Positions 1 through 64,000 of a DNA stretch of 64,000 bases are shown here, piece by piece. Position numbers and translations under genes: made by a program. The stretch covers positions 248,001-312,000 of the forward strand of contig NZ_LGHT01000044.1 of the NCBI RefSeq assembly GCF_001202035.1, given 5' to 3'. The first letter of the stretch is position 1. Each line of letters begins with the position of its first letter. The notes under the pieces were generated by a model. It had not been told where the DNA came from. It did not search any database and was given only the letters and a program-made list of their open reading frames with translations. The stretch comes from Pseudorhodobacter wandonensis (lineage in GTDB: Bacteria; Pseudomonadota; Alphaproteobacteria; Rhodobacterales; Rhodobacteraceae).

Positions 1-62
1 AACATATCGCCCAGCTGTTTGAACTGGCCAAGGTTGGCACGCAGGTCAAACTGATTTGACAT
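1..62 (-). CDS. 5' end of an unidentified gene, cut by the window start
   Basis: An ATG on the minus strand at 62-60 opens a frame that stays open to the window edge and begins MSNQFDLRANLGQFKQLGD. It starts 18 bases after the stop codon of the universal stress protein gene, so the two probably share a transcript. Only about 20 residues are visible and I do not recognise the family. Confidence 0.4.
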   Translation of the reverse strand, partial: MSNQFDLRANLGQFKQLGDM

Positions 63-80
63 GGCTTGAAGGGGCGGCGA

Positions 81-536
81 TCAGGTGATCTTTTCCAGCC
101 GCTCTTTTGACATATCACCCGGCACAATTGTAATCGGCACGGGCAAACCGCCGGAGTTGCGGCTGAGTTGGGTGACAAGCGGGCCGGGGCCGGACTTATC
201 ATTTCCGGCGCCCAGTACCAGAATCCCGACTTCGGGGTCATCACGCACTTGCGCCAAAATCTCGGTCAAGGGGTCACCCTCGCGGATCACCAATTCGGGA
301 TTCACCCCTTGCTTGTCGCGCATCCATTTTGCGAATACCTCAAAATGCGCCTCGATCCGCTCACGCGCTTCGGCACGCATAAGATCGGCGACACCCATCC
401 AGTGCTGATACTCTTCTGGCGGGATAACCGACAAAATTTGTACCCCGGCCCCGGTATGTGCCGCCCGCAACGCTGCAAAGCGCATTGCGTTCAGACATTC
501 GCGGCTGTCATCCAGCACCACCATAAACTTGCGCAT
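81..536 (-). CDS. Universal stress protein (UspA family)
   Basis: A 151-residue cytoplasmic protein of the UspA fold. It opens with the usual first beta strand (RKFMVVLDDSRE, with the acidic residues that sit by the nucleotide in ATP-binding Usps) and ends with a glycine-rich stretch (LVLGAGNDKSGPGPLV, then a Pro-rich ITIVPG strand). The glycine motif resembles the ATP-binding loop but is not the textbook G-2X-G-9X-G(S/T) spacing. Usps modulate survival under starvation or redox stress; the target here is unknown. I chose the second of two adjacent ATGs because a GGGGGA ribosome site lies five bases before it. The frame continues upstream to 590, but those residues do not look like family sequence. 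Confidence 0.85.
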   Translation of the reverse strand: MRKFMVVLDDSRECLNAMRFAALRAAHTGAGVQILSVIPPEEYQHWMGVADLMRAEARERIEAHFEVFAKWMRDKQGVNPELVIREGDPLTEILAQVRDDPEVGILVLGAGNDKSGPGPLVTQLSRNSGGLPVPITIVPGDMSKERLEKIT

Positions 537-846
537 CATATCCCCCGCATTTCTGCGCAGATCATGGCGCATCTGCCCCCTTGCTGGCAAGCCTTACCCT
601 TGGGAAACCAGACAACGGCAAACTTATGCCATCCGCTTGCGCCGCATCATTTATAATTGCGGCTTAGGTGCGAAAGACATTCGCCACCGCGATCCTAATA
701 GTATACGCATCAGCCATTCTGGCGCCGAGCCGAGATCACCCATTTAAGCCTCACCAACATGATGGATTGTCCGGTCACTAGCGCGCATTCGCCGCAGGTT
801 GGGAAAACCACACCACTGAATTATATCGCGACATGATAGCGCCTTG
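537..846. other. Intergenic region, no gene seen
   Basis: About 310 bases between the stress-protein start and the end of the aminotransferase gene, both on the minus strand. I see no credible reading frame and no strong terminator. A TATAAAT on the minus strand near 652-646 could serve as a -10 element for the stress protein, but its -35 partner is weak. Confidence 0.3.
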
Positions 847-1713
847 TTATGTGCCAGTGCTATGCGCCCAATCCCAATACAAACTCCGCGCGCGCCGTGT
901 CACAGGGCCGATGCCGTATTCTGTGCCGTCAAAGGCACGAACCGGCGTTACCTTGGCAAAGTTGCCGGATAAAAACACCTCGTCCGCAGCATGGAAATCG
1001 TCAAATGTCAGCACGGTTTCCACCACTTCAACCCCGTCACCCCGCAGGTTGGCAATGTGCCGTGCCCGCGTGATGCCAGATAAGAACGTACCATTGGCAA
1101 TCGGGGTGAACACCACACCATCGCGTACCATAAACACATTGGCAGTTGCCGTTTCAGCCACATTGCCCATTGCGTCAGCGACCAAAGCATTGCCAAAACC
1201 TTTGGACTTTGCCTCAACCAGCATCCGCGCGTTATTGGGGTACAGGCACCCTGCTTTGGCATTGCAAACGTTATCCTCCAATACCGGCCTGCGAAACCGC
1301 GTGCGCGTCAGTGTGGTCGCGGCCTCTGGGTCCGGCATAACCACCTCTTCCAGTGCCATCGCAAAGCCTGTCGCCCCGATCTTTGGCGCAACCCCCAAAT
1401 CCGACCCGTCCAGCGCCCAATACATCGGCCGCACATAGACCGCTTGCCCTGCACCATAGGCCCGCAACCCGTCGCGTGCGATCGCCTCCATCTCGGCCGC
1501 AGTCATCGTCGGCGTGATCATCAACGCTTCGGCAGATGCATTGGCCCGCGCACAATGTTTGGCCAAATCCGGCACCACGCCATCAAACTGCCGCGCGCCG
1601 TCAAAGACGGACGAGCCTTGCCAGATTCCATGGTCCGAGGCCCGCATTACCGGCACATCACCGTCATGCCATTTGCCGTCAAAATAAGTGCGGATATTGG
1701 TCCCAAACGCCAT
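847..1713 (-). CDS. ilvE: Branched-chain-type aminotransferase (class IV PLP enzyme)
   Basis: A 288-residue fold-type IV aminotransferase. The PLP-binding lysine is Lys153 in the NAKAGCLYPNNARM motif, and the ETATANVF motif with its conserved Glu187 binds the cofactor pyridine nitrogen, as in branched-chain and D-amino-acid aminotransferases. Length and motif spacing fit the bacterial branched-chain group, which interconverts Leu, Ile and Val with their 2-oxo acids using 2-oxoglutarate. It stands alone with no ilv or leu neighbours, so a different amino donor (for example a D-amino acid or 4-amino-4-deoxychorismate) cannot be excluded. The start matches family N-termini (an FDGKWHDGD-like opening). 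Confidence 0.8.
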   Translation of the reverse strand: MAFGTNIRTYFDGKWHDGDVPVMRASDHGIWQGSSVFDGARQFDGVVPDLAKHCARANASAEALMITPTMTAAEMEAIARDGLRAYGAGQAVYVRPMYWALDGSDLGVAPKIGATGFAMALEEVVMPDPEAATTLTRTRFRRPVLEDNVCNAKAGCLYPNNARMLVEAKSKGFGNALVADAMGNVAETATANVFMVRDGVVFTPIANGTFLSGITRARHIANLRGDGVEVVETVLTFDDFHAADEVFLSGNFAKVTPVRAFDGTEYGIGPVTRRARSLYWDWAHSTGT

Positions 1714-1922
1714 CGGATCGCCTTTCTTGCATTTCGCCGCAGGTTAACCCCTGCGCCTGTTCAGGGTCCAGCCTTTCTCGCAATCATCTGGTCCGCAGGC
1801 CATTTTGTCACGGTCCGACCTGTGCATTTCTCTTAAATGCAACATCCCGGATATTTCTAAAGCCTTCCTCTTTTGCTGTGTTCAACTTCGTATACGCTCC
1901 CCTTAACGAGCAGGAGAAAAAA

Positions 1923-2228
1923 ATGCCCAAAGGCACCACATCATTCGACAACGCGATAGAGGTCGGATTAATGACGATAGAGGCTTTCAGCGTCATTCAA
2001 ATGCGCCTTATGGGAATGGCAGGCCTGTGGCCGGTCAGCCCGAATGAGAACGCCCAAATGGTCACCGAAAAGCTGGAAGCGATCTTTAGATCGACAGCCG
2101 ATGCTGGTCAGGCCACCCTGCGTGGCGGTTCTCCTGATGAAATCGCAGCCGCTGCAATCGCCCCCATCCGCAACGCTACCCGCGCCAATTCGGAACGGCT
2201 TGGCAATAATGCCCTGAAACGGGGTTAA
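1923..2228 (+). CDS. Small helical protein of the Rhodobacteraceae 'antifreeze protein type I' annotation family
   Basis: A 101-residue protein without signal peptide or membrane segment. A good ribosome site (AGGAG, 1912-1916) precedes the ATG. The sequence is predicted helical, with an early amphipathic stretch (TIEAFSVIQMRLMGMAGLW), a conserved-looking SPNENAQMVTEK segment and a C-terminal PIRNATRANSERL helix. I recognise this layout from small proteins that automatic annotation of this family calls antifreeze protein. That name rests on low-complexity alanine helices and is unlikely to describe function; phasin-like or polyester-granule roles are possible. It is monocistronic and converges with the Hsp70-like gene. 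Confidence 0.65.
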   Translation: MPKGTTSFDNAIEVGLMTIEAFSVIQMRLMGMAGLWPVSPNENAQMVTEKLEAIFRSTADAGQATLRGGSPDEIAAAAIAPIRNATRANSERLGNNALKRG

Positions 2229-2274
2229 CCGGCGCTCACGCTCCGCACATCATCTATCCTTAAATATCCCCGCC

Positions 2275-2291
2275 GGAGGCTCTGCCCCTCC
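2275..2291. terminator. GGAGG/CCTCC hairpin between convergent genes
   Basis: A short GC-rich stem (GGAGG 2275-2279, CCTCC 2287-2291) with a CTCTG-type loop. It lies between the converging small helical protein gene and the Hsp70-like gene and could end transcription from either side. There is no clear T tract. Confidence 0.4.
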
Positions 2292-2302
2292 AACCTGTGC
2301 GA

Positions 2303-3559
2303 TCATGCAAAACGTCGTGCGGCATCCAAGGCAAGCCCCGTACCAACGCTGCCCAGCAAATCGCCGGTGGCAATGCGCACCCCCGGCAAACAATCGCAAA
2401 CTGCGTTTTGCACTACTGGCAAGCTGGATGACCCGCCTGTCATAAACACGGTCCCGATCTGCGCCGCCTCAATACCGGCCTGCGCCAGCACCACGGCAAT
2501 CGCTTCGACAATCCGCGTCACCGGCTTTTGCACCACTGCATCCAGCATTCCGCGGCTTGCACCGGTGTCCACGCCAATAAACTCGGCCAGCCTGATCGGT
2601 GTGGCCAGCGTGTCGGTCAGCTCAATCTTGGCCGCTTCAACGGCCATCGCAATGGAATGGCCGCTGCGATTCTCGATCACGCGGATCAGGCGGTCAATCA
2701 GTTCGGGTTGGTCGGCGTCAAAGCGGATTTCCTTCATGTCGGTCAGCGCCCGTCCGGCATAGACTTGGTTGATCCGGTGCCAGGTCGCCAGATCATGGTA
2801 ATAATGCAGCGGCATCGGCGTCTTGCCATTGTTGATCATCGATCCAAGGCCAAGGGCAGGCATCACTTGGGCCAGCGACAACAGCCGGTCAAAATCGGTC
2901 CCGCCTACGCGGATACCATGGCTTGCCAAAATATCACCGTCACGGTCTCGCTTGTTGCGCCCCTCGGGCGACACTTTCAATATTGAAAAATCCGAGGTCC
3001 CGCCGCCGATATCGACAATCAGCACCAACTCCTCGGCTTGCACGCTTGCCTCATAGTGCAGGGCTGCGGCGATCGGCTCGTATTGAAAATCGACATGCAC
3101 AAAGCCATTGGAAATTGCGATGCGTTCCAACACATCTTGCGCGGCTTGGTCGCCCTCGGGGTCATAATCGACAAAATGCACGGGTCGCCCCAGCACTGCA
3201 TGGCGGGTTCCGGGTTGCACCTCGTCCAGCTTGTCGCGCAAATGCCCGAAAAATCGCCCCAAGATATCGGTAAACGCCAAGGCACGGTTGCCGACGCGGG
3301 TTTTCTCATGGATCAACTGCGACCCCAGCGTCGATTTCAACCCGCGCATCAAGCGCCCGTCCCAGCCCTCGGTATAGGCGGCAATCGCGGCGCGGCCAAA
3401 CTCGGGCGGGGCGCCCTCGCTATCCCAAAACACCGCCGAGGGAATGGTCAAGGCCGCCCCCTCTAGCGGGATCAAACGTGACGCGCCGTCAACCAGAATG
3501 GAAACGGTCGAATTCGACGTCCCGAAATCGATGCCACAAACCTGCGCTGCTTTTGCCAT
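2303..3559 (-). CDS. Hsp70-family protein, YegD-like
   Basis: A 418-residue actin/Hsp70-fold ATPase. The phosphate-1 loop is GIDFGTSNSTVS near the N-terminus, the phosphate-2 loop is VDIGGGTSDFSIL in the middle, and the adenosine motif MTGGSSSLPVV is near the C-terminus. DnaK has about 640 residues; this protein lacks the beta-sandwich and lid, so it cannot be a canonical substrate-binding chaperone and matches the YegD group, whose role is unclear. No DnaJ or GrpE gene lies nearby. It is the last gene before a convergent neighbour and its own upstream gene (VOC protein) is 73 bases away on the same strand, so co-transcription is possible. Confidence 0.85.
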   Translation of the reverse strand: MAKAAQVCGIDFGTSNSTVSILVDGASRLIPLEGAALTIPSAVFWDSEGAPPEFGRAAIAAYTEGWDGRLMRGLKSTLGSQLIHEKTRVGNRALAFTDILGRFFGHLRDKLDEVQPGTRHAVLGRPVHFVDYDPEGDQAAQDVLERIAISNGFVHVDFQYEPIAAALHYEASVQAEELVLIVDIGGGTSDFSILKVSPEGRNKRDRDGDILASHGIRVGGTDFDRLLSLAQVMPALGLGSMINNGKTPMPLHYYHDLATWHRINQVYAGRALTDMKEIRFDADQPELIDRLIRVIENRSGHSIAMAVEAAKIELTDTLATPIRLAEFIGVDTGASRGMLDAVVQKPVTRIVEAIAVVLAQAGIEAAQIGTVFMTGGSSSLPVVQNAVCDCLPGVRIATGDLLGSVGTGLALDAARRFA

Positions 3560-3632
3560 CCGGGCCCCACTGACGTATGAAAGTCACCCGAGTTACGGGC
3601 AATTCGCGCCCGTGTAAAGCGGTGTCTGACCC

Positions 3633-4130
3633 TTAGGGCGCTTCGGCCAAAAGCGCCTGCAAATCCAGCCGCATATTGCCCATTTTCAACGCGCCTTTGG
3701 CATCGCGTGGCCATTCGTCACGCGGGCGGTCGCGGTACAGCTCTACGCCGTTGTCGTCAGGGTCACGCAAATAGATCGCCTCTGACACCCCATGATCGGC
3801 TGCGCCGTCCAACGCAATCCCCGCCGCCAAAACCCGTTTCAACACCGCCGCAAGACTGGCTCGATCGGGCAGCAAAATCGCGGTGTGGTACAGGCCCGTA
3901 TGGCCGCGCGGGGCAGGGTGGCCCCCCAGGCTTTCCCAAGTGTTCAGTGCGATATGGTGATGATACCCGCCCGCCCCCAAAAACACCGCTTGATCGCCAT
4001 AACGCTGCTGCACTTCAAACCCCAGAACATCGCGGTAAAACGCCAGCGCGCGGTCAAGGTCTGCTACCTTCAAGTGTACATGGCCGATCATGGTGTTTGG
4101 CGGCAATGCGGTGGAACCTGTATCGGGCAT
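3633..4130 (-). CDS. VOC-family protein (glyoxalase/extradiol dioxygenase fold)
   Basis: A 165-residue vicinal-oxygen-chelate protein. Possible metal ligands are in GHVHLKV near residue 17, in the YHHHIALNTW stretch, and in a C-terminal NGVELYRDRP glutamate. This arrangement matches the catechol-2,3-dioxygenase-like CatE subgroup more than lactoylglutathione lyase. The substrate cannot be read from sequence. The likely start follows from the MPDTGSTALPPN lead, which places the first beta strand at residue 15. Confidence 0.8.
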   Translation of the reverse strand: MPDTGSTALPPNTMIGHVHLKVADLDRALAFYRDVLGFEVQQRYGDQAVFLGAGGYHHHIALNTWESLGGHPAPRGHTGLYHTAILLPDRASLAAVLKRVLAAGIALDGAADHGVSEAIYLRDPDDNGVELYRDRPRDEWPRDAKGALKMGNMRLDLQALLAEAP

Positions 4131-4220
4131 TTCGGTACTCCTACCAATCGATACCCTGTTCTATCCGATCCACCCGCCCGCAATAACCCCGTGCCGCGCA
4201 CAGCATCTCTGCAGAATTGC

Positions 4221-4258
4221 AAAAAAAACGCCCTTTCCCATGACAGTGGAAAAGGGCG
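4221..4258 (-). terminator. Intrinsic terminator
   Basis: On the minus strand CGCCCTTTTCC and GGAAAGGGCG form a stem of about 10 base pairs (4258-4229), followed directly by eight T residues (4228-4221). It is oriented for a transcript coming from the trpS side. Confidence 0.75.
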
Positions 4259-4390
4259 CAAAACCAGATTTGGCAAACCCGGCTGGATAGGCCGGTTCCT
4301 TGGGGAATAAGGCCGCCAAATTAACAACAACTACAGCCGTAGTGCCAAAAAAGGGAGCCAACACTGGCCGTAGGTACACTTCGCAATGTG
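4221..4390 (-). ncRNA. Candidate structured small RNA downstream of trpS
   Basis: The 460-base gap between the VOC gene and trpS holds no convincing gene but shows RNA-like structure on the minus strand. A long imperfect hairpin pairs 4362-4373 with 4331-4344 (CUACGGCCAGUG with CACUACGGCUGUAG, with a G-U pair and a small bulge). A strong intrinsic terminator follows at 4258-4221. An upstream hairpin at 4425-4452 would separate it from the trpS transcript. A weak promoter (TTGTCG, 17 bases, CACATT) lies just upstream, near 4413-4384. The 5' end is a guess. It does not look like tmRNA, SRP RNA or RNase P RNA to me; 6S RNA is possible by size. Confidence 0.4.
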
Positions 4391-4424
4391 CTAACCAAAT
4401 CACATCGCGACAAACATAAAATTA

Positions 4425-4452
4425 CCTCCGGGCCCAAGGACAGACCCGGAGG
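4425..4452 (-). terminator. Probable trpS terminator
   Basis: A perfect 8-base-pair stem (CCTCCGGG 4425-4432 with CCCGGAGG 4445-4452) about 140 bases after the trpS stop. On the minus strand it is followed by TAATTTTATG, a moderate T-rich tail. Confidence 0.5.
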
Positions 4453-4590
4453 CGAAACATTGTTAGCTCTACCTGCTTGCGCAGGGGGGACCGAGCCAAC
4501 ACGGCCCAAAATTTGCCGCACCCCGATTCTGTCAGCCCCGCGCCCCCTGTGCTGTTACCTTGGTTACAGCGCAGAGAATATTTTTGGCAT

Positions 4591-5634
4591 TCAGCCTTTG
4601 CGCGACCGGATCATGCCTACAATGTCATAAACCTCATCCACAATCGGGCGGGCAATGGCATCGGCGCGCACCGCACCTTCGCCCAAAATCCGGTCAATCT
4701 CGGCGGTGTCTTGCATCAGGCGGTTCATTTCGGTGGTAATCGGCCCCATCACCGACACGGCCAAATCGGCCAGCGCCGGCTTAAAGCTGCCAAACTGCGC
4801 GCCGGCATGTTCCCGTATCACATCTTCCGCGCTCATCCCCGCCAGCGCGGCGTAGATATTCACCAAATTTCGCGCTTCGGGCCGGTCTTTCAGGCCCTCC
4901 AGGTCGCTTGGCAAAGGCTCGGAATCCGTCTTGGCCTTTTTGATCTTTTTCGCGATCATATCGGCGTCATCGGTCAGGTTAATCCGGCTTTGGTCAGACG
5001 GATCGGATTTTGACATCTTTTTGGTGCCATCGCGCAGGCTCATCACCCGCGTTGCGGCGCCTTCAATCACCGGTTCGGTGATCGGGAAAAAATCAACGCC
5101 GAAATCATTGTTAAACTTGGCCGCAATGTCGCGGCACAGTTCCAGATGCTGCTTTTGGTCCTCACCCACCGGTACATGCGTCGCCTTATAGGCCAGAATG
5201 TCGGCCGCCATCAGCGCGGGGTAAGCAAACAGCCCCAAAGACACGTTTTCCGAATTCTTGCCGGCCTTATCCTTGAACTGCGTCATCCGGCTCATCCAGC
5301 CCATCCGCGCCACGCAGTTGAAAATCCATGCCAGTTCGGCATGTGCCGTCACTTGGCTTTGGTTGAACAGGATCGATCGTGCAGGGTCCACACCCGAGGC
5401 AATAAACCCTGCCGCCGCCTCACGCGTTTGCTGGCGCAGCTTTACCGGGTCTTGCCACACCGTAATCGCATGCATATCGACAAGGCAGTAAACCGTTTCA
5501 ATTCCCTCATCCTGCTTTTCTGCAAACCGTTTTAGCGCGCCAAGGTAGTTGCCCAGCGTCAACCCACCCGAAGGCTGGATCCCCGAGAAAATGCGTGTCG
5601 GAAAGGCATGAGGCGTTTGGACCGGCTCGGCCAT
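4591..5634 (-). CDS. trpS: Tryptophan--tRNA ligase
   Basis: A 347-residue class Ic aminoacyl-tRNA synthetase. The HIGH-like signature appears as [12 protein letters not shown] at about residues 20-31, and the KMSKS loop as [11 protein letters not shown] at about residue 208. Size matches bacterial TrpRS (about 330-350 residues). It charges tRNA-Trp in the cytoplasm. It is monocistronic, with a hairpin terminator about 140 bases downstream, and a divergent rhomboid-like gene starts 89 bases upstream. Confidence 0.96.
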
Positions 5635-5722
5635 AAGGAATACTCCATCTGGAAATTACGTTCCGACTGGCTTACCCTTGCCGCAAAGGGGCGTCAATCA
5701 GACCCCGAGTATAAGAGGCACG

Positions 5723-6409
5723 ATGCAAACTGATCATAACGCCGCCCCGCTAAACCCGCTGCCCGCCGTCATCTGGCTGCTGGCCCTGCCAATCATTGCA
5801 ATGGAACTGGTGCTCAGCCTTGCCTCGGCCGGCGTTGTCGGTGGTGCCACAGGTATCGGCTGGCGTCAGGACGCCGTGCAGCGCTTTGCCTTCTCGCCCG
5901 ATTTCATGCGCCAGATGATCGAAACCAACTATTACCCGCCCGAGCATCTGCTGCGCCTTGTCAGCTACCCGATTGTTCACCTTAACTTTACCCACGCTTT
6001 GTTCGTCGTGGTATTCCTGCTGGCACTTGGCAAGATGGTGGGTGAGGTTTTCAAACCTTGGGCCGTGTTGGTCGTATTCTTCGGCGCATCGCTTGCAGGC
6101 GCCCTAACCTACACCGCCTTGCCCTTCATCCACATCCCCCTGATCGGCGGCTACCCCCCCGTCTACGGGCTTATCGGCGCATTCACCTTTTTGCTGTGGA
6201 CCAACCTCGCAGGCACCGGCAGCAGCCAATACCGCGCCTTCTCGCTGATCGGCATGTTGATGGGTATTCAATTGCTGTTCGGCGTGCTGTTCGGCGGCGG
6301 CTGGGATTGGGTCGCCGAACTTGCAGGGTTCTTTACAGGGTTTTTCCTGTCATTCGTCGTCAGCCCCGGCGGCTGGGCACGGGTAAGGCAGAAGATACGG
6401 GAACGCTGA
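5723..6409 (+). CDS. Rhomboid-like membrane protein, catalytic serine motif apparently lost
   Basis: A 228-residue polytopic membrane protein with about six hydrophobic segments. The HLNFTHALFVVV segment corresponds to the second helix of rhomboids, which carries conserved His residues. The position that should read GxSG in helix 4 reads PVYGLIGAFTFLL, so the nucleophilic serine is not visible. Rhomboid proteases cleave transmembrane helices; this one may be an inactive homologue (iRhom or derlin-like role). I placed the start at the ATG at 5723, preceded by AAGAGG four bases upstream, rather than the earlier in-frame codon at 5678. Confidence 0.75.
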   Translation: MQTDHNAAPLNPLPAVIWLLALPIIAMELVLSLASAGVVGGATGIGWRQDAVQRFAFSPDFMRQMIETNYYPPEHLLRLVSYPIVHLNFTHALFVVVFLLALGKMVGEVFKPWAVLVVFFGASLAGALTYTALPFIHIPLIGGYPPVYGLIGAFTFLLWTNLAGTGSSQYRAFSLIGMLMGIQLLFGVLFGGGWDWVAELAGFFTGFFLSFVVSPGGWARVRQKIRER

Positions 6410-6443
6410 GGGGCGGCCCGTTTGACTGCTAAGTGCCCGCGCC

Positions 6444-7334
6444 CTACAGCAGTCTGGCAGGAACCTGGACTGCATGGCCCCATTCGCGTGGCGACTGACC
6501 ATACAGGCGCTTGAATTCGCGGCTGAACTGCGACGTGCTGGCATAGCCCACGTCCCATGCCGCCTCGTTCACGGTCTTGCCTTCGGCGATCCTCATCGCG
6601 GCGTTGTTCAATCGCATCGATTTGATGAACTGGATCGGCGACATCGTCGTAGCTTCTTTGAACCGCCGGTGAAACACTGCGCGGCTCATGCCGATGTGGT
6701 TGGCCATATCGTCGATGGTGACAGGCTCGTTCAGGTGGGCGGACAGGTAGTCGATGGTACGTGCGATTTCGTTGCCGACGCCAAAGGCGCGGCGCGCAGC
6801 AGCCCCTGCCTCGCCATTCAGCACGGCATAGTAAAGCTCGCGCAGGCGTCCGGGCCCCAGCACTTTGGCATCCAAAGGATTGTCGAGCAGTTCCAGCAGC
6901 CGAAGCAGTGCCTGTGTAAAGCCTGTATCCCAGCCTGCCAACGCCAGTGACTGTGGTGGCATAGTGCCAGACTTGCGGGCGGTGCCGATTGCACTCTCTA
7001 TCTCAATGGCGAGGTCCCGCATCACGTGCGGCTCTAATGCAATCATGGCACCCAAGAGCGGGTTTTCGGGCGAAGCTTGCGGCGAACCCGCCTCGACCGG
7101 CAGGGTCATCGGGCAAAGCATGTATCGGCTGCTGTCATAGCGGTGGTGTTGCCCGTCCAGGACGGCCTCTTTGGTCCCGCTGACGATTGCCACGACAGTG
7201 GGCGTATACACTGCAGGCACGCAGGGTACGGGTTCGGTCACGCGGAACAGCTGCACCCCTTTCAGCGCGGTTTGCACAAGGCCAGCCTTGGGCAGGCGGC
7301 GTTCGATAAGGTGTTTTATCCGGGCTTTGCTCAT
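6444..7334 (-). CDS. AraC-family transcriptional regulator
   Basis: A 296-residue regulator. Residues about 1-190 form the cupin-like effector domain typical of the AraC N-terminal family (…VQLFRVTEPVPCVPAVYTP…). The last 100 residues hold two helix-turn-helix units (IDDMANHIGMSRAVFHRRFK, then VNEAAWDVGYASTSQFSREF). It is divergent from the SDR gene at 7497 across 162 bases and most likely controls it. The in-frame upstream start at 7391 would be a TTG; the ATG at 7334 (MSKARIKHLIERR) fits family N-termini better, although no strong ribosome site is visible. Confidence 0.88.
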   Translation of the reverse strand: MSKARIKHLIERRLPKAGLVQTALKGVQLFRVTEPVPCVPAVYTPTVVAIVSGTKEAVLDGQHHRYDSSRYMLCPMTLPVEAGSPQASPENPLLGAMIALEPHVMRDLAIEIESAIGTARKSGTMPPQSLALAGWDTGFTQALLRLLELLDNPLDAKVLGPGRLRELYYAVLNGEAGAAARRAFGVGNEIARTIDYLSAHLNEPVTIDDMANHIGMSRAVFHRRFKEATTMSPIQFIKSMRLNNAAMRIAEGKTVNEAAWDVGYASTSQFSREFKRLYGQSPREWGHAVQVPARLL

Positions 7335-7496
7335 GGCGCCAAGTTGCCAAGGAAAGTGAGGCTGTGCAACGGGGATGATACAATCAGGCAAGTATAAGCG
7401 ACAAATGCGCCTGTTTCAGATCGCTTACGAGCATTATTTGCCCTTGTAGAACATAGCGATACCAAAATAGCCAGCAGGGCTGGCAGGAAAGCGAAA

Positions 7497-8447
7497 ATGA
7501 CAGACAACACATTCGGCCCGAATGGCTGGACCCCAGAGCGCCTTGGCAACCTTACGGGCAAGACCTACCTTATCACCGGTGCGAATGCAGGTGCAGGCTT
7601 TCAAGCCGCGCGTACGCTTCTCAAAAAAAGTGCCAAAGTGGTGATGCTTAATCGCTCGGCCGCGAAATCGCAGGCAGCGGTCGTGGACCTGAAAAAAGAG
7701 TTTGGTGCCAAGTCCGATGTCAGCTTCATCCGCATGGACCTTGCTTCGCTTGCCAGTGTGCGCGATGCGGCAGCGGAAGTGCTAAAGACCGTTCCCCGGA
7801 TCGACGCCCTGATCTGCAATGCTGCCATCGCGCAAGTGCCGACCCAGAAACTTACGGTGGATGGCTTTGAAAGCATGCTGGGCACCAACCATTATGGTCA
7901 TTTTCTGCTGTGTGGCCTGCTGTTCGAACGGATCGCGGAAACGAAGGGCCGAATTGTGGTCGTTAGCAGTCTTGGCTACAATATGGGTATCAAAACGATA
8001 CAGTTCGACGACATGAACTGGGACAAAAATTACCATCAGAACAAGACCTATTCCCAAAGCAAGCTGGCGCAGATGATGTTTGCTTATGAGCTGCAGGATC
8101 GCTTGGCCGCGGCGGGCCGGACGGATGTACAGGTCTATGTTTGCCACCCCGGCTCATCCCGGACCTCGCTGATCGCAACCAGCGGCAACCTTGCGACGCG
8201 AATTTTGTTTGGCCTGATGTCTCTGTCGCCTATGGTGCAATCGGCTGAAAAAGGCGCGTGGCCTGAGGTGATGTGCGCAACCGAAACCGGCCTTCAGCAG
8301 CGGGCGCTATATGGCCCCACCGGCCGCATGGAGTTTGTTGGTCCGGTTGGCAAAGGCACTTTGCACGCGCATGCCCATGACAAGCCGGTCATGACGCGGC
8401 TTTGGGCGCTTTCCGAACAGGAAGTCGGGTTCGAGTGGAGGCCGTAA
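7497..8447 (+). CDS. SDR-family NAD(P)-dependent oxidoreductase
   Basis: A 316-residue short-chain dehydrogenase of the retinol-dehydrogenase/protochlorophyllide-reductase-like subgroup. The cofactor loop is TGANAGAGFQAARTL at about residues 26-40, the conserved ICNAA follows, and the catalytic YSQSK (Tyr-x3-Lys) is in the second half. The extra C-terminal length is typical of this subgroup. The substrate is unknown. Its divergent AraC neighbour suggests induction by a specific small molecule, probably an aldehyde or ketone. A stable GC hairpin follows the stop at 8461. Confidence 0.85.
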   Translation: MTDNTFGPNGWTPERLGNLTGKTYLITGANAGAGFQAARTLLKKSAKVVMLNRSAAKSQAAVVDLKKEFGAKSDVSFIRMDLASLASVRDAAAEVLKTVPRIDALICNAAIAQVPTQKLTVDGFESMLGTNHYGHFLLCGLLFERIAETKGRIVVVSSLGYNMGIKTIQFDDMNWDKNYHQNKTYSQSKLAQMMFAYELQDRLAAAGRTDVQVYVCHPGSSRTSLIATSGNLATRILFGLMSLSPMVQSAEKGAWPEVMCATETGLQQRALYGPTGRMEFVGPVGKGTLHAHAHDKPVMTRLWALSEQEVGFEWRP

Positions 8448-8460
8448 TAAAGGCCTCTGA

Positions 8461-8504
8461 TGCCCCCCTCGGCGCGGTTCCGAAGGGTGCCGCACCGGGG
8501 GGCA
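8461..8504 (+). terminator. GC-rich hairpin after the SDR gene
   Basis: TGCCCCCC (8461-8468) pairs perfectly with GGGGGGCA (8497-8504), starting 13 bases after the SDR stop codon. There is no T tract, so it may act with Rho or as an mRNA 3' end stabiliser. Confidence 0.45.
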
Positions 8505-8610
8505 GTCCGCGATACGCCGCGTCCAAAATGGGACGCATTTCGAACCTCAAAATCGAGAAAGACATGTAGAGGCACAGATGAGAACGTCATTGAAAAATTA
8601 ACCACGTAAA

Positions 8611-8715
8611 CGGCGACTGTTGAAACAACGGCTTCGTAGCAGCGAGGCAGACGCCAGAAGTTCCGCCAAAGACCGCTGCCCTTTGACCAGCCACCTGCGT
8701 TTTCGTCTCTGCCAA
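8611..8715 (-). pseudogene. Fragment of an SDR gene
   Basis: About 35 codons on the minus strand read like the start of a short-chain dehydrogenase (QVAGQRAAVFGGTSGVCLAA, the cofactor-binding loop with an altered G-x-G). No start, catalytic motif or remaining domain is present. It lies between the SDR hairpin and the IS5 element, in a stretch (8505-8830) where I see nothing else. It is probably a deletion remnant. Confidence 0.35.
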
Positions 8716-8821
8716 GCTCTTGGAACCGTTGAACGGCTTGACCAAGGTGTAGACAGCGCAAGTCCTTAGAAATGCGTCACGCCAAACCATGCCGCAAGGC
8801 CGGAGATCGACAGCGCAATCA

Positions 8822-9650
8822 TCAATGCCTAGGGTCTGGACTCATTGAGTTTATAAGCCAGCAGATGACAATGGCCGCGACAGCGATTGCTGACAGAAAG
8901 ACCTTCGGACATCTATCGTATCGGGTCGCCACACGCCGCCAATCCTTCAGTTTGCCGAACATGATCTCGATCCGATTGCGCCGTTTGTATCAGCGCTTGT
9001 CGTACTTCACAGCCTTCTTCCGCTGTTTCCGACCAGAGATGCAGGCTCGTATGCCTTTGCCTTTCAATGCTTCTCTGAACCAATCCGCGTCATAGCCCCG
9101 GTCGCCGAGCAGCCAATCGACATTCGGCAAGCTGCTCAACAAAGCCCGCGCGCCGATATAATCGCTGACCTGGCCCGCCGTGACGAAGAGGTGGTGAGGC
9201 CTGCCCTGACTGTCGCAAATTGCGTGAAGCTTCGTGTTCATGCCGCCCTACGTCCGGCCGATCAGGCGGCCACGCCCCCCTTTTTGATGCCCATGCTGGT
9301 CGCGGTCCGGTGTGCCTTCGGATAGGTCGTGTCGATCATGACCGTCTTCTCCTCGCCGTGCTCCGCGGCCAGACCCACCATGATCTGCGCGAAGATACTT
9401 TTGTCACTCCACCGCTTCCAACGGTTGTAGAGTGTCTCGTGCGGCCCGTATGCACTCGGTGCATCGTACCATCGTAAGTCGTTGTGATTGATAAATATTA
9501 TTCCATTCAAAACACACCGGTCATCAACGCGAGGCTTGCCGTGGGACTTGGGAAAGTAGGGCTCAAGGCGCGCCATCTGCGCGTCGCTCAGCCAGAAGAG
9601 GTCAGACGTGTCACTGCTCGCTTTTCCAGCGATGAAGTGCGCCGACAAAC
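8822..9650 (-). pseudogene. IS5-family transposase, interrupted
   Basis: The first part (to 9262) reads SDTSDLFWLSDAQMARLEPYFPKSHGKP and continues to a MIDTTYPKAHRTA segment and a run AAAAAGGGGGG, where IS427-group elements change frame. The second part carries GRLIGRT, then a TAG where relatives have lysine before GGMNTKLHAICD, then GDRGYDADWFREAL and KYDKR. A TGA follows where relatives read arginine before YKRRNRIEIMFGKLKDWRR. A start ATG is also missing. So besides the possible programmed frameshift there are two nonsense codons. The reading frame runs a few codons past the left repeat. Confidence 0.8.
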
Positions 9651-9673
9651 GGGAATGAATGAGTCCTGACCCT
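8831..9673 (-). mobile_element. IS5-family (IS427-like) insertion sequence, decayed
   Basis: An 843-base element bounded by imperfect terminal inverted repeats: AGGGTCTGGACTCATTGAGT at 8831-8850 and, inverted at 9654-9673, AGGGTCAGGACTCATTCATT (17 of 20 identical). The interior encodes an IS5-type DDE transposase on the minus strand in two frames. A target duplication is not obvious; the left end sits in a CTAG. The copy looks incapable of autonomous movement (see the transposase entry). Confidence 0.85.
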
Positions 9674-9682
9674 GGAAACAAT

Positions 9683-9761
9683 CTGTGATCAAATCCGCAG
9701 TGACGGGGTCGGATGCGTAGGTCCAAAAGCCCTTGACTGGGACGTCCCCGTTACCGAAGTC
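9683..9761 (-). repeat. 79-base dispersed repeat, copy A
   Basis: By hand alignment this stretch, read on the minus strand, matches 13386-13464 of the plus strand at 66 of 79 positions without a gap. It starts 10 bases outside the right end of the IS5 element. In one frame both copies read a similar peptide (…DVPVKGFWTYASDPVTAD… here), so they may come from homologous coding sequence that I cannot name. Confidence 0.6.
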
Positions 9762-9765
9762 TTGA

Positions 9766-10000
9766 TCCCAAGATGATCCGCACAGAGAATCTTAATCTGG
9801 AATTTACCATCGGTTTCCTCTGCCGCCCAATTTGACAGGGTCGCCATGCCATTAGTCAACGCACGCGCGTTTCCGAGCAGCGAAACTTTCCAAAATACCG
9901 GCGGGCCATCAGTATTGGCCGCCATGGCCGGTAATTGCAGTGCCGTGCAGGCCAGGCCGCTGCAAAGAGTGGATTCAAGTTGGGCTACGTCTTTTCCCAC
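9766..10000 (-). pseudogene. Truncated TRAP transporter solute-binding protein (probable malonate binder)
   Basis: The minus strand directly after matB carries a strong ribosome site (GGAGGAGGG at 10036-10028) but no start codon at proper spacing. It then encodes a signal-peptide-like stretch (TLCSGLACTALQLPAMAA) and the opening of a DctP-type binding protein (VFWKVSLLGNARALTNG… then TDGKFQIKIL). The match ends near 9770 at the repeat and IS5 element, and no DctQ or DctM follows. In Rhodobacter capsulatus a malonate TRAP system (MatPQM) accompanies the matAB genes, so this is most likely what is left of matP. Confidence 0.6.
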
Positions 10001-10041
10001 TCAAAATGATTGGGTTTCAGCTTGGTACCCTCCTCCGGTTT

Positions 10042-11538
10042 TCAGCCGGAATAGGTTTTTCGCAGGATGTTTTTCTGCACTTTGCCCATTGTGTTGCGCG
10101 GTAGGTCTCGGACGATCTCTAATCTGCGAGGATGTTTGAACCGTGCCAGATGTGGCGTGATTTCTGCCAGCAGCGCGGCCGGGTCTAGCGTGATGCCGGT
10201 TTCCGGCACGACGACGGCGATGGTTTCTTCGCCAAAATCCGCATTCGGCACGCCGAACACTGCGGATTCGTTTACCCCCGGCAAGGCATCAAGCAGAACC
10301 TCGATTTCTTTGGGATAGATGTTGTAGCCGCCCGAAATGATCAGATCTTTTTGCCGCCCGACGATCATCAAATAGCCGTCTGGATCAATCTGCCCCAAAT
10401 CACCGGTGATAAAAAAGCCGTTTTCGCGCAGTTCTTCGGCGGTCTTTTCGGGCATCCGCCAATAGCCGCCAAAGACGTTAGGGCCGCGCACCTCGATCAT
10501 GCCGGTTTCGCCTTGCGGCAATTCGGCGCCGGTGTTCGGGTCGGTGATCTTGATTTCGGTGCCGGGCAAGGCAAAGCCAACGGTACCGGAGCGGCGCTCA
10601 CCCGTATAGGGGTTGGATGCGTTCATGTTGGTTTCGGTCATGCCATAACGTTCAAGAATGCGGTGACCGGTGCGGGCCTCAAACTGCGTATGGGTATCGG
10701 CCAAAAGCGGGGCAGAGCCCGATACAAACAGCCGCATATGGGCGGCTGCATCGCGGGTAAACGCAGGTTCGGCCAGCAGCCGCGTGTAAAAGGTTGGCAC
10801 GCCCATCAGGGCCGTGGCGCGTGGCAGATCGGCCAGCACGGCCTCGGGTTTGAAAGCCGCGTGGAAAATCATCGCGCCGCCGGTCAGCGCGACAACATTC
10901 ACCGCAACAAACAGCCCGTGCGTGTGAAAGATTGGCAAAGCATGCAGCAAGACGTCCTTGTCGGTAAACTGCCACAGATCGGCCAGCACCGTGGCGTTTG
11001 ACAGCAGGTTTGCGTGGCTGAGCATCGCACCTTTTGACCGACCAGTGGTACCGGATGTATACAGAATTGCCGCCAAATCGCCTGCCGCGCAAGCCACCAC
11101 ATCATGGTTTTCGGCGGCTATGGCGGCGGCATCTGACAGGCTGCCAGTGCCATTGGCATTTAGCGTCAGCAAGGCTGCGCCGTTCAGAATCTCGGTCATC
11201 GCTGCGGCATCCTTGCCGGCGCAGATCACCAAGCGCGGTTCGGCGTCGCCCAGAAAATACGACAGCTCGCTGGTGGTATAGGCCGTGTTCAGCGGCAACA
11301 GCACCAAACCACTGCGCACACAGGCAGCATAGACCGCCAGCGCCATTGGCGACTTGGCCACCTGCAGCGCCACCCGGTCGCCCTTGGCCAAGCCAAGCCC
11401 CGCAAAGACGTTTGCAAGCTGGGCAGACAATGTGACAAACGCACCATAGGTCAGCGTGCCCCCGCCTTCGACAAACATAAAGGGGGCGGTGCTGTCGGTG
11501 TGGCGGCCAAAAAGGGGGTCGAACAAAACGTTGGTCAT
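10042..11538 (-). CDS. matB: Malonyl-CoA synthetase
   Basis: A 498-residue adenylate-forming enzyme. The ATP-binding P-loop is LYTSGTTGRSKGAMLSH at about residue 160, the YGMTETNMNASNPY motif is in the middle, and the C-terminal GRQKDLIISGGYNIYPKEIE and PRNTMGKVQKNILR (with the catalytic lysine) complete the fold. Placement four bases into the end of malonyl-CoA decarboxylase makes the malonate role firm: malonate + CoA + ATP gives malonyl-CoA, which the upstream gene product decarboxylates to acetyl-CoA. The TRAP gene that should follow is destroyed. Confidence 0.93.
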   Translation of the reverse strand: MTNVLFDPLFGRHTDSTAPFMFVEGGGTLTYGAFVTLSAQLANVFAGLGLAKGDRVALQVAKSPMALAVYAACVRSGLVLLPLNTAYTTSELSYFLGDAEPRLVICAGKDAAAMTEILNGAALLTLNANGTGSLSDAAAIAAENHDVVACAAGDLAAILYTSGTTGRSKGAMLSHANLLSNATVLADLWQFTDKDVLLHALPIFHTHGLFVAVNVVALTGGAMIFHAAFKPEAVLADLPRATALMGVPTFYTRLLAEPAFTRDAAAHMRLFVSGSAPLLADTHTQFEARTGHRILERYGMTETNMNASNPYTGERRSGTVGFALPGTEIKITDPNTGAELPQGETGMIEVRGPNVFGGYWRMPEKTAEELRENGFFITGDLGQIDPDGYLMIVGRQKDLIISGGYNIYPKEIEVLLDALPGVNESAVFGVPNADFGEETIAVVVPETGITLDPAALLAEITPHLARFKHPRRLEIVRDLPRNTMGKVQKNILRKTYSG

Positions 11539-12842
11539 GTGTCAGCCTTGCTTGTCTGGATAGGGGCGGATTTAAGTAGGGTTGTGATGGCACGCGAGGT
11601 GGCGATAGTGCCGGTTGTTGTGAACCCTTCGATATTACGGTCAATTTTGGCGGGGTCATAGAGGTAGTTGACCATCGCACCATAAGACCCGCGCTGCCCG
11701 TTTTCGGACGTATCGCCGTGGGGATGAACCTCTTGCACGATCGCGCCATTGCCAAGATGAAACCGCGCCACGGCATTGACCGGGCTGCCATCGGGCCGTT
11801 TCTCATGCACCAGATAATGCGCGATATAGCGGCGCAGCAGGGCTGTGCTTTTGTCGTCGGGGTGCGTCAGAGCCGCGCGCAGCGGCTTGGCCTCGGCCAC
11901 GGGCAGGGTTTCCAGCTGGCCGTCAAGCCACGCGCGATAGCCGGGTATCGGCGAGAGGGTGACAAAAGTTTTCAGCTGCGGTTGGCTGATCGACAGATCC
12001 TCGACCACATGTTTGATCAATGCGTTGCCAAAGGAAATGCCGCGCAGGCCCGCCTGACAGTTCGAGATCGAGTAGAACACCGCCGTATCCATCTGCTGGG
12101 CCGAGGCGGCTGCGCGATCTTCGGCCAGCAAGGATTGGATATTCCCGGGGATGCCATTGGTCAGCGCCACTTCGACAAAGATCAGCGGTTCTTCGGGCAT
12201 GCAGGGGTGAAAATAGGCGTAGCACTGGCGATCTTCGGGTACCAAACGCAGGCGCAACGCCTCCCAGCTGTCAATCGCATGAACGGCCTCATAGGCGATA
12301 ATCTTTTCAAGGATATTCGCCGGGCTGTTCCAGTTGATCCGCCGCAGCACCAGAAAGCCGGGGTTGAACCAAGACGCAAACAGATGCGCGAAATCGAGAT
12401 CGATGCGGGCCAAAGACGGCTCGTTGCGCATTGCTTCGAACAGATCGCAGCGCATGGCAACCAGATCGGCGGTAGCCCCCTGAATCCGGTTCAGGCGGCG
12501 CAATATTTCCTGACGGCGCGGTTCGGCCTGTGTGATCAGCGCGGCCAGATCTTGGGGCGCGCGGGTTTTGCCGTAACGCTGCGCGAGGGCCACTACGGTT
12601 TCGGGGTCGATATCAAAGCCATCGGCCAAATGGCGAAAGAAGTCGGCCCGCTGACCGGCATCAAGGCCACGGTATTTCTGCAAAATCGCACGCGCAACCT
12701 TGGTGGCCGAGACATCACCGATATCAGACAGTAATACCTCGCACAGCTGTTCAATCGGGCGGGTATCGCGGGCAGTGGTTGCCTGCTGCGCACGGTTGGT
12801 TATTGTCGCCAATAGGTCCGTCAGAAAGTTGGACTGAAGCAT
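11535..12842 (-). CDS. matA: Malonyl-CoA decarboxylase
   Basis: A 435-residue malonyl-CoA decarboxylase (MCD family). The N-terminal half is the helical domain and the C-terminal half the acetyltransferase-like catalytic domain with FVTLSPIPGYRAWL (catalytic serine) and VARFHLGNGA (catalytic histidine). It converts malonyl-CoA to acetyl-CoA and CO2. The stop overlaps the matB start by four bases (ATGA), indicating translational coupling. The upstream region has an inverted-repeat candidate operator at 12913-12938, but the usual MatR-type regulator is not in the window, only decayed sequence. Confidence 0.93.
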   Translation of the reverse strand: MLQSNFLTDLLATITNRAQQATTARDTRPIEQLCEVLLSDIGDVSATKVARAILQKYRGLDAGQRADFFRHLADGFDIDPETVVALAQRYGKTRAPQDLAALITQAEPRRQEILRRLNRIQGATADLVAMRCDLFEAMRNEPSLARIDLDFAHLFASWFNPGFLVLRRINWNSPANILEKIIAYEAVHAIDSWEALRLRLVPEDRQCYAYFHPCMPEEPLIFVEVALTNGIPGNIQSLLAEDRAAASAQQMDTAVFYSISNCQAGLRGISFGNALIKHVVEDLSISQPQLKTFVTLSPIPGYRAWLDGQLETLPVAEAKPLRAALTHPDDKSTALLRRYIAHYLVHEKRPDGSPVNAVARFHLGNGAIVQEVHPHGDTSENGQRGSYGAMVNYLYDPAKIDRNIEGFTTTGTIATSRAITTLLKSAPIQTSKADT

Positions 12843-12912
12843 TGGGCCTACCCCTGTCTCATGCGCATGGGCACATTTATTTTATCGTATGTAAACAGAT
12901 TCAGAAATTCTT

Positions 12913-12938
12913 GACAATAAAAATCGATATTATTTGTC
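12913..12938. promoter_or_regulatory. Imperfect palindrome upstream of the malonate genes
   Basis: GACAA and TTGTC half-sites face each other around a central ATCGAT in an AT-rich region 70-95 bases upstream of the matA start. Spacing and composition suit a GntR-type dimer. On the minus strand a TTGTCA at this spot could also be a -35 element. Confidence 0.35.
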
Positions 12939-13099
12939 CGTGTTAATAAAAATCGGCAAATACTGCAGGCGACACGGTGTCTACCTGATCAAGGACGCCA
13001 AAGACCAAAACATGACGGATGCAGCGTCGGGAAAAAGTCTATGCCCTAGCGTGAGCTGTATCGTACACATTCGGATAGGCGGCTACGACGTTTCAGAAT

Positions 13100-13380
13100 C
13101 CGGCGAACTTAATGCGGCCGCGCTGATGATCATCATTGGTAAAATTGGGCGCTATATTACTGAAGAAAACGCGCTCGACCAGGTGTTTGCCTATAAAGTG
13201 TTAAACGACGGCTCTTTGCGCGACTGCCAACGTAAAACCCACCAACGGACGCCGGGCAAGACCTTTGACCAAACCGGCGCGATTGGCCCTCTTGTGGTCG
13301 CCCCAAAAGATCTGCCCGCAAGCGCTTCCGGGCTGAAAATCGATAATGGCGTTGGGGCTGCAATCCTGCAAAGGTCTAAA
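13100..13380 (+). pseudogene. Fragment of a fumarylacetoacetate-hydrolase-family gene
   Basis: About 80 codons match the middle of FAH-family enzymes of the ureidoglycolate-lyase/2,4-diketo-3-deoxy-sugar-acid hydrolase type: IIGKIGRYITEENALDQVF, then VLNDGSLRD, then QRTPGKTFDQTGAIGP and PASASGLKI. The N-terminal metal-binding part and the C-terminus are missing, and the region upstream to 12940 is not recognisable. It lies between the malonate genes and IS remnants, about 1.1 kb from the sugar-lactonase gene. The intact gene might once have served the same sugar-acid pathway. Confidence 0.6.
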
Positions 13381-13385
13381 CTCAA

Positions 13386-13464
13386 AACTTCCTTAACAGG
13401 GACGTCCCAATCGCGGGCCTTTGGATATACGCTTCCGACCGCGTCACTGCGGATTTTATCACAG
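13386..13464 (+). repeat. 79-base dispersed repeat, copy B
   Basis: Matches the minus strand of 9683-9761 at 66 of 79 positions. It joins the end of the FAH fragment to the IS110 remnant. The equivalent frame reads …DVPIAGLWIYASDRVTAD…; most differences are conservative in that frame. Confidence 0.6.
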
Positions 13465-14160
13465 CTAGTTTCTCAGCCGTCCTGCTTTCTCCGCGGCCTT
13501 CGCCTGAGTTCACCTCGGGGTGCATGTTTCGGTCCGTGGTCAGCGCGATGGCTGCCAACACGATGCTGCCTGAGACATCGCGTTCGCCCGACTGGTTGCG
13601 TGATGGCGTCATGCCGACCCACGGGCCAATACTCTTAGAAGATGAAAACCGGCTGGGATCATCGACGGCTGATCTGTAGGTTAGCGCGACAACAGCTCCC
13701 ACTCCCGTTGCCCGGCAGGGCATTGCAAAGAAATGGCCCGAGAGCGAGCATCGACATAAGGTGACGACATGCAGGGGTATCCAGAGCCATCTGGCGGGCA
13801 AGGCGTTCCAATCCCGCCAGCTCCTTTCGCAAGGATGCCCGTGCCAGAAGCATAGGACCTGTCGCGGCTTCCAGCATTGAGTTGCCATGCGCCAACTCGT
13901 GAAATCGGTGTTCATAGCGGTCCCGAAAGATGGCACCAGCTTTCAACCTAAAGCTCCGCAACAGCCCACGCATAAACATTTCCAGGTCAATCATAGCCTG
14001 CTGGATGCCCTTTCAGGCCCCGAGCACGGCACGATCCTTTTGCGCCGAGACGGATTTGCAGTGAACGGGCCGGAACCAGCCAAGGTGAAGCAGGCGCGCA
14101 ATGCCCTCGGCATCCCGCCGGTCCGTCTTGATTGGCATCGCCTTCAGGGCGTCCTTCGCT
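13465..14160 (-). pseudogene. IS110-family transposase remnant
   Basis: Read on the minus strand the pieces are in order. IKTDRRDAEGIARLLHLGWF and RPVHCKSVSAQK come from the DEDD-type N-terminal domain. A TGA follows where relatives have arginine, then QQAMIDLEMFMRGLLRSFRL. After a frame change come GVGAVVALTYRSAVDDPSRF and IGPWVGMTPSRNQSGERDV from the C-terminal domain. The first roughly 80 codons and the true C-terminus are absent. At least one nonsense codon and one frameshift make it inactive. Confidence 0.75.
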
Positions 14161-14466
14161 GTCGCAGATGGCGTGAAACTAGGTGTTCATACAGTCTTTG
14201 GTTCAGCCAATCAGGCGGTCGCGCCCCTTTTACGCCCTTGCTGGACCCCGTTCGGTGGGCATTGAAGTAGGTTGTGTCGATCATCACGGACTTCTGTTCG
14301 CAGTGTTCGACGGCCAGACCGAGTCTCATCCTGTAGTGGTAGAATTGCGCGGAACCTCTCGTCCGACCGATGGCGGGCGGTTGCGCATTGCGTTCGACCC
14401 TGCAGCAGCGCTTGTGTTTGACGCAGAGAGCGGCCTGCGCATGCGCTGATATTTCGCCTCGCCAAA
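14161..14466 (-). pseudogene. IS5-family transposase remnant
   Basis: The minus strand shows EHCEQKSVMIDTTYFNAHRT, SSKGVKGARP and, in a shifted frame, a degenerate GRDRLIG…MNT…FHAICDSEG. These are the central IS5 transposase motifs, also present in the element at 8831-9673, but the sequences differ enough to come from another member. Upstream of it the frame degenerates by 14466. It abuts the IS110 remnant directly at about 14160, so one element probably inserted into or recombined with the other. Confidence 0.65.
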
Positions 14467-14489
14467 CTGGAAATGGCGGGGCGAATGGC

Positions 14490-15347
14490 TTACTCGGTCG
14501 GCCAGTTTACACGGTAGGGTGGCAAACCAGCTACTTCCATCTGTGCAGCAAAAAGGCCGCCAGCCTGCGGGTTGGCGGCTTTTTCGGCTGCGCTCATGCT
14601 AAAGGTGCCAGTGGTGATGAACAGCGTCTTCAGGTCCGGTCCGCCGAAGGTGCAGTTGGTCTCGATCTGGCAAGGAACGTCAATCTGCGCCGTGACCTCG
14701 CCCTCTGGCGTCATGCCCAGAACCTGCCCGCGATCGCAAATCGCAACCCAAAGCGTTCCGTGTGAATCCACGGTCATTCCGTCCGCTTTTCCAGTACTGT
14801 CATCAAAGCGACGAAGTACGTGCCACCTGTCGTTTTCGTATAGGTGCAAAACGCCTGGCACGCTGTCGATGAAATACATCCGCTTGCCATCCGGGCTAAA
14901 GGCAAGCCCGTTTGAAATGGTGGTTCCGGTCATCATCACATCTGGTCGGCCCCCCCGATAGCGATAAAGCGCGCCAGTCGCGCCCTTTGCACCTTCGGAC
15001 ATCGTGCCAACCCAGAGCGCCCCATCCGGTCCGGCGATCATATCGTTCAGGCGGTTGCCGGGGATATTGGGCTCAGGGTCGTGCAGAGCAACGATCTCGC
15101 CGGTCGTGGGATTGACCCGCCCCAGCCCGTGCTTTGTGGCAATCAGCAGCCCCCCGCGCTTATCCAGTGCCAATGCGCTTATCAGGTATGGCAAGGCAAG
15201 GCGTGTGGCCCGCCCTGTCGCGGGGTCATAAGAGTGCAAAGCCTCGCCAGAGATATCGACCCACCACAGGCGGGAACGGTCTGGATCCCAAATCAGTCCC
15301 TCGCCGCATCCGGCCTTGGCGGCATCTGCGCAAATCGGTAAGATCAT
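14490..15347 (-). CDS. SMP-30/gluconolactonase-family sugar lactonase
   Basis: A 285-residue six-bladed beta-propeller hydrolase. Metal-ligand candidates are the Glu in AGCGEGLIWD, the Asn in GNRLNDMIAGPDGALWVGT and the Asp in ADGMTVDSHGTLWVA, as in SMP-30 and bacterial aldonolactonases. It should hydrolyse a sugar-acid lactone in the cytoplasm, the second step of non-phosphorylative sugar oxidation. I used the ATG at 15347 (MILPICADAAKAG); the upstream extension to 15548 runs through the divergent regulatory region. It is divergent from a GntR gene with a clear inverted repeat between them. Which sugar is oxidised is not readable. Confidence 0.88.
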   Translation of the reverse strand: MILPICADAAKAGCGEGLIWDPDRSRLWWVDISGEALHSYDPATGRATRLALPYLISALALDKRGGLLIATKHGLGRVNPTTGEIVALHDPEPNIPGNRLNDMIAGPDGALWVGTMSEGAKGATGALYRYRGGRPDVMMTGTTISNGLAFSPDGKRMYFIDSVPGVLHLYENDRWHVLRRFDDSTGKADGMTVDSHGTLWVAICDRGQVLGMTPEGEVTAQIDVPCQIETNCTFGGPDLKTLFITTGTFSMSAAEKAANPQAGGLFAAQMEVAGLPPYRVNWPTE

Positions 15348-15356
15348 CTTGGCACT

Positions 15357-15377
15357 TTCGTAAAAATAATGTACGAA
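15357..15377. promoter_or_regulatory. Inverted repeat TTCGTA-N9-TACGAA between lactonase and GntR genes
   Basis: A perfect 6-base inverted repeat in the 42-96 base divergent region. The core AAAATAATGTACGAA recurs almost unchanged upstream of the sulfatase gene (18555-18573). It is the best candidate operator of the adjacent GntR regulator. Confidence 0.6.
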
Positions 15378-15443
15378 TCTATATAAATCATGCGCGATAA
15401 GGTGGCCAGCCTTAAAGCCCCAGAATATTTGGTTGAAGATCTT

Positions 15444-16145
15444 ATGAGCACATTCGGTCCCATTGCCCTTGCCGCAGACGAGGTAGATGCTTCGCAAGGC
15501 TCGATCTATGACGCGATCCGCCATGACATCCTGTCCGGCGCGCTGCAAGCAAACGCGCGGCTAAAGATCTCGGATCTGGCGAAGCAGCACAACACCTCGA
15601 CCAATCCTGTCCGCGAGGCGCTGCAGCAGTTGCGCGGCGAAGGGCTGGTGCTGTTCATTCCCAATCAGGGCGCGCGCGTGCGGCCCATCGATATGGAGTT
15701 CGTGCGCGACGTGGCAGAAGTAGGCTATCAGTTGGAACCCTATTTGCTGAAACTGTTTGCCACGATGGCCAGCGCCGAGGATATTGCCGAGTTGGAACGC
15801 ATCCAGTCGGAAATTGAGACGCTCAATTTTTCCGATAAGGCGCGGCATACCGAGTTAAATCACGCGTTCCACGAATACATGTATGAGCGCCACTACAACC
15901 GCGTTGCCTTTGGTGTCTGGAAGCAACACCGCGAAATCTTGGGCTCCATCAGCACGCGCGTTCCGATTGCCATCGGGCGACAAGAGGCTATCATCCACGA
16001 GCACCGCGCCCTAATTGACGCCATCAAGGCGAAGGATGTGAAACAAGCCGTGACGGTGCTGAACCAACATATTCAAGACGCCGGCCGCCATGTGGTAGAT
16101 CAGTTGCGGATCGACCAGATGCGCAGGCGCGGTCGCAATGGGTAA
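15444..16145 (+). CDS. GntR-family regulator (FCD subgroup)
   Basis: A 233-residue regulator with an N-terminal winged helix (IYDAIRHDILSGALQAN, LAKQHNTSTNPVREALQQLRGEGL) and a C-terminal all-helical FCD domain. Its metal/ligand histidines are suggested by TELNHAFHEYMY and IHEHRALIDAI. FCD regulators usually bind sugar acids or other carboxylates and release DNA. An in-frame ATG at 15390 would overlap the presumed promoter, so I prefer 15444. The stop overlaps the start of the formylglycine-generating enzyme gene by eight bases, so regulator and sulfatase-activating enzyme are co-expressed. Confidence 0.88.
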   Translation: MSTFGPIALAADEVDASQGSIYDAIRHDILSGALQANARLKISDLAKQHNTSTNPVREALQQLRGEGLVLFIPNQGARVRPIDMEFVRDVAEVGYQLEPYLLKLFATMASAEDIAELERIQSEIETLNFSDKARHTELNHAFHEYMYERHYNRVAFGVWKQHREILGSISTRVPIAIGRQEAIIHEHRALIDAIKAKDVKQAVTVLNQHIQDAGRHVVDQLRIDQMRRRGRNG

Positions 16146-17070
16146 GATCGGCTGCTGCGCGCCTTCGCGGGGCCGCAGCGCAGGTCTGGCGGCGCCTTTT
16201 CTGGCGGCCAATTCCGGCGTGCATCTGCGCAACTGTGTTCCTGTGCCGGGGGGCGTTGCCCTTGTTGGAACTGATCGGCCGCAGATCATCGCAGACGGCG
16301 AAGGCCCGTTGATTCGCAAACGCCTCCGGGATTTATGGTGGGAAAAGGGCGCAACCAGCGTCGCGCAGTTTCGGCAATTCGTGGCCGCGACCGGCTATCG
16401 CACTGTCGCCGAAAGATGGGGCTGGTCTTTCGTGTTTTACAGCCATTTGCCGGACAATGGCGAAGGCTCGCTTGGGATTGAAGGGCTGGAATGGTGGCGG
16501 CGGATCGACGGCGCGCATTGGGCGCGGCCAACTGGACCGCAAGGGATGGACGCGCAAGACGCGTTGCCTGTGACGCATGTGTCCTGGCAAGATGCCTGCG
16601 CTTTCGCGACTTGGGCAGAAGGGCGCTTGCCCAAAGAGGCCGAGTGGGAGCATGCAGCCCGCGGCGGCCTTGGCGATGTGCCTTTCCCGTGGGGCGATGA
16701 TGAGCCTTCGGACGAGAACGCGCATCTGGTCAACATCTGGCAGGGCCGTTTCCCGAACTGTGATACCGGTGCCGATGGCTTTACTGCCCCCGCGCCCGTC
16801 TTGGTCTTTGAACCGAACGGCTACGGGTTGCACCAAATGGTCGGCAATGTTTGGGAATGGACTGCCGAGCCGTTCGTGGTGCGCGGCGCCTCGCGCGCGG
16901 CAAGGCAGCTCAACGCCAAGGCAAAGGGGCAGAAATTGCTCAAGGGTGGGTCGTTTCTGTGCCATCGCAGCTATTGCTACCGTTACCGTATTGCAGCCCG
17001 AACCGGAAATACCCCGGACAGCACAAGCGGCCATACGGGGTTTCGTGTGGTTTATGATCGCGCGCCGTAA
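16138..17070 (+). CDS. Formylglycine-generating enzyme (sulfatase-modifying factor, SUMF1 family)
   Basis: A 310-residue FGE-sulfatase domain protein. The C-terminal motif GGSFLCHRSYCYRYR, then AARTGNTPDS, reproduces the human FGE active site, with both catalytic cysteines present (here Cys275 and Cys280). VGNVWEWTAEP and GGS motifs of the lectin-like fold are also present. It oxidises the cysteine of a CxPxR sulfatase motif to C-alpha-formylglycine in an O2- and copper-dependent reaction. No signal peptide is apparent. The obvious client is the sulfatase encoded tail-to-tail one base away. It is translationally coupled to the upstream GntR gene. Confidence 0.93.
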   Translation: MGKIGCCAPSRGRSAGLAAPFLAANSGVHLRNCVPVPGGVALVGTDRPQIIADGEGPLIRKRLRDLWWEKGATSVAQFRQFVAATGYRTVAERWGWSFVFYSHLPDNGEGSLGIEGLEWWRRIDGAHWARPTGPQGMDAQDALPVTHVSWQDACAFATWAEGRLPKEAEWEHAARGGLGDVPFPWGDDEPSDENAHLVNIWQGRFPNCDTGADGFTAPAPVLVFEPNGYGLHQMVGNVWEWTAEPFVVRGASRAARQLNAKAKGQKLLKGGSFLCHRSYCYRYRIAARTGNTPDSTSGHTGFRVVYDRAP

Positions 17071-18483
17071 TTACATCGGGCCGTGGTCGTGCTGTTCGGT
17101 CGCGTCGCGGCCGTCGATATAACTGCCAACCGGCGGGTGATGGCCGGGGCCGGCCAGCCAATCGCCTTCTGTCCGCATCCAGTCGAACAGTTTGTCATGC
17201 AACGCCTGTTGAACCTTGGTCAGTGCGGGTTCGCCTGCGCGGTTGCTGCGTTCTTGTGGGTCGGTTTCAAGGTCGTACAGCTCTGCAATGTCATGCGGGC
17301 TCCAGACATATTTATAGCGCACATCGCGGATGCCTCGAAACCGGAACTGTCGCCCTTGATAGGCATCGTATTCCAGAAAGGCGTGGTCTGCCGTCGAACG
17401 CCAGAATGATCGCGAACGTTCGGCTTTGGTCAGCATTGCGCCGTTTCCGGCACGGTCGATCATCGTAGGGAACAAGTCGTGAAAACTGACGAAATTTTCG
17501 CGCACAGTCGCGTGGTCGGCCAAAGGATCGCGAAGGATCATGGGGATACGGATAACCTCATCATAAAAGAACGGCCCTTTGTCGAACCACCCATGCGCGC
17601 CGAGCATCTCGCCGTGATCAGCTGTAAAGGCTATCAGTGTGTTGTCATCCAGCCCATTTCGGCTGACGGCTGTGCGCAGCCGCCCGAACAGCGCATCGAT
17701 CCACGAACAAAAGCCCCAGTAATGCTGTGCAGTGCGGCGCCAGTCGTCCTGCGTCATGTGTGATGTGTCCTGGCACGGCCAATAGAATGCCCCTTGTGCC
17801 GCTGGCTTTCCTTGTTCCGAGAATTGCGGGCACCAGTTCTCGGGCATGAAATCCGCAGGCAAATCATTGTAAAGATCAACGTATTGTTGCGGCACGTGGT
17901 GCGGGAAATGCGGTCCGTGCAGGCAAACGACAAGGCAAAAAGGACGTTCCGAGGCCGCAAGTGATGCAAGCTTGTCGATGGCAAGGTTCACCCTTGCCTC
18001 GTCCAATGCGATTCCATCGGTAATTGTCGCATAATAAGGGGATTTGCGCGGCGCGCCAAAGGTAATTTCGGCAGTTTGCATAAGGTCCATATCGCCGCCA
18101 TCACTGAGCGCGGTATCGGCAATCCCCCTTTCCAGCAAAGTCCGATCCCCCAGATGCCACTTGCCGATAAAGGACACCGCATAACCGTCATCGCGCAACC
18201 GTTCGAGAAACGTGACCTGCGCTGGATGAAGCTTGCCCTTTGGATAGAAGGACCGCCCCTGCACATTGTCCACAGCGCCGTGTTGGTGCGGCAGTTTGCC
18301 GGTGAACAGGCTGCCGCGTGCTGGCGTACACAGCGGCACCGGGGTGAAGGCGTTGATGAAAGTCGTGGACTCCTGTGCAAAGGCATGAAGGTTTGGCAGT
18401 TTCGCAGGGTGTCCCGGCTGGTTTAGCGTGTCCCAGCGCCATTGATCCGTCACAAACAGCAGCATATTTTTTCTGGATGGCAT
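17071..18483 (-). CDS. Type I sulfatase (Cys-type, alkaline phosphatase superfamily)
   Basis: A 470-residue sulfatase. The active-site sequence is PLCTPARGSLFTGKLPH with Cys52 of the C-x-P-x-R motif, which the neighbouring FGE would convert to formylglycine. The metal-binding Asp13 is in LFVTDQWRWD, and FTADHGEMLGAHGWFDKGPFFYDE supplies the C-terminal metal ligands. It begins without a signal peptide, so it acts on an imported sulfate ester. A ribosome site AAAGAGG precedes the ATG at 18483 by seven bases; an ATG at 18507 is the alternative. The resemblance is to the choline-sulfatase/heparan-type S1 group; the substrate is not fixed by sequence. The 295 bases upstream hold a candidate operator and no other gene I can support. 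Confidence 0.92.
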   Translation of the reverse strand: MPSRKNMLLFVTDQWRWDTLNQPGHPAKLPNLHAFAQESTTFINAFTPVPLCTPARGSLFTGKLPHQHGAVDNVQGRSFYPKGKLHPAQVTFLERLRDDGYAVSFIGKWHLGDRTLLERGIADTALSDGGDMDLMQTAEITFGAPRKSPYYATITDGIALDEARVNLAIDKLASLAASERPFCLVVCLHGPHFPHHVPQQYVDLYNDLPADFMPENWCPQFSEQGKPAAQGAFYWPCQDTSHMTQDDWRRTAQHYWGFCSWIDALFGRLRTAVSRNGLDDNTLIAFTADHGEMLGAHGWFDKGPFFYDEVIRIPMILRDPLADHATVRENFVSFHDLFPTMIDRAGNGAMLTKAERSRSFWRSTADHAFLEYDAYQGRQFRFRGIRDVRYKYVWSPHDIAELYDLETDPQERSNRAGEPALTKVQQALHDKLFDWMRTEGDWLAGPGHHPPVGSYIDGRDATEQHDHGPM

Positions 18484-18554
18484 CCCGGCACCTCTTTTTG
18501 TTGCCATATCTCTATGCCGCCAATCAGATGAAAAATCTATATCGAACATTAAAA

Positions 18555-18573
18555 TCGCAAAATAATGTATGAA
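18555..18573. promoter_or_regulatory. Second copy of the GntR-like operator, upstream of the sulfatase
   Basis: TCGCAAAATAATGTATGAA shares the core AAAATAATGTAYGAA with the inverted repeat at 15357-15377. It sits 72-90 bases before the sulfatase start. A single regulator could therefore control lactonase, FGE and sulfatase together. Confidence 0.5.
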
Positions 18574-18778
18574 ATTTGTGATGGGTGTGGTTGCTGATTG
18601 GGTTCGAGTGGCGTCGCGGCATGTGGCCTTGAAGATAACTTTCGGCCGCGCCACTGCGAATGCGCGTATTGGGCTGATGGCCGCGCGATACAGCAACGTC
18701 TGACAAAGGCTGCGGCACGAATATCATCGTGAAATGGTTGTCTGCAGGAATATCGATTGGGTAACGGGGCAGGCGCGC

Positions 18779-20395
18779 CTAACCCAGTTTACCCATGATC
18801 AGACTTGCGCATCTATCGCCGAGCATCATCGCGGGCGCATTCGTGTTGCCTGCGTTTATGTCGGGCACTGCCGACATATCGCACACGCGTAAGCCGTCGA
18901 TCCCGCGTACCCGCATCCGTGCATCCAGAACCGCCATCGGGTCCCCATCCGCCCCCATTCTGGCAGTGCCTGCCGGATGGTAGTTGGTTTTCACAAAACG
19001 CTTGCAATGGGCAATCATTGCGGCGTCTGACGTGTCATCCGGGTTGGGAACAGCGACGTTTTTTATCCGCTGCGCCAAGGGCTGCGCCGCCATTGCCCGC
19101 AGAAAAAAGCGCTGCCCCTCTACCATGGTTTTCATATCATCCGGATGTTTTAGCAAGTTGGGCGAAACGATTGGCATCGCAGCCGCATCGGCAGAGGCAA
19201 GCCGCACCTCGCCCCGCGATTTCGGCTTTACAACAACCGTGGTAATCGTAATGCCATAACCATCTTTCAGCGCGTCTTGGGCGTCGCGGTCCAGATAGAC
19301 AATCGGCACGCAAAAGGCCTGAATGGTCGGGGGGGCCTCTGGCGTCACCGGGTTTACAAAGGCCCCGGCCTCGACGCCCGCCGAGGTTACAGGGCCAGTG
19401 CCGAACAGCTTGAACTGCAAACCATTGCGCAGCATCCGCCAACCGTCGCCCTGCCTATAATAGCCATAGGGACCGTTGGCATAGGCAGTGATCGGAACCT
19501 CCGGGTGATCGATCAGGTTTTGGCCTACGCCTGCAAGATCGGCCTGCACGTCAATGCCATGTTCGGCCAGATGGTCGGCAGGGTCAATGCCGGATAACAT
19601 CAGGATCTTGGGCGTGACCAAGGCGCCCGCAGCAAGCACGATCTCTCTGCTTGCTTTTGCAACGTGCTGGCCCTGCTTGTCGCGGAACGCAACCCCAACG
19701 GCGCGGCCATTTTCAATCAAGATCCGGTCAACCTCTGCCCCCAAGCGCACAGTCAGCTTGGGGTTCTTCAACTGCGGCGAGATGAATGCATAGGCAGCGG
19801 AACTGCGCTTTCCCTTGCGGTTGGTGAATTGGTAGAACCCAACGCCGCGCTGGTTTGGCCCGTTGAAATCAGGGTTGAAGGGTTCACCCAAGGTCTGCAC
19901 CGCTTGCACGAACCAGCGCGACATATCATCGATATGACCGGGGTCAGAAACCTGCAACGGCCCCTCTGTTCCGTGCAGCGCATTCGCAAGACGGTTGTTG
20001 CCCTCCATTCCCCTGAAATGCGGCAAAACATCTTTCCAGCCCCAGCCAATCCCGTCATTGTTGCCGCGCAAAATGGCGTCCCACGCGTTATAATCATCGG
20101 GCCGCCCCCGCATATAGACCTGTGCGTTCACAGATGAGCCTCCGCCAAGCACATTCCCTTGCGGGATGTCATGCACGCGCCCGTCCAGATGCGCCTGCGG
20201 CGTCGTTTTGTGGTAGCGCATGAATTTGGAGCCGTTGATCATTTTGAAAATGCCGGGCGGCATATCCAGCAATGGGTGCCGGTTCGAGTGGCCCGCCTCT
20301 AGCAATAACACGCGCCCACCGCTCTCGGCGGCCAAACGTGCTGCGGCCACACAGCCGGCAGAGCCGCCACCGATAACGATGTAATCGTATGTCAT
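18779..20395 (-). CDS. GMC-family FAD-dependent oxidoreductase (choline dehydrogenase-like)
   Basis: A 538-residue flavoprotein. The FAD-binding loop is YIVIGGGSAGCVAAARLAAE at the N-terminus, followed by a PROSITE-type GMC motif (PQGNVLGGGSSVNAQVYMRG). The C-terminal catalytic His is in TNYHPAGTARMGADGD and its partner in NAGNTNAPAMM. The family oxidises primary alcohols (choline, glucose, polyethylene glycol) to aldehydes. The start at 20395 (MTYDYIVIGG) is supported by family N-termini and lies ten bases after the stop of the upstream GntR gene. With the divergent aldehyde dehydrogenase it could give a two-step alcohol-to-acid oxidation. True BetA activity is possible but unproven. Confidence 0.9.
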   Translation of the reverse strand: MTYDYIVIGGGSAGCVAAARLAAESGGRVLLLEAGHSNRHPLLDMPPGIFKMINGSKFMRYHKTTPQAHLDGRVHDIPQGNVLGGGSSVNAQVYMRGRPDDYNAWDAILRGNNDGIGWGWKDVLPHFRGMEGNNRLANALHGTEGPLQVSDPGHIDDMSRWFVQAVQTLGEPFNPDFNGPNQRGVGFYQFTNRKGKRSSAAYAFISPQLKNPKLTVRLGAEVDRILIENGRAVGVAFRDKQGQHVAKASREIVLAAGALVTPKILMLSGIDPADHLAEHGIDVQADLAGVGQNLIDHPEVPITAYANGPYGYYRQGDGWRMLRNGLQFKLFGTGPVTSAGVEAGAFVNPVTPEAPPTIQAFCVPIVYLDRDAQDALKDGYGITITTVVVKPKSRGEVRLASADAAAMPIVSPNLLKHPDDMKTMVEGQRFFLRAMAAQPLAQRIKNVAVPNPDDTSDAAMIAHCKRFVKTNYHPAGTARMGADGDPMAVLDARMRVRGIDGLRVCDMSAVPDINAGNTNAPAMMLGDRCASLIMGKLG

Positions 20396-20405
20396 GTTCA
20401 AAATC

Positions 20406-21134
20406 CTATGACGAAAAGGTCGTGCGCACGTGATCCCATGCGTCAACAAGATGCGATTTCAATGCCTCTTCGGCGGCTGCGGGGTCGCGCTCGAGTATGG
20501 CTGTCAGAATAGCTTGATGGGCTTTGTAGTTCATTTCATTGCGCTCGGGCGAACGGATCATCTTTACCCAATGCGGTGCCAGCCAAGCGGTATAACCTGC
20601 ATGAATCGCCGGGAAAATCGGGTTCTTAGGGATGCTGTACAAAACCCCATGAAATGCGACATCGGTTTGATAAAAGGCCAGCGAGTCCGGAATAGAGGCT
20701 TGATTGGCCGCAAGCGATGCCTTGAGGGCCGCAATATCGTCCTTGGTGGCGGAAAGGGCGGCATCGCGCACCAAAGCCCGCTCAACGAACACGCGGCTGT
20801 CATATAGGTTTTTCACGCCCCCCGGTTCGGTCAAAAGATGCTGCACGATGTTGCCTGTGGCATGCAGCACCGTTTCATAATCAGGTTTGCGTACGATCGG
20901 GCGAAAGCGCGGCTTGCTCTCAATCAACCCGCGGCTGGACAGCGTCGAGATTGCCTCGCGGATGACCGTCCGGCTGGCGCCAAAATTTTCCATCAAATCG
21001 CGCTCGGCGGGCAAAGGCTTGCCGTTGGGAAGCGCACCAGAGACGATCTGTTCTTCCAGCTGCCTGATGACAACATCGGCAGCGCGGGAATCTCTTGTCG
21101 GATTGGGCTGATTCTGCACGAAGCCTCCAAGCAT
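20406..21134 (-). CDS. GntR-family regulator (FadR/FCD subgroup)
   Basis: A 242-residue regulator: winged helix at residues about 20-90 (VVIRQLEEQIVSGALPNGKP, RDLMENFGASRTVIREAIST), then an FCD domain (DVAFHGVLYS and YKAHQAILTAIL histidines). It leads the operon with the GMC oxidoreductase and is divergent from the aldehyde dehydrogenase and ABC transporter operon. The intergenic region contains TGGTCATACCA, a match to the FadR-group consensus TNGTNNNACNA. It is thus the probable repressor of both directions. Its effector is likely a pathway acid. Confidence 0.9.
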   Translation of the reverse strand: MLGGFVQNQPNPTRDSRAADVVIRQLEEQIVSGALPNGKPLPAERDLMENFGASRTVIREAISTLSSRGLIESKPRFRPIVRKPDYETVLHATGNIVQHLLTEPGGVKNLYDSRVFVERALVRDAALSATKDDIAALKASLAANQASIPDSLAFYQTDVAFHGVLYSIPKNPIFPAIHAGYTAWLAPHWVKMIRSPERNEMNYKAHQAILTAILERDPAAAEEALKSHLVDAWDHVRTTFSS

Positions 21135-21243
21135 GGCGCGGCGTTTGGATGATTAAACGATATGTATGATTAGACCAAAACTATGCATCAAACGCAAGAA
21201 AAACCTATCAAATAAGGAAAATCGAATTATTAAGAGAAATTCA

Positions 21244-21286
21244 TTGACAGGATTTGACGATTAGTCATAAGTTTGGTCATACCAAA
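21244..21286 (+). promoter_or_regulatory. Promoter with overlapping GntR operator for the aldA/ABC operon
   Basis: TTGACA at 21244-21249, a 16-base spacer and CATAAG at 21266-21271 form a good sigma-70 promoter. Immediately downstream, TTTGGT-CAT-ACCAAA (21272-21286) is a perfect inverted repeat containing the GntR-FCD consensus. Binding there would block transcription initiation. Confidence 0.7.
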
Positions 21287-21296
21287 TGGGGGCGCT

Positions 21297-22766
21297 ATGT
21301 TTAACCTTTCAATGCCGACGCACGAACAGATCAGCGCCAGAATGTTCATCGATGGCGCTTGGGTTTATGCCACCGGACGGGGCGAAATTGCGGTCGAAAA
21401 CCCTGCAAATGAGGCGCTGTTGGGCAGCATTCCCGATGGCACTGCCGAAGATGCACGGGCAGCGCTGGATTCAGCCCATCGCGCCCAGCCCGCATGGGCG
21501 GCATTGCCCCCGATTGAGCGCGCAGCGCTTGTCCAGAAATTAGCGCATGCCGTGGCCGCACGCGCCGAAGACCTTGCCCGCATCGTTACGCTTGAACAAG
21601 GCAAGCCCTTGGCGCAGGCGCGGGACGAAATTGGGGCGGTCGTCACCTTTTTGACCTATGCCGCCAATAATGCCCGCCGCATCGAAGGCGATATCATCAC
21701 GTCGGACAACCGTGATGAGGAAATCCACATTCGTCGGCATCCTTACGGTGTGGTTGTCGGCCTGACCGCGTGGAATTACCCCGCCGCCCTTGCCGCCCGC
21801 AAACTGGGCCCTGCCTTGGTGACCGGCAATACCTTTGTGCTGCTCGCCCATGAAATCACGCCCTTCTCTGGTTTGGCATTGGCGCAGTTGGCCGAACAGG
21901 TTGGCTTTCCACCGGGTATCTTTAACGTTGTAACCGGCCGCGGCCGGGTGGTCGGGCAGGCGATGGTTGAAAGCCCGCTGTCGGGTCTGATCACCATGAC
22001 CGGCAGCACAAGGGCCGGACGCGAGATTTATCGGGCCGGCGCCGATGCGATCAAGGTGATCCGGCTGGAACTGGGCGGCAAAGCGCCCTTTATCGTCATG
22101 CAAGATGCCGATATCGACGCCGCCGTCAAAGCTGCCGTGACCGCGCGTTTCACCAACAGCGGCCAGATTTGCACCTGCAATGAACGGATGTATCTGCACC
22201 GCGCGATTGCGGATGAATTTTTGGCCAAGTTCACCGATGCAGCGCGGGCCCTGACCATTGGCGACCCGCTGAGCGCTGTGGACATGGGGCCAAAGGTCAG
22301 CGGACCCGAGGTTGAAAAAGTCTGTGAGATCGTCGCGCGTGGCGTGGCTGACGGGGGCGAAGTATTGCTGAAAGGTGGTCCGCTGAAAGACGGCATTTAC
22401 GCCAAAGGCCACTGGTATGCGCCCACTGTGGTAGAGGTGCCGTCCAACAGCTCGCCTCTGATCCAAGAGGAAGTTTTTGGCCCCGTGGCAACAGCCCTAC
22501 GGGTGGACGATCTTGATCAGGCGATTGCCCATGCCAATGACACCAGCTTTGGCCTGTCGGCCTATCTATTCACAAATTCGCTGAAAGACATCGCCCGCGC
22601 ACCTTATGCGCTGAAATTTGGCGAAATTTATCTGAACCGCGCCAATGGCGAGGCGGTTCAAGGCTTTCACACCGGTTGGGGCCAATCGGGCCTTGGCGGC
22701 GAAGACGGCAAATACGGGTTCGACGGGTATCTGCGCAAGCAGACTACCTATTTGAATTGGGGATAA
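21297..22766 (+). CDS. aldA: Aldehyde dehydrogenase, AldA-like (lactaldehyde/glycolaldehyde)
   Basis: A 489-residue NAD-dependent aldehyde dehydrogenase. GLTAWNYPAALAARKLGPAL is the oxyanion/cofactor segment, MTGSTRAGREI the NAD loop, LELGGKAP carries the general-base Glu, and NSGQICTCNERMY the catalytic Cys. The whole sequence tracks E. coli AldA, including the GFHTGWGQSGLGGEDGKYG ending. AldA oxidises L-lactaldehyde, from fucose or rhamnose breakdown, or glycolaldehyde. The in-frame TTG at 21273 lies inside the operator, so the ATG at 21297 with its GGGGG ribosome site is the start. It is first in an operon with the sugar ABC transporter. Confidence 0.9.
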   Translation: MFNLSMPTHEQISARMFIDGAWVYATGRGEIAVENPANEALLGSIPDGTAEDARAALDSAHRAQPAWAALPPIERAALVQKLAHAVAARAEDLARIVTLEQGKPLAQARDEIGAVVTFLTYAANNARRIEGDIITSDNRDEEIHIRRHPYGVVVGLTAWNYPAALAARKLGPALVTGNTFVLLAHEITPFSGLALAQLAEQVGFPPGIFNVVTGRGRVVGQAMVESPLSGLITMTGSTRAGREIYRAGADAIKVIRLELGGKAPFIVMQDADIDAAVKAAVTARFTNSGQICTCNERMYLHRAIADEFLAKFTDAARALTIGDPLSAVDMGPKVSGPEVEKVCEIVARGVADGGEVLLKGGPLKDGIYAKGHWYAPTVVEVPSNSSPLIQEEVFGPVATALRVDDLDQAIAHANDTSFGLSAYLFTNSLKDIARAPYALKFGEIYLNRANGEAVQGFHTGWGQSGLGGEDGKYGFDGYLRKQTTYLNWG

Positions 22767-22819
22767 CCCCAGACAATCGCGCAGGGAGGAGAACCCGCGC
22801 ATTTAGTGGAGGACTACAC

Positions 22820-23794
22820 ATGAAACGCAGAAATCTGTTCCTGGGCGTTACAGCCATTGCCCTTGGCCTTTCAGCTACGGCCTTTGCCCAAGACCTGCCG
22901 CCGCTTGCCCAAAAAGAGCGGTACAAGGTCGGGTTTTCCCAAATGGAATCCAATAACCCTTGGCGTATCGCCGAAACCAAATCGTTCCATGATACCGCCG
23001 AAAGCTGCGGCTGGGATCTGATTGCAACGGACGCGGCAGGCTCGGCCGCCAAGCAGGTCGCCGACGTGGATAGCATGATCGCGCAAGGCATCGACGTGTT
23101 GTTCCTGCCGCCGCGCGAAGAAAAGCCGCTGATCCCAGCAGTTAAAAAGGCCAAAGCTGCCGGCATCCCGACCTTCCTGGTCGACCGTTCTGTTGACCCG
23201 GCAGCCGCTGTCGCCGGTGTCGATTACGTTGCGTTTCTTGGATCGGACTTTATTGATCAAGGGAAACGTGCAGCAGAATGGACCATCGCGAATTTCAAAG
23301 GCGAAAAGGCCGTGGTTGTAGAACTGGAAGGCACTACAGGCTCTTCCCCTGCCAATGACCGCAAAAAAGGCTTTGATGACGCACTTGCGGCTGATGCACG
23401 CTTTGAAATCGTCGCCAGCCAAACCGGTGACTTTGCCCGCGATCTGGGGCGTCAGGTCATGGAAACCCTGTTGCAGGCGCATCCTGATGTGAATGTGGTT
23501 TATGCCCATAACGATGAAATGGCGATTGGGGCTATTCAGGCGCTGGAACTTGCTGGCCGCAAACCGGGCGAAGATGTTTTGATCGTTTCCATCGACGGCA
23601 CCCGCGACGCGCTTCAGGCCATCATTGACGGCAAAATGGGCGTGACGGTTGAAAGCTCGCCATTTTTTGGCCCGTTGGCCTGTGACGTGATGAAGCGCTA
23701 CGCCGCCGGCGAGAAGATTGAACCTTGGGTTCAAGTGAAAGACCGCATCTTCACCAAAGAGAACGCGGCCGATCACATCGCAGAAGCGTACTAA
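22820..23794 (+). CDS. ABC transporter sugar-binding protein, YtfQ-like
   Basis: A 324-residue periplasmic binding protein with a clear signal peptide (MKRRNLFLGVTAIALGLSA, cleavage after AFA). It aligns along its length with E. coli YtfQ, the galactofuranose-binding protein: VGFSQMESNNPWRIAETKS, LFLPPREEKPLIPAVKKAK, VVELEGTTGSSPANDRKKGF, VVYAHNDEMAIGAIQA, VSIDGTRDALQAI. It belongs to the ribose-binding (Peripla_BP_4) group, so a monosaccharide or its derivative is bound. A GGAGG site sits seven bases before the ATG. The 74 bases to the next gene form competing hairpins that may set binding protein above transporter. Confidence 0.93.
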   Translation: MKRRNLFLGVTAIALGLSATAFAQDLPPLAQKERYKVGFSQMESNNPWRIAETKSFHDTAESCGWDLIATDAAGSAAKQVADVDSMIAQGIDVLFLPPREEKPLIPAVKKAKAAGIPTFLVDRSVDPAAAVAGVDYVAFLGSDFIDQGKRAAEWTIANFKGEKAVVVELEGTTGSSPANDRKKGFDDALAADARFEIVASQTGDFARDLGRQVMETLLQAHPDVNVVYAHNDEMAIGAIQALELAGRKPGEDVLIVSIDGTRDALQAIIDGKMGVTVESSPFFGPLACDVMKRYAAGEKIEPWVQVKDRIFTKENAADHIAEAY

Positions 23795-23807
23795 GATACG
23801 CTCGTTC

Positions 23808-23862
23808 GGAGGGATTGTGCTGCTCCCTGCGCAATCCTTCCGCTTCCCTGCGCAAAAGGATT
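23808..23862 (+). promoter_or_regulatory. Competing hairpins between binding-protein and ATPase genes
   Basis: A 13-base-pair stem (GGAGGGATTGTGC 23808-23820 with GCGCAATCCTTCC 23829-23841, two G-U pairs) can protect the 3' end of the binding-protein message. The alternative pairing AATCCTT (23833-23839) with AAGGATT (23856-23862) would hide the AAAAGGA ribosome site of the ATPase gene. The two cannot form together. Confidence 0.5.
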
Positions 23863-23868
23863 TTGGCC

Positions 23869-25386
23869 ATGACTACCCTATTGGAAATGAACGCCATTCG
23901 AAAGGCGTTCAACGGTGTTGCTGCACTGTCAGGTGCATCAATCGCGATCGAGCGCGGCGAAGTGCATGCCCTGATCGGGCAAAATGGTGCGGGTAAATCC
24001 ACCATGATCAAGGTGTTGACCGGGGTCTATCACCGCGACGGGGGAACAATACTGTTCAATGGGGCCGAGAGTGTCTTGACCACCCCGCGTGAGGCGCAAG
24101 CCACCGGGATTGCAACAATCTATCAGGAATTAAATTTGGTCCCACTGCGTTCGGTCACCGAAAATGTGATGCTGGGGTATGAACCTAAACGCTTGGGCAC
24201 ATTCATCAACTGGCGCGAAGCGCATCGGCGTACGCGTGAAATACTGATGCGTTTTGGCATTGATATTGATGTGAAAATGCCGCTCGGCAGTTATTCGACG
24301 GCGATCCAGCAGCTGGTGGCGATTGCCCGTGCGGTCTCGCTAGATGCAAAACTGGTGATTATGGATGAACCGACCTCGTCGCTGGATGCGTCAGAGGTGA
24401 AGGTTTTGTTTGGCGTAGTGCGGGGGCTGCGCGATGCCGGTGTCTCGGTGCTGTATGTCTCGCATTTTCTGGACGAATTGTTTGAGATTTGCGACCGCGT
24501 GACAACGATGCGCGATGGCCAGACTGTTGGCTGCGTCAAACTGGCCGAGACAACCAAACTGGAGTTGATCGCAGGTATGTTGGGGCGTGACCCTGACGAG
24601 ATCGCACAAGCGGGGATGACGGAATTCGGTGGCGGTGCGGCCAAGCAAGGCGAGGTTTTGCTGACCGCCCAAGATATTGCGACTGGTCCGCGCCTGTCCA
24701 AATTTGACATGACTTTGCACCGGGGTGAAATCGTCGGCCTTGGCGGTCTGCTGGGTGCAGGCCGGACCGAGGCCGCCCGCGCGCTGTTCGGCGTGGATGC
24801 CCTGACACGCGGCAAAATTACCCTGAAAGGGGCAGGCGCGCCAAATAGTCCTGCCGAGGCGATCCGCGCGGGTCTCGGGTTTCTGACCGAGGATCGCAAG
24901 GCAGAAGGTATCATTCCTGGCATGTCGGTGCGCGAAAACCTGACGCTGGCCCTGCTGCCAAAGCTGACGCGCAATGGCCAGATTGACCGCGCCCGTGAAC
25001 GGCAGCTGGTGCAAAAATACATTGACGCGCTGGGCATCAAAACCGCCGATATGGAACAACCGATCCGCGAGCTTTCGGGCGGCAACCAGCAAAAGGTTCT
25101 GCTCGCGCGCTGGTTGGCGAATGAGCCGGACATCCTGATCCTTGATGAGCCGACGCGCGGTGTCGATGTTGGCGCGAAACGGGAAATCCAGATGATTATT
25201 CGCGACTATGTGGACCGTGGCTTTGGTGTTGTGCTGATCAGTTCAGAGTTTGAAGAACTGGTAGAAGGCGCGGACCGGATCGTGGTTTTGAACGAAGGCC
25301 GCTCTATTGGCGAGCTGAAAAACCCCGGCATAACAGAACACAAATTGGTGCAGGCGCTTGCCCATACGGATGAGGTGACGGCATGA
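23869..25386 (+). CDS. ABC transporter ATP-binding protein, YtfR/RbsA-like
   Basis: A 505-residue protein with two tandem ABC domains. The first has Walker A GQNGAGKST and Walker B LVIMDEPTSSLD. Its signature is degenerate (SYSTAIQQLVAIARA). The second has a non-canonical Walker A (GLLGAGRTEAAR) but an intact signature and Walker B (LSGGNQQKVLLARW, ILILDEPTRGVDVG). This asymmetry is normal for sugar importers of the Rbs/Ytf type. It powers import with the two following permeases. The start at 23869 has AAAAGGA upstream; the frame upstream to 23725 is not family sequence. Confidence 0.93.
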   Translation: MTTLLEMNAIRKAFNGVAALSGASIAIERGEVHALIGQNGAGKSTMIKVLTGVYHRDGGTILFNGAESVLTTPREAQATGIATIYQELNLVPLRSVTENVMLGYEPKRLGTFINWREAHRRTREILMRFGIDIDVKMPLGSYSTAIQQLVAIARAVSLDAKLVIMDEPTSSLDASEVKVLFGVVRGLRDAGVSVLYVSHFLDELFEICDRVTTMRDGQTVGCVKLAETTKLELIAGMLGRDPDEIAQAGMTEFGGGAAKQGEVLLTAQDIATGPRLSKFDMTLHRGEIVGLGGLLGAGRTEAARALFGVDALTRGKITLKGAGAPNSPAEAIRAGLGFLTEDRKAEGIIPGMSVRENLTLALLPKLTRNGQIDRARERQLVQKYIDALGIKTADMEQPIRELSGGNQQKVLLARWLANEPDILILDEPTRGVDVGAKREIQMIIRDYVDRGFGVVLISSEFEELVEGADRIVVLNEGRSIGELKNPGITEHKLVQALAHTDEVTA

Positions 25387-26363
25387 GCCAATCAAACCCG
25401 ACCCAGACTTCTTTGCAAATTGGCCCATTGCTGCGCGATCATGGCGGTGTGGTGGCGTTGATCGTGATCTTGGCCTTCAACATCCTGTTCACGCCCAATT
25501 TCCTGCAATTGCAAACGCTGTTCGTAAATATCAGCCAGGTCGCCACCATTGCGATTGTGGCAATGGGAATGACGCTCGTTATCGCGACCGGAGGCATTGA
25601 TTTGTCGGTCGGTGCCGTCATGGCGCTGGCCGGGGCCTTGGCGCCGCTTATCTTTCAATCGCAATTCGGCGTGGACTATCCGGCCTTGGGGATTGCAGCG
25701 GCGCTTGTTGTGCCTCTGCTGGTGGCGGGCGCTTGTGGGATGTTCAATGGCGTTATGGTTGCCGTGTTGAACGTGCAGCCGATCATTGCGACGCTGATCT
25801 TGTTCATTTCAGGCCGTGGCATCGCGCAGGTTTTGACCAACGGCAATTTGCAAACCTTCAGCAACAAATCCTTCAGTTATCTTGGCACAGGAAAAGTTCT
25901 CGGATTGCCATTTCAGGGCTGGCTGGCGCTTGCTATCGCAGTGATCTTGTTCCTTGTGATTTCCCGCACCATTTTCGGCCGCTACGTCCTTGCCATTGGC
26001 GGGAATGAGCGGGCCGCGCGCTTGGCTGGTGGGCCGGTGACAAAGGTAAAGATCGGCGTTTACATGATTTGCGCCGGGCTTGCCGGTCTGGCGGGTCTGA
26101 TCGTCGTCGCGATCAACTCGGCCTCGGATGCTGCCCGCAATGGCAACCTGATGGAACTGGATGCAATCGCGGCTGCCGTGGTTGGCGGGGCGTTGTTGCA
26201 AGGCGGTCGCGCGCCAATCTTTGGCGCCATTCTGGGCGCGGTCATCATCCAGCTGGTCAAATACACGCTGCTTGCCAACGGGGTAGAGGACGAAGTCGCC
26301 TTGATTGCCAAAGCCGGGATCATTTTGGCTGCCGTCTATGTCCAGCAGACACGAAAGGAATAA
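25383..26363 (+). CDS. ABC transporter permease, YtfT-like
   Basis: A 326-residue inner-membrane permease with about eight to ten hydrophobic segments. The hallmark [21 protein letters not shown], typical of ribose-type permeases, lies at about residue 60. The ATPase stop and this start overlap (ATGA), so translation is coupled. It forms a heterodimer with the next gene product, as YtfT does with YjfF. Confidence 0.92.
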   Translation: MSQSNPTQTSLQIGPLLRDHGGVVALIVILAFNILFTPNFLQLQTLFVNISQVATIAIVAMGMTLVIATGGIDLSVGAVMALAGALAPLIFQSQFGVDYPALGIAAALVVPLLVAGACGMFNGVMVAVLNVQPIIATLILFISGRGIAQVLTNGNLQTFSNKSFSYLGTGKVLGLPFQGWLALAIAVILFLVISRTIFGRYVLAIGGNERAARLAGGPVTKVKIGVYMICAGLAGLAGLIVVAINSASDAARNGNLMELDAIAAAVVGGALLQGGRAPIFGAILGAVIIQLVKYTLLANGVEDEVALIAKAGIILAAVYVQQTRKE

Positions 26364-26365
26364 AG

Positions 26366-27367
26366 ATGCTGAATTCTGATGCATTCGATCTGCGGAAATA
26401 CGTCTCGCGCAACTCGCAATCGGTGGCGGTCTGGATCGCCTTGTTTGCCCTGATCGCCTTTGGGCTGCTGCGCTATGACAATTTCGGCGGGGCCTATAAT
26501 GTCAGCTCCTTTCTGAACTACAACTCGATGTTCATCGTAATTTCAATGGGCATGTGTTTTGTCATCATTACCGGCGGCATTGACCTTTCGGTCGGGTCTG
26601 TTGCCGCCTTTACCTCGGTGGTCGCGGCCTATCTTTCACCCTATGGGCTAGAGGTCGCCTTGCCGCTGGCGGTGCTGGTCGGGGTGGCCTTTGGCGCGCT
26701 GAACGCTTTTTGCATCATCGTTCTGCGCATCCCGCCGTTCATTGCCACGCTGGCAACGATGCTGGGGGCCAAAGGCGGGGCGCTGGTCATTTCGGGCGCA
26801 TCCACAATTGCAGTTGATTGGGGGTCGAACTTTACCCGAATGGGTATGGAAAAGGTGTTCAACCTGTTCCCCTGGTCGATCGTTATTGTGGCAATCGTGG
26901 GGGTATTCCTCTGGATCATTCTGGAAACGACATCGCTTGGCCGCACCATTCTGGCGATCGGCGGGGGCGAGGATGCCTCAACCTTGATGGGGCTAAAGGT
27001 GAACCGCGCCAAGGCTTTGGTCTATCTGATCTCGGGTGGTTGCGCGGGTTTGGCGGGTGTCATTCTGGCCTCGGGGTTTGGCGCGGGCCAACCCTTGGAA
27101 GGCATCGCATGGGAGCTTTCGGCAATCGCCTCGGTCGTCGTGGGCGGCACACTATTGACCGGCGGGCTTGGTTCTATCCCTGCCACGGTTGCGGGTGCGT
27201 TGTTGCTGGGGCTGGTCTTTAACATTCTGAATTTTGAGAACGGGCGTGGGACCATCAGTTTCAGCGCCTATTGGCAAATGGTCATCCGGGGCGGGTTCCT
27301 GTTCGCAGTCATCCTGTTCCAGTCTCGCATGACCAAAGGGCGCAAAGCCAAGGGGGCAACTGCATGA
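26366..27367 (+). CDS. ABC transporter permease, YjfF-like
   Basis: A 333-residue second permease of the same family with the motif [20 protein letters not shown]. The ATG at 26366 follows the previous stop by two bases and has AAAGGA upstream. The preceding in-frame extension is out-of-family and overlaps the first permease. Two distinct permeases per transporter match the YtfQ-YtfR-YtfT-YjfF layout. Confidence 0.92.
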
Positions 27368-28461
27368 GAAAAATTGCAAGCGTTGAGGTTAAGCTGTTTC
27401 ACGTTCCTTTGGCCGAGGTGTTGGTGGATGCCAAGCATGGCGATCATCATTTCTTCGAGTTGATCACCGCGACAGTGCGGCTTGAGGATGGGTCGGAAGG
27501 CACGGGATACACCTATACCGGCGGCAAAGGCGGCTATGCGATTGCCGCGATGATCCGGCATGATCTGACGCCCTTTCTGATCGGCAAAGATGCTACAGAA
27601 GTAGAGGCGCTCTATGATGCGATGCAGTGGCATGTGCATTATGTCGCGCGGGGCGGCATTGCATCCTTTGCGATTTCGGCGGTCGATATTGCCCTGTGGG
27701 ATTTGCGCGGCAAACAGCTTGGCCAGCCGCTGTGGCAAATGGCCGGCGGGGCAAGCAACAGATGCAAGGCCTATTGCGGCGGCATAGATCTGGGCTTTCC
27801 ACTGCCCAAACTCTTGGACAGCGTCCGCGGGTATATTGATCGGGGCTTCAACGGCGTCAAAATCAAGATCGGCCAGCCCACCCTTGATGAGGATATCGCC
27901 CGCATCAAAGCGGTCCGCGATCTGATCGGGCCGGATGTGGCCTTCATGGTCGATGCTAATTATTCGATGGGTTTAGAGCAGGCGATTGCTGCGGCAGAGG
28001 CGTTCAAACCTTTCAACCTGCTGTGGTTTGAGGAACCGATCATCCCCGACAATTACGCAGGCTATGGCCAGATCGCGGCTGCCACCGGCATGCCTTTGGC
28101 CATGGGCGAAAACCTGCATACGATTCATGAATTCGAATATGCCTTCGCGCAATCAAAGCTGAGCTTCATCCAGCCAGATGCCTCAAACTGTGGCGGCATC
28201 ACAGGCTTTCTGCAGGTCGCCGCTTTGGCCGCAAAGGCAGGTGTACCAGTGTGCAGCCACGGCATGCAGGAATTGCACGTCAGCCTTGTTGCGGCCCAGA
28301 AAAATGCCGGCTGGATCGAGGTGCATTCCTTCCCGATTGACGCCTACACAACGCGTCCGCTGGTGGTGGAAAACCACCTTGCCATCGCCCCTGACACCCC
28401 CGGAACAGGGGTCTCTTTCGACTGGCCTAAACTTGAGGCCGTAAACCAACTCCGTCGCTAA
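27364..28461 (+). CDS. Enolase-superfamily sugar-acid dehydratase (mandelate racemase subgroup)
   Basis: A 365-residue enzyme with the capping domain first and a TIM barrel after. Catalytic features visible are the K-x-K pair ([10 protein letters not shown]), the metal ligands Asp (MVDANYSMG), Glu (LLWFEEPI) and Glu (AMGENLHT), the Asp in [13 protein letters not shown] and the general base His in CSHGMQELH. This set fits mandelate-racemase-subgroup acid-sugar dehydratases such as L-fuconate, L-rhamnonate or galactarate dehydratase, giving a 2-keto-3-deoxy sugar acid. The start overlaps the permease stop (ATGA). It would act on the product of the lactonase encoded at 14490. Confidence 0.88.
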
Positions 28462-28473
28462 AGGACTAACCTA

Positions 28474-29508
28474 ATGACCAGCCAAGCAGCCGTTTATCGC
28501 GGCAACAAGACGTTTACTGTTGAAAGCGTCACCACGCCGCCGCCGGGCAAAGGCGAGGTGCAGATCGATGTCGCCTATTGCGGCATTTGCGGCACCGATT
28601 TGCATATTTATCTGGGCCATATGGATGCGCGCGTCGGGTTCGAACGCACTATCGGTCATGAAATGTCAGGCATCATCGCTGAGGTCGGCGAAGGTGTGAC
28701 AGGGCTCAAGCCCGGTCAGCATATCGTGGTCCGCCCACTGGATCATTGCGGTGATTGTCCGGCCTGCAATGCGGGGCATAATCACATCTGCCACAAACTG
28801 AAATTCATCGGCATCGACAGCCCCGGCGCGTTTCAACAAAAATGGAACGTACCCGCCCATACAATCCACGTCTTGCCCGATGATCTGGATTTGTCGCATG
28901 CGGCATTGATCGAACCGCTTGCCGTAGCATGCCACGATGTGGCGCGCGGCAAGGTGCAGCCGGGTGAGGATGTTCTGGTCATTGGCGGCGGCCCGATCGG
29001 CATGCTGGTTGCGATGGTTGCGCGCGAGGCCGGGGCCAATGTCACAATATCCGAGATCAATGAAAACCGTCTCGCGTTTGCCCGCAATATCGGTTTTGCG
29101 GTTGTGAACCCCAAGGATGGCGATGTCGCCAAGGCTTTGCATGCGGCCACGGGCGGTAAGGGCATGGATGTCGTGTTCGAAGTGTCAGGCACGCAGCCCG
29201 GTGTTGACCTGATGACAGCGGCGGCGGCCACGCGGGGCCGCATCGTTATGGTGGCGATCCATGCCAGCAAACCTGTGATTGATATGTTCCAGTTCTTTTG
29301 GCGGGAACTGGACCTGATCGGCGCGCGGGTCTACCGGCCCGAAGATTACGATGCCGCGATGGCCTTGCTGGCCAAAGGTGTCGTCGATTGCGACAGCTTC
29401 ATTACAGATATTCAGGGGCTGGAAGATATACAATCTGCCTTTGAAACGTTGACCCGAAACCCCAATGCCATGAAATCCATGATCCGTATGACCGAGGGCG
29501 CAGAATGA
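28474..29508 (+). CDS. Zinc-dependent medium-chain alcohol dehydrogenase
   Basis: A 344-residue MDR enzyme. Catalytic zinc ligands are the Cys in YCGICGTDLH, the His/Glu in TIGHEMSG, and a later Glu (ALIEPLAV). The structural-zinc cysteines are in CGDCPACNAGHNHIC. The NAD loop is VLVIGGGPIGMLVAMVA. It resembles sorbitol, threonine and L-idonate 5-dehydrogenases. In this operon it may oxidise a hydroxyl of the imported sugar or sugar acid. It is 12 bases after the dehydratase and overlaps the next gene by four. Confidence 0.9.
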   Translation: MTSQAAVYRGNKTFTVESVTTPPPGKGEVQIDVAYCGICGTDLHIYLGHMDARVGFERTIGHEMSGIIAEVGEGVTGLKPGQHIVVRPLDHCGDCPACNAGHNHICHKLKFIGIDSPGAFQQKWNVPAHTIHVLPDDLDLSHAALIEPLAVACHDVARGKVQPGEDVLVIGGGPIGMLVAMVAREAGANVTISEINENRLAFARNIGFAVVNPKDGDVAKALHAATGGKGMDVVFEVSGTQPGVDLMTAAAATRGRIVMVAIHASKPVIDMFQFFWRELDLIGARVYRPEDYDAAMALLAKGVVDCDSFITDIQGLEDIQSAFETLTRNPNAMKSMIRMTEGAE

Positions 29509-30275
29509 CTGTAATGGACCGCTTTAGCCTGAAAGGCAAAATTGCACTTGTAACAGGTGCCAAACGCGGCATCGGGCGCGGTATGGCCGAGGCACTGGCC
29601 GAAGCTGGCGCCGATATCATCGGGGTCAGCGCATCACTTGATCCGTCAGGGTCAGATGTCGCGCGCGCAGTCGAGGCTCAGGGCCGCAAATTCTGGGGCT
29701 ATGCCTGCGACTTTTCTGACCGCGCGGCAGTAAAGGCGTTTGTCGCGCAAGTGCTGGCCGACCATCCGCAGATCGATATTCTGATTAACAACGCAGGCAC
29801 GATCTTGCGGGCCCCTGCGGCTGAACATCCGGATGAAATGTGGGATAAGGTGATCGAAGTGAACCTGAACGCGCAATTCATCATCACGCGCGACATCGGC
29901 GCGACGATGGTAAAGCGCGGGTCGGGCAAGATCATCTTTACCGCGTCATTGCTGACCTTCCAGGGCGGTATCACGGTGCCGGGCTATGCCGCCTCCAAAG
30001 GCGGTATCGGGCAGCTGACAATGGCTTTTGCCAATGAATGGGCCGCCAAAGGTGTGAACGTCAATGCGATTGCCCCCGGCTATATCAACACCGACAACAC
30101 CGAAGCCCTGCGCAATGATTCTGACCGATCTGCGGCAATTCTATCGCGCATCCCAGCTGGTCGTTGGGGCAAGCCCGAGGATTTCGGCGGGCCAGCAGTG
30201 TTTTTGGCATCTGACGCGTCATCCTACATGAATGGCCATGTGATGCTTGTTGATGGCGGCTGGATGGGCCGGTGA
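29505..30275 (+). CDS. SDR-family oxidoreductase, KduD-like
   Basis: A 256-residue classical short-chain dehydrogenase. The cofactor loop is VTGAKRGIGRGMAEA, NNAG is present, the catalytic Ser is in FTASLLTFQG and the Tyr/Lys in GYAASKGG. The sequence resembles 2-deoxy-D-gluconate 3-dehydrogenase and 2-keto-3-deoxy-sugar-acid dehydrogenases, which suits a step after the dehydratase. Its start overlaps the ADH stop (ATGA). It is the last intact gene of the operon; eight bases later the truncated convergent GntR gene begins. Confidence 0.9.
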   Translation: MTVMDRFSLKGKIALVTGAKRGIGRGMAEALAEAGADIIGVSASLDPSGSDVARAVEAQGRKFWGYACDFSDRAAVKAFVAQVLADHPQIDILINNAGTILRAPAAEHPDEMWDKVIEVNLNAQFIITRDIGATMVKRGSGKIIFTASLLTFQGGITVPGYAASKGGIGQLTMAFANEWAAKGVNVNAIAPGYINTDNTEALRNDSDRSAAILSRIPAGRWGKPEDFGGPAVFLASDASSYMNGHVMLVDGGWMGR

Positions 30276-30282
30276 TCCAGCC

Positions 30283-30445
30283 TTAATCCGACAACCCGAT
30301 CATCCGCATCTGTTGTGACATCTGGGCAAAGGAACCCTCAAGATGGATGCGGATGGCGCGGGATGCGCGTTCTACGTCATTGGCGCGGAACGCCTCAATC
30401 AGCTCTCTGTGCTCGGCAATGATTGCAGCAAATCGCGTCGACCTG
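30283..30445 (-). pseudogene. 3' fragment of a GntR (FCD) regulator gene
   Basis: The last 53 codons of an FCD regulator remain (TRFAAIIAEHRELIEAFRAN, DVERASRAIRIHLEGSFAQM), including the domain's C-terminal histidine. Upstream of about 30445 homology stops abruptly and gives way to unrelated sequence and IS5 debris, so the DNA-binding domain is gone. The frame stays open to 30831 but that part is not GntR sequence. A third regulator once bordered this catabolic operon. Confidence 0.75.
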
Positions 30446-30644
30446 ATTTTAAGCTGTGCGCCATACACATTCGGGTTAGGACCTATTGTTGGGCCTGAGG
30501 CTCTCTTCGCTGCGTGATTCAAGCTCCCGAAATGACGGCGTTGATAATGGGCAACTTTTCTGGCTGATAGAGGTTCAAATGGAGCGTCTGCGGCCCTAGT
30601 TTCCGAACAGCCACGGCAGGCCGCGTGTCGATGATCCGTTGCCG

Positions 30645-30895
30645 GGCAGCGGACCGTGGCTATGATGCTGATTGGTTCAGAAATGCGTTTAAAGACAAGG
30701 GGATAAAACCGTGCATCCCTGGTCGGGGGTCCCGAACTAAGCCCGTGAAATACGACGAGCGACGCTACAAACGCCGAAACTGCCTTCTCGCGCATGTAAA
30801 CATGCGCCGCCAAGTGGCACATCGAGATCATGTTCGGGCGATTGAAGGACTGGCGAAGGGTTGCCTCGCGCTATGACAGATGCCCGTCCGTGTCG
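30645..30895 (+). pseudogene. IS5-family transposase remnant
   Basis: The plus strand reads DRGYDADWFRNAFKDKGIKP, KPVKYDERRYKRRN and, after a frame change, IMFGRLKDWRRVASRYDRCP, which is the C-terminal third of an IS5 transposase. The N-terminal two-thirds are missing. The 195 bases before it (30446-30640) show nothing I can assign. It is oriented opposite to the IS5 remnant at 14161-14466, and the two flank the sugar island. Confidence 0.7.
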
Positions 30896-30990
30896 ATAGT
30901 GATCGCCGGGTATACGGAATCCGATGGCAGCGCCGCCTGCAATCAGGACTTGTCGGCGCGGCGCGCTGATACCGTGGCCCAGGCCCTGAC
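30896..30990 (+). pseudogene. Fragment of an OmpA-family C-terminal domain
   Basis: About 30 codons read IVIAGYTESDGS, then NQDLSARRADTVAQALT, the peptidoglycan-binding signature of OmpA/Pal-type domains (GHTDSDG…N..LS.RRA). Nothing before or after continues the gene. It is fused in frame to IS5 debris by chance. Confidence 0.5.
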
Positions 30991-30992
30991 GG

Positions 30993-31595
30993 TTAACCCG
31001 TCACTCTGCCCAGCCGCATGGTTTCCTGCGCCATATCCGCGGCAAGGTCTGCAATATCGGCCTGTGCTGTTCCGCGCTGCAATTCGACCCGCAGCGCCGT
31101 AATATTGGCCTGATACCGCCGCGCCAGCCGCTTTGGGTCGGCCTCTTTGGCGATTTCACCTGCATCCTGCGCGGCGCTGAAAACCTCTGCGAATTCGCCA
31201 CACATCTGGTCCAGATAGGCGCGAGAGGCCTCGGCAAGGTTCGGGTCGGTCGCACGGGTATCCACCAGCGTTTTCATCAACATGCAGGCCTGACGCGACG
31301 GATCTGCCGCAGCAAGTTCGACGAAGTTTTGAAATTGCGCCGCCAAACCGGCCAAAGGTGACGCATATTTCGCTATCTGGGCGCGAAACCCTTGGCGTGA
31401 CGCATCGAAATAGCGCGCAATCGCCAAAAGATAGAGGTTTTCCTTGCTGTCAAACGCGGCATAAATACTGCCCGGTTTCATCGCAAGCACGCCTTCCAGA
31501 TCCTTTAGCGAGGTCGCGTGATAGCCCTTGCGCCAAAACACGGTCATGGCCGCATCAAGTGCGGCGTCACGATCATAATTTGCGGCGCGGGCCAT
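30993..31595 (-). CDS. TetR/AcrR-family regulator
   Basis: A 200-residue repressor with an N-terminal helix-turn-helix (ALDAAMTVFWRKGYHATSLK, then LAMKPGSIYAAFDSKENLY) and a helical ligand domain. It is last in an operon with the FrnE-like and AhpD-like genes, three bases after FrnE. Two 16-base palindromes upstream of the operon (32949-32988) are its probable sites, which would make the operon autoregulated. The ligand may be an electrophile or oxidant, judging from its partners. Confidence 0.9.
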   Translation of the reverse strand: MARAANYDRDAALDAAMTVFWRKGYHATSLKDLEGVLAMKPGSIYAAFDSKENLYLLAIARYFDASRQGFRAQIAKYASPLAGLAAQFQNFVELAAADPSRQACMLMKTLVDTRATDPNLAEASRAYLDQMCGEFAEVFSAAQDAGEIAKEADPKRLARRYQANITALRVELQRGTAQADIADLAADMAQETMRLGRVTG

Positions 31596-31598
31596 GGG

Positions 31599-32243
31599 TT
31601 AGTCCTTCATCTGGGCAAGTTGTGACAAGATGCTGGCATAATTCTCTTCGCCTTGGGCACCGGTGACAAGGTGCTTGCGGTTGAAAACCACGGCAGGCAC
31701 GCCCGAAATGCCCTGCTGCTGCCAAAAGCGTTCGGCGTTGCGGACATCATTGGCAAAGCGTTGGTCATCCAGAACCGCAAGCGCCTCGTCGCGGTCCAGC
31801 CCGATCTCTGCGGCAATATCGGCCAGAACAGCATCATCCGACAGGTTCCGCTGATCGGTGAAATGTGCCGTGAACAGCGCCATTTTCAGATCATGCTTGC
31901 GCCCTTGTGTCTCGGCCCAGTGCAAAAGCTGGTGGGTGTTAAACGTGTTGTGCATCCGTGATGCATCCGTCCACGCAAAGGTGAACCCAAGGTTTTCGCC
32001 CAAAGCGGCCATCTGTCGGCGGGATTGTTCCGATTGCTCGGGGGTGCTGCCGTATTTCTCGATGATATGCTCGCGCGTGTTCTGCCCCTCGGGTGGCATC
32101 TGCGGGTTCAGCTCGAACGGATGCCAGTGGATTTCATGCGCCGTTCCCGATGCCGCCAAAGCCTTGGCAAGCTGGCGATACCCGATAATGCACCACGGGC
32201 ACATCACGTCAGAAATAATATCGATGCGAAGAGGGTCTGTCAT
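31599..32243 (-). CDS. DsbA-family oxidoreductase, FrnE-like
   Basis: A 214-residue thioredoxin-fold protein with the CPWC active site in ISDVMCPWCIIGYRQL near the N-terminus and the helical insertion of the FrnE/2-hydroxychromene-2-carboxylate isomerase group. It has no signal peptide and so is cytoplasmic. FrnE proteins act as disulfide isomerases under oxidative stress in some bacteria. The neighbouring peroxidase-like protein and TetR regulator support a redox or electrophile response. A perfect 9-base-pair hairpin separates it from the upstream gene. Confidence 0.88.
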   Translation of the reverse strand: MTDPLRIDIISDVMCPWCIIGYRQLAKALAASGTAHEIHWHPFELNPQMPPEGQNTREHIIEKYGSTPEQSEQSRRQMAALGENLGFTFAWTDASRMHNTFNTHQLLHWAETQGRKHDLKMALFTAHFTDQRNLSDDAVLADIAAEIGLDRDEALAVLDDQRFANDVRNAERFWQQQGISGVPAVVFNRKHLVTGAQGEENYASILSQLAQMKD

Positions 32244-32288
32244 GGCGGCTCCTTAGGTTAACCGTGCGGTCATCCGTTTCATATAGAC

Positions 32289-32311
32289 GGTCTGGCGTCA
32301 TGCGCCAGACC
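32289..32311 (-). terminator. Hairpin inside the AhpD-FrnE-TetR operon
   Basis: GGTCTGGCG (32289-32297) pairs perfectly with CGCCAGACC (32303-32311), with a five-base loop. There is no long T tract on the minus strand, so it may be a partial attenuator or processing site lowering expression of the downstream genes. Confidence 0.4.
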
Positions 32312-32324
32312 ATCCGTTCTTGCC

Positions 32325-32894
32325 TCACTTGGCAGCTTCGGCAGGCGCTTTTTCCCACGCGAATTTCTGAAAGACCTGATCGACAGGCGTCTTGGCAAAA
32401 TGGTTGGTGTAATTCGACATCAGTTTTTGCGCGGCGCCCAGAATGATCTCAAGGATGTTCGCCTCGGTGAAACCTGCGTCTAGAAAGGCTTGGGTCTCGG
32501 CTTCGGCAACAAAACCACGGTCCCGAACCATCGCCAAAGTAAACGTGCGCAGTGCTTCCAGCTTGGCTGTCGGCAGCGGTGTTTCATTGCGCAGCGCCTC
32601 GGTGATCGCGTCATCGATCTTCATCATTTTCGCAATGCCGGTATGGGCGGGCACGCAGTAATGGCAGTTGTTTTCAACGTTGATCGTTTGCCAGACAACG
32701 GTTTTCTCTTCGTCGGTCAGGGTCGTCGCCATGAACTGCTGATGGGCAAAGCTATAGGCGGCCAGCAAAGGCGGCGCATCGGCCATCGTGCCATGCAGGC
32801 CCGGAATGCGGCCATTGTTTTTCAAAGACGTTTCCAAAAGCGGCTTGCCAGCCTCGGGCGCTGTTTCGATCGTGTGAATTTTAAAGGTCGCCAT
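32325..32894 (-). CDS. Carboxymuconolactone decarboxylase/AhpD-family protein
   Basis: A 189-residue all-helical protein with the AhpD-type redox motif ENNCHYCVPAHTGIAK (C-x2-C and downstream His). Such proteins reduce peroxides or remove reactive small molecules using a thiol partner. It leads an operon with the FrnE-like oxidoreductase and a TetR regulator. The ATG at 32894 has AAAGGG-type ribosome sequence; the 12-residue upstream extension is not conserved-looking. Confidence 0.88.
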   Translation of the reverse strand: MATFKIHTIETAPEAGKPLLETSLKNNGRIPGLHGTMADAPPLLAAYSFAHQQFMATTLTDEEKTVVWQTINVENNCHYCVPAHTGIAKMMKIDDAITEALRNETPLPTAKLEALRTFTLAMVRDRGFVAEAETQAFLDAGFTEANILEIILGAAQKLMSNYTNHFAKTPVDQVFQKFAWEKAPAEAAK

Positions 32895-32948
32895 GATTTT
32901 CCCTTTCAGGGTTTCAGAGGTGTTTTGCAAGAACGGGTATAGGCGTAT

Positions 32949-32988
32949 TTGAGCGATTGCTCAACAATATATTTGAGTGATCACTCAA
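32949..32988. promoter_or_regulatory. Two palindromic TetR-type operators
   Basis: TTGAGCGATTGCTCAA (32949-32964) and TTGAGTGATCACTCAA (32973-32988, a perfect palindrome) lie 24 bases apart centre to centre, 55-94 bases before the AhpD-like gene. An AT-rich TATATT lies between them. The shared form TTGAGYGATYRCTCAA fits a TetR dimer; the operon's own TetR is the obvious binder. Confidence 0.75.
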
Positions 32989-33129
32989 AGTTGAGGTAAG
33001 GCTTGGCCAGAGAATGCGATCAAAGCCGCAAGACCTATTTTTGTGTAAAAGTGGAGCGCCTCAAAACCCCCAACGATCACAAAGCGGCGTGATGAAGCAA
33101 CGGGCTTTAACCAGCGATTGTTGGCAATG

Positions 33130-33162
33130 AAAAAGGCGCCCCGGATAAGAGGGCGCCTTTTT
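33130..33162. terminator. Intrinsic terminator after lpd
   Basis: AAAAAGGCGCCC (33130-33141) pairs with GGGCGCCTTTTT (33151-33162). The A and T flanks make it work in both directions. It ends the aceE-aceF-lpd transcript. Confidence 0.8.
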
Positions 33163-33180
33163 CACTTCAATCAGGTCGGC

Positions 33181-34917
33181 TTAGTGCTTTTTCTTTGGCG
33201 GGATCAAATCGGTGATCGTGCCTTCAAACATTTCAGCCGCAAAGTTGATGGTTTCCGATAGCGTCGGGTGCGCGTGAATGGAATGGCCCAGATCAACCGC
33301 ATCTGCCCCCATTTCAATCGCCACCACCATTTCGGACAGCAACTCGCCCGCGTTGGGGCCAACGATACCTGCACCAATCACGCGGTCATCTGCGGGGTCA
33401 AAGATCAGCTTTGTAATGCCTTCAGACCGCCCGATCGACAGCGCACGGCCCGAAGCCGCCCAAGGAAACACGCCTTTGCCGATCTTCATGCCTTTGGCCT
33501 TGGCCTCGTTTTCCGTAACGCCAACCCACGCCACCTCGGGGTCGGTATAGGCGACCGAGGGGATGACTTTCGCGTCAAAGAAACGCGGCTGGCCCGCGCA
33601 AACCTCGGCCGCAACCTTGCCTTCATGCACGGCTTTATGCGCGAGCATCGGCTGCCCGACCACATCGCCAATCGCAAAGATATGCGGCTGGCCGGTGCGT
33701 TGCTGTTTATCAACGGCGATAAAGCCACGCTCATCCACAGCCACACCAGCGGCCTCGGCATTGATCAGCTTGCCATTCGGGCGGCGGCCAACAGCAACCA
33801 GCACCTTGTCAAACGTGTCGGTTGTAACCGCGCCTTTGTCATCCTCAAACGTCACTTTCAGGCCCGATTTTTGCGCCTCAACTGCCGTGACCTTGGTTTT
33901 CAAAAGGATGTTTTCATAGCGCCCGGCAATGCGGTTGTGCAGCGGTTTCACGATGTCCTTATCGGCACCCGGAATGATCTGGTCCATCAATTCCACAACC
34001 GTGATCTTGCTGCCCAAAGCGTCATAGACACAGGCCATTTCAAGCCCGATAATCCCGCCACCCAGCACCAGCATCCGCTTTGGCACATCGGCCAGTTCCA
34101 GCGCGCCGGTGCTGTCGATCACCCGCGGGTCATCCTTGGGCAAGAACGGCAGCGCCACAGGCTCCGAGCCCGCAGCGATGATGCAATTGTCAAAGCTGAC
34201 GGTTTTCTTGCCATCCGGCCCGTCAACCTCGATCATCTTCGGGCCGGTAAACTTGCCATAGCCGTTTACCACCGTCACCTTGCGCGCCTTGGCAAGGCCC
34301 GAAAGCCCGCCTGTCAGCTTGGTCACGACCGAGGCTTTCCAGCCGCGCAGCTTGTCAATATCAACCTTGGGCTTGGCGAAGGTGACGCCATGTTCGCCCA
34401 TTTCCTCGGCTTCGGTAATCACCTTGGCCGCGTGCAATAACGCCTTGGACGGAATACAACCGACATTCAGGCAAACGCCGCCAAGGCTGTCGTCTTTTTC
34501 GATCAACACCACGGATTTACCCAAATCCGCCGCCCGAAACGCCGCCGTATAGCCGCCGGGGCCAGAGCCCAGAACAACCACTTCGGCATGAATCTCACCC
34601 TTACCCGTCGCCGCACCGGTTGGCGCAACGGCCGTCGGCGCAGCGGGGGCCGCAGCTGCCGCTGGGGCCGCGGCAGGCGCATCACCCGCAGCGGATTCAA
34701 GGTCGATAATCACCGTGCCTTGCGACACGCGATCACCCACCTTCACCCGAATGGCGGTAATCTTACCCGCCGCAGGCGAAGGCACCTCTAGCGTGGCCTT
34801 ATCGGATTCCAGTTCAAGCAGCGGGTCTTCCTTGGCCACGGTATCACCCACCGCGACCAGAATGGTGATCACCGGAACGTCTTTGAAATCACCAATATCA
34901 GGGACTTGAATTTCCAT
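33181..34917 (-). CDS. lpdA: Dihydrolipoyl dehydrogenase (E3) with N-terminal lipoyl domain
   Basis: A 578-residue protein. Residues about 1-80 form a lipoyl domain with the lipoylated lysine in LELESDKATLEVPS, then an Ala/Pro-rich linker, then an E3 domain. The E3 domain has the FAD loop VVLGSGPGGYTAAFRA, the redox disulfide GGVCLNVGCIPSKAL and the C-terminal His/Glu pair in SIHAHPTLSET. It reoxidises lipoamide in pyruvate dehydrogenase. The standard E3 has about 470 residues; the extra lipoyl domain occurs in some proteobacterial pdh operons. It is the last gene of the operon, 14 bases after aceF. Confidence 0.95.
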   Translation of the reverse strand: MEIQVPDIGDFKDVPVITILVAVGDTVAKEDPLLELESDKATLEVPSPAAGKITAIRVKVGDRVSQGTVIIDLESAAGDAPAAAPAAAAAPAAPTAVAPTGAATGKGEIHAEVVVLGSGPGGYTAAFRAADLGKSVVLIEKDDSLGGVCLNVGCIPSKALLHAAKVITEAEEMGEHGVTFAKPKVDIDKLRGWKASVVTKLTGGLSGLAKARKVTVVNGYGKFTGPKMIEVDGPDGKKTVSFDNCIIAAGSEPVALPFLPKDDPRVIDSTGALELADVPKRMLVLGGGIIGLEMACVYDALGSKITVVELMDQIIPGADKDIVKPLHNRIAGRYENILLKTKVTAVEAQKSGLKVTFEDDKGAVTTDTFDKVLVAVGRRPNGKLINAEAAGVAVDERGFIAVDKQQRTGQPHIFAIGDVVGQPMLAHKAVHEGKVAAEVCAGQPRFFDAKVIPSVAYTDPEVAWVGVTENEAKAKGMKIGKGVFPWAASGRALSIGRSEGITKLIFDPADDRVIGAGIVGPNAGELLSEMVVAIEMGADAVDLGHSIHAHPTLSETINFAAEMFEGTITDLIPPKKKH

Positions 34918-34931
34918 CTGTTCAGCCCCCC

Positions 34932-36188
34932 TTACAACATCAACCGGCGCACATCGCCGAGCAGATGTTTCAGCGATGCGTTGAACCGTGCGCCCAAAGC
35001 ACCGTCAATCGCGCGGTGGTCGAAGGACAGCGACAACGGCTGCATCAGGCGTGGCACAAATTCCGAGCCGTTCCAGACCGGTGCCATTTTCGCCCGTGTC
35101 AGGCCCAAAATCGCCACCTCTGGCGCGTTCACAATCGGGGTAAAGCCGGTGCCACCAATCCCGCCCAATGACGAAATCGTAAAGGTCGCGCCTTGCATAT
35201 CCGGCCCTTTCAGCTTGCCATCACGCGCTTGCGCCGACAGGCTGCCCAGTTCTTTGGAGATTTGCACAATGCCCTTGCGGTCCGCATCCTTGATCACCGG
35301 AACCATCAGGCCTTGGGGCGTATCAGCCGCAAAACCGATGTTGTAGTAGTTCTTTTTGATCAGCTTGTCGCCATCGGGGTGCAGTGACGAGTTCACCTCC
35401 CAATGCTCTTTCAACGCCGAAACGCAGGCTTTGATAACGAAAGACAGCAAGGTCACGCGATAACCATCAGCCTTGGCGGCGGTATCCAGTTCCTTGCGAT
35501 AGGCGTCCAGCTCGGTAATGTCGGCCTCTTCCGAAACGGTCACATGCGGGATGTGCAGCCATGCGCGGTGCAGGGCAGGGCCAGACAGTTTTTTGATGCG
35601 TGGCATTTCCACATCTTCGACAGGGCCGAATTTGGAAAAATCAATAACCGGCATCGGTGGAATACCCATGCCGCCAGCCGCCGAGGCGCCCGCAGCAGCA
35701 GGTGCCGCCGTTTTCTTGAACCCCGCCGTGATGTCTTCGCGCAAGATACGGCCTTTGCGGCCCGACCCGTTGATCGCCGCCAGATCAACACCCAATTGCC
35801 GTGCAAAGGCGCGGATGGATGGCGAGGCATGCGCCTTGCCAAAGCCGCTATCCACCACCGCCGCAGCAGGTGCCGCAGCCGCTGGGGCAGGGGCCGCAGC
35901 AGGGGCCGCCGCTGCCGGAGCAGGAGCAGCCGCCGCAGGTGCTGCCGCCTCACCCGATGCCTCCAGCATCAAAATAACCGACCCCATCGAAACCTTATCG
36001 CCTTCCTTGACGCGGATTTCGGTGATTTTACCGGCCGCCGAGGATGGCACCTCCAGCGTCGCCTTGTCGGATTCAAGTTCGACCAGAGGGTCTTCCTTGG
36101 CGACAACATCGCCAACGCTGACCAAAACAGTGATCACGGGAACATCTTTAAAGTCACCGATGTCTGGGACTTGGATTTCAATAGCCAT
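34932..36188 (-). CDS. aceF: Pyruvate dehydrogenase E2, dihydrolipoyllysine acetyltransferase
   Basis: A 418-residue E2 with one lipoyl domain (ELESDKATLEVPSSAAG), an Ala/Pro linker, a peripheral-subunit-binding domain (ASPSIRAFARQLGVDLAAI, GSGRKGRILREDI) and a catalytic domain ending with LSFDHRAIDGALGARF, the H-x3-D-G active site. E. coli E2 carries three lipoyl domains; here one is in E2 and another in E3. It forms the core of the complex that makes acetyl-CoA from pyruvate. The first lipoyl segment is nearly identical to that of the downstream lpd, which points to duplication. Confidence 0.95.
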   Translation of the reverse strand: MAIEIQVPDIGDFKDVPVITVLVSVGDVVAKEDPLVELESDKATLEVPSSAAGKITEIRVKEGDKVSMGSVILMLEASGEAAAPAAAAPAPAAAAPAAAPAPAAAAPAAAVVDSGFGKAHASPSIRAFARQLGVDLAAINGSGRKGRILREDITAGFKKTAAPAAAGASAAGGMGIPPMPVIDFSKFGPVEDVEMPRIKKLSGPALHRAWLHIPHVTVSEEADITELDAYRKELDTAAKADGYRVTLLSFVIKACVSALKEHWEVNSSLHPDGDKLIKKNYYNIGFAADTPQGLMVPVIKDADRKGIVQISKELGSLSAQARDGKLKGPDMQGATFTISSLGGIGGTGFTPIVNAPEVAILGLTRAKMAPVWNGSEFVPRLMQPLSLSFDHRAIDGALGARFNASLKHLLGDVRRLML

Positions 36189-36212
36189 TCTGTTTTCTCC
36201 TTTGCGTCCCGA

Positions 36213-38870
36213 TCAAACCAAACGGGGGTTCGGCTTGGTGCCGTCAATGTCATATTTCTTTAGCGCGGCTTTCAGCGTTTTCTCGTCAATCGTGCCGTCA
36301 CGGTACAGATCAACCATCGCGGCGGCGGCGATATGGTTCGCATCCACCTCAAAGAACCGGCGCAGGTTCACGCGGCTGTCCGACCGCCCGTACCCATCGG
36401 TGCCCAGCACGGTAAACCGCCCCGGCACAAAGGCGCGGATTTGCTCGGCATAGTTCTTCATGTAATCCGTGGCCGCGATGATCGGGCCTTTCGCACCCTC
36501 CAACACTGACGTCACATATGGCACCTTCTGGTCGCCCAGCGGGTTCAAACGGTTGTGGCGCGCGGCGTCCTGGCCATCGCGGGCCAGCTCGTTCAAGCTG
36601 GTCGCCGACCAGATATCCGAGGTCACGCCAAAGTCGGCCGACAGCATCTCTGCCGCCTTCATCGCCTGCACCAGAATGGTGCCCGAACCCAGCAGGTTCA
36701 CATGCGCCTTGGCCGGTTTCACCTTCTTCAACCGGTACAGGCCCTTGATAATACCCTCTTCCGACCCCGCAGGCATTTCGGGGTGGGCATAGTTTTCGTT
36801 CATCAAAGTCAGGTAGAAATACACATCTTCCTGATCCTTGCCATACATCCGTTCCATCCCGTGATGGATCAGAACCGCCACCTCATGCTGGAAAGTCGGG
36901 TCATAGGTGATGCAGTTCGGGATGGTCGACGCCAGAATATGGCTGTGGCCATCTTCATGCTGCAAACCTTCGCCGTTCAGCGTGGTCCGTCCTGCGGTGC
37001 CGCCCAGCATAAAGCCGCGCGCACGGCTGTCGCCTGCCGCCCAGGCCAAGTCACCAATACGCTGGAACCCGAACATCGAGTAATAGATGAAAAACGGCAC
37101 CATCTGCACGCCGTGGTTGGCATAGGATGTCGCCGCCGCAATCCAGTCGGCCATCGCGCCGGCCTCGTTAATGCCTTCCTGCAGAACTTGGCCCGATTCA
37201 GACTCGCGGTAATACATCATCTGGTCGGCGTCTTCGGGGGTATAGTGCTGACCCAGCGGGTTATAAATCCCAACCGAGCGGAACAGCCCCTCCATCCCAA
37301 AGGTGCGGCTTTCATCCGGCACAATCGGCACAACGTTCTTGCCCATATTCTTGTCACGCAGCAGCGTGGTCAGAATGCGCACAAAGGCCATTGTGGTTGA
37401 AATCTCACGCTCGCCCGACGATTCCAGCTGCGCCTTGAATGCAGTCAGCGGTGGAATTTCCAGCTTGGGCGTGTCTTTCCACGTCCGTTGCGGGAAGGCA
37501 CCGCCAAGCGCCGCACGGCGTTCGGCCAGATAGGCCTTTTGCGCGTTGTTCAGTTTGACAAACGGCGCCTTGGGCAGGTCTTCGTCGCTAACCGGAATCT
37601 TGAAACGGTCACGGAAGGCACGCAACTGGTCTTCGGCCAGTTTCTTTTGCTGGTGCGTGGTGTTCTGGCCTTCGCCAGCAGTGCCCATGCCGTAACCTTT
37701 GACGGTTTTTACCAGCAAACAGGTCGGTTGGCCCTTAACCTCGGTCGCGCGTTTGAAAGTCGCATAAACCTTTTCCGGGTCATGCCCGCCGCGCCGCAAG
37801 GACCAAATCTGATCGTCGGTCCAATCGGCCACCAGTGCCGCCGTTTCGGGGTATTTGCCAAAGAAATTCTTGCGGATATAGGCACCGTCTTTGGATTTGA
37901 ACGTCTGGTAATCACCATCCACCGTTTCATCCATCAACTGCCGCAACCGGCCGCTAGAGTCTTTTTCCAGCAGCTCGTCCCAGCCTTTGCCCCACAGCAG
38001 CTTGATAACTTCCCAGCCCGCGCCGCGGAACTCGCCCTCAAGCTCTTGTACAATTTTGCCATTGCCGCGCACAGGGCCGTCAAGCCGCTGCAAGTTGCAG
38101 TTGACCACGAAAATCAGGTTGTCCAACCCTTCGCGCGCGGCCAGCGAAATCGCACCCAGCGACTCCGGCTCGTCCATCTCGCCATCGCCGAGAAAGCACC
38201 AGACCTTGCGGTCGGCCATGTCGATATGGCCGCGGTTGTGCATGTATTTCATGAACCGCGCCTGATAGATCGCCATCAACGGGCCAAGGCCCATCGAAAC
38301 CGTCGGGAACTGCCAATAATCGGGCATCAACCACGGGTGCGGATAGGATGACAGGCCTTTGCCATCCACTTCCGACCGGAAGTTGACCAGCGTTTCCTCA
38401 TCAATCCGGCCTTCCATAAACGACCGTGCGTAAATCCCCGGCACCACATGGCCTTGGAAAAACACCAGATCGCCGCCGTGAATCGCCGATTTCGCGCGCC
38501 AGAAATGGTTTAACCCGATGTCATACATCACTGCCGAGGACGCAAAAGACGCGATATGCCCGCCGTATTCGCTGCTTTCCTTGTTGCGCCGCACAACCGT
38601 CGCCATCGCGTTCCAACGGTTGATCGTGCGAATGCGCCATTCCATTTCCAGATCGCCCGGAAATTCGGGCAGATCATCGCTGGCAAGTGTATTCTGATAT
38701 GGCGTAGTCGCCGAAAAGGGCAGGGTCGCCCCCGCCGCGCGGGCCTGTTGTACGGCCTTGTCCAGCAAGAAATGCGCACGGTTGGCGCCGTCCTTTTCGA
38801 TCACATCCGCAATAGCATCCTGCCATTCCTGGGTTTCAATCGCATCAATATCGGGGGTCAGTTCAGGCAT
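36213..38870 (-). CDS. aceE: Pyruvate dehydrogenase E1, homodimeric
   Basis: An 885-residue single-chain E1 of the E. coli AceE type. The thiamine-diphosphate motif runs from FLGDGEMDEPESLGA to FVVNCN. It decarboxylates pyruvate and transfers the acetyl group to lipoyl-E2. Two ATGs compete: 38879 directly abuts a GGAG, which is too close, while 38870 (MPELTPDIDAIETQEW) has that GGAG nine bases away, so I chose the latter. The operon order aceE-aceF-lpd is standard. Confidence 0.95.
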   Translation of the reverse strand: MPELTPDIDAIETQEWQDAIADVIEKDGANRAHFLLDKAVQQARAAGATLPFSATTPYQNTLASDDLPEFPGDLEMEWRIRTINRWNAMATVVRRNKESSEYGGHIASFASSAVMYDIGLNHFWRAKSAIHGGDLVFFQGHVVPGIYARSFMEGRIDEETLVNFRSEVDGKGLSSYPHPWLMPDYWQFPTVSMGLGPLMAIYQARFMKYMHNRGHIDMADRKVWCFLGDGEMDEPESLGAISLAAREGLDNLIFVVNCNLQRLDGPVRGNGKIVQELEGEFRGAGWEVIKLLWGKGWDELLEKDSSGRLRQLMDETVDGDYQTFKSKDGAYIRKNFFGKYPETAALVADWTDDQIWSLRRGGHDPEKVYATFKRATEVKGQPTCLLVKTVKGYGMGTAGEGQNTTHQQKKLAEDQLRAFRDRFKIPVSDEDLPKAPFVKLNNAQKAYLAERRAALGGAFPQRTWKDTPKLEIPPLTAFKAQLESSGEREISTTMAFVRILTTLLRDKNMGKNVVPIVPDESRTFGMEGLFRSVGIYNPLGQHYTPEDADQMMYYRESESGQVLQEGINEAGAMADWIAAATSYANHGVQMVPFFIYYSMFGFQRIGDLAWAAGDSRARGFMLGGTAGRTTLNGEGLQHEDGHSHILASTIPNCITYDPTFQHEVAVLIHHGMERMYGKDQEDVYFYLTLMNENYAHPEMPAGSEEGIIKGLYRLKKVKPAKAHVNLLGSGTILVQAMKAAEMLSADFGVTSDIWSATSLNELARDGQDAARHNRLNPLGDQKVPYVTSVLEGAKGPIIAATDYMKNYAEQIRAFVPGRFTVLGTDGYGRSDSRVNLRRFFEVDANHIAAAAMVDLYRDGTIDEKTLKAALKKYDIDGTKPNPRLV

Positions 38871-38879
38871 TCGGGTCAT

Positions 38880-39304
38880 CTCCAGAATGGTCAGGTAAAA
38901 AAGGGGGGTGGGGGCTAACGGTTTGCCCTGAATCGCAAGGCCGACAATTGGGGCTGCATGATTTCAGGACTTCGTTCAACGGCTAAACAACGCGTTTTGG
39001 TGGCAGAAAAGCGGTTGTTTTGCAGTGACGTCATATAGAAAGGATATCCTTGGGCGGAGATCTGCGATTCGGTCGATATAGCCTGCAGTTGTAATCGTGG
39101 CCTTGGCGGTATGAGACCAAAACGGCCCTGAAACCAACTCTTGGTAGGCTATCGTTTGTTATGATAAGCATATTGCCTGAATTGGCAATGCGGGTTTTTT
39201 TGGTGCCAAATGAATCTGCATTTCCCCCTATTAAGTGCGAAAATTTTGCAATTCCCGGCATTTGGGGTTCTGGGCCAGTGAAGGCCCAGAACAATCGCTA
39301 TGCC
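38880..39304. other. Regulatory region upstream of aceE, no gene seen
   Basis: About 425 bases with several symmetric sequences: TGACGTCA (39026-39033), AAGGATATCCTT (39040-39051, perfect) and ATTGCC-N6-GGCAAT (39172-39189, followed on the plus strand by a run of T). A hairpin TTCTGGGCC/GGCCCAGAA (39269-39292) marks the end of the TRAP operon. I see no supported open frame; the palindromes are likely control sites for pdh. Confidence 0.45.
39269..39292 (-). terminator. Hairpin after the first TRAP operon
   Basis: A perfect 9-base-pair stem (TTCTGGGCC with GGCCCAGAA, six-base loop) starting 13 bases after the dctM stop. The minus-strand downstream side lacks a T run, so termination would be Rho-aided or inefficient. 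Confidence 0.5.
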
Positions 39305-40585
39305 TTATTCATACAGCGAAGGCAGCCAGAGCGAGAATTGGGGAACAAATGTCACCAGCAACAAGGCAGCCAAAATCGCCAGATAGAATGGCCAGATCGT
39401 CTTGAGTGCTTGCTCGATCTTAATCTTGCCCACGGCGCAACCCACGAACAGGCATGTGCCTACAGGCGGTGTGCACAGCCCAAGGCCAAGATTGACAAGC
39501 ATCATGATGCCGAACTGCACCGGGTCCATGCCAAGGCCTTTGGCGATCGGCAAAAAGATCGGTGTGCAGATCAGGATAAGCGCAGCCATGTCCATGATCA
39601 TGCCAAGGATGAGCAGGATCAGGTTGATCATCAGCAAGATGATGATCGGATTGTCCGAAATCGACACCAGCAAGTTGCTTAGCTCGGCCGGTACCTGATA
39701 CAGCGCCAGCAAATAGGCGAAAGAGCTGGCAAAGGCGATCAGGATCATCACCATCGATGTGGTCCGCACAGCACCGGTGACCGATTTCATGAACGCATCC
39801 CAGCTCAGGCTGCGGTAATAGAATTTGGTCAGCAGCACCGCGTAAATCGCACCAAACGCACCGGATTCGGTTACCGTGAACACACCCGACAAGGTGCCGC
39901 CCACGATGATCACAGCCGTCATAAAGCCGGGCAGCGCATCAACCGAGCTGCGCGCCACTTCGCCCCAACCGGGAAAGGGCTCGGCCGGGTATTTATGCTT
40001 GACCGACAGAATATAGGCCGCAACCGCAAGGCAGACGCACATCAGAATGCCCGGAATAACCCCCGCCATAAACAGCTTGGAAACCGAGATACCGCCACCT
40101 GCAGCCACCGCAAAGATGATCATGTTATGGCTTGGCGGAATAACGATCCCCGCGATCGATGACGTCACGGTCACGTTCACCGCGAAATCGGGGCGATAGC
40201 CGCGCTCTTTCATCACTGGAATCAACAGCGAACCCAGCGCCGAAATATCGGCCACAGCCGAACCCGAAATACCACCAAACAACATGCTGGAAAAGATATT
40301 GACCATGGCCAGACCACCTTTGAAGTGGCCAACCAAGGCGGATGCCAGCTTGACGAGCCGCTGGGCGATACCGCCATGCAACATGATCTCGCCGGCGAAA
40401 ACAAAGAACGGAATCGCCAGCAGCGAAAACACCGAAACGCCCGCGGTTGCCCGCTGGAACGTGATCAGCATCGGAAAGCCTTCGTACCAAAAGGCCGCCG
40501 CCGCCGCGATGCCCATGGCAAATGCGACCGGGGCGCCGACGATAACGCCAACCCCGAAGACGCACAGCAAAATTGCCAAACCCAT
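39305..40585 (-). CDS. TRAP transporter large permease (DctM)
   Basis: A 426-residue inner-membrane protein with about twelve hydrophobic segments. It shows DctM landmarks: FGGISGSAVADISALGSLLI, IVIPPSHNMIIFA and LGLGLCTPPVGTCLFVG. It is the sodium-driven channel subunit of a tripartite ATP-independent periplasmic transporter. The start at 40585 (MGLAILLCVFG) lies two bases after the DctQ stop with GGAAG upstream; the upstream extension is not membrane-like. Confidence 0.93.
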   Translation of the reverse strand: MGLAILLCVFGVGVIVGAPVAFAMGIAAAAAFWYEGFPMLITFQRATAGVSVFSLLAIPFFVFAGEIMLHGGIAQRLVKLASALVGHFKGGLAMVNIFSSMLFGGISGSAVADISALGSLLIPVMKERGYRPDFAVNVTVTSSIAGIVIPPSHNMIIFAVAAGGGISVSKLFMAGVIPGILMCVCLAVAAYILSVKHKYPAEPFPGWGEVARSSVDALPGFMTAVIIVGGTLSGVFTVTESGAFGAIYAVLLTKFYYRSLSWDAFMKSVTGAVRTTSMVMILIAFASSFAYLLALYQVPAELSNLLVSISDNPIIILLMINLILLILGMIMDMAALILICTPIFLPIAKGLGMDPVQFGIMMLVNLGLGLCTPPVGTCLFVGCAVGKIKIEQALKTIWPFYLAILAALLLVTFVPQFSLWLPSLYE

Positions 40586-40587
40586 AG

Positions 40588-41121
40588 TCAAGCTTCCTTT
40601 TCGTCGGTCGAGGGAACCCAGTCCCGATATGTCAGAATGCGCAGAACCGCCCGTGTGCCTGCAAACAACAGCACCAACCCGCCGCAAGACGTGATGGCAA
40701 GCGTGCGAAAACTCTCAGGGATGTTCAGCATCGGCAGCAGGGTCGCCCAACCAAATTTCATCAGCGCGATGCCGGCGATCAGCATGCTTGCCCCAAAGGC
40801 GGCAACGATCAGATCGATCACGATCATAACGATCTTTTGCAGCCCCAACGGAACAATATCGCGAAACAAGGTCACGCCGATATGCGTATCTTCGTGTACG
40901 CCTGCCGCAGCCCCCAAAAAGGTGATGTAGCAGATTAACAGCAGGGCCAACTGCTCTACCCAAGTGGGCGTCACGTTCAGAACATAGCGTCCGAAAACCA
41001 GCCAGCCAAAGGTTACGATCAGCACGACCAAGGCGACAGAGGCTATCCAAAAACAAGCGGCGCTAATCCGGTCAAGGAAAAGCCTGATATTTTGAACGGT
41101 AGGCGAAGTATTTGTCATCAT
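40588..41121 (-). CDS. TRAP transporter small permease (DctQ)
   Basis: A 177-residue protein with four predicted membrane helices and the DctQ pattern FGWLVFGRYVLNVTPTWVEQL, then GAAAGVHEDTHIGVTLF. It partners the DctM encoded two bases downstream. A GC hairpin (41160-41187) between dctP and this gene probably lowers its expression relative to the binding protein. Confidence 0.9.
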   Translation of the reverse strand: MMTNTSPTVQNIRLFLDRISAACFWIASVALVVLIVTFGWLVFGRYVLNVTPTWVEQLALLLICYITFLGAAAGVHEDTHIGVTLFRDIVPLGLQKIVMIVIDLIVAAFGASMLIAGIALMKFGWATLLPMLNIPESFRTLAITSCGGLVLLFAGTRAVLRILTYRDWVPSTDEKEA

Positions 41122-41159
41122 TGCACCCGAATGTATGAAGGGGCTTGCGCATAAGCGGC

Positions 41160-41187
41160 AAAAGGCCCGCTAAAACAGCGGGCCTTT
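41160..41187 (-). terminator. Attenuator hairpin between dctP and dctQ
   Basis: AAAGGCCCGC (41161-41170) and GCGGGCCTTT (41178-41187) form a 10-base-pair stem, followed on the minus strand by TTTTGCC. It probably makes most transcripts end after the binding-protein gene. Confidence 0.6.
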
Positions 41188-41203
41188 CACACATCTTTTT
41201 TGC

Positions 41204-42193
41204 TTAGTCAGCGTTACGGATCATGTTGACCAGATCGGTCAGCGCTGGATTGTCAGCAATGAACTTGTCGTAAACTGGTGCCATTGCCGCCTGGAAGGGT
41301 GCTTTGTCGGCAATCGTGTTCACTTCGGTGCCGCCAGCTTTTACTTTTTCCATGCTGGCCGCTTCACGTGCCTGCCACAGCTCACGCTGCAACAAGGCGC
41401 TTGCGTGACCGGCGTCTTTCACGATGGTCTGCTGCTCAGGTGTCAGCTTGTCCCATGTCGCTTTGCTCATGCACAGGCACTCGGGGATGATCAGGTGCTC
41501 GGTCAAGGAATAGTACTTGGCCACTTCAAAGTGGTTGGTCGACTCGTAGGATGGCGGGTTGTTTTCCGCACCGTCCACAACGCCGGTCTTGATCGACTGA
41601 TACACTTCACCAAAGGCCATTGGTGTCGCGTTGCCTTTCATGGCCTCAACCATCATCACGAACAAATCGTTGCTCATCACGCGGATTTTCAGGCCTTTCA
41701 CGTCGTCAGGCGTGTTGATCGGGTGCTGCGAGTTGTAGAAAGAGCGCGCGCCGGCATCATACCAACCCAATGGCACCATGCCCTTGGCGATCATGCCTTC
41801 GCCGATCTTCTCACCAACTTCGCCATCCATCAGCTTGTACATCTGCGGGATGCTTTTAAAGATGAAAGGCAAGGAAACCACGTTGGTTTCAGGAATTGCC
41901 TGACCCATTGGCCCAAGGCTGAATTCACCGAAATCGATCGCGCCAAGACGAACTTGCTCAATCGCATCCGGCTGGTCGCCCAAAACGCCGTTGTTATAGA
42001 TTTTGCCAGTGATCGCGCCGCCAGTTTTCTCGGTCACTTCCTTCATGAACGATTCCATCGCGATCGAAACCGGATAGTCGTCAACGTGGATGTTCCAGCC
42101 ACGCAAGTCGGTTGCACCCGATGCAGTCGCAACAAGGCTGACACCCAGCGCCGCACCTGCTGCTACTGCATTGATCTTTTTAAAAAACGTCAT
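41204..42193 (-). CDS. TRAP transporter solute-binding protein (DctP)
   Basis: A 329-residue periplasmic protein with a signal peptide (MTFFKKINAVAAGAALGVSL, then ATASG). The conserved arginine that binds the carboxylate of the ligand is in VKGLKIRVMSND, and GEVYQSIKTGVVDGAENNP is typical. The ligand is an organic or sugar acid that cannot be named from sequence. The start at 42193 is supported by GGGAGG eight bases upstream. A TTGACA-type inverted repeat 110-130 bases upstream is the likely promoter/operator. Confidence 0.93.
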   Translation of the reverse strand: MTFFKKINAVAAGAALGVSLVATASGATDLRGWNIHVDDYPVSIAMESFMKEVTEKTGGAITGKIYNNGVLGDQPDAIEQVRLGAIDFGEFSLGPMGQAIPETNVVSLPFIFKSIPQMYKLMDGEVGEKIGEGMIAKGMVPLGWYDAGARSFYNSQHPINTPDDVKGLKIRVMSNDLFVMMVEAMKGNATPMAFGEVYQSIKTGVVDGAENNPPSYESTNHFEVAKYYSLTEHLIIPECLCMSKATWDKLTPEQQTIVKDAGHASALLQRELWQAREAASMEKVKAGGTEVNTIADKAPFQAAMAPVYDKFIADNPALTDLVNMIRNAD

Positions 42194-42306
42194 ACGATCC
42201 TCCCAGATCTTCTGTGTTCTATGTCTCTCGATTGCCCGGCGAACCTCGTTTTGGGTTTGTTGCCGCGGGAATCGATCCCCATCCTCGAGTATGCTAGTAT
42301 GCCAGA

Positions 42307-42323
42307 TTGACAAGTATTGTCAA
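42307..42323 (-). promoter_or_regulatory. Inverted repeat TTGACA-N5-TGTCAA before the first TRAP operon
   Basis: A perfect palindrome that on the minus strand also supplies a TTGACA -35 element, with CATACT 16 bases on as a -10. A regulator bound here would cover the promoter. A degenerate version (TTGGTC-N5-TGTCAA, 45420-45436) sits upstream of the second TRAP operon. Confidence 0.5.
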
Positions 42324-42430
42324 ATAACGAATTTCCGTAGCGGCTATTTTTGTATGTTTGCGCTGTTCAAACAGCCTAGTGGCGGAATTCTGCGCCGTAT
42401 AGACTTGATTGCGCTCTGGCCCAAAAAACT

Positions 42431-42454
42431 CTGTGGCACCCGAAGGTGCCACAG
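42431..42454 (-). terminator. Intrinsic terminator after the second TRAP operon
   Basis: CTGTGGCACC (42431-42440) pairs perfectly with GGTGCCACAG (42445-42454) around a four-base loop that is UUCG on the minus strand, followed by AGTTTTTT. A textbook terminator starting seven bases after the dctM stop. Confidence 0.9.
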
Positions 42455-42460
42455 GCCGTC

Positions 42461-43771
42461 TTAGCGGAATGATCCGGGCATCAGCAGTTTCGGTAACCAC
42501 AATACGATCTCGGGGAATATGATAATTAGCAGCAATATCAGCAGCATGGGAATCAAGATGATCACCACGTCCCGCATGACCTGCATCACATTCATCCCGC
42601 CAATTGCCGCCGATATCAGCAAACACAGCCCATAGGGCGGCGTCACCAATCCAAAGGCCAGTGATACAATCCCGATAATCGCAAAGCTGACAGGCTCAAT
42701 CCCCGCCGCTTGCGCGACCGGCATCAAAACCGTGCCCAAGATGATGATCGTCGGAATCGCATCGATGAACAGGCCGAAAAACAAGAACAGCGCTGCGATC
42801 AACAAGCCCGTGCCCAATGGCCCGAATTGCGTAGCCGTCATCGCAGCCACAATCAGCCGTGGCACGTTGTAAAACGACAGCATCCAACCAAAGGCCGAGG
42901 CCGTGCCAATCGCAAACAAGGAAATCGACGCGAACCGGCCTGTATCATACAAAATTGCACCCAAGTCGCGGACGCTGACGGTGCGATAGACGAACATCCC
43001 CAAAATCAGCGCATAACCTGCGGCGATAATCGCGCTTTCGGTGGGGGTCACGATACCGCCAACAATGCCGCCGATGACCAAAATCGGGGTAAACATCGCC
43101 AGCGCCGCACCCTTTAGCGCATGCCAGAATTCGGCAAACGTCGGGGTGCCGGCGGTCGGATAGTTGTAAACCTTGGCATAGCCATACACCGTTGCCATCA
43201 ACGCCAGCCCGATCAGTATCCCCGGAATGGCTCCGCCCAGAAACAGCGCGCCCACTGAAACTTGCATCACGCCGCCCCAGACGACCATCAGGATGCTGGG
43301 CGGAATGATCACCCCCATCACCGATGAACAGGCCGTAATCGCAATGGAAAAGCGGGTGTCATAGCCCTCTTTCACCATCGCAGGGATCAAAATCTTGCCG
43401 CAACCCGCAGCATCGGCCGTCGAAGACCCCGAAATCCCGGCAAACAGCATCGATACGGCCACGTTCACATGGCCCAGCCCGCCGGGCATCCACCCCGTCA
43501 GCACACGCGCCAATTCAATCAGCTTATCCGTCACCTTGCCCGAGTTCATCAGGTTCGCGGCCAGCAAAAAGAACGGCACCGCCAGCAGGATGAACGAGTT
43601 ATACGACTGAAACATCCGGTCGATGATGATAAACGGCGTGAGCCGCATATCCATCATCACAATCGGAATCGTCGCAATCCCCAATGCAAAGGCCACCGGA
43701 ACCCGAATTGCGACCAGAAAAATAAACCCGCCCACCAAAATTGAACAAGCCATAACGGTAGAAACGATCAT
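42461..43771 (-). CDS. TRAP transporter large permease (DctM)
   Basis: A 436-residue DctM-family membrane protein: FAGISGSSTADAAGCGKILI, MGVIIPPSILMVV, and FGLVTPPYGLCLLISAA. It differs clearly from the DctM encoded at 39305, so the two systems are not a recent duplication. The start overlaps the DctQ stop by four bases (ATGA). A perfect terminator follows it. Confidence 0.93.
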   Translation of the reverse strand: MIVSTVMACSILVGGFIFLVAIRVPVAFALGIATIPIVMMDMRLTPFIIIDRMFQSYNSFILLAVPFFLLAANLMNSGKVTDKLIELARVLTGWMPGGLGHVNVAVSMLFAGISGSSTADAAGCGKILIPAMVKEGYDTRFSIAITACSSVMGVIIPPSILMVVWGGVMQVSVGALFLGGAIPGILIGLALMATVYGYAKVYNYPTAGTPTFAEFWHALKGAALAMFTPILVIGGIVGGIVTPTESAIIAAGYALILGMFVYRTVSVRDLGAILYDTGRFASISLFAIGTASAFGWMLSFYNVPRLIVAAMTATQFGPLGTGLLIAALFLFFGLFIDAIPTIIILGTVLMPVAQAAGIEPVSFAIIGIVSLAFGLVTPPYGLCLLISAAIGGMNVMQVMRDVVIILIPMLLILLLIIIFPEIVLWLPKLLMPGSFR

Positions 43772-44259
43772 ACAAAATCCTCCCGCGATTTGCGGTATAT
43801 TGAAATCGCCTCATACAGCCGGTACCCCGCAAACAGGGTCCAGACCACGCCAGCAATGGGAACAGAAATAAAGGTGACCATCAGGTTGGCCCGCATCATG
43901 ACCGAGTTCTGGATGCTGCCGAACTTGGCGTATTCGATGCCGTAAAATGCAAAAAGCATCGCAAAAACCAGAATCAGCACCAGCACAACCCCGTTTTGCA
44001 GCAAAATCATCAACGGCCGTTTGGCATCGGGCGTCACGCGCACATCAAAATGAATACCATCCCAAACCGCCACCATCGACCCGATCATCACGACCCAGAC
44101 AAAGATAAAGGTCGAAAGCTCTTCGGTCCAAAGATAGGTCGGGATAATCCCCGTATACCGCGAAATCACCTGCATCGCGACGGGTATGGCCAGCGAGCCC
44201 ATCAAAATCGCCAGCAAAACGCGCAACACATTCGCAAACTTGTCCAAGACAACGCCCAT
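43768..44259 (-). CDS. TRAP transporter small permease (DctQ)
   Basis: A 163-residue, four-helix DctQ protein with VISRYTGIIPTYLWTEELST, then GSMVAVWDGIHFDV, the pattern of the family. It pairs with the downstream DctM. It is separated from its dctP by a GC hairpin with a T tract (44297-44326), as in the neighbouring TRAP operon. Confidence 0.9.
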   Translation of the reverse strand: MGVVLDKFANVLRVLLAILMGSLAIPVAMQVISRYTGIIPTYLWTEELSTFIFVWVVMIGSMVAVWDGIHFDVRVTPDAKRPLMILLQNGVVLVLILVFAMLFAFYGIEYAKFGSIQNSVMMRANLMVTFISVPIAGVVWTLFAGYRLYEAISIYRKSREDFV

Positions 44260-44296
44260 TTACGCCCCCGAAATCTAGTGCCCAAAACACGAAAAA

Positions 44297-44326
44297 ACCC
44301 CGAGGCAACCTGCGCTGCCCCGGGGT
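44297..44326 (-). terminator. Attenuator/terminator between dctP and dctQ
   Basis: On the minus strand ACCCCGGGGCA and TGCCTCGGGGT pair (10 of 11 positions), followed by TTTTTCG. Like 41160-41187, it should keep the binding protein in excess over the permeases. Confidence 0.7.
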
Positions 44327-44334
44327 ATCGGCAA

Positions 44335-45327
44335 TTACTTCGCGCGGATTGCGTTCAGCAGTTCGGTCGCGCCCAACTCGGCTGCATAGGCGTCCTGCAC
44401 GGGGACAACCATTTTCAGCATTTCGTCACGGCCTTCAAACGGGATCAGTGTGATCTGCTTGGCATCGGCCATTTCCTGACGCTTTTCGCCGTCTTCACGC
44501 GATTCCAGCTCGCGGCCAAATTCGCCTGCTTCCTTGCCGGCTTTCAGCACAGCCGCTTGCAGCGCCTCGGGCAATGCGCGGAAGGTCTTGCCGCTCATCA
44601 CGATCGGACGCACGGTGATCGCGTGCTGGGTCAGGGTCAAATACGGCGCCACTTCATAAAACTTCAGGTTCTGAATGCTGGCAGCCTCGTTTTCAAACCC
44701 TTCGATAACGCCGGTCTGGATTGCGTTATACACTTCGTTATAGGCAATCGCCGAAGGGGCCGCATGCAGGGCCGCAAAGATTTGTGCCTGAATCGGCGCA
44801 CCCATCACGCGCATCCGAAAGCCGTTCAACTCGGCCATATCCTTGATCGGCTTGGCCGAAAGGATGTTGCGCACGCCGCCACCGTTATAACCGATGATCT
44901 TGATATCGGCTTTTTCCAGCAACTCTGCCTCAAGCGGGGCCAGAACGTCGCTGGACAGAACGGCGTTCCAATGGTCCAGATCGCGGAACAGGAACGGCAT
45001 ATCCATCAACGGAATAGACGGCGAGAACACCGCCATATTCGATGGCGCGAGGATCGTGTAATCCACGGCCACGCCTTGGTTCAGATAGGTCACATAATCC
45101 GACTCTACGCCCAATTCGCCATTCAGGCGCAAATCGAACGTGACATCGCCGTCATAGTTTTCTTTCACCAGATCCGCAAATTTGCGCAGCGTTTTGGTAT
45201 AGGCATGGTTTTCGTCAAACATGCTGGCGCCGCGCAGCGTGACCTGCGCACTGGCTGTGCTTGCCAACACGCTTGTCGCCAGAACGGCGCCCGATAGCAA
45301 AGTGACGGTTTTCTTGAAAATTGACAT
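44335..45327 (-). CDS. TRAP transporter solute-binding protein (DctP)
   Basis: A 330-residue periplasmic protein with signal peptide (MSIFKKTVTLLSGAVLATSV, then ASTASA). The ligand-binding Arg is in LNGFRMRVMGAPIQ, and NEVYNAIQTGVIEGFENEAA is the usual following motif. The substrate is an unidentified carboxylate. The divergent FCD-type GntR regulator 480 bases away is the likely controller, and FCD proteins commonly sense the transported acid. Confidence 0.93.
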   Translation of the reverse strand: MSIFKKTVTLLSGAVLATSVLASTASAQVTLRGASMFDENHAYTKTLRKFADLVKENYDGDVTFDLRLNGELGVESDYVTYLNQGVAVDYTILAPSNMAVFSPSIPLMDMPFLFRDLDHWNAVLSSDVLAPLEAELLEKADIKIIGYNGGGVRNILSAKPIKDMAELNGFRMRVMGAPIQAQIFAALHAAPSAIAYNEVYNAIQTGVIEGFENEAASIQNLKFYEVAPYLTLTQHAITVRPIVMSGKTFRALPEALQAAVLKAGKEAGEFGRELESREDGEKRQEMADAKQITLIPFEGRDEMLKMVVPVQDAYAAELGATELLNAIRAK

Positions 45328-45806
45328 GGTTGTCCTCCCTAACAGCGGGCCGCTCCCAGTTGGGTGGCCCTAAACTGGCGGCATTAAGTTGTATGCAATT
45401 GTAAAGAGTCAAGGATAATTTGGTCATTTTTGTCAAATTCATTAACCTGCATGGCAAGGATTTTTGCCGAAAAACGAACGTTTGTTTTATAAAAACGGCA
45501 TAAACACCCCCTTTTCATCAAGATTTGCAAAGCAAAATATTACAAATATTGACGCATCAATTCCGTCTTGCTACCTAGTATTGGGTAGGGGGCGCAGATC
45601 AAAAATGCATCGGACAGGCAAGCAACAAGCCGCAAAGCCTTGGGCAGTCAACGGGCGGTCGTCCGCCGGATCAGACCATCCACCGCCCATGAACCGGTTG
45701 AGAAGGCCAGATTTGCGCGATATGCCCCCACAATGTTTCACCGCCGCGTTTCTCCCTTCGGCGCCAATCCTTCAACCGACCCCAAATCCATAGAGGATCT
45801 TTTGCA
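45328..45806. promoter_or_regulatory. Divergent control region, second TRAP operon and GntR gene
   Basis: A 479-base AT-richer region without a supported gene. It holds TTGGTC-N5-TGTCAA (45420-45436), which on the minus strand gives a TTGACA element, an AT-rich symmetric TTGTATGCAATTGTAA near 45392, and a CTACC/GGTAG dyad near 45571-45588. On the plus strand TTGACG near 45554 could be the -35 of the GntR promoter. Confidence 0.4.
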
Positions 45807-46544
45807 ATGGCGCCCAGCGAGCGGCACATAAAGACAGACCCGACCGCGCATGAGGCCGCACGGACCTTGGCCGACCAAGCCTATGAACAAATCCTGTCGA
45901 TGATTATTCATGGCGAAATCGCGGTTGGTGCCAAGCTGCCGACCGAACATGCGCTCAGCCAGCGCTTTGGCATGTCACGCCCCGTTCTGCGTCAGGCCCT
46001 GCAACATCTGCGCAACGATGATCTGATCGTGTCGCGTCAGGGGTCGGGCTCTTACGTCACGCGCAAACCGGATGGCGAGGTGCTGGAATTCGCGCCGATC
46101 GGCTCTATTGCCGACATCCAGCGCACCTTTGAATTTCGCGTCGCGGTTGAGGGCGAGGCCGCCTATTTCGCCGCCAAGCGTCGCAGTGATGCCGAGCTGG
46201 CCGCGATCAAGGCGGCGCTTCTGGCACTTGATGCCTGTATCGCGCAGGGCGAATTGGGCGCTGACGCGGATGAGGATTTTCACGCCGCGATTTGCGACGC
46301 TTCGGGCAATCAGTATTTCACCGCGGCGCGGCATTCGATGAAGGCCAATATCCTGACCGGCCTGAACCTGACCCGCAACCTGTCGCTGACCAAGCCCAAA
46401 GACCGCCTGCAACTGGTCCAGAAAGAGCATTACGCCATTTACAACGCCATCGCCGCAGGCGATCAGATCGCCGCGCGTGAGGCGATGCGCGCCCATATCG
46501 AAAACGCCCGCAAACGGGTTTTCGACGGCACACCGGAAAGCTGA
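45807..46544 (+). CDS. GntR-family regulator (FadR/FCD subgroup)
   Basis: A 245-residue regulator with a winged helix (YEQILSMIIHGEIAVGAKLP, LSQRFGMSRPVLRQALQHLR, RQGSGSYVT) and an FCD domain (DEDFHAAICDASGN; QKEHYAIYNAIAAGD; REAMRAHIENARKR). It is divergent from the second TRAP operon and probably controls it; a related half-site upstream of the first TRAP operon suggests it might control both. Confidence 0.9.
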   Translation: MAPSERHIKTDPTAHEAARTLADQAYEQILSMIIHGEIAVGAKLPTEHALSQRFGMSRPVLRQALQHLRNDDLIVSRQGSGSYVTRKPDGEVLEFAPIGSIADIQRTFEFRVAVEGEAAYFAAKRRSDAELAAIKAALLALDACIAQGELGADADEDFHAAICDASGNQYFTAARHSMKANILTGLNLTRNLSLTKPKDRLQLVQKEHYAIYNAIAAGDQIAAREAMRAHIENARKRVFDGTPES

Positions 46545-46666
46545 TCACCGGCTTTCGCAGCTTGTTACCATGGTCGTCCACAGCATCGCCAAAATGCTGC
46601 AACATTCCGGCGTGCAGCACGGCACGCTTAACTGCACGCGATGTCAGGCCGATGCAGCCAAAGCCA

Positions 46667-47860
46667 TTAGCGCATCATATTCCACGCCTGAAAATCAAGA
46701 CCCATCGGCCCCGCCAAGTCTTGCGCGGAATCATACACCAGCTCTAGCGCGTAATGCGGGTTATGCACGAATGCGCCTTTGTCCGAGGTCACGAATTTCC
46801 AGTTATAGGTGGCTTGCAGCAGGCGCGGTGTCCAGGCGTTATAGGCAACAGCATTGCCGTTTTGCTCATCTATGCGGCCATCGCCATTGGCATCGGCAAA
46901 GAAATAGGGAAAGCGGTGGTCATCAAACACCATCGGCACGCCCGCAACCTTGGTCGCATAGTCGATAATCAACCCCTGCAGCCGCTCTGCATTGGCGGCC
47001 AGATCGGCGCGCAACCCTTTTTTCAGATCGCCGCTGCCGTCATAGCTGATGCGCGACAGGCGGATATTGTCCAGCTTGCTATCCTCATGGCAGGTGCTGC
47101 ACGCGTCTTGTGCCACCTTCAGGCTGTGCGGTTCGTGGCAGGAAACGCAGGTTTCCACCGGCCGCGCGTGGAAAAAGCGGCCGCTATAGTCCTTATCCGG
47201 ATACTGAAACCCCGACCCGCCATAGCCGCCCAACCACGTCGCCGCCGCAACGGCATAATGCGGGTTGATGAACTTCAACTCGGGGTTCGGCGCGTCGGGC
47301 TCCAGCGTGGCAACTGCTTTGGAAATCATATTACCCGCCGCGCGACCTTGGTGGCACGTCATGCAAGATGCCTCGGCTGTGGTGGCAACGGGGTGCATCA
47401 GGCCGCTGGGGAATTTAACCTCGGTCACTTTGTTCAGGGCAGGGTTGTGGCAGGTGTCGCAATCAACCACGCCGCCAACCGGTGTGGGGCCTTTCTTTAC
47501 CCCCGGCGCGCTGCCATCCAACCCGTGAAAGCTGCGAAACCCCGCACCCGAATGGCAGGTCGCGCAAACGGGTGGAATCTCGCCCTCACTATCCCAATGC
47601 GCAAAGGCCTCGGCATGCGAATCAGAATGGCCCGACCGCGCCCAGTTTGCGATGGCCGTCTGGTTCGCGATCTTGATCTCATCGGGTTTGAACGGCCCCG
47701 AGCGCGGCTTCACAAACTGCCCCAGCTCTTGTGCGATTGCCTCAATTTCGGGCGAAGTGCCGGTGGTTTGCGCTTGGGCTGCACCAATTGCGGGCAGTAC
47801 CGCCAGTGCGAGGCCGAAAGAAACATGTATTCCAAATAAATCTTTTATTCTCAATGACAT
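46667..47860 (-). CDS. Periplasmic pentaheme cytochrome c
   Basis: A 397-residue exported protein with a signal peptide (LALAVLPAIGAAQAQ) and five C-x2-C-H haem motifs: CATCH, CDTCH, CMTCH, CVSCH, CSTCH. The motifs lie in the first two-thirds; the last third is haem-free, with a Ca-binding-like DANGDGRIDEQNG and a conserved-looking WTPRLLQATYNWKFV. The architecture resembles multihaem cytochromes of the tetrathionate-reductase/cytochrome-c-554 type, but I cannot name the subfamily. The start at 47860 has AAGGAAG upstream. It is divergent from the nqr operon with 124 bases between, so joint control and electron exchange with that complex are plausible. Confidence 0.88.
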   Translation of the reverse strand: MSLRIKDLFGIHVSFGLALAVLPAIGAAQAQTTGTSPEIEAIAQELGQFVKPRSGPFKPDEIKIANQTAIANWARSGHSDSHAEAFAHWDSEGEIPPVCATCHSGAGFRSFHGLDGSAPGVKKGPTPVGGVVDCDTCHNPALNKVTEVKFPSGLMHPVATTAEASCMTCHQGRAAGNMISKAVATLEPDAPNPELKFINPHYAVAAATWLGGYGGSGFQYPDKDYSGRFFHARPVETCVSCHEPHSLKVAQDACSTCHEDSKLDNIRLSRISYDGSGDLKKGLRADLAANAERLQGLIIDYATKVAGVPMVFDDHRFPYFFADANGDGRIDEQNGNAVAYNAWTPRLLQATYNWKFVTSDKGAFVHNPHYALELVYDSAQDLAGPMGLDFQAWNMMR

Positions 47861-47984
47861 ATATTTCTTCCTTTTTTGCAGCGGGTACACCTTCGAATAA
47901 AACTATGGTATCAGAAATGACGAAATTTCGCAACGATCTCGCCGCCGCAGCCTGTGCCGCACGGCTTTGTCAGATGGATATGTG

Positions 47985-49238
47985 ATGCGCTTTTCGCCGC
48001 TTTCTTCCGGGCTGATCTTGCCCCCCTCGGGGGCTGCCCCTGCGCAGACAACGGCCACCGAAAATCTGACCGCCGAAGCCGCGCTGACCCCCGCCCCGAA
48101 CGAAGAGCTGCGCGTCGATCTGCTGGTCGCCGAAGATGCAAAGGTGGCTCAGGGCCAGCCGGTGCTGCGCTTGCGGTCTGCGCCTGATATTGTGCTGGTG
48201 GCCCCGATGGCAGGGCGGGTCGCGCGGGTTGATCTGCGGCCCGGCCGCAGGCTGTCGCAGGTTGTGTTCTTTCAGGATGACCATTGCAACCGCCACGCCT
48301 TTGACACCAAATCCCCCGCTTTGCCTGCCTTGCTGCAGGCCTCGGGGCTGTGGCGCAGCATTTGCAGCCGCCCCTTTGGCCGCATGCCCCGCGCCACAGA
48401 ATCCCCCGCCGCGATATTTGTCATGGGCATTGATACGACCCCCGATGCCCCACCCCCATGGGCCGCCATCGCGGGCCGAGAGGATGATTTCAGCCGTGGC
48501 CTTGCCGCGCTGACCGCTTTCCCCGCCAAGCTGTTTTTGTGTGAGCCTGCGCATCAGCCATCCCCCATCCAGCCACCCGCAACCTTCACGCGCCTGCCCA
48601 TCCGTCCCATCCATCCGCAAGGTCTGGCCGGCTGGCAAATCCACCGTCATTTCCCCGCCACCCCCAGCGCCCCGGTGTGGGAAATCCACGCCGAAGATGT
48701 CGCCGATATTGGCGGGTTGCTTGCCACCGGTTATCTGCCCGCAACGCGTCTGGTCAGCCTATCTGGTGATGCTTTGCGTGCGCCCGCCATGATGCATTGT
48801 CAGAAAGGCGCCGATCTGCGCGGTCTTGGCCAATCCCTGCTGCGCCCCGGCCCGCATGAGGTGCTTTCGGGGTCAATCCTGACAGGTCTGCCCGCGCATT
48901 GGCTTGGGGTCCATGACCGGCAAGCCACATTCCCGACTCTGCGTGCCACCACCAAGCCCCCGCATTGGTTTGCTGCGGCCCTTGAACGCGCGGCCCGCCA
49001 TGCGCCAATCATCCCCTCGGCGGCGCTAGACCAATCGCTTGGCGGTGCAGTTCCCGCCGCCGCCCTCATCCGTGCCCTCGCCACCGCCGATACTGAAGGG
49101 TTCACCCGCCTTGGTGGCCTGTCGCTACTGGCCGAGGACGTCGCGCTTGCCGATTACGCCACCGGCGCACGCCCGCGCCTTGCCACCCAGTTGCGCGCCA
49201 TTCTGCACAAAATTGCCGCCGAGGAGGACGCGCTATGA
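47985..49238 (+). CDS. nqrA: Na+-NQR subunit A, divergent
   Basis: A 417-residue NqrA homologue (family about 445). Recognisable are VLVAPMAGRVARVDLRPGRR (lipoyl-like part), SGLWRSICSRPFGRMP, the HPQGLAGWQIHRHFP segment and the C-terminal RLGGLSLLAEDVALADYA. It is more divergent from Vibrio NqrA than the other subunits, and the C-terminal cysteines of Vibrio NqrA are absent. NqrA binds quinone on the cytoplasmic face. The start is uncertain: ATG 47985 or an upstream TTG at 47967. The stop overlaps nqrB (ATGA). Confidence 0.8.
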   Translation: MRFSPLSSGLILPPSGAAPAQTTATENLTAEAALTPAPNEELRVDLLVAEDAKVAQGQPVLRLRSAPDIVLVAPMAGRVARVDLRPGRRLSQVVFFQDDHCNRHAFDTKSPALPALLQASGLWRSICSRPFGRMPRATESPAAIFVMGIDTTPDAPPPWAAIAGREDDFSRGLAALTAFPAKLFLCEPAHQPSPIQPPATFTRLPIRPIHPQGLAGWQIHRHFPATPSAPVWEIHAEDVADIGGLLATGYLPATRLVSLSGDALRAPAMMHCQKGADLRGLGQSLLRPGPHEVLSGSILTGLPAHWLGVHDRQATFPTLRATTKPPHWFAAALERAARHAPIIPSAALDQSLGGAVPAAALIRALATADTEGFTRLGGLSLLAEDVALADYATGARPRLATQLRAILHKIAAEEDAL

Positions 49239-50011
49239 AACGAGGTCTTTGGGACCGCGAGATCATCGCCCTGCTGTTGCTGCTTGCCATGCTGCCGATG
49301 GTTCTGGCGTGGCTGGCCTATGGCGGGTTGGATGCCGCTGGCCGCCTTGCTTTTACCCTTATAACCTCGGGCCTCTGGCACCTTGTCTTTATGCTGGCCC
49401 GTGCGCAACCGCCCTCCTTTGCCGGTGCCGTGACCGCCATCGCCGTGGCCATGCTCGCCCCGGCCGATCTGACGCTTTGGCAACTCGTGCTTGGCATCAG
49501 CTTTGGCTCTGTCATGGCCGAGCTGGTGTTTGGCGGCTGGGGGCGCAATGTGCTGAACCCCGCCACCGTCACGCTCGCCTTCCTCGGCTTTGGTTTTCCC
49601 ACAGCCCCTTGGCATGATTTCGCGCTACCCGTGGCTTGGGCCGCCATCCCTGCACTGGCGATCGGCGCACTTTATGGTGTGATGTCATGGCGGCTGATCC
49701 TTGGGGCGCTGGCGGTGCTTGGCGTGGCACTTGCTGCCCACTTGCCCGTCACCGCAGCGCTGCCCAGCACCGCAATCGTCTTCGCCCTGCTGGTCACCGA
49801 CCCGGTCGCCAGCGCCCATACCCGCGCCGGCAGTTGGCTGAACGGTGCGCTTTTCGCCGCGCTTGTTACGCTGTTTGCCACGCAGTGGCACAGCGCCGCC
49901 CCCGCCCAAATCGCCGTTTCGGCGGCACTGCTTACCTCACTCGCAGCACCCTTGCTGGATGAGGCCGCAATCGCATTCTGGCTGTCGCGCAGGAGAAAAC
50001 GTCATGGCTAA
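49235..50011 (+). CDS. nqrB: Na+-NQR subunit B, short form without the FMN-attachment segment
   Basis: A 258-residue membrane protein of the NqrB/RnfD family; Vibrio NqrB has about 415. Residues about 65-130 align well (LTLWQLVLGISFGSVMAELV, FGGWGRNVLNPATVTLAFLG) and so does the end (LLVTDPVASAHTRAGSWLNG). The N-terminal roughly 110 residues are reduced. The segment after the NPA motif that in Vibrio carries DGYSGAT, with the flavinylated Thr236, is missing, with sequence resuming at the next helix. So no covalent FMN site is visible. It overlaps nqrC by eight bases. Confidence 0.85.
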   Translation: MKRGLWDREIIALLLLLAMLPMVLAWLAYGGLDAAGRLAFTLITSGLWHLVFMLARAQPPSFAGAVTAIAVAMLAPADLTLWQLVLGISFGSVMAELVFGGWGRNVLNPATVTLAFLGFGFPTAPWHDFALPVAWAAIPALAIGALYGVMSWRLILGALAVLGVALAAHLPVTAALPSTAIVFALLVTDPVASAHTRAGSWLNGALFAALVTLFATQWHSAAPAQIAVSAALLTSLAAPLLDEAAIAFWLSRRRKRHG

Positions 50012-50801
50012 CCTGAACCCCTTTGCCGCGTGGCGCCGCCTTTTGGCCCTGCCGAATGAAAGCCGCACCAAAACGGTTGCCATCGCTTTCCTCGTATCGG
50101 CCATATGCGCGCTGTTTGTCAGCGGTGCCACGGTCGTCTTGCGGCCCATCCAAACGGCCAACCGCGCGGCCGAGCAACAGGCGCGGCTGGAAACCCTGAT
50201 CGCAGGTATCCCCGGCATGTCCGACCTTCTGGCCCAATCGGGGGGCACACTGTCCACCGTGGTGATCGACCTTACCAAAGGCGCAGTTGCCGAAATTGCC
50301 CCCGCCGACCTGACCACAGCGCTGCAAGACAGCAGCAACTGGACCGGCCTGACCGCTGCCCAAGATACCGCAGGCCTTGGCCAGCGCCCTAACTTCGCGC
50401 AGGTCTATTTCCTGCGCGGGCCGGATGGCAACCTGTCACTTGCCCTGCTGCCAATCACGGGTGACGGTTATAACGGCCCGATTGATGCCATTCTGGCCCT
50501 GCGTGCAGATACGCAAACCATCGCAGGCCTTGCTATCACCAACCAGTCCGAAACCCCCGGCCTTGGCGCGCGGATCGAAGAACCCGCGTGGCTGTCGCAA
50601 TTCGGCGGCAAAACCGCGCTTGATGCCAGCGGCGCGCCGCGCTTTGCCGTCGCCAAAGGCACCGCAGGCAGCGAATATGAGGTGGACGGCATCACCGGTG
50701 CCACCCGCACCTCAAACGCGATCACCCGCATCATGCGGTTCTGGCTGGGGGATGACGGCTACGGCCCGCTGCTGGCCGCAATCCGGCGGGGGGCGTTTTA
50801 G
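50004..50801 (+). CDS. nqrC: Na+-NQR subunit C, flavoprotein
   Basis: A 265-residue protein with one N-terminal membrane helix (VAIAFLVSAICALFVSGATV) and a periplasmic FMN-binding domain. The flavinylation motif DGITGATRTS is intact, giving FMN on Thr234 attached by the ApbE encoded downstream. SETPGLGARIEEPAWLSQF is the other family signature. In NQR the periplasmic NqrC flavin receives electrons from the NqrD/E iron centre and passes them to NqrB, whose flavin site is missing here. Confidence 0.92.
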   Translation: MANLNPFAAWRRLLALPNESRTKTVAIAFLVSAICALFVSGATVVLRPIQTANRAAEQQARLETLIAGIPGMSDLLAQSGGTLSTVVIDLTKGAVAEIAPADLTTALQDSSNWTGLTAAQDTAGLGQRPNFAQVYFLRGPDGNLSLALLPITGDGYNGPIDAILALRADTQTIAGLAITNQSETPGLGARIEEPAWLSQFGGKTALDASGAPRFAVAKGTAGSEYEVDGITGATRTSNAITRIMRFWLGDDGYGPLLAAIRRGAF

Positions 50802-50804
50802 GTC

Positions 50805-51470
50805 ATGCCCGCAAGCCCCAGCCTTTGGCAGGTTCTTACCGCCCCGCTAATCCGGCAAAATCCGGTTACGCTGCAAATCCTTGGCATTTGTTCGGCGCTG
50901 GCAGTCACCACCTCAATGGCGACTGCGCTGACCATGTCGGCAGCGCTGACAGCAACGCTTGTGATGTCGGCGGGCACGATCAGCCTGATCCGCCGCCATA
51001 TCCCCGATAGCATCCGCCTGATCGTGCAAATCGTCATTGTCGCGTCATTGGTGATTGTAATCGATCAGGTCTTGCAGGCCTATTTGTTCGACATCAGCCA
51101 GAAACTATCAGTTTTTGTCAGCCTGATCACCACTAACTGCCTTGTGCTGGGGCGCACGGAATCCTTTTCGCGCCACAACCCGCCCCTGCGATCTATGGTC
51201 GATGCGCTGGGCAACGGGCTGGGCTATTCGCTGGTGCTAACGGTGATTGGCGCGGTGCGCGAATTTTTCGGGGCAGGGGCCTTGCTGGGTTGGCAAGTGC
51301 TGCCAACAATTGACCAAGGCGGCTGGTACACGCCGCTAAACCTGATGCTGCTGGCACCTTCGGCGTTTTTCCTGCTGGGCGGCTTGGTTTGGGCCATACG
51401 CACAGCGTTACCCGATCAGTCCGAGCCGCTGGAATACCTCGCCCCCGATGCACAGGGGGGCAAGGAATGA
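50805..51470 (+). CDS. nqrD: Na+-NQR subunit D
   Basis: A 221-residue, six-helix membrane protein. The iron-ligand cysteines of the NqrD/E pair are present ([12 protein letters not shown] and [14 protein letters not shown]). It forms the pseudo-symmetric membrane core with NqrE that carries electrons across the membrane. It starts four bases after nqrC and ends overlapping nqrE. Confidence 0.94.
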
Positions 51471-52075
51471 CCGAGCTTTGGGCGCTGTTCTTGCGCGCCG
51501 CTTTCGTCGAAAACATGCCGCTGACGTTTTTTCTGGGGCTGTGCACCTTTATCGCACTGTCGCGCAAAACCGCACCGGCGCTGGGCCTTGGCATCGCGAT
51601 GGTCGCGGTAATGGGCGTCACCGTGCCACTGAACCATCTGATCTATACCACCCTGCTGGCCCCCGGTGCATGGGCTTGGGCGGGTTTGGATGCTGACCTG
51701 TCCTATCTGAAACTGATCGCCTTTATCGGCGTCATCGCTGCCACGGTGCAGCTGTTGGAAATGGTGCTGGATCGGTTTTTCCCCGCAATTTACGCCTCAT
51801 TCGGGGTGTTCTTGCCGCTGCTGACGGTGCAATGCGCCATTCTGGCAGGCAGCCTGTTTATGGTAGATCGTGACTATACGCTTGCCCAATCCACCGTATT
51901 CGGCCTTGGCGCAGGTTTTGGCTTTGCGGTCGCGGTGGTCATGCTTGGTGCCATTCGCGCGCGGCTGGTCTATGCCGATCTGCCCCAACGGCTGCGGGGG
52001 CTTGGCATCACCTTTATCCTTGCGGGTATGATGTCGCTTGGCTTTTCCGCCTTTGCGCAAATGGTGGCATCATGA
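51467..52075 (+). CDS. nqrE: Na+-NQR subunit E
   Basis: A 202-residue, six-helix protein homologous to NqrD, with its two conserved cysteines ([12 protein letters not shown] and [12 protein letters not shown]). The ATGA overlaps on both sides couple it to nqrD and nqrF. The start at 51467 matches family N-termini ([20 protein letters not shown]). Confidence 0.94.
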
Positions 52076-53292
52076 CCGAAATCCTGCTTGGCGCCTGCAT
52101 CATCACTGGCCTTATCCTCGCCCTAACGCTTGCCTTGCTTGCCACGCGTCGCAGGCTGATCCCCTCGGGTGCGATGGTCGTTACCGTGAACGGCAGCGAA
52201 ACCATCACCGCCGCGCGGGGTGATAAATTGCTGGGCGTGTTGCATGGGGCCAGTATCGGCATTCCGGCGGCCTGCGGTGGCTCTGGCACTTGCGGGCTCT
52301 GCCGTGTGGTGGTGACGGGTGAGGGCGCGGGCCAACCGATTGCCACCGAAAAGGCGGTGCTATCGGCGGCCGAGCGTAAAGCAAACATCCGTCTCGCCTG
52401 CCAAACCACCTTGCGCGGGCCTTGTGCTGTTACGGTGCCAGCGGCGTTTCTGGGGGCAACCGGTTTTGAATGCACCGTGGTATCCAACCGCCAGCTTGCC
52501 CCTTTAATCCGAGAGCTGGTTCTGGACCTGCCAGCAGACCAACCTTTTGATTTCCGCGCCGGCGGGTTTTTGCAACTGACCGCGCCGCCCTATACCTTGG
52601 ATTTCCGCCAGATCGATATCGACCCCGCCTTTCTCGCCATTTGGCAACAGGCCGATTGGCCCGGCCTGCGGTCGGCTTCAACCAGTGCCGTGACCCGTGC
52701 CTATTCCATCGCCAACAGACCCGCCGACAAAGGCCGCGCCGTGTTCAACATCCGCCTCGCCGTGCCGCCCGCAGGGGCCGAGCATAGCCTGCCGCCGGGC
52801 GTGGTGTCGTCCTGGCTGTTTGCGCTGAAAGCCGGCGATAGGGTTACAGCCTCTGGCCCCTTTGGCGATTTCCATGTTCAACCCACAACGCGCGAGATGG
52901 TCTTTATCGGCGGCGGCGTGGGCATGGCCCCCCTGCGCGCGATGATCCATGAACAGATCGGCATAAACACCCCCCGCAAGATGCGCTTTTTCTACGGGGC
53001 CCGCACCGCCGCTGACCTGTTTTATGTCGATGAATTCACAGCCATCGCGCAGCAAAACCCCGGTTTCACCTTTACCCCCGCGCTGTCCGACCCCGCCCCC
53101 GGCGACCGCTGGCAGGGCGAGACCGGCTTTATCCACGATACCGTCCGCGCCGCGCTGCAAAACCACCCCGCGCCCGAGGAGTGCGAGTATTACCTCTGCG
53201 GCCCCCCCGTCATGATCTCTGCCGTGCTGCATATGCTGGCGAAACTGGGGGTCGAACCGCAGTCCATCTTTAACGACGATTTCGGAGGCTGA
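52072..53292 (+). CDS. nqrF: Na+-NQR subunit F, NADH-oxidising FAD/2Fe-2S protein
   Basis: A 406-residue protein: N-terminal membrane helix, plant-type ferredoxin domain with cluster ligands Cys68, Cys74, Cys77 and Cys110 ([13 protein letters not shown]…RLACQT), and a ferredoxin-NADP-reductase-like domain with the FAD motif RAYSIAN and NADH-binding [13 protein letters not shown] and YLCGPPVM. All cofactors needed for NADH oxidation seem retained, so the entry side of the complex looks functional. Confidence 0.95.
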
Positions 53293-53296
53293 CCCG

Positions 53297-54253
53297 ATGC
53301 CCTTTCACCCCACCCGCCGCCAGATGATCGCCCTAACCGGTGCCACGCTGCTGACAGGCCCCAGCCGCGCCGCAAGCCCCACGCAAACCCTGCAGGGCCG
53401 CGCTTTTGCCAGCGCGTGGCGCATCACCAGTCAGACCGATGCTGAACGCCATCGCCCCGCCATCGACGCGCTGCTTGCCCAGATTGACCGGCAAATGTCG
53501 CCATGGCGGGATGACAGCGAAATCACCCGCTTTAACACCGCCCCCTACGACGCGCCCGCCTCACCGCAACTGACCACTGTCGCCCAAGCCGCCCTGACCC
53601 TTGCGCAATCCAGTAACGGCTGGTTTGACCCCAGCGTTGGCCCGCTCGTGGCGCAATGGGGCTTTGGCCCGATCACGGGCGCGGCCAATGGGTGGCAAGG
53701 GCTTGCGGCTACAGACACCGCTTTGCACAAAACCAGCCCAACCCTGACGATGGACCTGTGCGGCATCGCCAAAGGCTACGCGCTTGACCGCATGGCCGCG
53801 CATTTGCAAGACGCAGGTCTGCAATCTTTCCTGATCGACCTTGGGGGCGAGCTTGCAGCGCTGGGCCAACACCACTCGGGCCGCGATTGGCATGTCGCCA
53901 TTGAAGATCCGCGCCCAACCCAAAACGCCCCCGCTGCGGCCTTGCGCTTGCCCACAGGCCTGTCGGTGGCAACCTCAGGGCTGCGGGCGCAAAGCTATGG
54001 CTTGGGTGGCCGCGATTATGGCCATATCATCAACCCGCATTCCGCCCAGCCCGCAACCGGCACGCTTGCCTCGGTCTCGGTGCTGCATAGCAGCGCGATG
54101 CTGGCCGATGGTTGGGCCACCGCCCTTGCCGCAGCCGAAGAATCCGCGCCGCAACTTGCCACGGCAAACGGCATCACCGCGCTGTTTCTGTTCACAACAC
54201 AGGCAGGGTTGCACATGCAAACCACCGGCGGCTTTGACCGCCACTTGCTTTAG
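53297..54253 (+). CDS. apbE: FAD:protein FMN transferase
   Basis: A 318-residue exported protein with a twin-arginine-like start (PTRRQMIALTGATLL). ApbE features are MSPWRDDSEITRFN, FDPSVGPLVAQWGF, LDLCGIAKGYALDRM-type sequence and SVLHSSAMLADGWATALAA near the metal site. It attaches FMN to the threonine of NqrC; NqrB has no visible acceptor here. It follows nqrF by four bases. Confidence 0.93.
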   Translation: MPFHPTRRQMIALTGATLLTGPSRAASPTQTLQGRAFASAWRITSQTDAERHRPAIDALLAQIDRQMSPWRDDSEITRFNTAPYDAPASPQLTTVAQAALTLAQSSNGWFDPSVGPLVAQWGFGPITGAANGWQGLAATDTALHKTSPTLTMDLCGIAKGYALDRMAAHLQDAGLQSFLIDLGGELAALGQHHSGRDWHVAIEDPRPTQNAPAAALRLPTGLSVATSGLRAQSYGLGGRDYGHIINPHSAQPATGTLASVSVLHSSAMLADGWATALAAAEESAPQLATANGITALFLFTTQAGLHMQTTGGFDRHLL

Positions 54254-54265
54254 GGGTCGCGAGAA

Positions 54266-54430
54266 ATGGAAATCCTGCTCGCCCTCGGCATCATCCTTCT
54301 CGCCGTCCTTGGCCTTGCGCTTGGTACGCTATTCGGGCGCGGGCCTGTCAAAGGGTCGTGCGGCGGTATGGCCTGCCTGAAAGACATCGCCTGCGAAGGC
54401 TGCCCCAATCGCAAAGGCCCCCAGCCATGA
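54266..54430 (+). CDS. nqrM: (Na+)-NQR maturation protein NqrM
   Basis: A 54-residue protein with one membrane helix (ILLALGIILLAVLGLALGTL) and a four-cysteine tail (SCGGMACLKDIACEGCPN). This is the DUF539/NqrM pattern; NqrM is needed to insert the iron centre between NqrD and NqrE. Its presence argues that the membrane iron site of this atypical complex is assembled. It starts 12 bases after apbE and overlaps the CBS-domain gene by four. Confidence 0.9.
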   Translation: MEILLALGIILLAVLGLALGTLFGRGPVKGSCGGMACLKDIACEGCPNRKGPQP

Positions 54431-54819
54431 CCGCGCAAACCCTGCACTCCCTGTTGCAAACCAATACGCCCAGCCTGACGCCAGACATGCCGATCCGCCG
54501 CGCCGTGGCCTTGCTGGTACAACACAATCTGCCTGCCGCCGCCGTGCTGGATGATAGCGGCGCATTGCGCGGCATCCTTAGCCAGAAAGACTGTTTTCGC
54601 CCTGCGCTGAACGCCAGCTATTATCAGGAATGGAAAGGCACGGTTGCCGATTACATGACCGAAAACCCCACCACCCTTGCCGCCAGCAGCGATATTCTGA
54701 CCGCCGCGCAGGCCTTTCAAACCTATCCCTACCGCGTGTTTCCGGTGCTCGAGGGCGAACGGTTTTTGGGCCTGCTTACCCGCACGGCTGTGCTGAAACG
54801 GCTGGTTGAACAGGGTTAA
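54427..54819 (+). CDS. CBS-domain protein
   Basis: A 130-residue cytoplasmic protein consisting of two CBS motifs (LTPDMPIRRAVALLVQHNLP…VLDDSGALRGILSQKD; then ADYMTENPTTLAA…VFPVLEGERFLGLLTRTAVL). CBS pairs bind adenine nucleotides and report energy charge. It is last in the nqr operon with an ATGA overlap. A link to NQR as an energy-sensing accessory is inference. It converges with the GNAT gene, sharing four bases. Confidence 0.9.
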   Translation: MTAQTLHSLLQTNTPSLTPDMPIRRAVALLVQHNLPAAAVLDDSGALRGILSQKDCFRPALNASYYQEWKGTVADYMTENPTTLAASSDILTAAQAFQTYPYRVFPVLEGERFLGLLTRTAVLKRLVEQG

Positions 54820-55268
54820 TCGGTCTTTTCATAGGTGACAAACGGCACCTTGACCGCCACCTGATCATAGAGCATCCGGCCTTTGTAATTGTTATCTTGC
54901 GTGTTCCAATAGGTCATCTTGATGCCGCTCGCCTTGGCGCTGACATGCACGGCATTTATCAAGGCGCGGGCCACGCCTTTGCCGCGCAGCTCGGGCGCGG
55001 TGAACAGGTCCATCAAATAGCAGGTATCTTCGACCGTCCACATAAAGCGGTGAAACAGATAATGCGCCAGCCCGACAATCCGGCCATCAACCACCGCTAC
55101 CAGCCCCTTATACTCGCCCGCGTCACCCGATAGCAGCCGCGCAAACGAGGTTTCATATACCTCTTCGCTAACCGTGGTTTCGTAGAAATTCAGGTAATCC
55201 GTCCACAGCCGCCGCCATGCGTCATGGTCTTGGGCCGTTAGCGGGCGGATCAGAATCTGGTCACTCAT
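54816..55268 (-). CDS. GNAT-family N-acetyltransferase
   Basis: A 150-residue acetyltransferase with the acetyl-CoA loop in YLMDLFTAPELRGKGVARAL (Q/R-x-x-G-x-G/A form, here RGKGVA). The start at 55268 is preceded by GAGGAG eight bases upstream. The acceptor is unknown; the subgroup includes amino-group acetyltransferases for small molecules. Confidence 0.88.
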   Translation of the reverse strand: MSDQILIRPLTAQDHDAWRRLWTDYLNFYETTVSEEVYETSFARLLSGDAGEYKGLVAVVDGRIVGLAHYLFHRFMWTVEDTCYLMDLFTAPELRGKGVARALINAVHVSAKASGIKMTYWNTQDNNYKGRMLYDQVAVKVPFVTYEKTD

Positions 55269-55326
55269 CGGGCGCTCCTCTTTTGGCCCGAGTTTGGGCG
55301 CGAACCGCCCCCCATGCAAGCGCCGC

Positions 55327-55899
55327 CTAGTGGTGGCGTGCCATCATCGCCTCTTGCGCTGAAACAATGCCCCGCGCTGCCAGATCCGATACCTCGGCCG
55401 CGTGTTTTTGCAGCGCCGCCACGGTCTCGGCATCGTCCGAGGTTTGGGTCACGATAATCCCCGTTTCCGTGGGCTCCATTTCTGTCACGATCAACGCGCG
55501 GTTTTTGAACAGAATATCCAGTGTCAGGCTTTGAATCGTCACCTTGGGGTCGCGGCCTTGGTCTACGCGGTCAATCATCCCGATCACATGGCTTACCATT
55601 TGCTCACGCAGCGCCGGGTTGCTGGTTTCGGTTACCGTGCGGATGCCCTTGGGCAGGTTTTCCACGCTGCGGGTGATCTGTGTATGGCCGTCAAACATCG
55701 CGCGCAGTTCGGTTTCTTCCGCAGGGGTGGTATCGACGCCTTTGAACATATGCGCCATGCCCATGCCGCCCATATGGCCCATGCCCATCCCGTGCATGCG
55801 CTGCATCACCATATGTTCCAGCGCATAGCGGTTGGCATAGGCAACCCCGCCAAGCACAGCCGCGCCTGTAAGTGTCAGCAAAAGCAATGTGCGTTTCAT
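55327..55899 (-). CDS. Exported Met/His-rich protein of unknown function
   Basis: A 190-residue protein with an N-terminal hydrophobic segment (LLLLTLTGAAVLGGVAYA) followed by a Met/His/Gly-rich stretch (HMVMQRMHGMGMGHMGGMGM), suggestive of Cu(I) or another soft-metal site. The rest is a helical domain (DTTPAEETELRAMFDGHTQI…) and a C-terminal MMARHH. I do not recognise a named family. It is monocistronic; its proximity to the cytochrome/nqr locus may be coincidence. Confidence 0.65.
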   Translation of the reverse strand: MKRTLLLLTLTGAAVLGGVAYANRYALEHMVMQRMHGMGMGHMGGMGMAHMFKGVDTTPAEETELRAMFDGHTQITRSVENLPKGIRTVTETSNPALREQMVSHVIGMIDRVDQGRDPKVTIQSLTLDILFKNRALIVTEMEPTETGIIVTQTSDDAETVAALQKHAAEVSDLAARGIVSAQEAMMARHH

Positions 55900-56046
55900 G
55901 ATGGCCCCGTCATATTCAATTTATATGATATATAGACCGGCCCTGTTCGCGTCAAGCCGCGTACGGGTTAATATAAGGTTAACAAAAACATGAAATTCAT
56001 TATATAACAGGTACTTGCAATATTGGCCGCGCGCGGACATGCAGCG

Positions 56047-56751
56047 CTACATCATCCGGATCACATCCTTGCCCACCGCCAAAACATAGCCCCTGCGGGC
56101 AATCGTTTTGACCAGCAATTCTGAAACCAGCTGATTTCCCAAGGCATCGCGCAGCCGCTTCACCCGCGTCGCCCCCGCAGCCTCCTCACAATCCGAGGAA
56201 TCGCGGCCCGAGATCACCCCCTCAATCTGGGCGCCGGTCATCACATCATCATCCATCCTTGCCTCGGCCAAAACCGACAGCGTTTCAATCGCCGCCTCGG
56301 TCAGCTTGAATTCCAGATCATTGATATAAACCGCGTTGCTTTCGCGGCTGATCAGCAGGCTAGAAACCTGAATCCCCGACCGCTGAATCGCGGAAATCCG
56401 GCGGTTCAGCGCCACGATTGTCACCAGAAAAACCAAAGCAGCGACCATCAAAGCCGTGGCAAACACCAGCAACACGAAAATCACCACGCGATAGCTGGAT
56501 AAAACATCCGAAAACGCGGTGCCCGACTGGGCCAGAATTTCCAGCAGCTTGATCTCGGCCCCTGTCGTCAGGCCATCATTCTCAACGAAAAGCTGCTCAA
56601 CCCGCGCATTAAAGGCGTTGGCATCGGGCAGGTTGATAAACAGAAAAACCGCCGCCGCCAGCAAGATCAGAACAATCGCAGCAATACCGCCGGCAACCAC
56701 CCGGTTACCCGCCCGCAAGCTTTCAGAAGGAGAGGAAATAGGCACCCGCAC
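56047..56751 (-). CDS. Membrane-anchored winged-helix (OmpR-type C-terminal) protein
   Basis: A 234-residue protein with two membrane helices (VAGGIAAIVLILLAAAVFLF and VVIFVLLVFATALMVAALVF) separated by a short periplasmic loop, then a cytoplasmic C-terminal domain. That domain resembles the OmpR/ToxR winged helix (DLEFKLTEAAIETLSVLAEA; GATRVKRLRDALGNQLVS; IARRGYVLAV). The arrangement is the reverse of ToxR, whose DNA-binding domain is N-terminal. The likely start is a GTG at 56751 with AAAGGA six bases upstream, overlapping the previous gene by 29 bases. DNA binding is inferred, not shown. Confidence 0.7.
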   Translation of the reverse strand: MRVPISSPSESLRAGNRVVAGGIAAIVLILLAAAVFLFINLPDANAFNARVEQLFVENDGLTTGAEIKLLEILAQSGTAFSDVLSSYRVVIFVLLVFATALMVAALVFLVTIVALNRRISAIQRSGIQVSSLLISRESNAVYINDLEFKLTEAAIETLSVLAEARMDDDVMTGAQIEGVISGRDSSDCEEAAGATRVKRLRDALGNQLVSELLVKTIARRGYVLAVGKDVIRMM

Positions 56752-57013
56752 TGGCTTTCCTTTCGGCAAGACCCTCAGGCCCGAAAATGGAGACGACGTT
56801 CAAAAGTGTCCAGCCCTGTTGTGCCAGCTTCGGCGCAATCACGCCCGCCGCCGCCTCTTTGTTGCAGGCATTGTCTGGCAGCGCCATCACCCCGTAATGC
56901 AGCCGTAAAGGATCGTCTTGCTTGGCCTTATAATCTGCATAGCATTCCGCCTGCGCAGTGCTGGCCATCAAAAGGCCCATCACCAAAGCGGCACATCCTT
57001 GTTTCACGTACAT
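56723..57013 (-). CDS. Small secreted protein of unknown function
   Basis: A 96-residue protein with a signal peptide (MYVKQGCAALVMGLLMASTA, cleavage after AQA) and a mature part of about 75 residues with two cysteines (ECYADYKAK; NACNKEAAAG) and a C-terminal ASAGAYFLSF. The ATG at 57013 has AGGAGG upstream. Its 3' end overlaps the winged-helix gene, so the pair is probably translated together, perhaps as a periplasmic partner of that membrane regulator. Confidence 0.7.
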   Translation of the reverse strand: MYVKQGCAALVMGLLMASTAQAECYADYKAKQDDPLRLHYGVMALPDNACNKEAAAGVIAPKLAQQGWTLLNVVSIFGPEGLAERKASAGAYFLSF

Positions 57014-57224
57014 CGCGCGATCCTCCTGCTCAGAGATTTGTTTTGTAATCTCCTCTGCCGCCAACCTGCCCTGAAACCGCCGCGTTATTCAATATCAACC
57101 CACAAAACACGGGGCGCTATTGGATAACACGGCCCCGACATTGCCTGTCAAAATCAGTTGGGGCGAGTGTGAGGCCATCAACCCCGGCGCTTCCAAGTGC
57201 TGGCTCATTTGAAAGGATCACACC

Positions 57225-57725
57225 ATGGCTTTTCTGAAAACAACCGCCACCCGCCGTTTTACCGCCACCCTGGCCGCCACAGCGACAGTTCTGGCATTGA
57301 TGACCGCCGCCGCTGTTCCGGCCCGCGCTGATCAACAAAGCGATGACTTCGCCAAGGCCGTGGCGGCCATCGCTGCGATCGCGATTGCGGGGTCGGCGAT
57401 CAACACAAAGGATGATCATCGTGCCACGGCCCCTCATCGCCCCCAAGCGCAACCAGTTCATCGTACCCCGCATCGTGGCTATTCCGAGCCGCAACGCCAT
57501 CGCCGTGAAGCGGTGTTGCCCAGTTGGTGCGCGATGGAAGTGCGTGATCGCCGCCACATCAGCATCGTCTATCCCGAGCGCTGCCTGCGTCGCGCCGGTT
57601 TTGATCAGCGCTTGCCACGCCAGTGCGAAATCTCGGTTGGCGGTGGCCGCGGATGGAGCCGCACGGCCTATGATCAAAACTGCCTGCTGAATTCGGGTTT
57701 TCGCATACAAGGCCGCCGCCGTTAG
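57225..57725 (+). CDS. Secreted protein of unknown function, Arg/His-rich
   Basis: A 166-residue protein with a signal peptide (ATATVLALMTAAAVPARA), an Ala/Ile-rich segment (FAKAVAAIAAIAIAGSAI), a His/Pro/Arg-rich linker and a C-terminal part with four cysteines (SWCAMEV; PERCLRR; RQCEISV; NCLLNSG). AAAGGA precedes the ATG by eight bases. I do not recognise a named function; similar small exported proteins are common in this family. Confidence 0.65.
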   Translation: MAFLKTTATRRFTATLAATATVLALMTAAAVPARADQQSDDFAKAVAAIAAIAIAGSAINTKDDHRATAPHRPQAQPVHRTPHRGYSEPQRHRREAVLPSWCAMEVRDRRHISIVYPERCLRRAGFDQRLPRQCEISVGGGRGWSRTAYDQNCLLNSGFRIQGRRR

Positions 57726-57854
57726 GGCGGCCATCCGGGCGCGCAGCTGATCCCCTTGGATGCGCGCCCTATCTTGGGGCAGAGGTTAGAACTGCGCAAA
57801 GCATGCAGCCTCTGCCCCCTTTTCATTTGCCGCGTGATCGGCTTTGGTCGCGTC

Positions 57855-58491
57855 ATGACAAAACAAGTCCCAGATGACCAATTTGAAGCCGCCGCCCGAA
57901 ACCGGGGGGCCATGTGTATCGCCGGCGTAGATGAGGTGGGGCGTGGTCCGCTTGCCGGCCCTGTGACTGCCGCCGCTGTGCGACTGCTGCCGGGGCAGGT
58001 TCCACCCGGTTTGAACGACAGCAAGGCGCTGACAGCACGGCGGCGCGAGGCCCTGTTTGGTGCGATCATGGAAATGTGCGAAGTTTCTATCGCCCACGCC
58101 TCGGTAGAGGAAATCGATACACTGAACATCTTGCGCGCCAGCCATTTGGCGATGGAGCGTGCGCTGCGTGGCCTGCCTACGCCACCAGACTTTGCGCTGA
58201 TAGACGGAAATCTCTTGCCCCGCGATCTGCCGTGCAAGGCCGAAGCAATAATCAAAGGTGATGCGCTGTCGTTGTCGATTGCGGCGGCCTCGATTGTGGC
58301 AAAAGTGACACGCGATCGGATCATGGTGGATTTGGCGCAACAGCATCCGGGCTATGGATGGGAAAAAAACGCCGGATATCCGACAAAAGAGCATCAGTTG
58401 GCGCTCCTAAATCTTGGGGTCACCGCGCATCATAGACGTTCGTTCAAACCTGTACACAATATCTTGTATCAAGAAAAAACTATAACCCCTT

Positions 58492-58493
<2 letters not shown>
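57855..58493 (+). CDS. rnhB: Ribonuclease HII
   Basis: A 212-residue RNase HII. The first acidic motif is IAGVDEVGRGPLAGPV, then LNDSKALTARRR, LIDGN, and the AAASIVAKVTRD motif with the basic/acidic residues; the GYPTKEH motif follows. It removes ribonucleotides from DNA and RNA from Okazaki fragments. The start at 57855 (MTKQVPDDQ) matches family N-termini. It lies 86 bases upstream of ccrM, the usual arrangement in Rhodobacterales. Confidence 0.95.
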
Positions 58494-59710
<1,217 letters not shown>

Positions 59711-59746
59711 CGCCCCCCTATCTGGATTTTCAAAGTTTACCGCCTG

Positions 59747-59803
59747 TGTCAGGGGCCGCCCCTGACACCACTTGCCCGCTATGCTTGCATGGCGGGCCTT
59801 TTT
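59747..59803 (+). terminator. Tandem hairpins after ccrM, the second an intrinsic terminator
   Basis: TGTCAGGGGC-C-GCCCCTGACA (59747-59767) is a perfect 10-base inverted repeat. It is followed by GCCCGC/GCGGGC (59774-59797) and CTTTTTA, a good terminator for the ccrM transcript. Confidence 0.75.
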
Positions 59804-59893
59804 AGGTGTTTGACCGCGCGCGGACATGTTTGCAAGCTATTGAAATATAACGATACTACCGTTTGCGTTAACCAAAAATTAACGGGTTACGCA

Positions 59894-61033
59894 TCACCTT
59901 GGCGCCGGGTTCAGCGCCTTGTTATAGACGTTCCAATCGGTGATGTCGGGGTAATATTTACGCCGCCAGTCGCGCACACGGGGGTTCATCACGCGCTTGA
60001 ACAGCGGTGGAAACAGCGCGGCGGTTGTCATGATCGGATAGCCATAGGGCAGTTGTGGCGCGTCATCGATTGCGTAGGTTTGCAGCAGGGGAAAACGGCG
60101 GTCGGGCTTGTAATGGTGGTCGGAATGGCGCTGCAGGTTGATCAGCAGCCAGTTGGTCGCGCGGTGATCGGCGTTCCACGAATGACGGGGTAAGACGTGC
60201 TCGTATTTGCCATCGCCGAGGTGGCGGCGGGTCAGGCCGTAATGCTCGATATAATTGACCAGCTCTAGCTGCCAGATCGCGACGAAAGCCTGAAAGACAA
60301 ACAGCGCCAACCCGACCCAACCACCAACCGCAAAGGCCAGCAACAGCATGGCCGTTTGCAGCGCGCCATAACGCCAGAACGGGTTGCTGGCATGGGTGGC
60401 AGGCAGGTTTCGGCGGGCAAGCATCGCCTTTTCGGCCTTCCAGCTAGAGGCCAGCGATTGGCGCAAAACCCGCGGGAAAAAGCGGTGAAAACCCTCGTTA
60501 TAGCGGGCGGTCACGGGGTCGCGCGGGGTGCCGATATAGAGGTGATGAACGCGCAGATGCTCGGACCGAAAATGCGAATAGAGGACCGAGGCGAGCAATA
60601 GATCGGCCAGCCAGCGTTCAACAGCAGATTTCTGGTGCATGAGTTCGTGGCCGTAATTGATGCCAATCGTACCAGAAATTACCCCCATGCCGAAAAAGAC
60701 CATGATGGATTCAAACGTGCCGAGGTGTTCGGCGCGCGGCACGTAATAGAGCAGCCAGAGCAGCAGCGAAAACTGTACCGGAAACCAGATCAGGGTAATC
60801 GCGCGATACCATTGCAGGCCCGATTCTGGTGTTTCAAGATCGGCGTTTTCGGTGTTGCGGCCGGTGATGACGTCAAGCAGCGAAAACATGCCCCAAGCAG
60901 TAAAGGGCATCAGCGCCACCCACCAACCGCCCCAAAGCGTGCCAATGATTGCCACAGGCACAAGTGCCAGCGAGAGCCAGAACGGCAGGGCATTATGGAT
61001 GCGGGTCACGTCAGCGGCTGGAATGGTCTTCAT
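59894..61033 (-). CDS. alkB: Alkane 1-monooxygenase (AlkB family)
   Basis: A 379-residue integral membrane di-iron hydroxylase with about six helices. Histidine boxes are NYGHELMHQ, SEHLRVHHLYIG and LQRHSDHHYK, plus the alkane-hydroxylase NYIEHYGLTR motif. It hydroxylates medium- or long-chain alkanes at the terminal carbon using electrons from rubredoxin. No rubredoxin, rubredoxin reductase or alkane regulator gene is adjacent, so its electron donors are encoded elsewhere. The gene stands alone between ccrM (convergent) and mutY. Confidence 0.93.
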   Translation of the reverse strand: MKTIPAADVTRIHNALPFWLSLALVPVAIIGTLWGGWWVALMPFTAWGMFSLLDVITGRNTENADLETPESGLQWYRAITLIWFPVQFSLLLWLLYYVPRAEHLGTFESIMVFFGMGVISGTIGINYGHELMHQKSAVERWLADLLLASVLYSHFRSEHLRVHHLYIGTPRDPVTARYNEGFHRFFPRVLRQSLASSWKAEKAMLARRNLPATHASNPFWRYGALQTAMLLLAFAVGGWVGLALFVFQAFVAIWQLELVNYIEHYGLTRRHLGDGKYEHVLPRHSWNADHRATNWLLINLQRHSDHHYKPDRRFPLLQTYAIDDAPQLPYGYPIMTTAALFPPLFKRVMNPRVRDWRRKYYPDITDWNVYNKALNPAPR

Positions 61034-61078
61034 ACTACACCTTTTTTGCCGGGATCATGCGCAGCGGTACAGGGTTGG

Positions 61079-62101
61079 TCAACGCGGCAAAAGTGCAGGC
61101 GACGCCAGGTCATAGGCTTTGCGCATCAAAGTTGGCAGATTATCAGGGTTAACGGGCTGAAACATACCGTGATCTGGTTGGGCCGAAGTGGTGCCGGCCA
61201 ACACGCGCAGCACCGCGTGAAAATGCGTGAAAGTGTGTTTGATTTCGCCACACTCTTGCCAATTGGCGATGACGGGCGCGGCGGTGTGATGGGATTTGCT
61301 ATCCCAACCATTGCCGGGGAAACCGATGGTGCCACCCAGCAGGCCCTTGGCGGGGCGCTGTTCAACCAGCCAGTCGCCATTGGGGTGGCGCGCCAGCCAA
61401 AGCGTGCCTTGGCGTGTCGGCTTTTCGGGTTTCGGGGTTTTGAAGGGCAGGGCGGTTTGCGTGCCTTGGGCCTGTGCTGCGCAAAAGGGGCGCAATGGGC
61501 AGATGCCACAGGCAGGGTTGCGCGGGGTGCAGATGGTTGCGCCAAGATCCATCACCGCCTGCGCATAGTCGCCGGGGCGTGATTGCGGGGTAAGCGTGGC
61601 GGCAAGGGCGGTAAGTTCGGGCTTGGCTGCGGGCAGCGGGGTGTGGATGTTGAAAAGGCGCGCCATGACGCGTTCGACATTTCCATCGACCACGGTGGCA
61701 GGCTGGTTAAACGCGATCGAGGCCACGGCGGCGGCGGTATAGGGGCCGATGCCCGGAAGGGTCAGCAGCTGTTCGCAGCTGTCGGGAAAACCGCCAAGGT
61801 TGTGCACGGCGCGGGCGCATTTCAGCAAATTACGGGCGCGGGCATAGTAACCAAGCCCCGCCCATTCGGCAATGACATCGGCATCCTTGGCCATTGCAAG
61901 GGCGCTGACAGTTGGCCAGCGCGTGGTGAAGCGGTTAAAATAGTCGCGCACGGTGGCTACTGTAGTTTGTTGTAGCATCACCTCGGACAACCAGATGCGG
62001 TAGGGATCGGGGCGTTGGGCGCTGTTTGGCGGGCTGCGCCACGGCATTTGCCGCGCGTTGGCATCGTACCAATGCAGCAGGGCTGCGGCCTCTTGTTGCA
62101 T
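61079..62101 (-). CDS. mutY: Adenine DNA glycosylase
   Basis: A 340-residue MutY. The catalytic Glu is in IWLSEVMLQQTTV, helix-hairpin-helix LPGIGPYTAAAVAS, catalytic Asp in VVDGNVERV, and the [4Fe-4S] ligands in CTPRNPACGICPLRPFC. The C-terminal NUDIX-like domain checks for 8-oxoguanine. It removes adenine opposite 8-oxoguanine. I chose the ATG at 62101 (MQQEAAALLHWYDANARQMP) because it matches the E. coli N-terminus; 62146 is an alternative. It is divergent from dciA. Confidence 0.94.
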   Translation of the reverse strand: MQQEAAALLHWYDANARQMPWRSPPNSAQRPDPYRIWLSEVMLQQTTVATVRDYFNRFTTRWPTVSALAMAKDADVIAEWAGLGYYARARNLLKCARAVHNLGGFPDSCEQLLTLPGIGPYTAAAVASIAFNQPATVVDGNVERVMARLFNIHTPLPAAKPELTALAATLTPQSRPGDYAQAVMDLGATICTPRNPACGICPLRPFCAAQAQGTQTALPFKTPKPEKPTRQGTLWLARHPNGDWLVEQRPAKGLLGGTIGFPGNGWDSKSHHTAAPVIANWQECGEIKHTFTHFHAVLRVLAGTTSAQPDHGMFQPVNPDNLPTLMRKAYDLASPALLPR

Positions 62102-62182
62102 TTTGACTGCCTTTTTATGGTGTTTATTGCTGGTACGCGGGGCCATCTGCGCTAAGATAAGGGCAAGCGAGGAAATGACCAG

Positions 62183-62725
62183 ATGCAGCAGCCCAGTGGC
62201 GGCAAATTTCAAGGCAGGGACCGCAGGTCGCGGGGGTTTCAGGCGGCCTCGGGGCTGTTGAAAGAGCGTATTCGTGCGGCAGGCGAGGCGCGGGGATTCG
62301 CGGTGACGCGGCTGCTGACAGCCTGGGCCGAGATTGTGGGCGAGGATCTGGCGGCGGTGACGCGGCCGGTCAAGGTGGGCTATGCCAAAGGCGGGATGGG
62401 GGCGACGCTGACGCTGCTGACCACCTCGGCCAACGGGCCGATGTTGCAGATGCAGCTGCCGGCGATCAAGGAAAAGGTGAACGCCTGTTACGGCTATGCC
62501 GCGATTTCGCGGATCATGGTGACGCAAACCGCACCGAGCGGCTTTGCCGAGGGGCAAGCCGAATTTGGCCATGCACCCAAGAAAGCAGCGCCGCCGGACC
62601 CCGCGATCAAGGCCGAAGCGCATCGGTCGGCAGAGGGTGTTCACGACAATGCGTTGAGAGAGGCACTTGAAAGTTTGACGGAAAACTTCTTATCTCGGGC
62701 GAAATCAAAGAAAGGCAGACAATGA
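62183..62725 (+). CDS. dciA: DciA-like protein (DUF721)
   Basis: A 180-residue protein with the DUF721 core (LLTAWAEIVGEDLAAVTRPV, then TLTLLTTSANGPMLQMQLPA, NACYGYAAISRIMV) and a basic, disordered C-terminal tail. DciA proteins load the replicative helicase in bacteria lacking DnaC, including most Alphaproteobacteria. It overlaps the DsbA-like gene by four bases and is divergent from mutY, an order common in this family. Confidence 0.85.
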   Translation: MQQPSGGKFQGRDRRSRGFQAASGLLKERIRAAGEARGFAVTRLLTAWAEIVGEDLAAVTRPVKVGYAKGGMGATLTLLTTSANGPMLQMQLPAIKEKVNACYGYAAISRIMVTQTAPSGFAEGQAEFGHAPKKAAPPDPAIKAEAHRSAEGVHDNALREALESLTENFLSRAKSKKGRQ

Positions 62726-63342
62726 ACCGTAGAGAATTTTCCATCGCCCTTGCCGCCGGAATGGCTGTTGCTGCGGTCCCTGTTTGGGCCCAAGATGCTG
62801 CGGCGCCCGTACTGCCTGAAGTGCCGGATATGGTGCTGGGCAACCCCGAGTCAAAGGTCGTGCTGACGGAATATGCCTCTTATACCTGCCCGCATTGCGC
62901 GAATTTCCATTCCGAAGTGTTCAAGGATTTGAAGCGCGATTATATTGACACCGGCAAGATCAAGTTCGTTTATCGCGAGGTGTTCTTTGATCGTTATGGG
63001 CTTTGGGCGGCGATGATTGCGCGTTGCGGCGGCGATCTGCGCTATTTCGGGATCCAGGATATGATCTATTCCACGCAAAAGGAATGGGCCGCATCGCAAG
63101 ACCCGGCCGCGATTATCGAAAACCTGCGCCGCCTGGGCCGGACCGCAGGTTTGGAAGATGCGGCGATGGACGTGTGCCTGAACGATGCAGCGATGGCGCA
63201 GGCGATGGTGGAAAAATTCCAGAAAGACACCGAGGCCGATGGCATCAATTCGACTCCGTCCTTCATTCTGAACGGGGTGAAGCACAGCAATATGAACTAT
63301 GCCGATCTGAAGGCGTTGCTTGACGCTGAATTGGCAAAGTAA
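62722..63342 (+). CDS. DsbA-family thiol:disulfide oxidoreductase
   Basis: A 206-residue exported thioredoxin-fold protein with signal peptide (MNRREFSIALAAGMAVAAVP, cleavage after WAQ). The active site is CPHC in LTEYASYTCPHCANFHSEVF, and the cis-proline loop is INSTPSFILNG. It belongs to the BdbD/DsbA-like group found in periplasms of Rhodobacteraceae and forms or isomerises disulfides. It is coupled to dciA by an ATGA overlap. Confidence 0.93.
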   Translation: MNRREFSIALAAGMAVAAVPVWAQDAAAPVLPEVPDMVLGNPESKVVLTEYASYTCPHCANFHSEVFKDLKRDYIDTGKIKFVYREVFFDRYGLWAAMIARCGGDLRYFGIQDMIYSTQKEWAASQDPAAIIENLRRLGRTAGLEDAAMDVCLNDAAMAQAMVEKFQKDTEADGINSTPSFILNGVKHSNMNYADLKALLDAELAK

Positions 63343-63345
63343 ACT

Positions 63346-64000
63346 ATGGATGCCCCGCTCAAAGGTCTGAAGGTCATCGAACTGGCGCGGATTCTGGCTG
63401 GCCCATGGGCGGGCCAGACGCTGGCCGATTTGGGCGCGGATGTCATAAAGGTAGAGGCCCCGGAAGGCGATGATACGCGCCGCTGGGGCCCGCCCTTTGT
63501 GGATCATGAGGGCGAACGTTCGGCCGCCTATTTCCACGCGACCAACCGTGGCAAAAAATCGGTGACGGTTGATTTTCGTACACCTGCAGGCCAGGACACC
63601 GTGCGCCGCCTGATTGCCGACGCCGATGTAGTGATTGAAAATTTCAAGGTCGGCGGTCTTGCGAAATACGGGCTCGATTACGCCAGTCTTGCCGATGTGA
63701 ACCCGCGGCTGATTTATTGCTCGATCACAGGGTTCGGCCAAACCGGCCCTTATGCACATCGCGCGGGTTATGATTTCATCATCCAGGGCATGTCTGGCCT
63801 GATGTCCGTCACTGGCGAGCCTGATGGCCAGCCGCAAAAGGTTGGCGTTGCGGTTACCGATGTTTTCACCGGCATCTATGCAGCGACCGCGATTCTGGCG
63901 GCAGTGCATCAACGGGCAACTTCGGGCGCGGGCCAGCATATCGATATGGCTTTGCTGGATGTCGCCACCTCGATCATGGCGAACCAGGCGATGAACTACC
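63346..64000 (+). CDS. CaiB/BaiF-type (class III) CoA transferase, 5' part
   Basis: The frame opens with an ATG three bases after the DsbA stop and runs to the window end (218 codons). It reads LKGLKVIELARILAGPWAGQ, LADLGADVIKVEAP, HATNRGKKSVTVDF and AGYDFIIQGMSGLMSVTGEP. The Asp in AGYDF is the nucleophile that forms the aspartyl-CoA anhydride in class III transferases. Substrates range from formyl- and oxalyl-CoA to carnitinyl-CoA and are not specified here. The C-terminus lies beyond the window. Confidence 0.9.
   Translation, partial: MDAPLKGLKVIELARILAGPWAGQTLADLGADVIKVEAPEGDDTRRWGPPFVDHEGERSAAYFHATNRGKKSVTVDFRTPAGQDTVRRLIADADVVIENFKVGGLAKYGLDYASLADVNPRLIYCSITGFGQTGPYAHRAGYDFIIQGMSGLMSVTGEPDGQPQKVGVAVTDVFTGIYAATAILAAVHQRATSGAGQHIDMALLDVATSIMANQAMNY

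Follow-up and report, generated by a model that had tools for sequence, protein, structure and literature searches.

A short-form Na+-NQR operon beside a divergent pentahaem cytochrome c gene in Pseudorhodobacter wandonensis: a candidate NADH:periplasmic cytochrome c oxidoreductase

It is established for the Vibrio NQR that electrons pass from NADH through NqrF and the NqrD/E cluster to the FMN of NqrC. In an ordinary NQR a swing of NqrC towards NqrB follows, and the electron moves over a second covalent FMN and riboflavin to quinone. The locus described here raised the question of where the electron would go when NqrB is shortened and a multihaem cytochrome is encoded next to the operon. It was located in a 64,000-nucleotide stretch of the Pseudorhodobacter wandonensis genome, which we call the window. 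An earlier note on this DNA described an nqrABCDEF-apbE-nqrM operon ending in a CBS-domain gene, and coordinates and Pfam matches placed every gene where the note had it. Most neighbours overlapped; gaps separated nqrC from nqrD (3 bp), nqrF from apbE (4 bp) and apbE from nqrM (12 bp). The divergent gene with five CxxCH motifs, 124 bp away, was likewise borne out by coordinates and motif positions. The features were the following:

46667..47860, minus strand: pentahaem cytochrome c gene; 397 aa, signal-like N-terminus by eye, five CxxCH motifs and five further invariant His (Pfam, structure model, Foldseek)
47861..47984, no strand: divergent intergenic region, 124 bp between the cytochrome and nqrA starts
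47985..49238, plus strand: nqrA; 417 aa, reduced by about 26 residues relative to normal NqrA in the region facing the NqrB N-terminus
49235..50011, plus strand: nqrB, short form; 258 aa, N-terminal arm and segment with the FMN-bearing Thr both missing
50004..50801, plus strand: nqrC; FMN-binding domain with attachment motif TGAT
50805..51470, plus strand: nqrD; both Cys of the membrane [2Fe-2S] cluster present
51467..52075, plus strand: nqrE; both Cys of the membrane [2Fe-2S] cluster present
52072..53292, plus strand: nqrF; NADH/FAD/[2Fe-2S] input subunit
53297..54253, plus strand: apbE; FAD:protein FMN transferase
54266..54430, plus strand: nqrM; NQR maturation protein, four Cys, three of them invariant in relatives possessing nqrM
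54427..54819, plus strand: CBS-domain gene; 130 aa, last in the operon

The window encoded the full Na+-NQR set of NqrA to NqrF with ApbE and NqrM. A second NQR or Rnf was absent from the genome, its two PF02508 matches both being at this locus, and RnfB and RnfC with their Fe-S clusters were not found there, NqrF and NqrA standing in their place. Among the 37 short operons, a CBS-domain relative was present in 36 and nqrM was undetected in three. There was no Rfam match between 42000 and 58000 and no tRNA across the window.

The half of the complex leading from NADH to NqrC was retained. The FAD, NADH and 2Fe-2S sites of NqrF, the four Cys of NqrD/E and the FMN threonine of NqrC were all present, and these ligands were invariant across the short operons, save for gaps in one frameshifted row (L095). 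Since L095 had no separate NqrC frame, the NqrC counts in the more distant subgroup were out of 17. NqrD, NqrE and NqrF scored above their NCBIfam equivalog cut-offs, and NqrC was just under that of TIGR01938 (141.3 vs 144 bits).

The shortening of NqrB and the divergence of NqrA, both remarked on earlier, were confirmed, with both proteins of the window far below their equivalog cut-offs. NqrB was missing the 44-residue segment that holds the FMN-bearing threonine (Thr236, GAT motif); this motif was found in none of the 37 short operons vs all 59 normal NqrB. The quinone-pocket positions G140, N156 and E157 were altered in 37/37 short NqrB, F159 in 36/37 and G141 in 27/37. Changes at G140/G141 disrupted the interaction with ubiquinone in Vibrio (PMC4014512). 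The N-terminal arm, or cap, was missing from short NqrB, and the NqrA region facing the NqrB N-terminus was reduced in all 37 operons; the equivalent region of V. cholerae NqrA includes a part intertwined with that N-terminus (PMC9325719). Judged from the sequences, the ubiquinone site of the Na+-NQR would be lacking in short NqrB, with residues replaced, the arm absent and the NqrA region shortened. The riboflavin ligands N200 and N203 had a different fate in the two subgroups. In the window's subgroup N200 was kept in 19/19, N203 in 14/19 and D346 in 19/19, the window's NqrB itself retaining those corresponding to N200 and D346. In the distant subgroup N200 was changed in 15/18 and N203 in 14/18, and D346 was kept in 17/18, which brought D346 to 36/37 overall. 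Were the return path dead, N200, N203 and D346 would not have to be kept in this way, which counts against such a loss. One NqrB alignment (A2) left out L095.

Short NqrB was present in 35 of the 292 genomes of the order, the window's genome included. The earlier note had proposed a survey for the cytochrome gene beside such operons and would have taken its absence beside most of them as a refutation; the gene proved instead to adjoin short NqrB in 34 of the 35 genomes, across 23 genera (32 intact, the rest damaged copies), vs none of the 59 normal-NQR genomes. A scan of contigs with NqrB yielded two loci, and the arrangement was found on two named contigs (L064, L065) and four named plasmids. 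Because it recurred with an intact cytochrome in 32/35 genomes, two contigs and four plasmids, it was neither chance nor an assembly fault. Five plasmid records held the cytochrome, and four of them also had the short NQR (two Rhodobacterales, two Hyphomicrobiales). Cytochrome profile matches in wider draws, which overlap, numbered 2/385 genomes of the class and 6/349 of the phylum, and all fell in the window's own family. In unrooted trees, in which the long rows L095, L098, L099 and L120 were unsafely placed, short NQR lay on one side of a branch and nine normal NqrF on the other. Rank correlations between the cytochrome and five subunits in their distances were 0.54-0.87, to which, with shared ancestry uncorrected, we gave no weight. 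In two genomes the partnership did not appear in full: G251 had a short NQR and no cytochrome was found there, and G289 had a truncated copy only. A pentahaem gene adjoining one normal NQR (L113) belonged to the NapC/NirT family and was unrelated to the locus cytochrome. We found no description of a short NQR with this cytochrome in open-licence PMC papers.

The cytochrome had its CxxCH motifs at residues 99, 134, 166, 238 and 254. All 43 aligned rows (omitting L084, truncated; L095, in two frames; and L086, with none) possessed the five motifs and exactly five other invariant His. These ten invariant putative haem ligands suggested a bis-His electron carrier.

On these grounds we considered it likely that the complex is an NADH:periplasmic cytochrome c oxidoreductase, namely an NQR with its return path dismantled, mainly NADH-oxidising and probably still Na+-coupled. 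NADH would be oxidised at NqrF (FAD, 2Fe-2S), and the electron would cross the membrane via the NqrD/E [2Fe-2S] cluster, arriving on the periplasmic side at the FMN bound covalently to NqrC. As the NqrB FMN site was gone and the quinone-pocket residues were replaced, the electron would most likely leave NqrC for the cytochrome of the divergent gene, whose haems are apparently bis-His and which might dock at the former position of the NqrB FMN segment. Export of Na+ through NqrB/D/E would probably be kept. The oxidoreductase would work beside an ordinary complex I, whose 49-kDa subunit was detected in 43 of the 44 genomes carrying the cytochrome or the short NQR.

It was unlikely that quinone was still reduced, with the FMN of NqrC docking on the riboflavin of the trimmed NqrB, a rebuilt quinone site, and the cytochrome as a side branch. 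The changed pocket residues, the lost cap, the 34/35 co-occurrence and the persistence of operons with a changed N200 in the distant subgroup all spoke against this, although the riboflavin ligands N200 and D346 still present in the window's subgroup, the retention of NqrA and NqrB at all and the existence of G251 would fit it. So would the contact between an FMN protein and a noncovalent flavin proposed for two-subunit Nqr/Rnf-like complexes (PMC11334425). The earlier note had left open whether exchange between NADH and periplasmic cytochrome via NqrC occurs instead of quinone reduction or besides it. The exchange itself gained genomic support from the co-occurrence and the lost FMN site; since that site was removed and the pocket residues were replaced, "instead" was favoured and "besides" less so.

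The cytochrome might also act as a terminal reductase in the periplasm that receives its electrons from the complex. Its best Foldseek neighbours were OcwA (E 0.0099, TM about 0.4) and the nitrite reductase NrfA (E 0.17), both weak matches of a haem-free model, and a Pfam cytochrome c552 match fell below the cut-off (18.3 vs 24.1 bits). However, no CxxCK haem motif was found in it, and five extra invariant His for five haems left no obvious open haem, which made the reductase improbable in comparison with a carrier taking electrons from NqrC.

In all nine genomes with the cytochrome but no NqrB match (one scanned), the gene adjoined a divergent flavocytochrome-like gene of ferric-reductase type. 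These flavocytochrome-linked cytochromes lay on one side of a branch in an unrooted tree, which does not give the age order of the two partners. A possible, indirect pointer to Na+ transport was a Na+/H+ exchanger gene, which stood beside 16/37 short operons, vs 0/9 flavocytochrome loci and 0/9 normal-NQR loci; the other 21, the window among them, had no adjoining exchanger in the stretches examined.

Upstream of the cytochrome we searched for an FNR-type box as TTGAY-N4-RTCAA (site form as in PMC5398030). Of the distant-subgroup loci whose cytochrome is complete, 12/15 had it, as did 2/9 flavocytochrome loci, at a distance of 45-71 bp from the start of the cytochrome gene; the density elsewhere in these 24 loci gave an expectation of 0.07. 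Exact boxes also occurred in 2/4 plasmid short-NQR loci and in a Defluviimonas plasmid. In the window's subgroup the exact box was found in 0/19 loci and a box with one mismatch in 8/19. In the window itself, the 300 bp preceding the cytochrome start contained no such box even when one mismatch was allowed; a reading in terms of low-oxygen control therefore concerns the relatives. When six intergenic regions were aligned, no clear footprint emerged.

For metabolic context the 44 carriers (35 with short NQR plus the nine) were compared with 36 of the 248 other genomes, hand-picked at roughly even steps. NapA was over the cut-off in 4/44 carriers vs 6/36 others, a photosynthetic reaction centre was present in 26/44 vs 14/36 (p 0.12), and SoxB was over the cut-off in 32/44 vs 17/36 (p 0.02, with relatedness and three tests uncorrected; 33 carriers with inclusion of the G291 gene, which lies in two pieces on two contigs). 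The window's genome had SoxB; a reaction centre and a NapA over the cut-off were both absent. None of the three comparisons fixed the direction of electron flow.

Reverse flow, in which the cytochrome would take electrons from a periplasmic donor of low potential and the Na+ gradient would push them via NqrC to NAD+, would find a precedent in the sister pump RNF, which runs in reverse (PMC12174285), and the somewhat commoner soxB in carriers would be in line with it. On the other hand, one ion per electron was estimated to lift an electron by only about 0.2 V, so a high-potential donor would not do. Moreover, the other partner of the cytochrome belongs to a type that carries electrons from NAD(P)H to the outside, and the low-oxygen-type boxes of many relatives fit electron disposal. 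We judged reverse flow quite improbable and favoured the NADH-oxidising direction, on indirect grounds.

That the cytochrome is a mere co-inherited neighbour serving another chain, as the Desulfovibrio dhcA precedent and the exceptions G251 and G289 might suggest, was very improbable given its co-occurrence over 23 genera vs no normal-NQR genome, its position in nine genomes next to a different NAD(P)H-to-outside module, and the fact that the short operons have lost the other way out for electrons.

A bolder version of the oxidoreductase reading was held tentatively, as somewhat less than an even chance. A naturally quinone-blind NQR without NqrB-FMN would pump Na+ and, going round complex I, quinone and bc1, deliver electrons from NADH to a pentahaem cytochrome with bis-His haems that is dedicated to this role. 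That cytochrome would then be a general periplasmic socket for the family's NADH-to-outside modules (the NQR variant, the ferric-reductase flavocytochrome and perhaps PepSY/DUF2271 systems). The redox step that drives Na+ transport in NQR is still debated, one model being reduction of NqrB-FMN; in the proposal of Hau et al. the Na+ channel is opened by NqrB-FMN once this is reduced (PMC10643135), and Na+ coupling may accordingly be lost in the short NQR. With the NqrB flavin site and the quinone-pocket residues missing and the front half kept, the short NQR is a natural test of the coupling step. Should it pump Na+, the coupling step would have to precede NqrB-FMN and be placed at the NqrD/E cluster and the NqrC swing; should it not pump, the model based on NqrB-FMN would be strengthened.

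Compared with the ordinary Na+-NQR, the locus had the same six subunits, ApbE and NqrM and the same route from NADH over FAD, 2Fe-2S and the NqrD/E cluster to the NqrC FMN. It differed in the missing covalent NqrB FMN site, the replaced quinone-pocket residues, the trimmed NqrA/NqrB interface and the cytochrome partner. OcwA and NrfA showed a weak fold likeness to the cytochrome model, whereas the locus cytochrome had five CxxCH motifs, all apparently bis-His, and no CxxCK. In Desulfovibrio, the decahaem DhcA is also a multihaem cytochrome of an rnf locus, but the system is Rnf and dhcA is the first gene of the same operon; co-transcribed with rnf, it was unimportant for fitness where Rnf mattered (PMC4215793). 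The two-subunit Nqr/Rnf-like complexes share an NqrB-like subunit without the flavinylation site, and they have been proposed to pass electrons from NAD(P)H to external acceptors in one direction only (PMC8238504, PMC11334425); they consist of an NqrB-NAD-domain fusion and an FMN protein only, whereas the locus kept all six pump subunits. The Rnf-MmcA system of Methanosarcina acetivorans is likewise a pump of the same superfamily working with a multihaem c-type cytochrome (PMC11024163, PMC12174285), but it is archaeal, its pump is Rnf and its cytochrome is a heptahaem protein related to OTR. If our reading is true, a periplasmic-cytochrome exit would be added to NQR, as MmcA is for Rnf.

The earlier note had placed an nqr operon and a divergent cytochrome c gene at the positions listed here, and gene calls and Pfam searches of the window bore this out.

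46667-47860, minus strand: pentahaem cytochrome c gene
47985-54819, plus strand: nqrABCDEF-apbE-nqrM operon with a terminal CBS gene

The start codons of the cytochrome gene and nqrA were 124 bp apart. Named relatives such as Paracoccus seriniphilus suggest that the host probably belongs to Rhodobacteraceae/Paracoccaceae. A PF02508 search of the whole host genome (3.89 Mb, 45 contigs) gave two matches, both in this operon, and revealed no second NQR or Rnf; the 49-kDa subunit of complex I was present. At 41204-46544, beside the cytochrome gene, lay genes for a GntR/FCD regulator and for TRAP transporter proteins (DctP twice, DctQ and DctM), which were not among the neighbours conserved in relatives.

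We searched 292 genomes of the order with the window NqrB, and 94 of them matched. Loci were fetched from the 34 genomes that matched over nearly the full NqrB length, the window being the 35th; with the named contigs L064 and L065 this gave 37 operons with a short NqrB. Of the other 59 genomes, all with a normal NqrB, nine had their loci fetched as well, and the other 50 were later covered for the NqrB region. The window NqrB aligned with the solved V. cholerae NqrB at 135-219, and the alignment resumed past the FMN region. The 63 residues of the Vibrio 219-287 interval were reduced to 18-20 in all 35 genomes and both contigs. All of these had likewise lost the GAT motif, which includes the FMN threonine, whereas 59/59 normal NqrB proteins contained it; a regular-expression match in L095 was discounted because the frame continued into NqrC sequence. 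The N-terminal arm ahead of the first helix was gone as well. The structural model of the window NqrB had a pLDDT of 92.5 and matched Vibrio NqrB at a TM of ~0.8 by query length.

The positions of G140, N156 and E157 were substituted in 37/37 short NqrB proteins, that of F159 in 36/37 and that of G141 in 27/37. Roles in quinone or inhibitor binding are described for these five positions (PMC9325719, PMC10643135, PMC4014512). Two defining features of NQR, the NqrB FMN site and the ubiquinone-site residues, were thus tested and found to be lost or replaced, so the window enzyme is an NQR variant rather than a strict member. NqrA was also shortened: its anchor-to-anchor length was 112-113 residues in nine normal proteins, compared with 85-87 in the window's subgroup and 74-89 in a distant subgroup. 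In Vibrio, this region is described as including a part intertwined with the NqrB N-terminus (PMC9325719). The NqrA and the NqrB side of this interface were shortened together.

The 37 short operons were split into the window's subgroup (n=19, NqrB at least 53% identical to that of the window) and the distant subgroup (n=18, 28-38% identical for the 17 aligned). Of the riboflavin ligands, N200, N203 and D346 were retained in 19/19, 14/19 and 19/19 members of the former, while in the latter N200 was altered in 15/18, N203 was altered in 14/18 and D346 was retained in 17/18. In an unrooted NqrF tree, all 37 fell on one side of a branch separating them from nine normal proteins (support 100/100).

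The front part of the enzyme was preserved. The short rows all retained the Cys pairs of NqrD and NqrE and the NqrC FMN threonine (36/36 for the latter), and also the FAD, NADH and Fe-S residues examined in NqrF, except for three Cys in the frameshifted L095. Among the 37 short operons, apbE was detected in all (as a 64-residue fragment only in L079, 2815-3006), nqrM in 34 and the CBS gene in 36. In Nitratireductor, apbE was annotated as two genes (L119, 5432-6408). The stretches fetched around normal NQR genes likewise contained a CBS-gene relative at 7/9 loci (L109-L112, L114, L116, L117); it was missing in L113 and L115.

In 32/35 short-NqrB genomes, the five-haem gene was intact and ran divergently from nqrA. 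In G023 it was split over two frames, several nqr genes there being broken too; in G289 it was truncated (L084, 8306-8632) and followed by an unrelated gene; and in G251 no cytochrome was found beside the operon (L086, 8613-8683) or elsewhere in the genome. Among the 59 normal-NQR genomes, the window cytochrome had no match (E 1e-5), and a cytochrome profile gave two marginal local matches only (E 2e-4 and 6e-4, in frames of 657-670 residues). Intact or damaged, the cytochrome thus occurred in 34/35 short versus 0/59 normal genomes (Fisher p 8e-25, with genomes treated as independent despite shared ancestry). Since 43 aligned cytochromes shared five CxxCH motifs and exactly five other invariant His (78, 201, 231, 245, 366), the simplest reading is that each would carry five bis-His haems. 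The nearest matches to its AlphaFold2 model (pLDDT 83.5, without haems) were OcwA (E 0.0099) and NrfA (E 0.17), both weak.

The cytochrome also had other partners. In nine of the 292 genomes (L100-L108) it occurred without an NqrB match (E 1e-5), and its divergent neighbour was in 9/9 an open frame of 493-572 residues with an FAD/NAD part matching NqrF. Five of these frames were read, and the one scanned contained Ferric_reduct, FAD_binding_8 and NAD_binding_1. The nine flavocytochrome-linked cytochromes formed one side of a branch in an unrooted tree (support 100/99). In a single, looser case, a Defluviimonas plasmid (L120, 9917-19015), the cytochrome lay near a PepSY_TM-flavodoxin-NAD protein, DUF2271 and ApbE, with a two-component system between. 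Judging from their families, the NQR variant, ferric-reductase-type and PepSY/DUF2271 modules would all be expected to pass electrons from NAD(P)H to the outside. In a single case, a Pseudooceanicola algae plasmid (L122, 14531-20016), the pentahaem cytochrome was followed, one gene away, by a cytochrome c oxidase operon.

A Na+/H+ exchanger gene (PF00999; one member scanned) adjoined 16/37 short operons. In 12 of these it came immediately after the cytochrome and on its strand, in two it came after the cytochrome on the opposite strand, and in two it lay at the CBS end. The exchanger gene was found at 0/9 flavocytochrome and 0/9 normal loci (13-kb stretches, apart from one of 12 kb and one of 6 kb), giving p 0.018 against the flavocytochrome loci and 0.0005 against the 18 pooled. 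The window operon had no such neighbour. FNR-type boxes preceded the cytochrome at 12/15 distant-subgroup loci, and none was found upstream of that in the window.

Because the second half of the NQR path lacks its covalent flavin and quinone-pocket residues and the cytochrome gene is adjacent, delivery from NqrC requires the least assumption, and NqrC is most likely the electron donor to the cytochrome. The first half of the path terminates at NqrC on the periplasmic side, where electrons would be handed to the apparently bis-His cytochrome encoded next door. As the potential given for NAD (-320 mV; PMC12174285) lies inside the range given for one cytochrome of this kind, MmcA (-100 to -450 mV; PMC11024163), NADH oxidation by the higher-potential haems is feasible, and the flavocytochrome partner likewise points to outward electron flow. 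The complex I 49-kDa subunit was encoded in 43/44 genomes with short NQR and/or the cytochrome, so NADH:quinone reduction need not rely on the short NQR.

Searches of open-licence PMC papers found no comparable system. The closest published ideas are the pairing of MmcA and Rnf and the two-subunit Nqr/Rnf-like complexes, in which the flavin site of NqrB is likewise missing.
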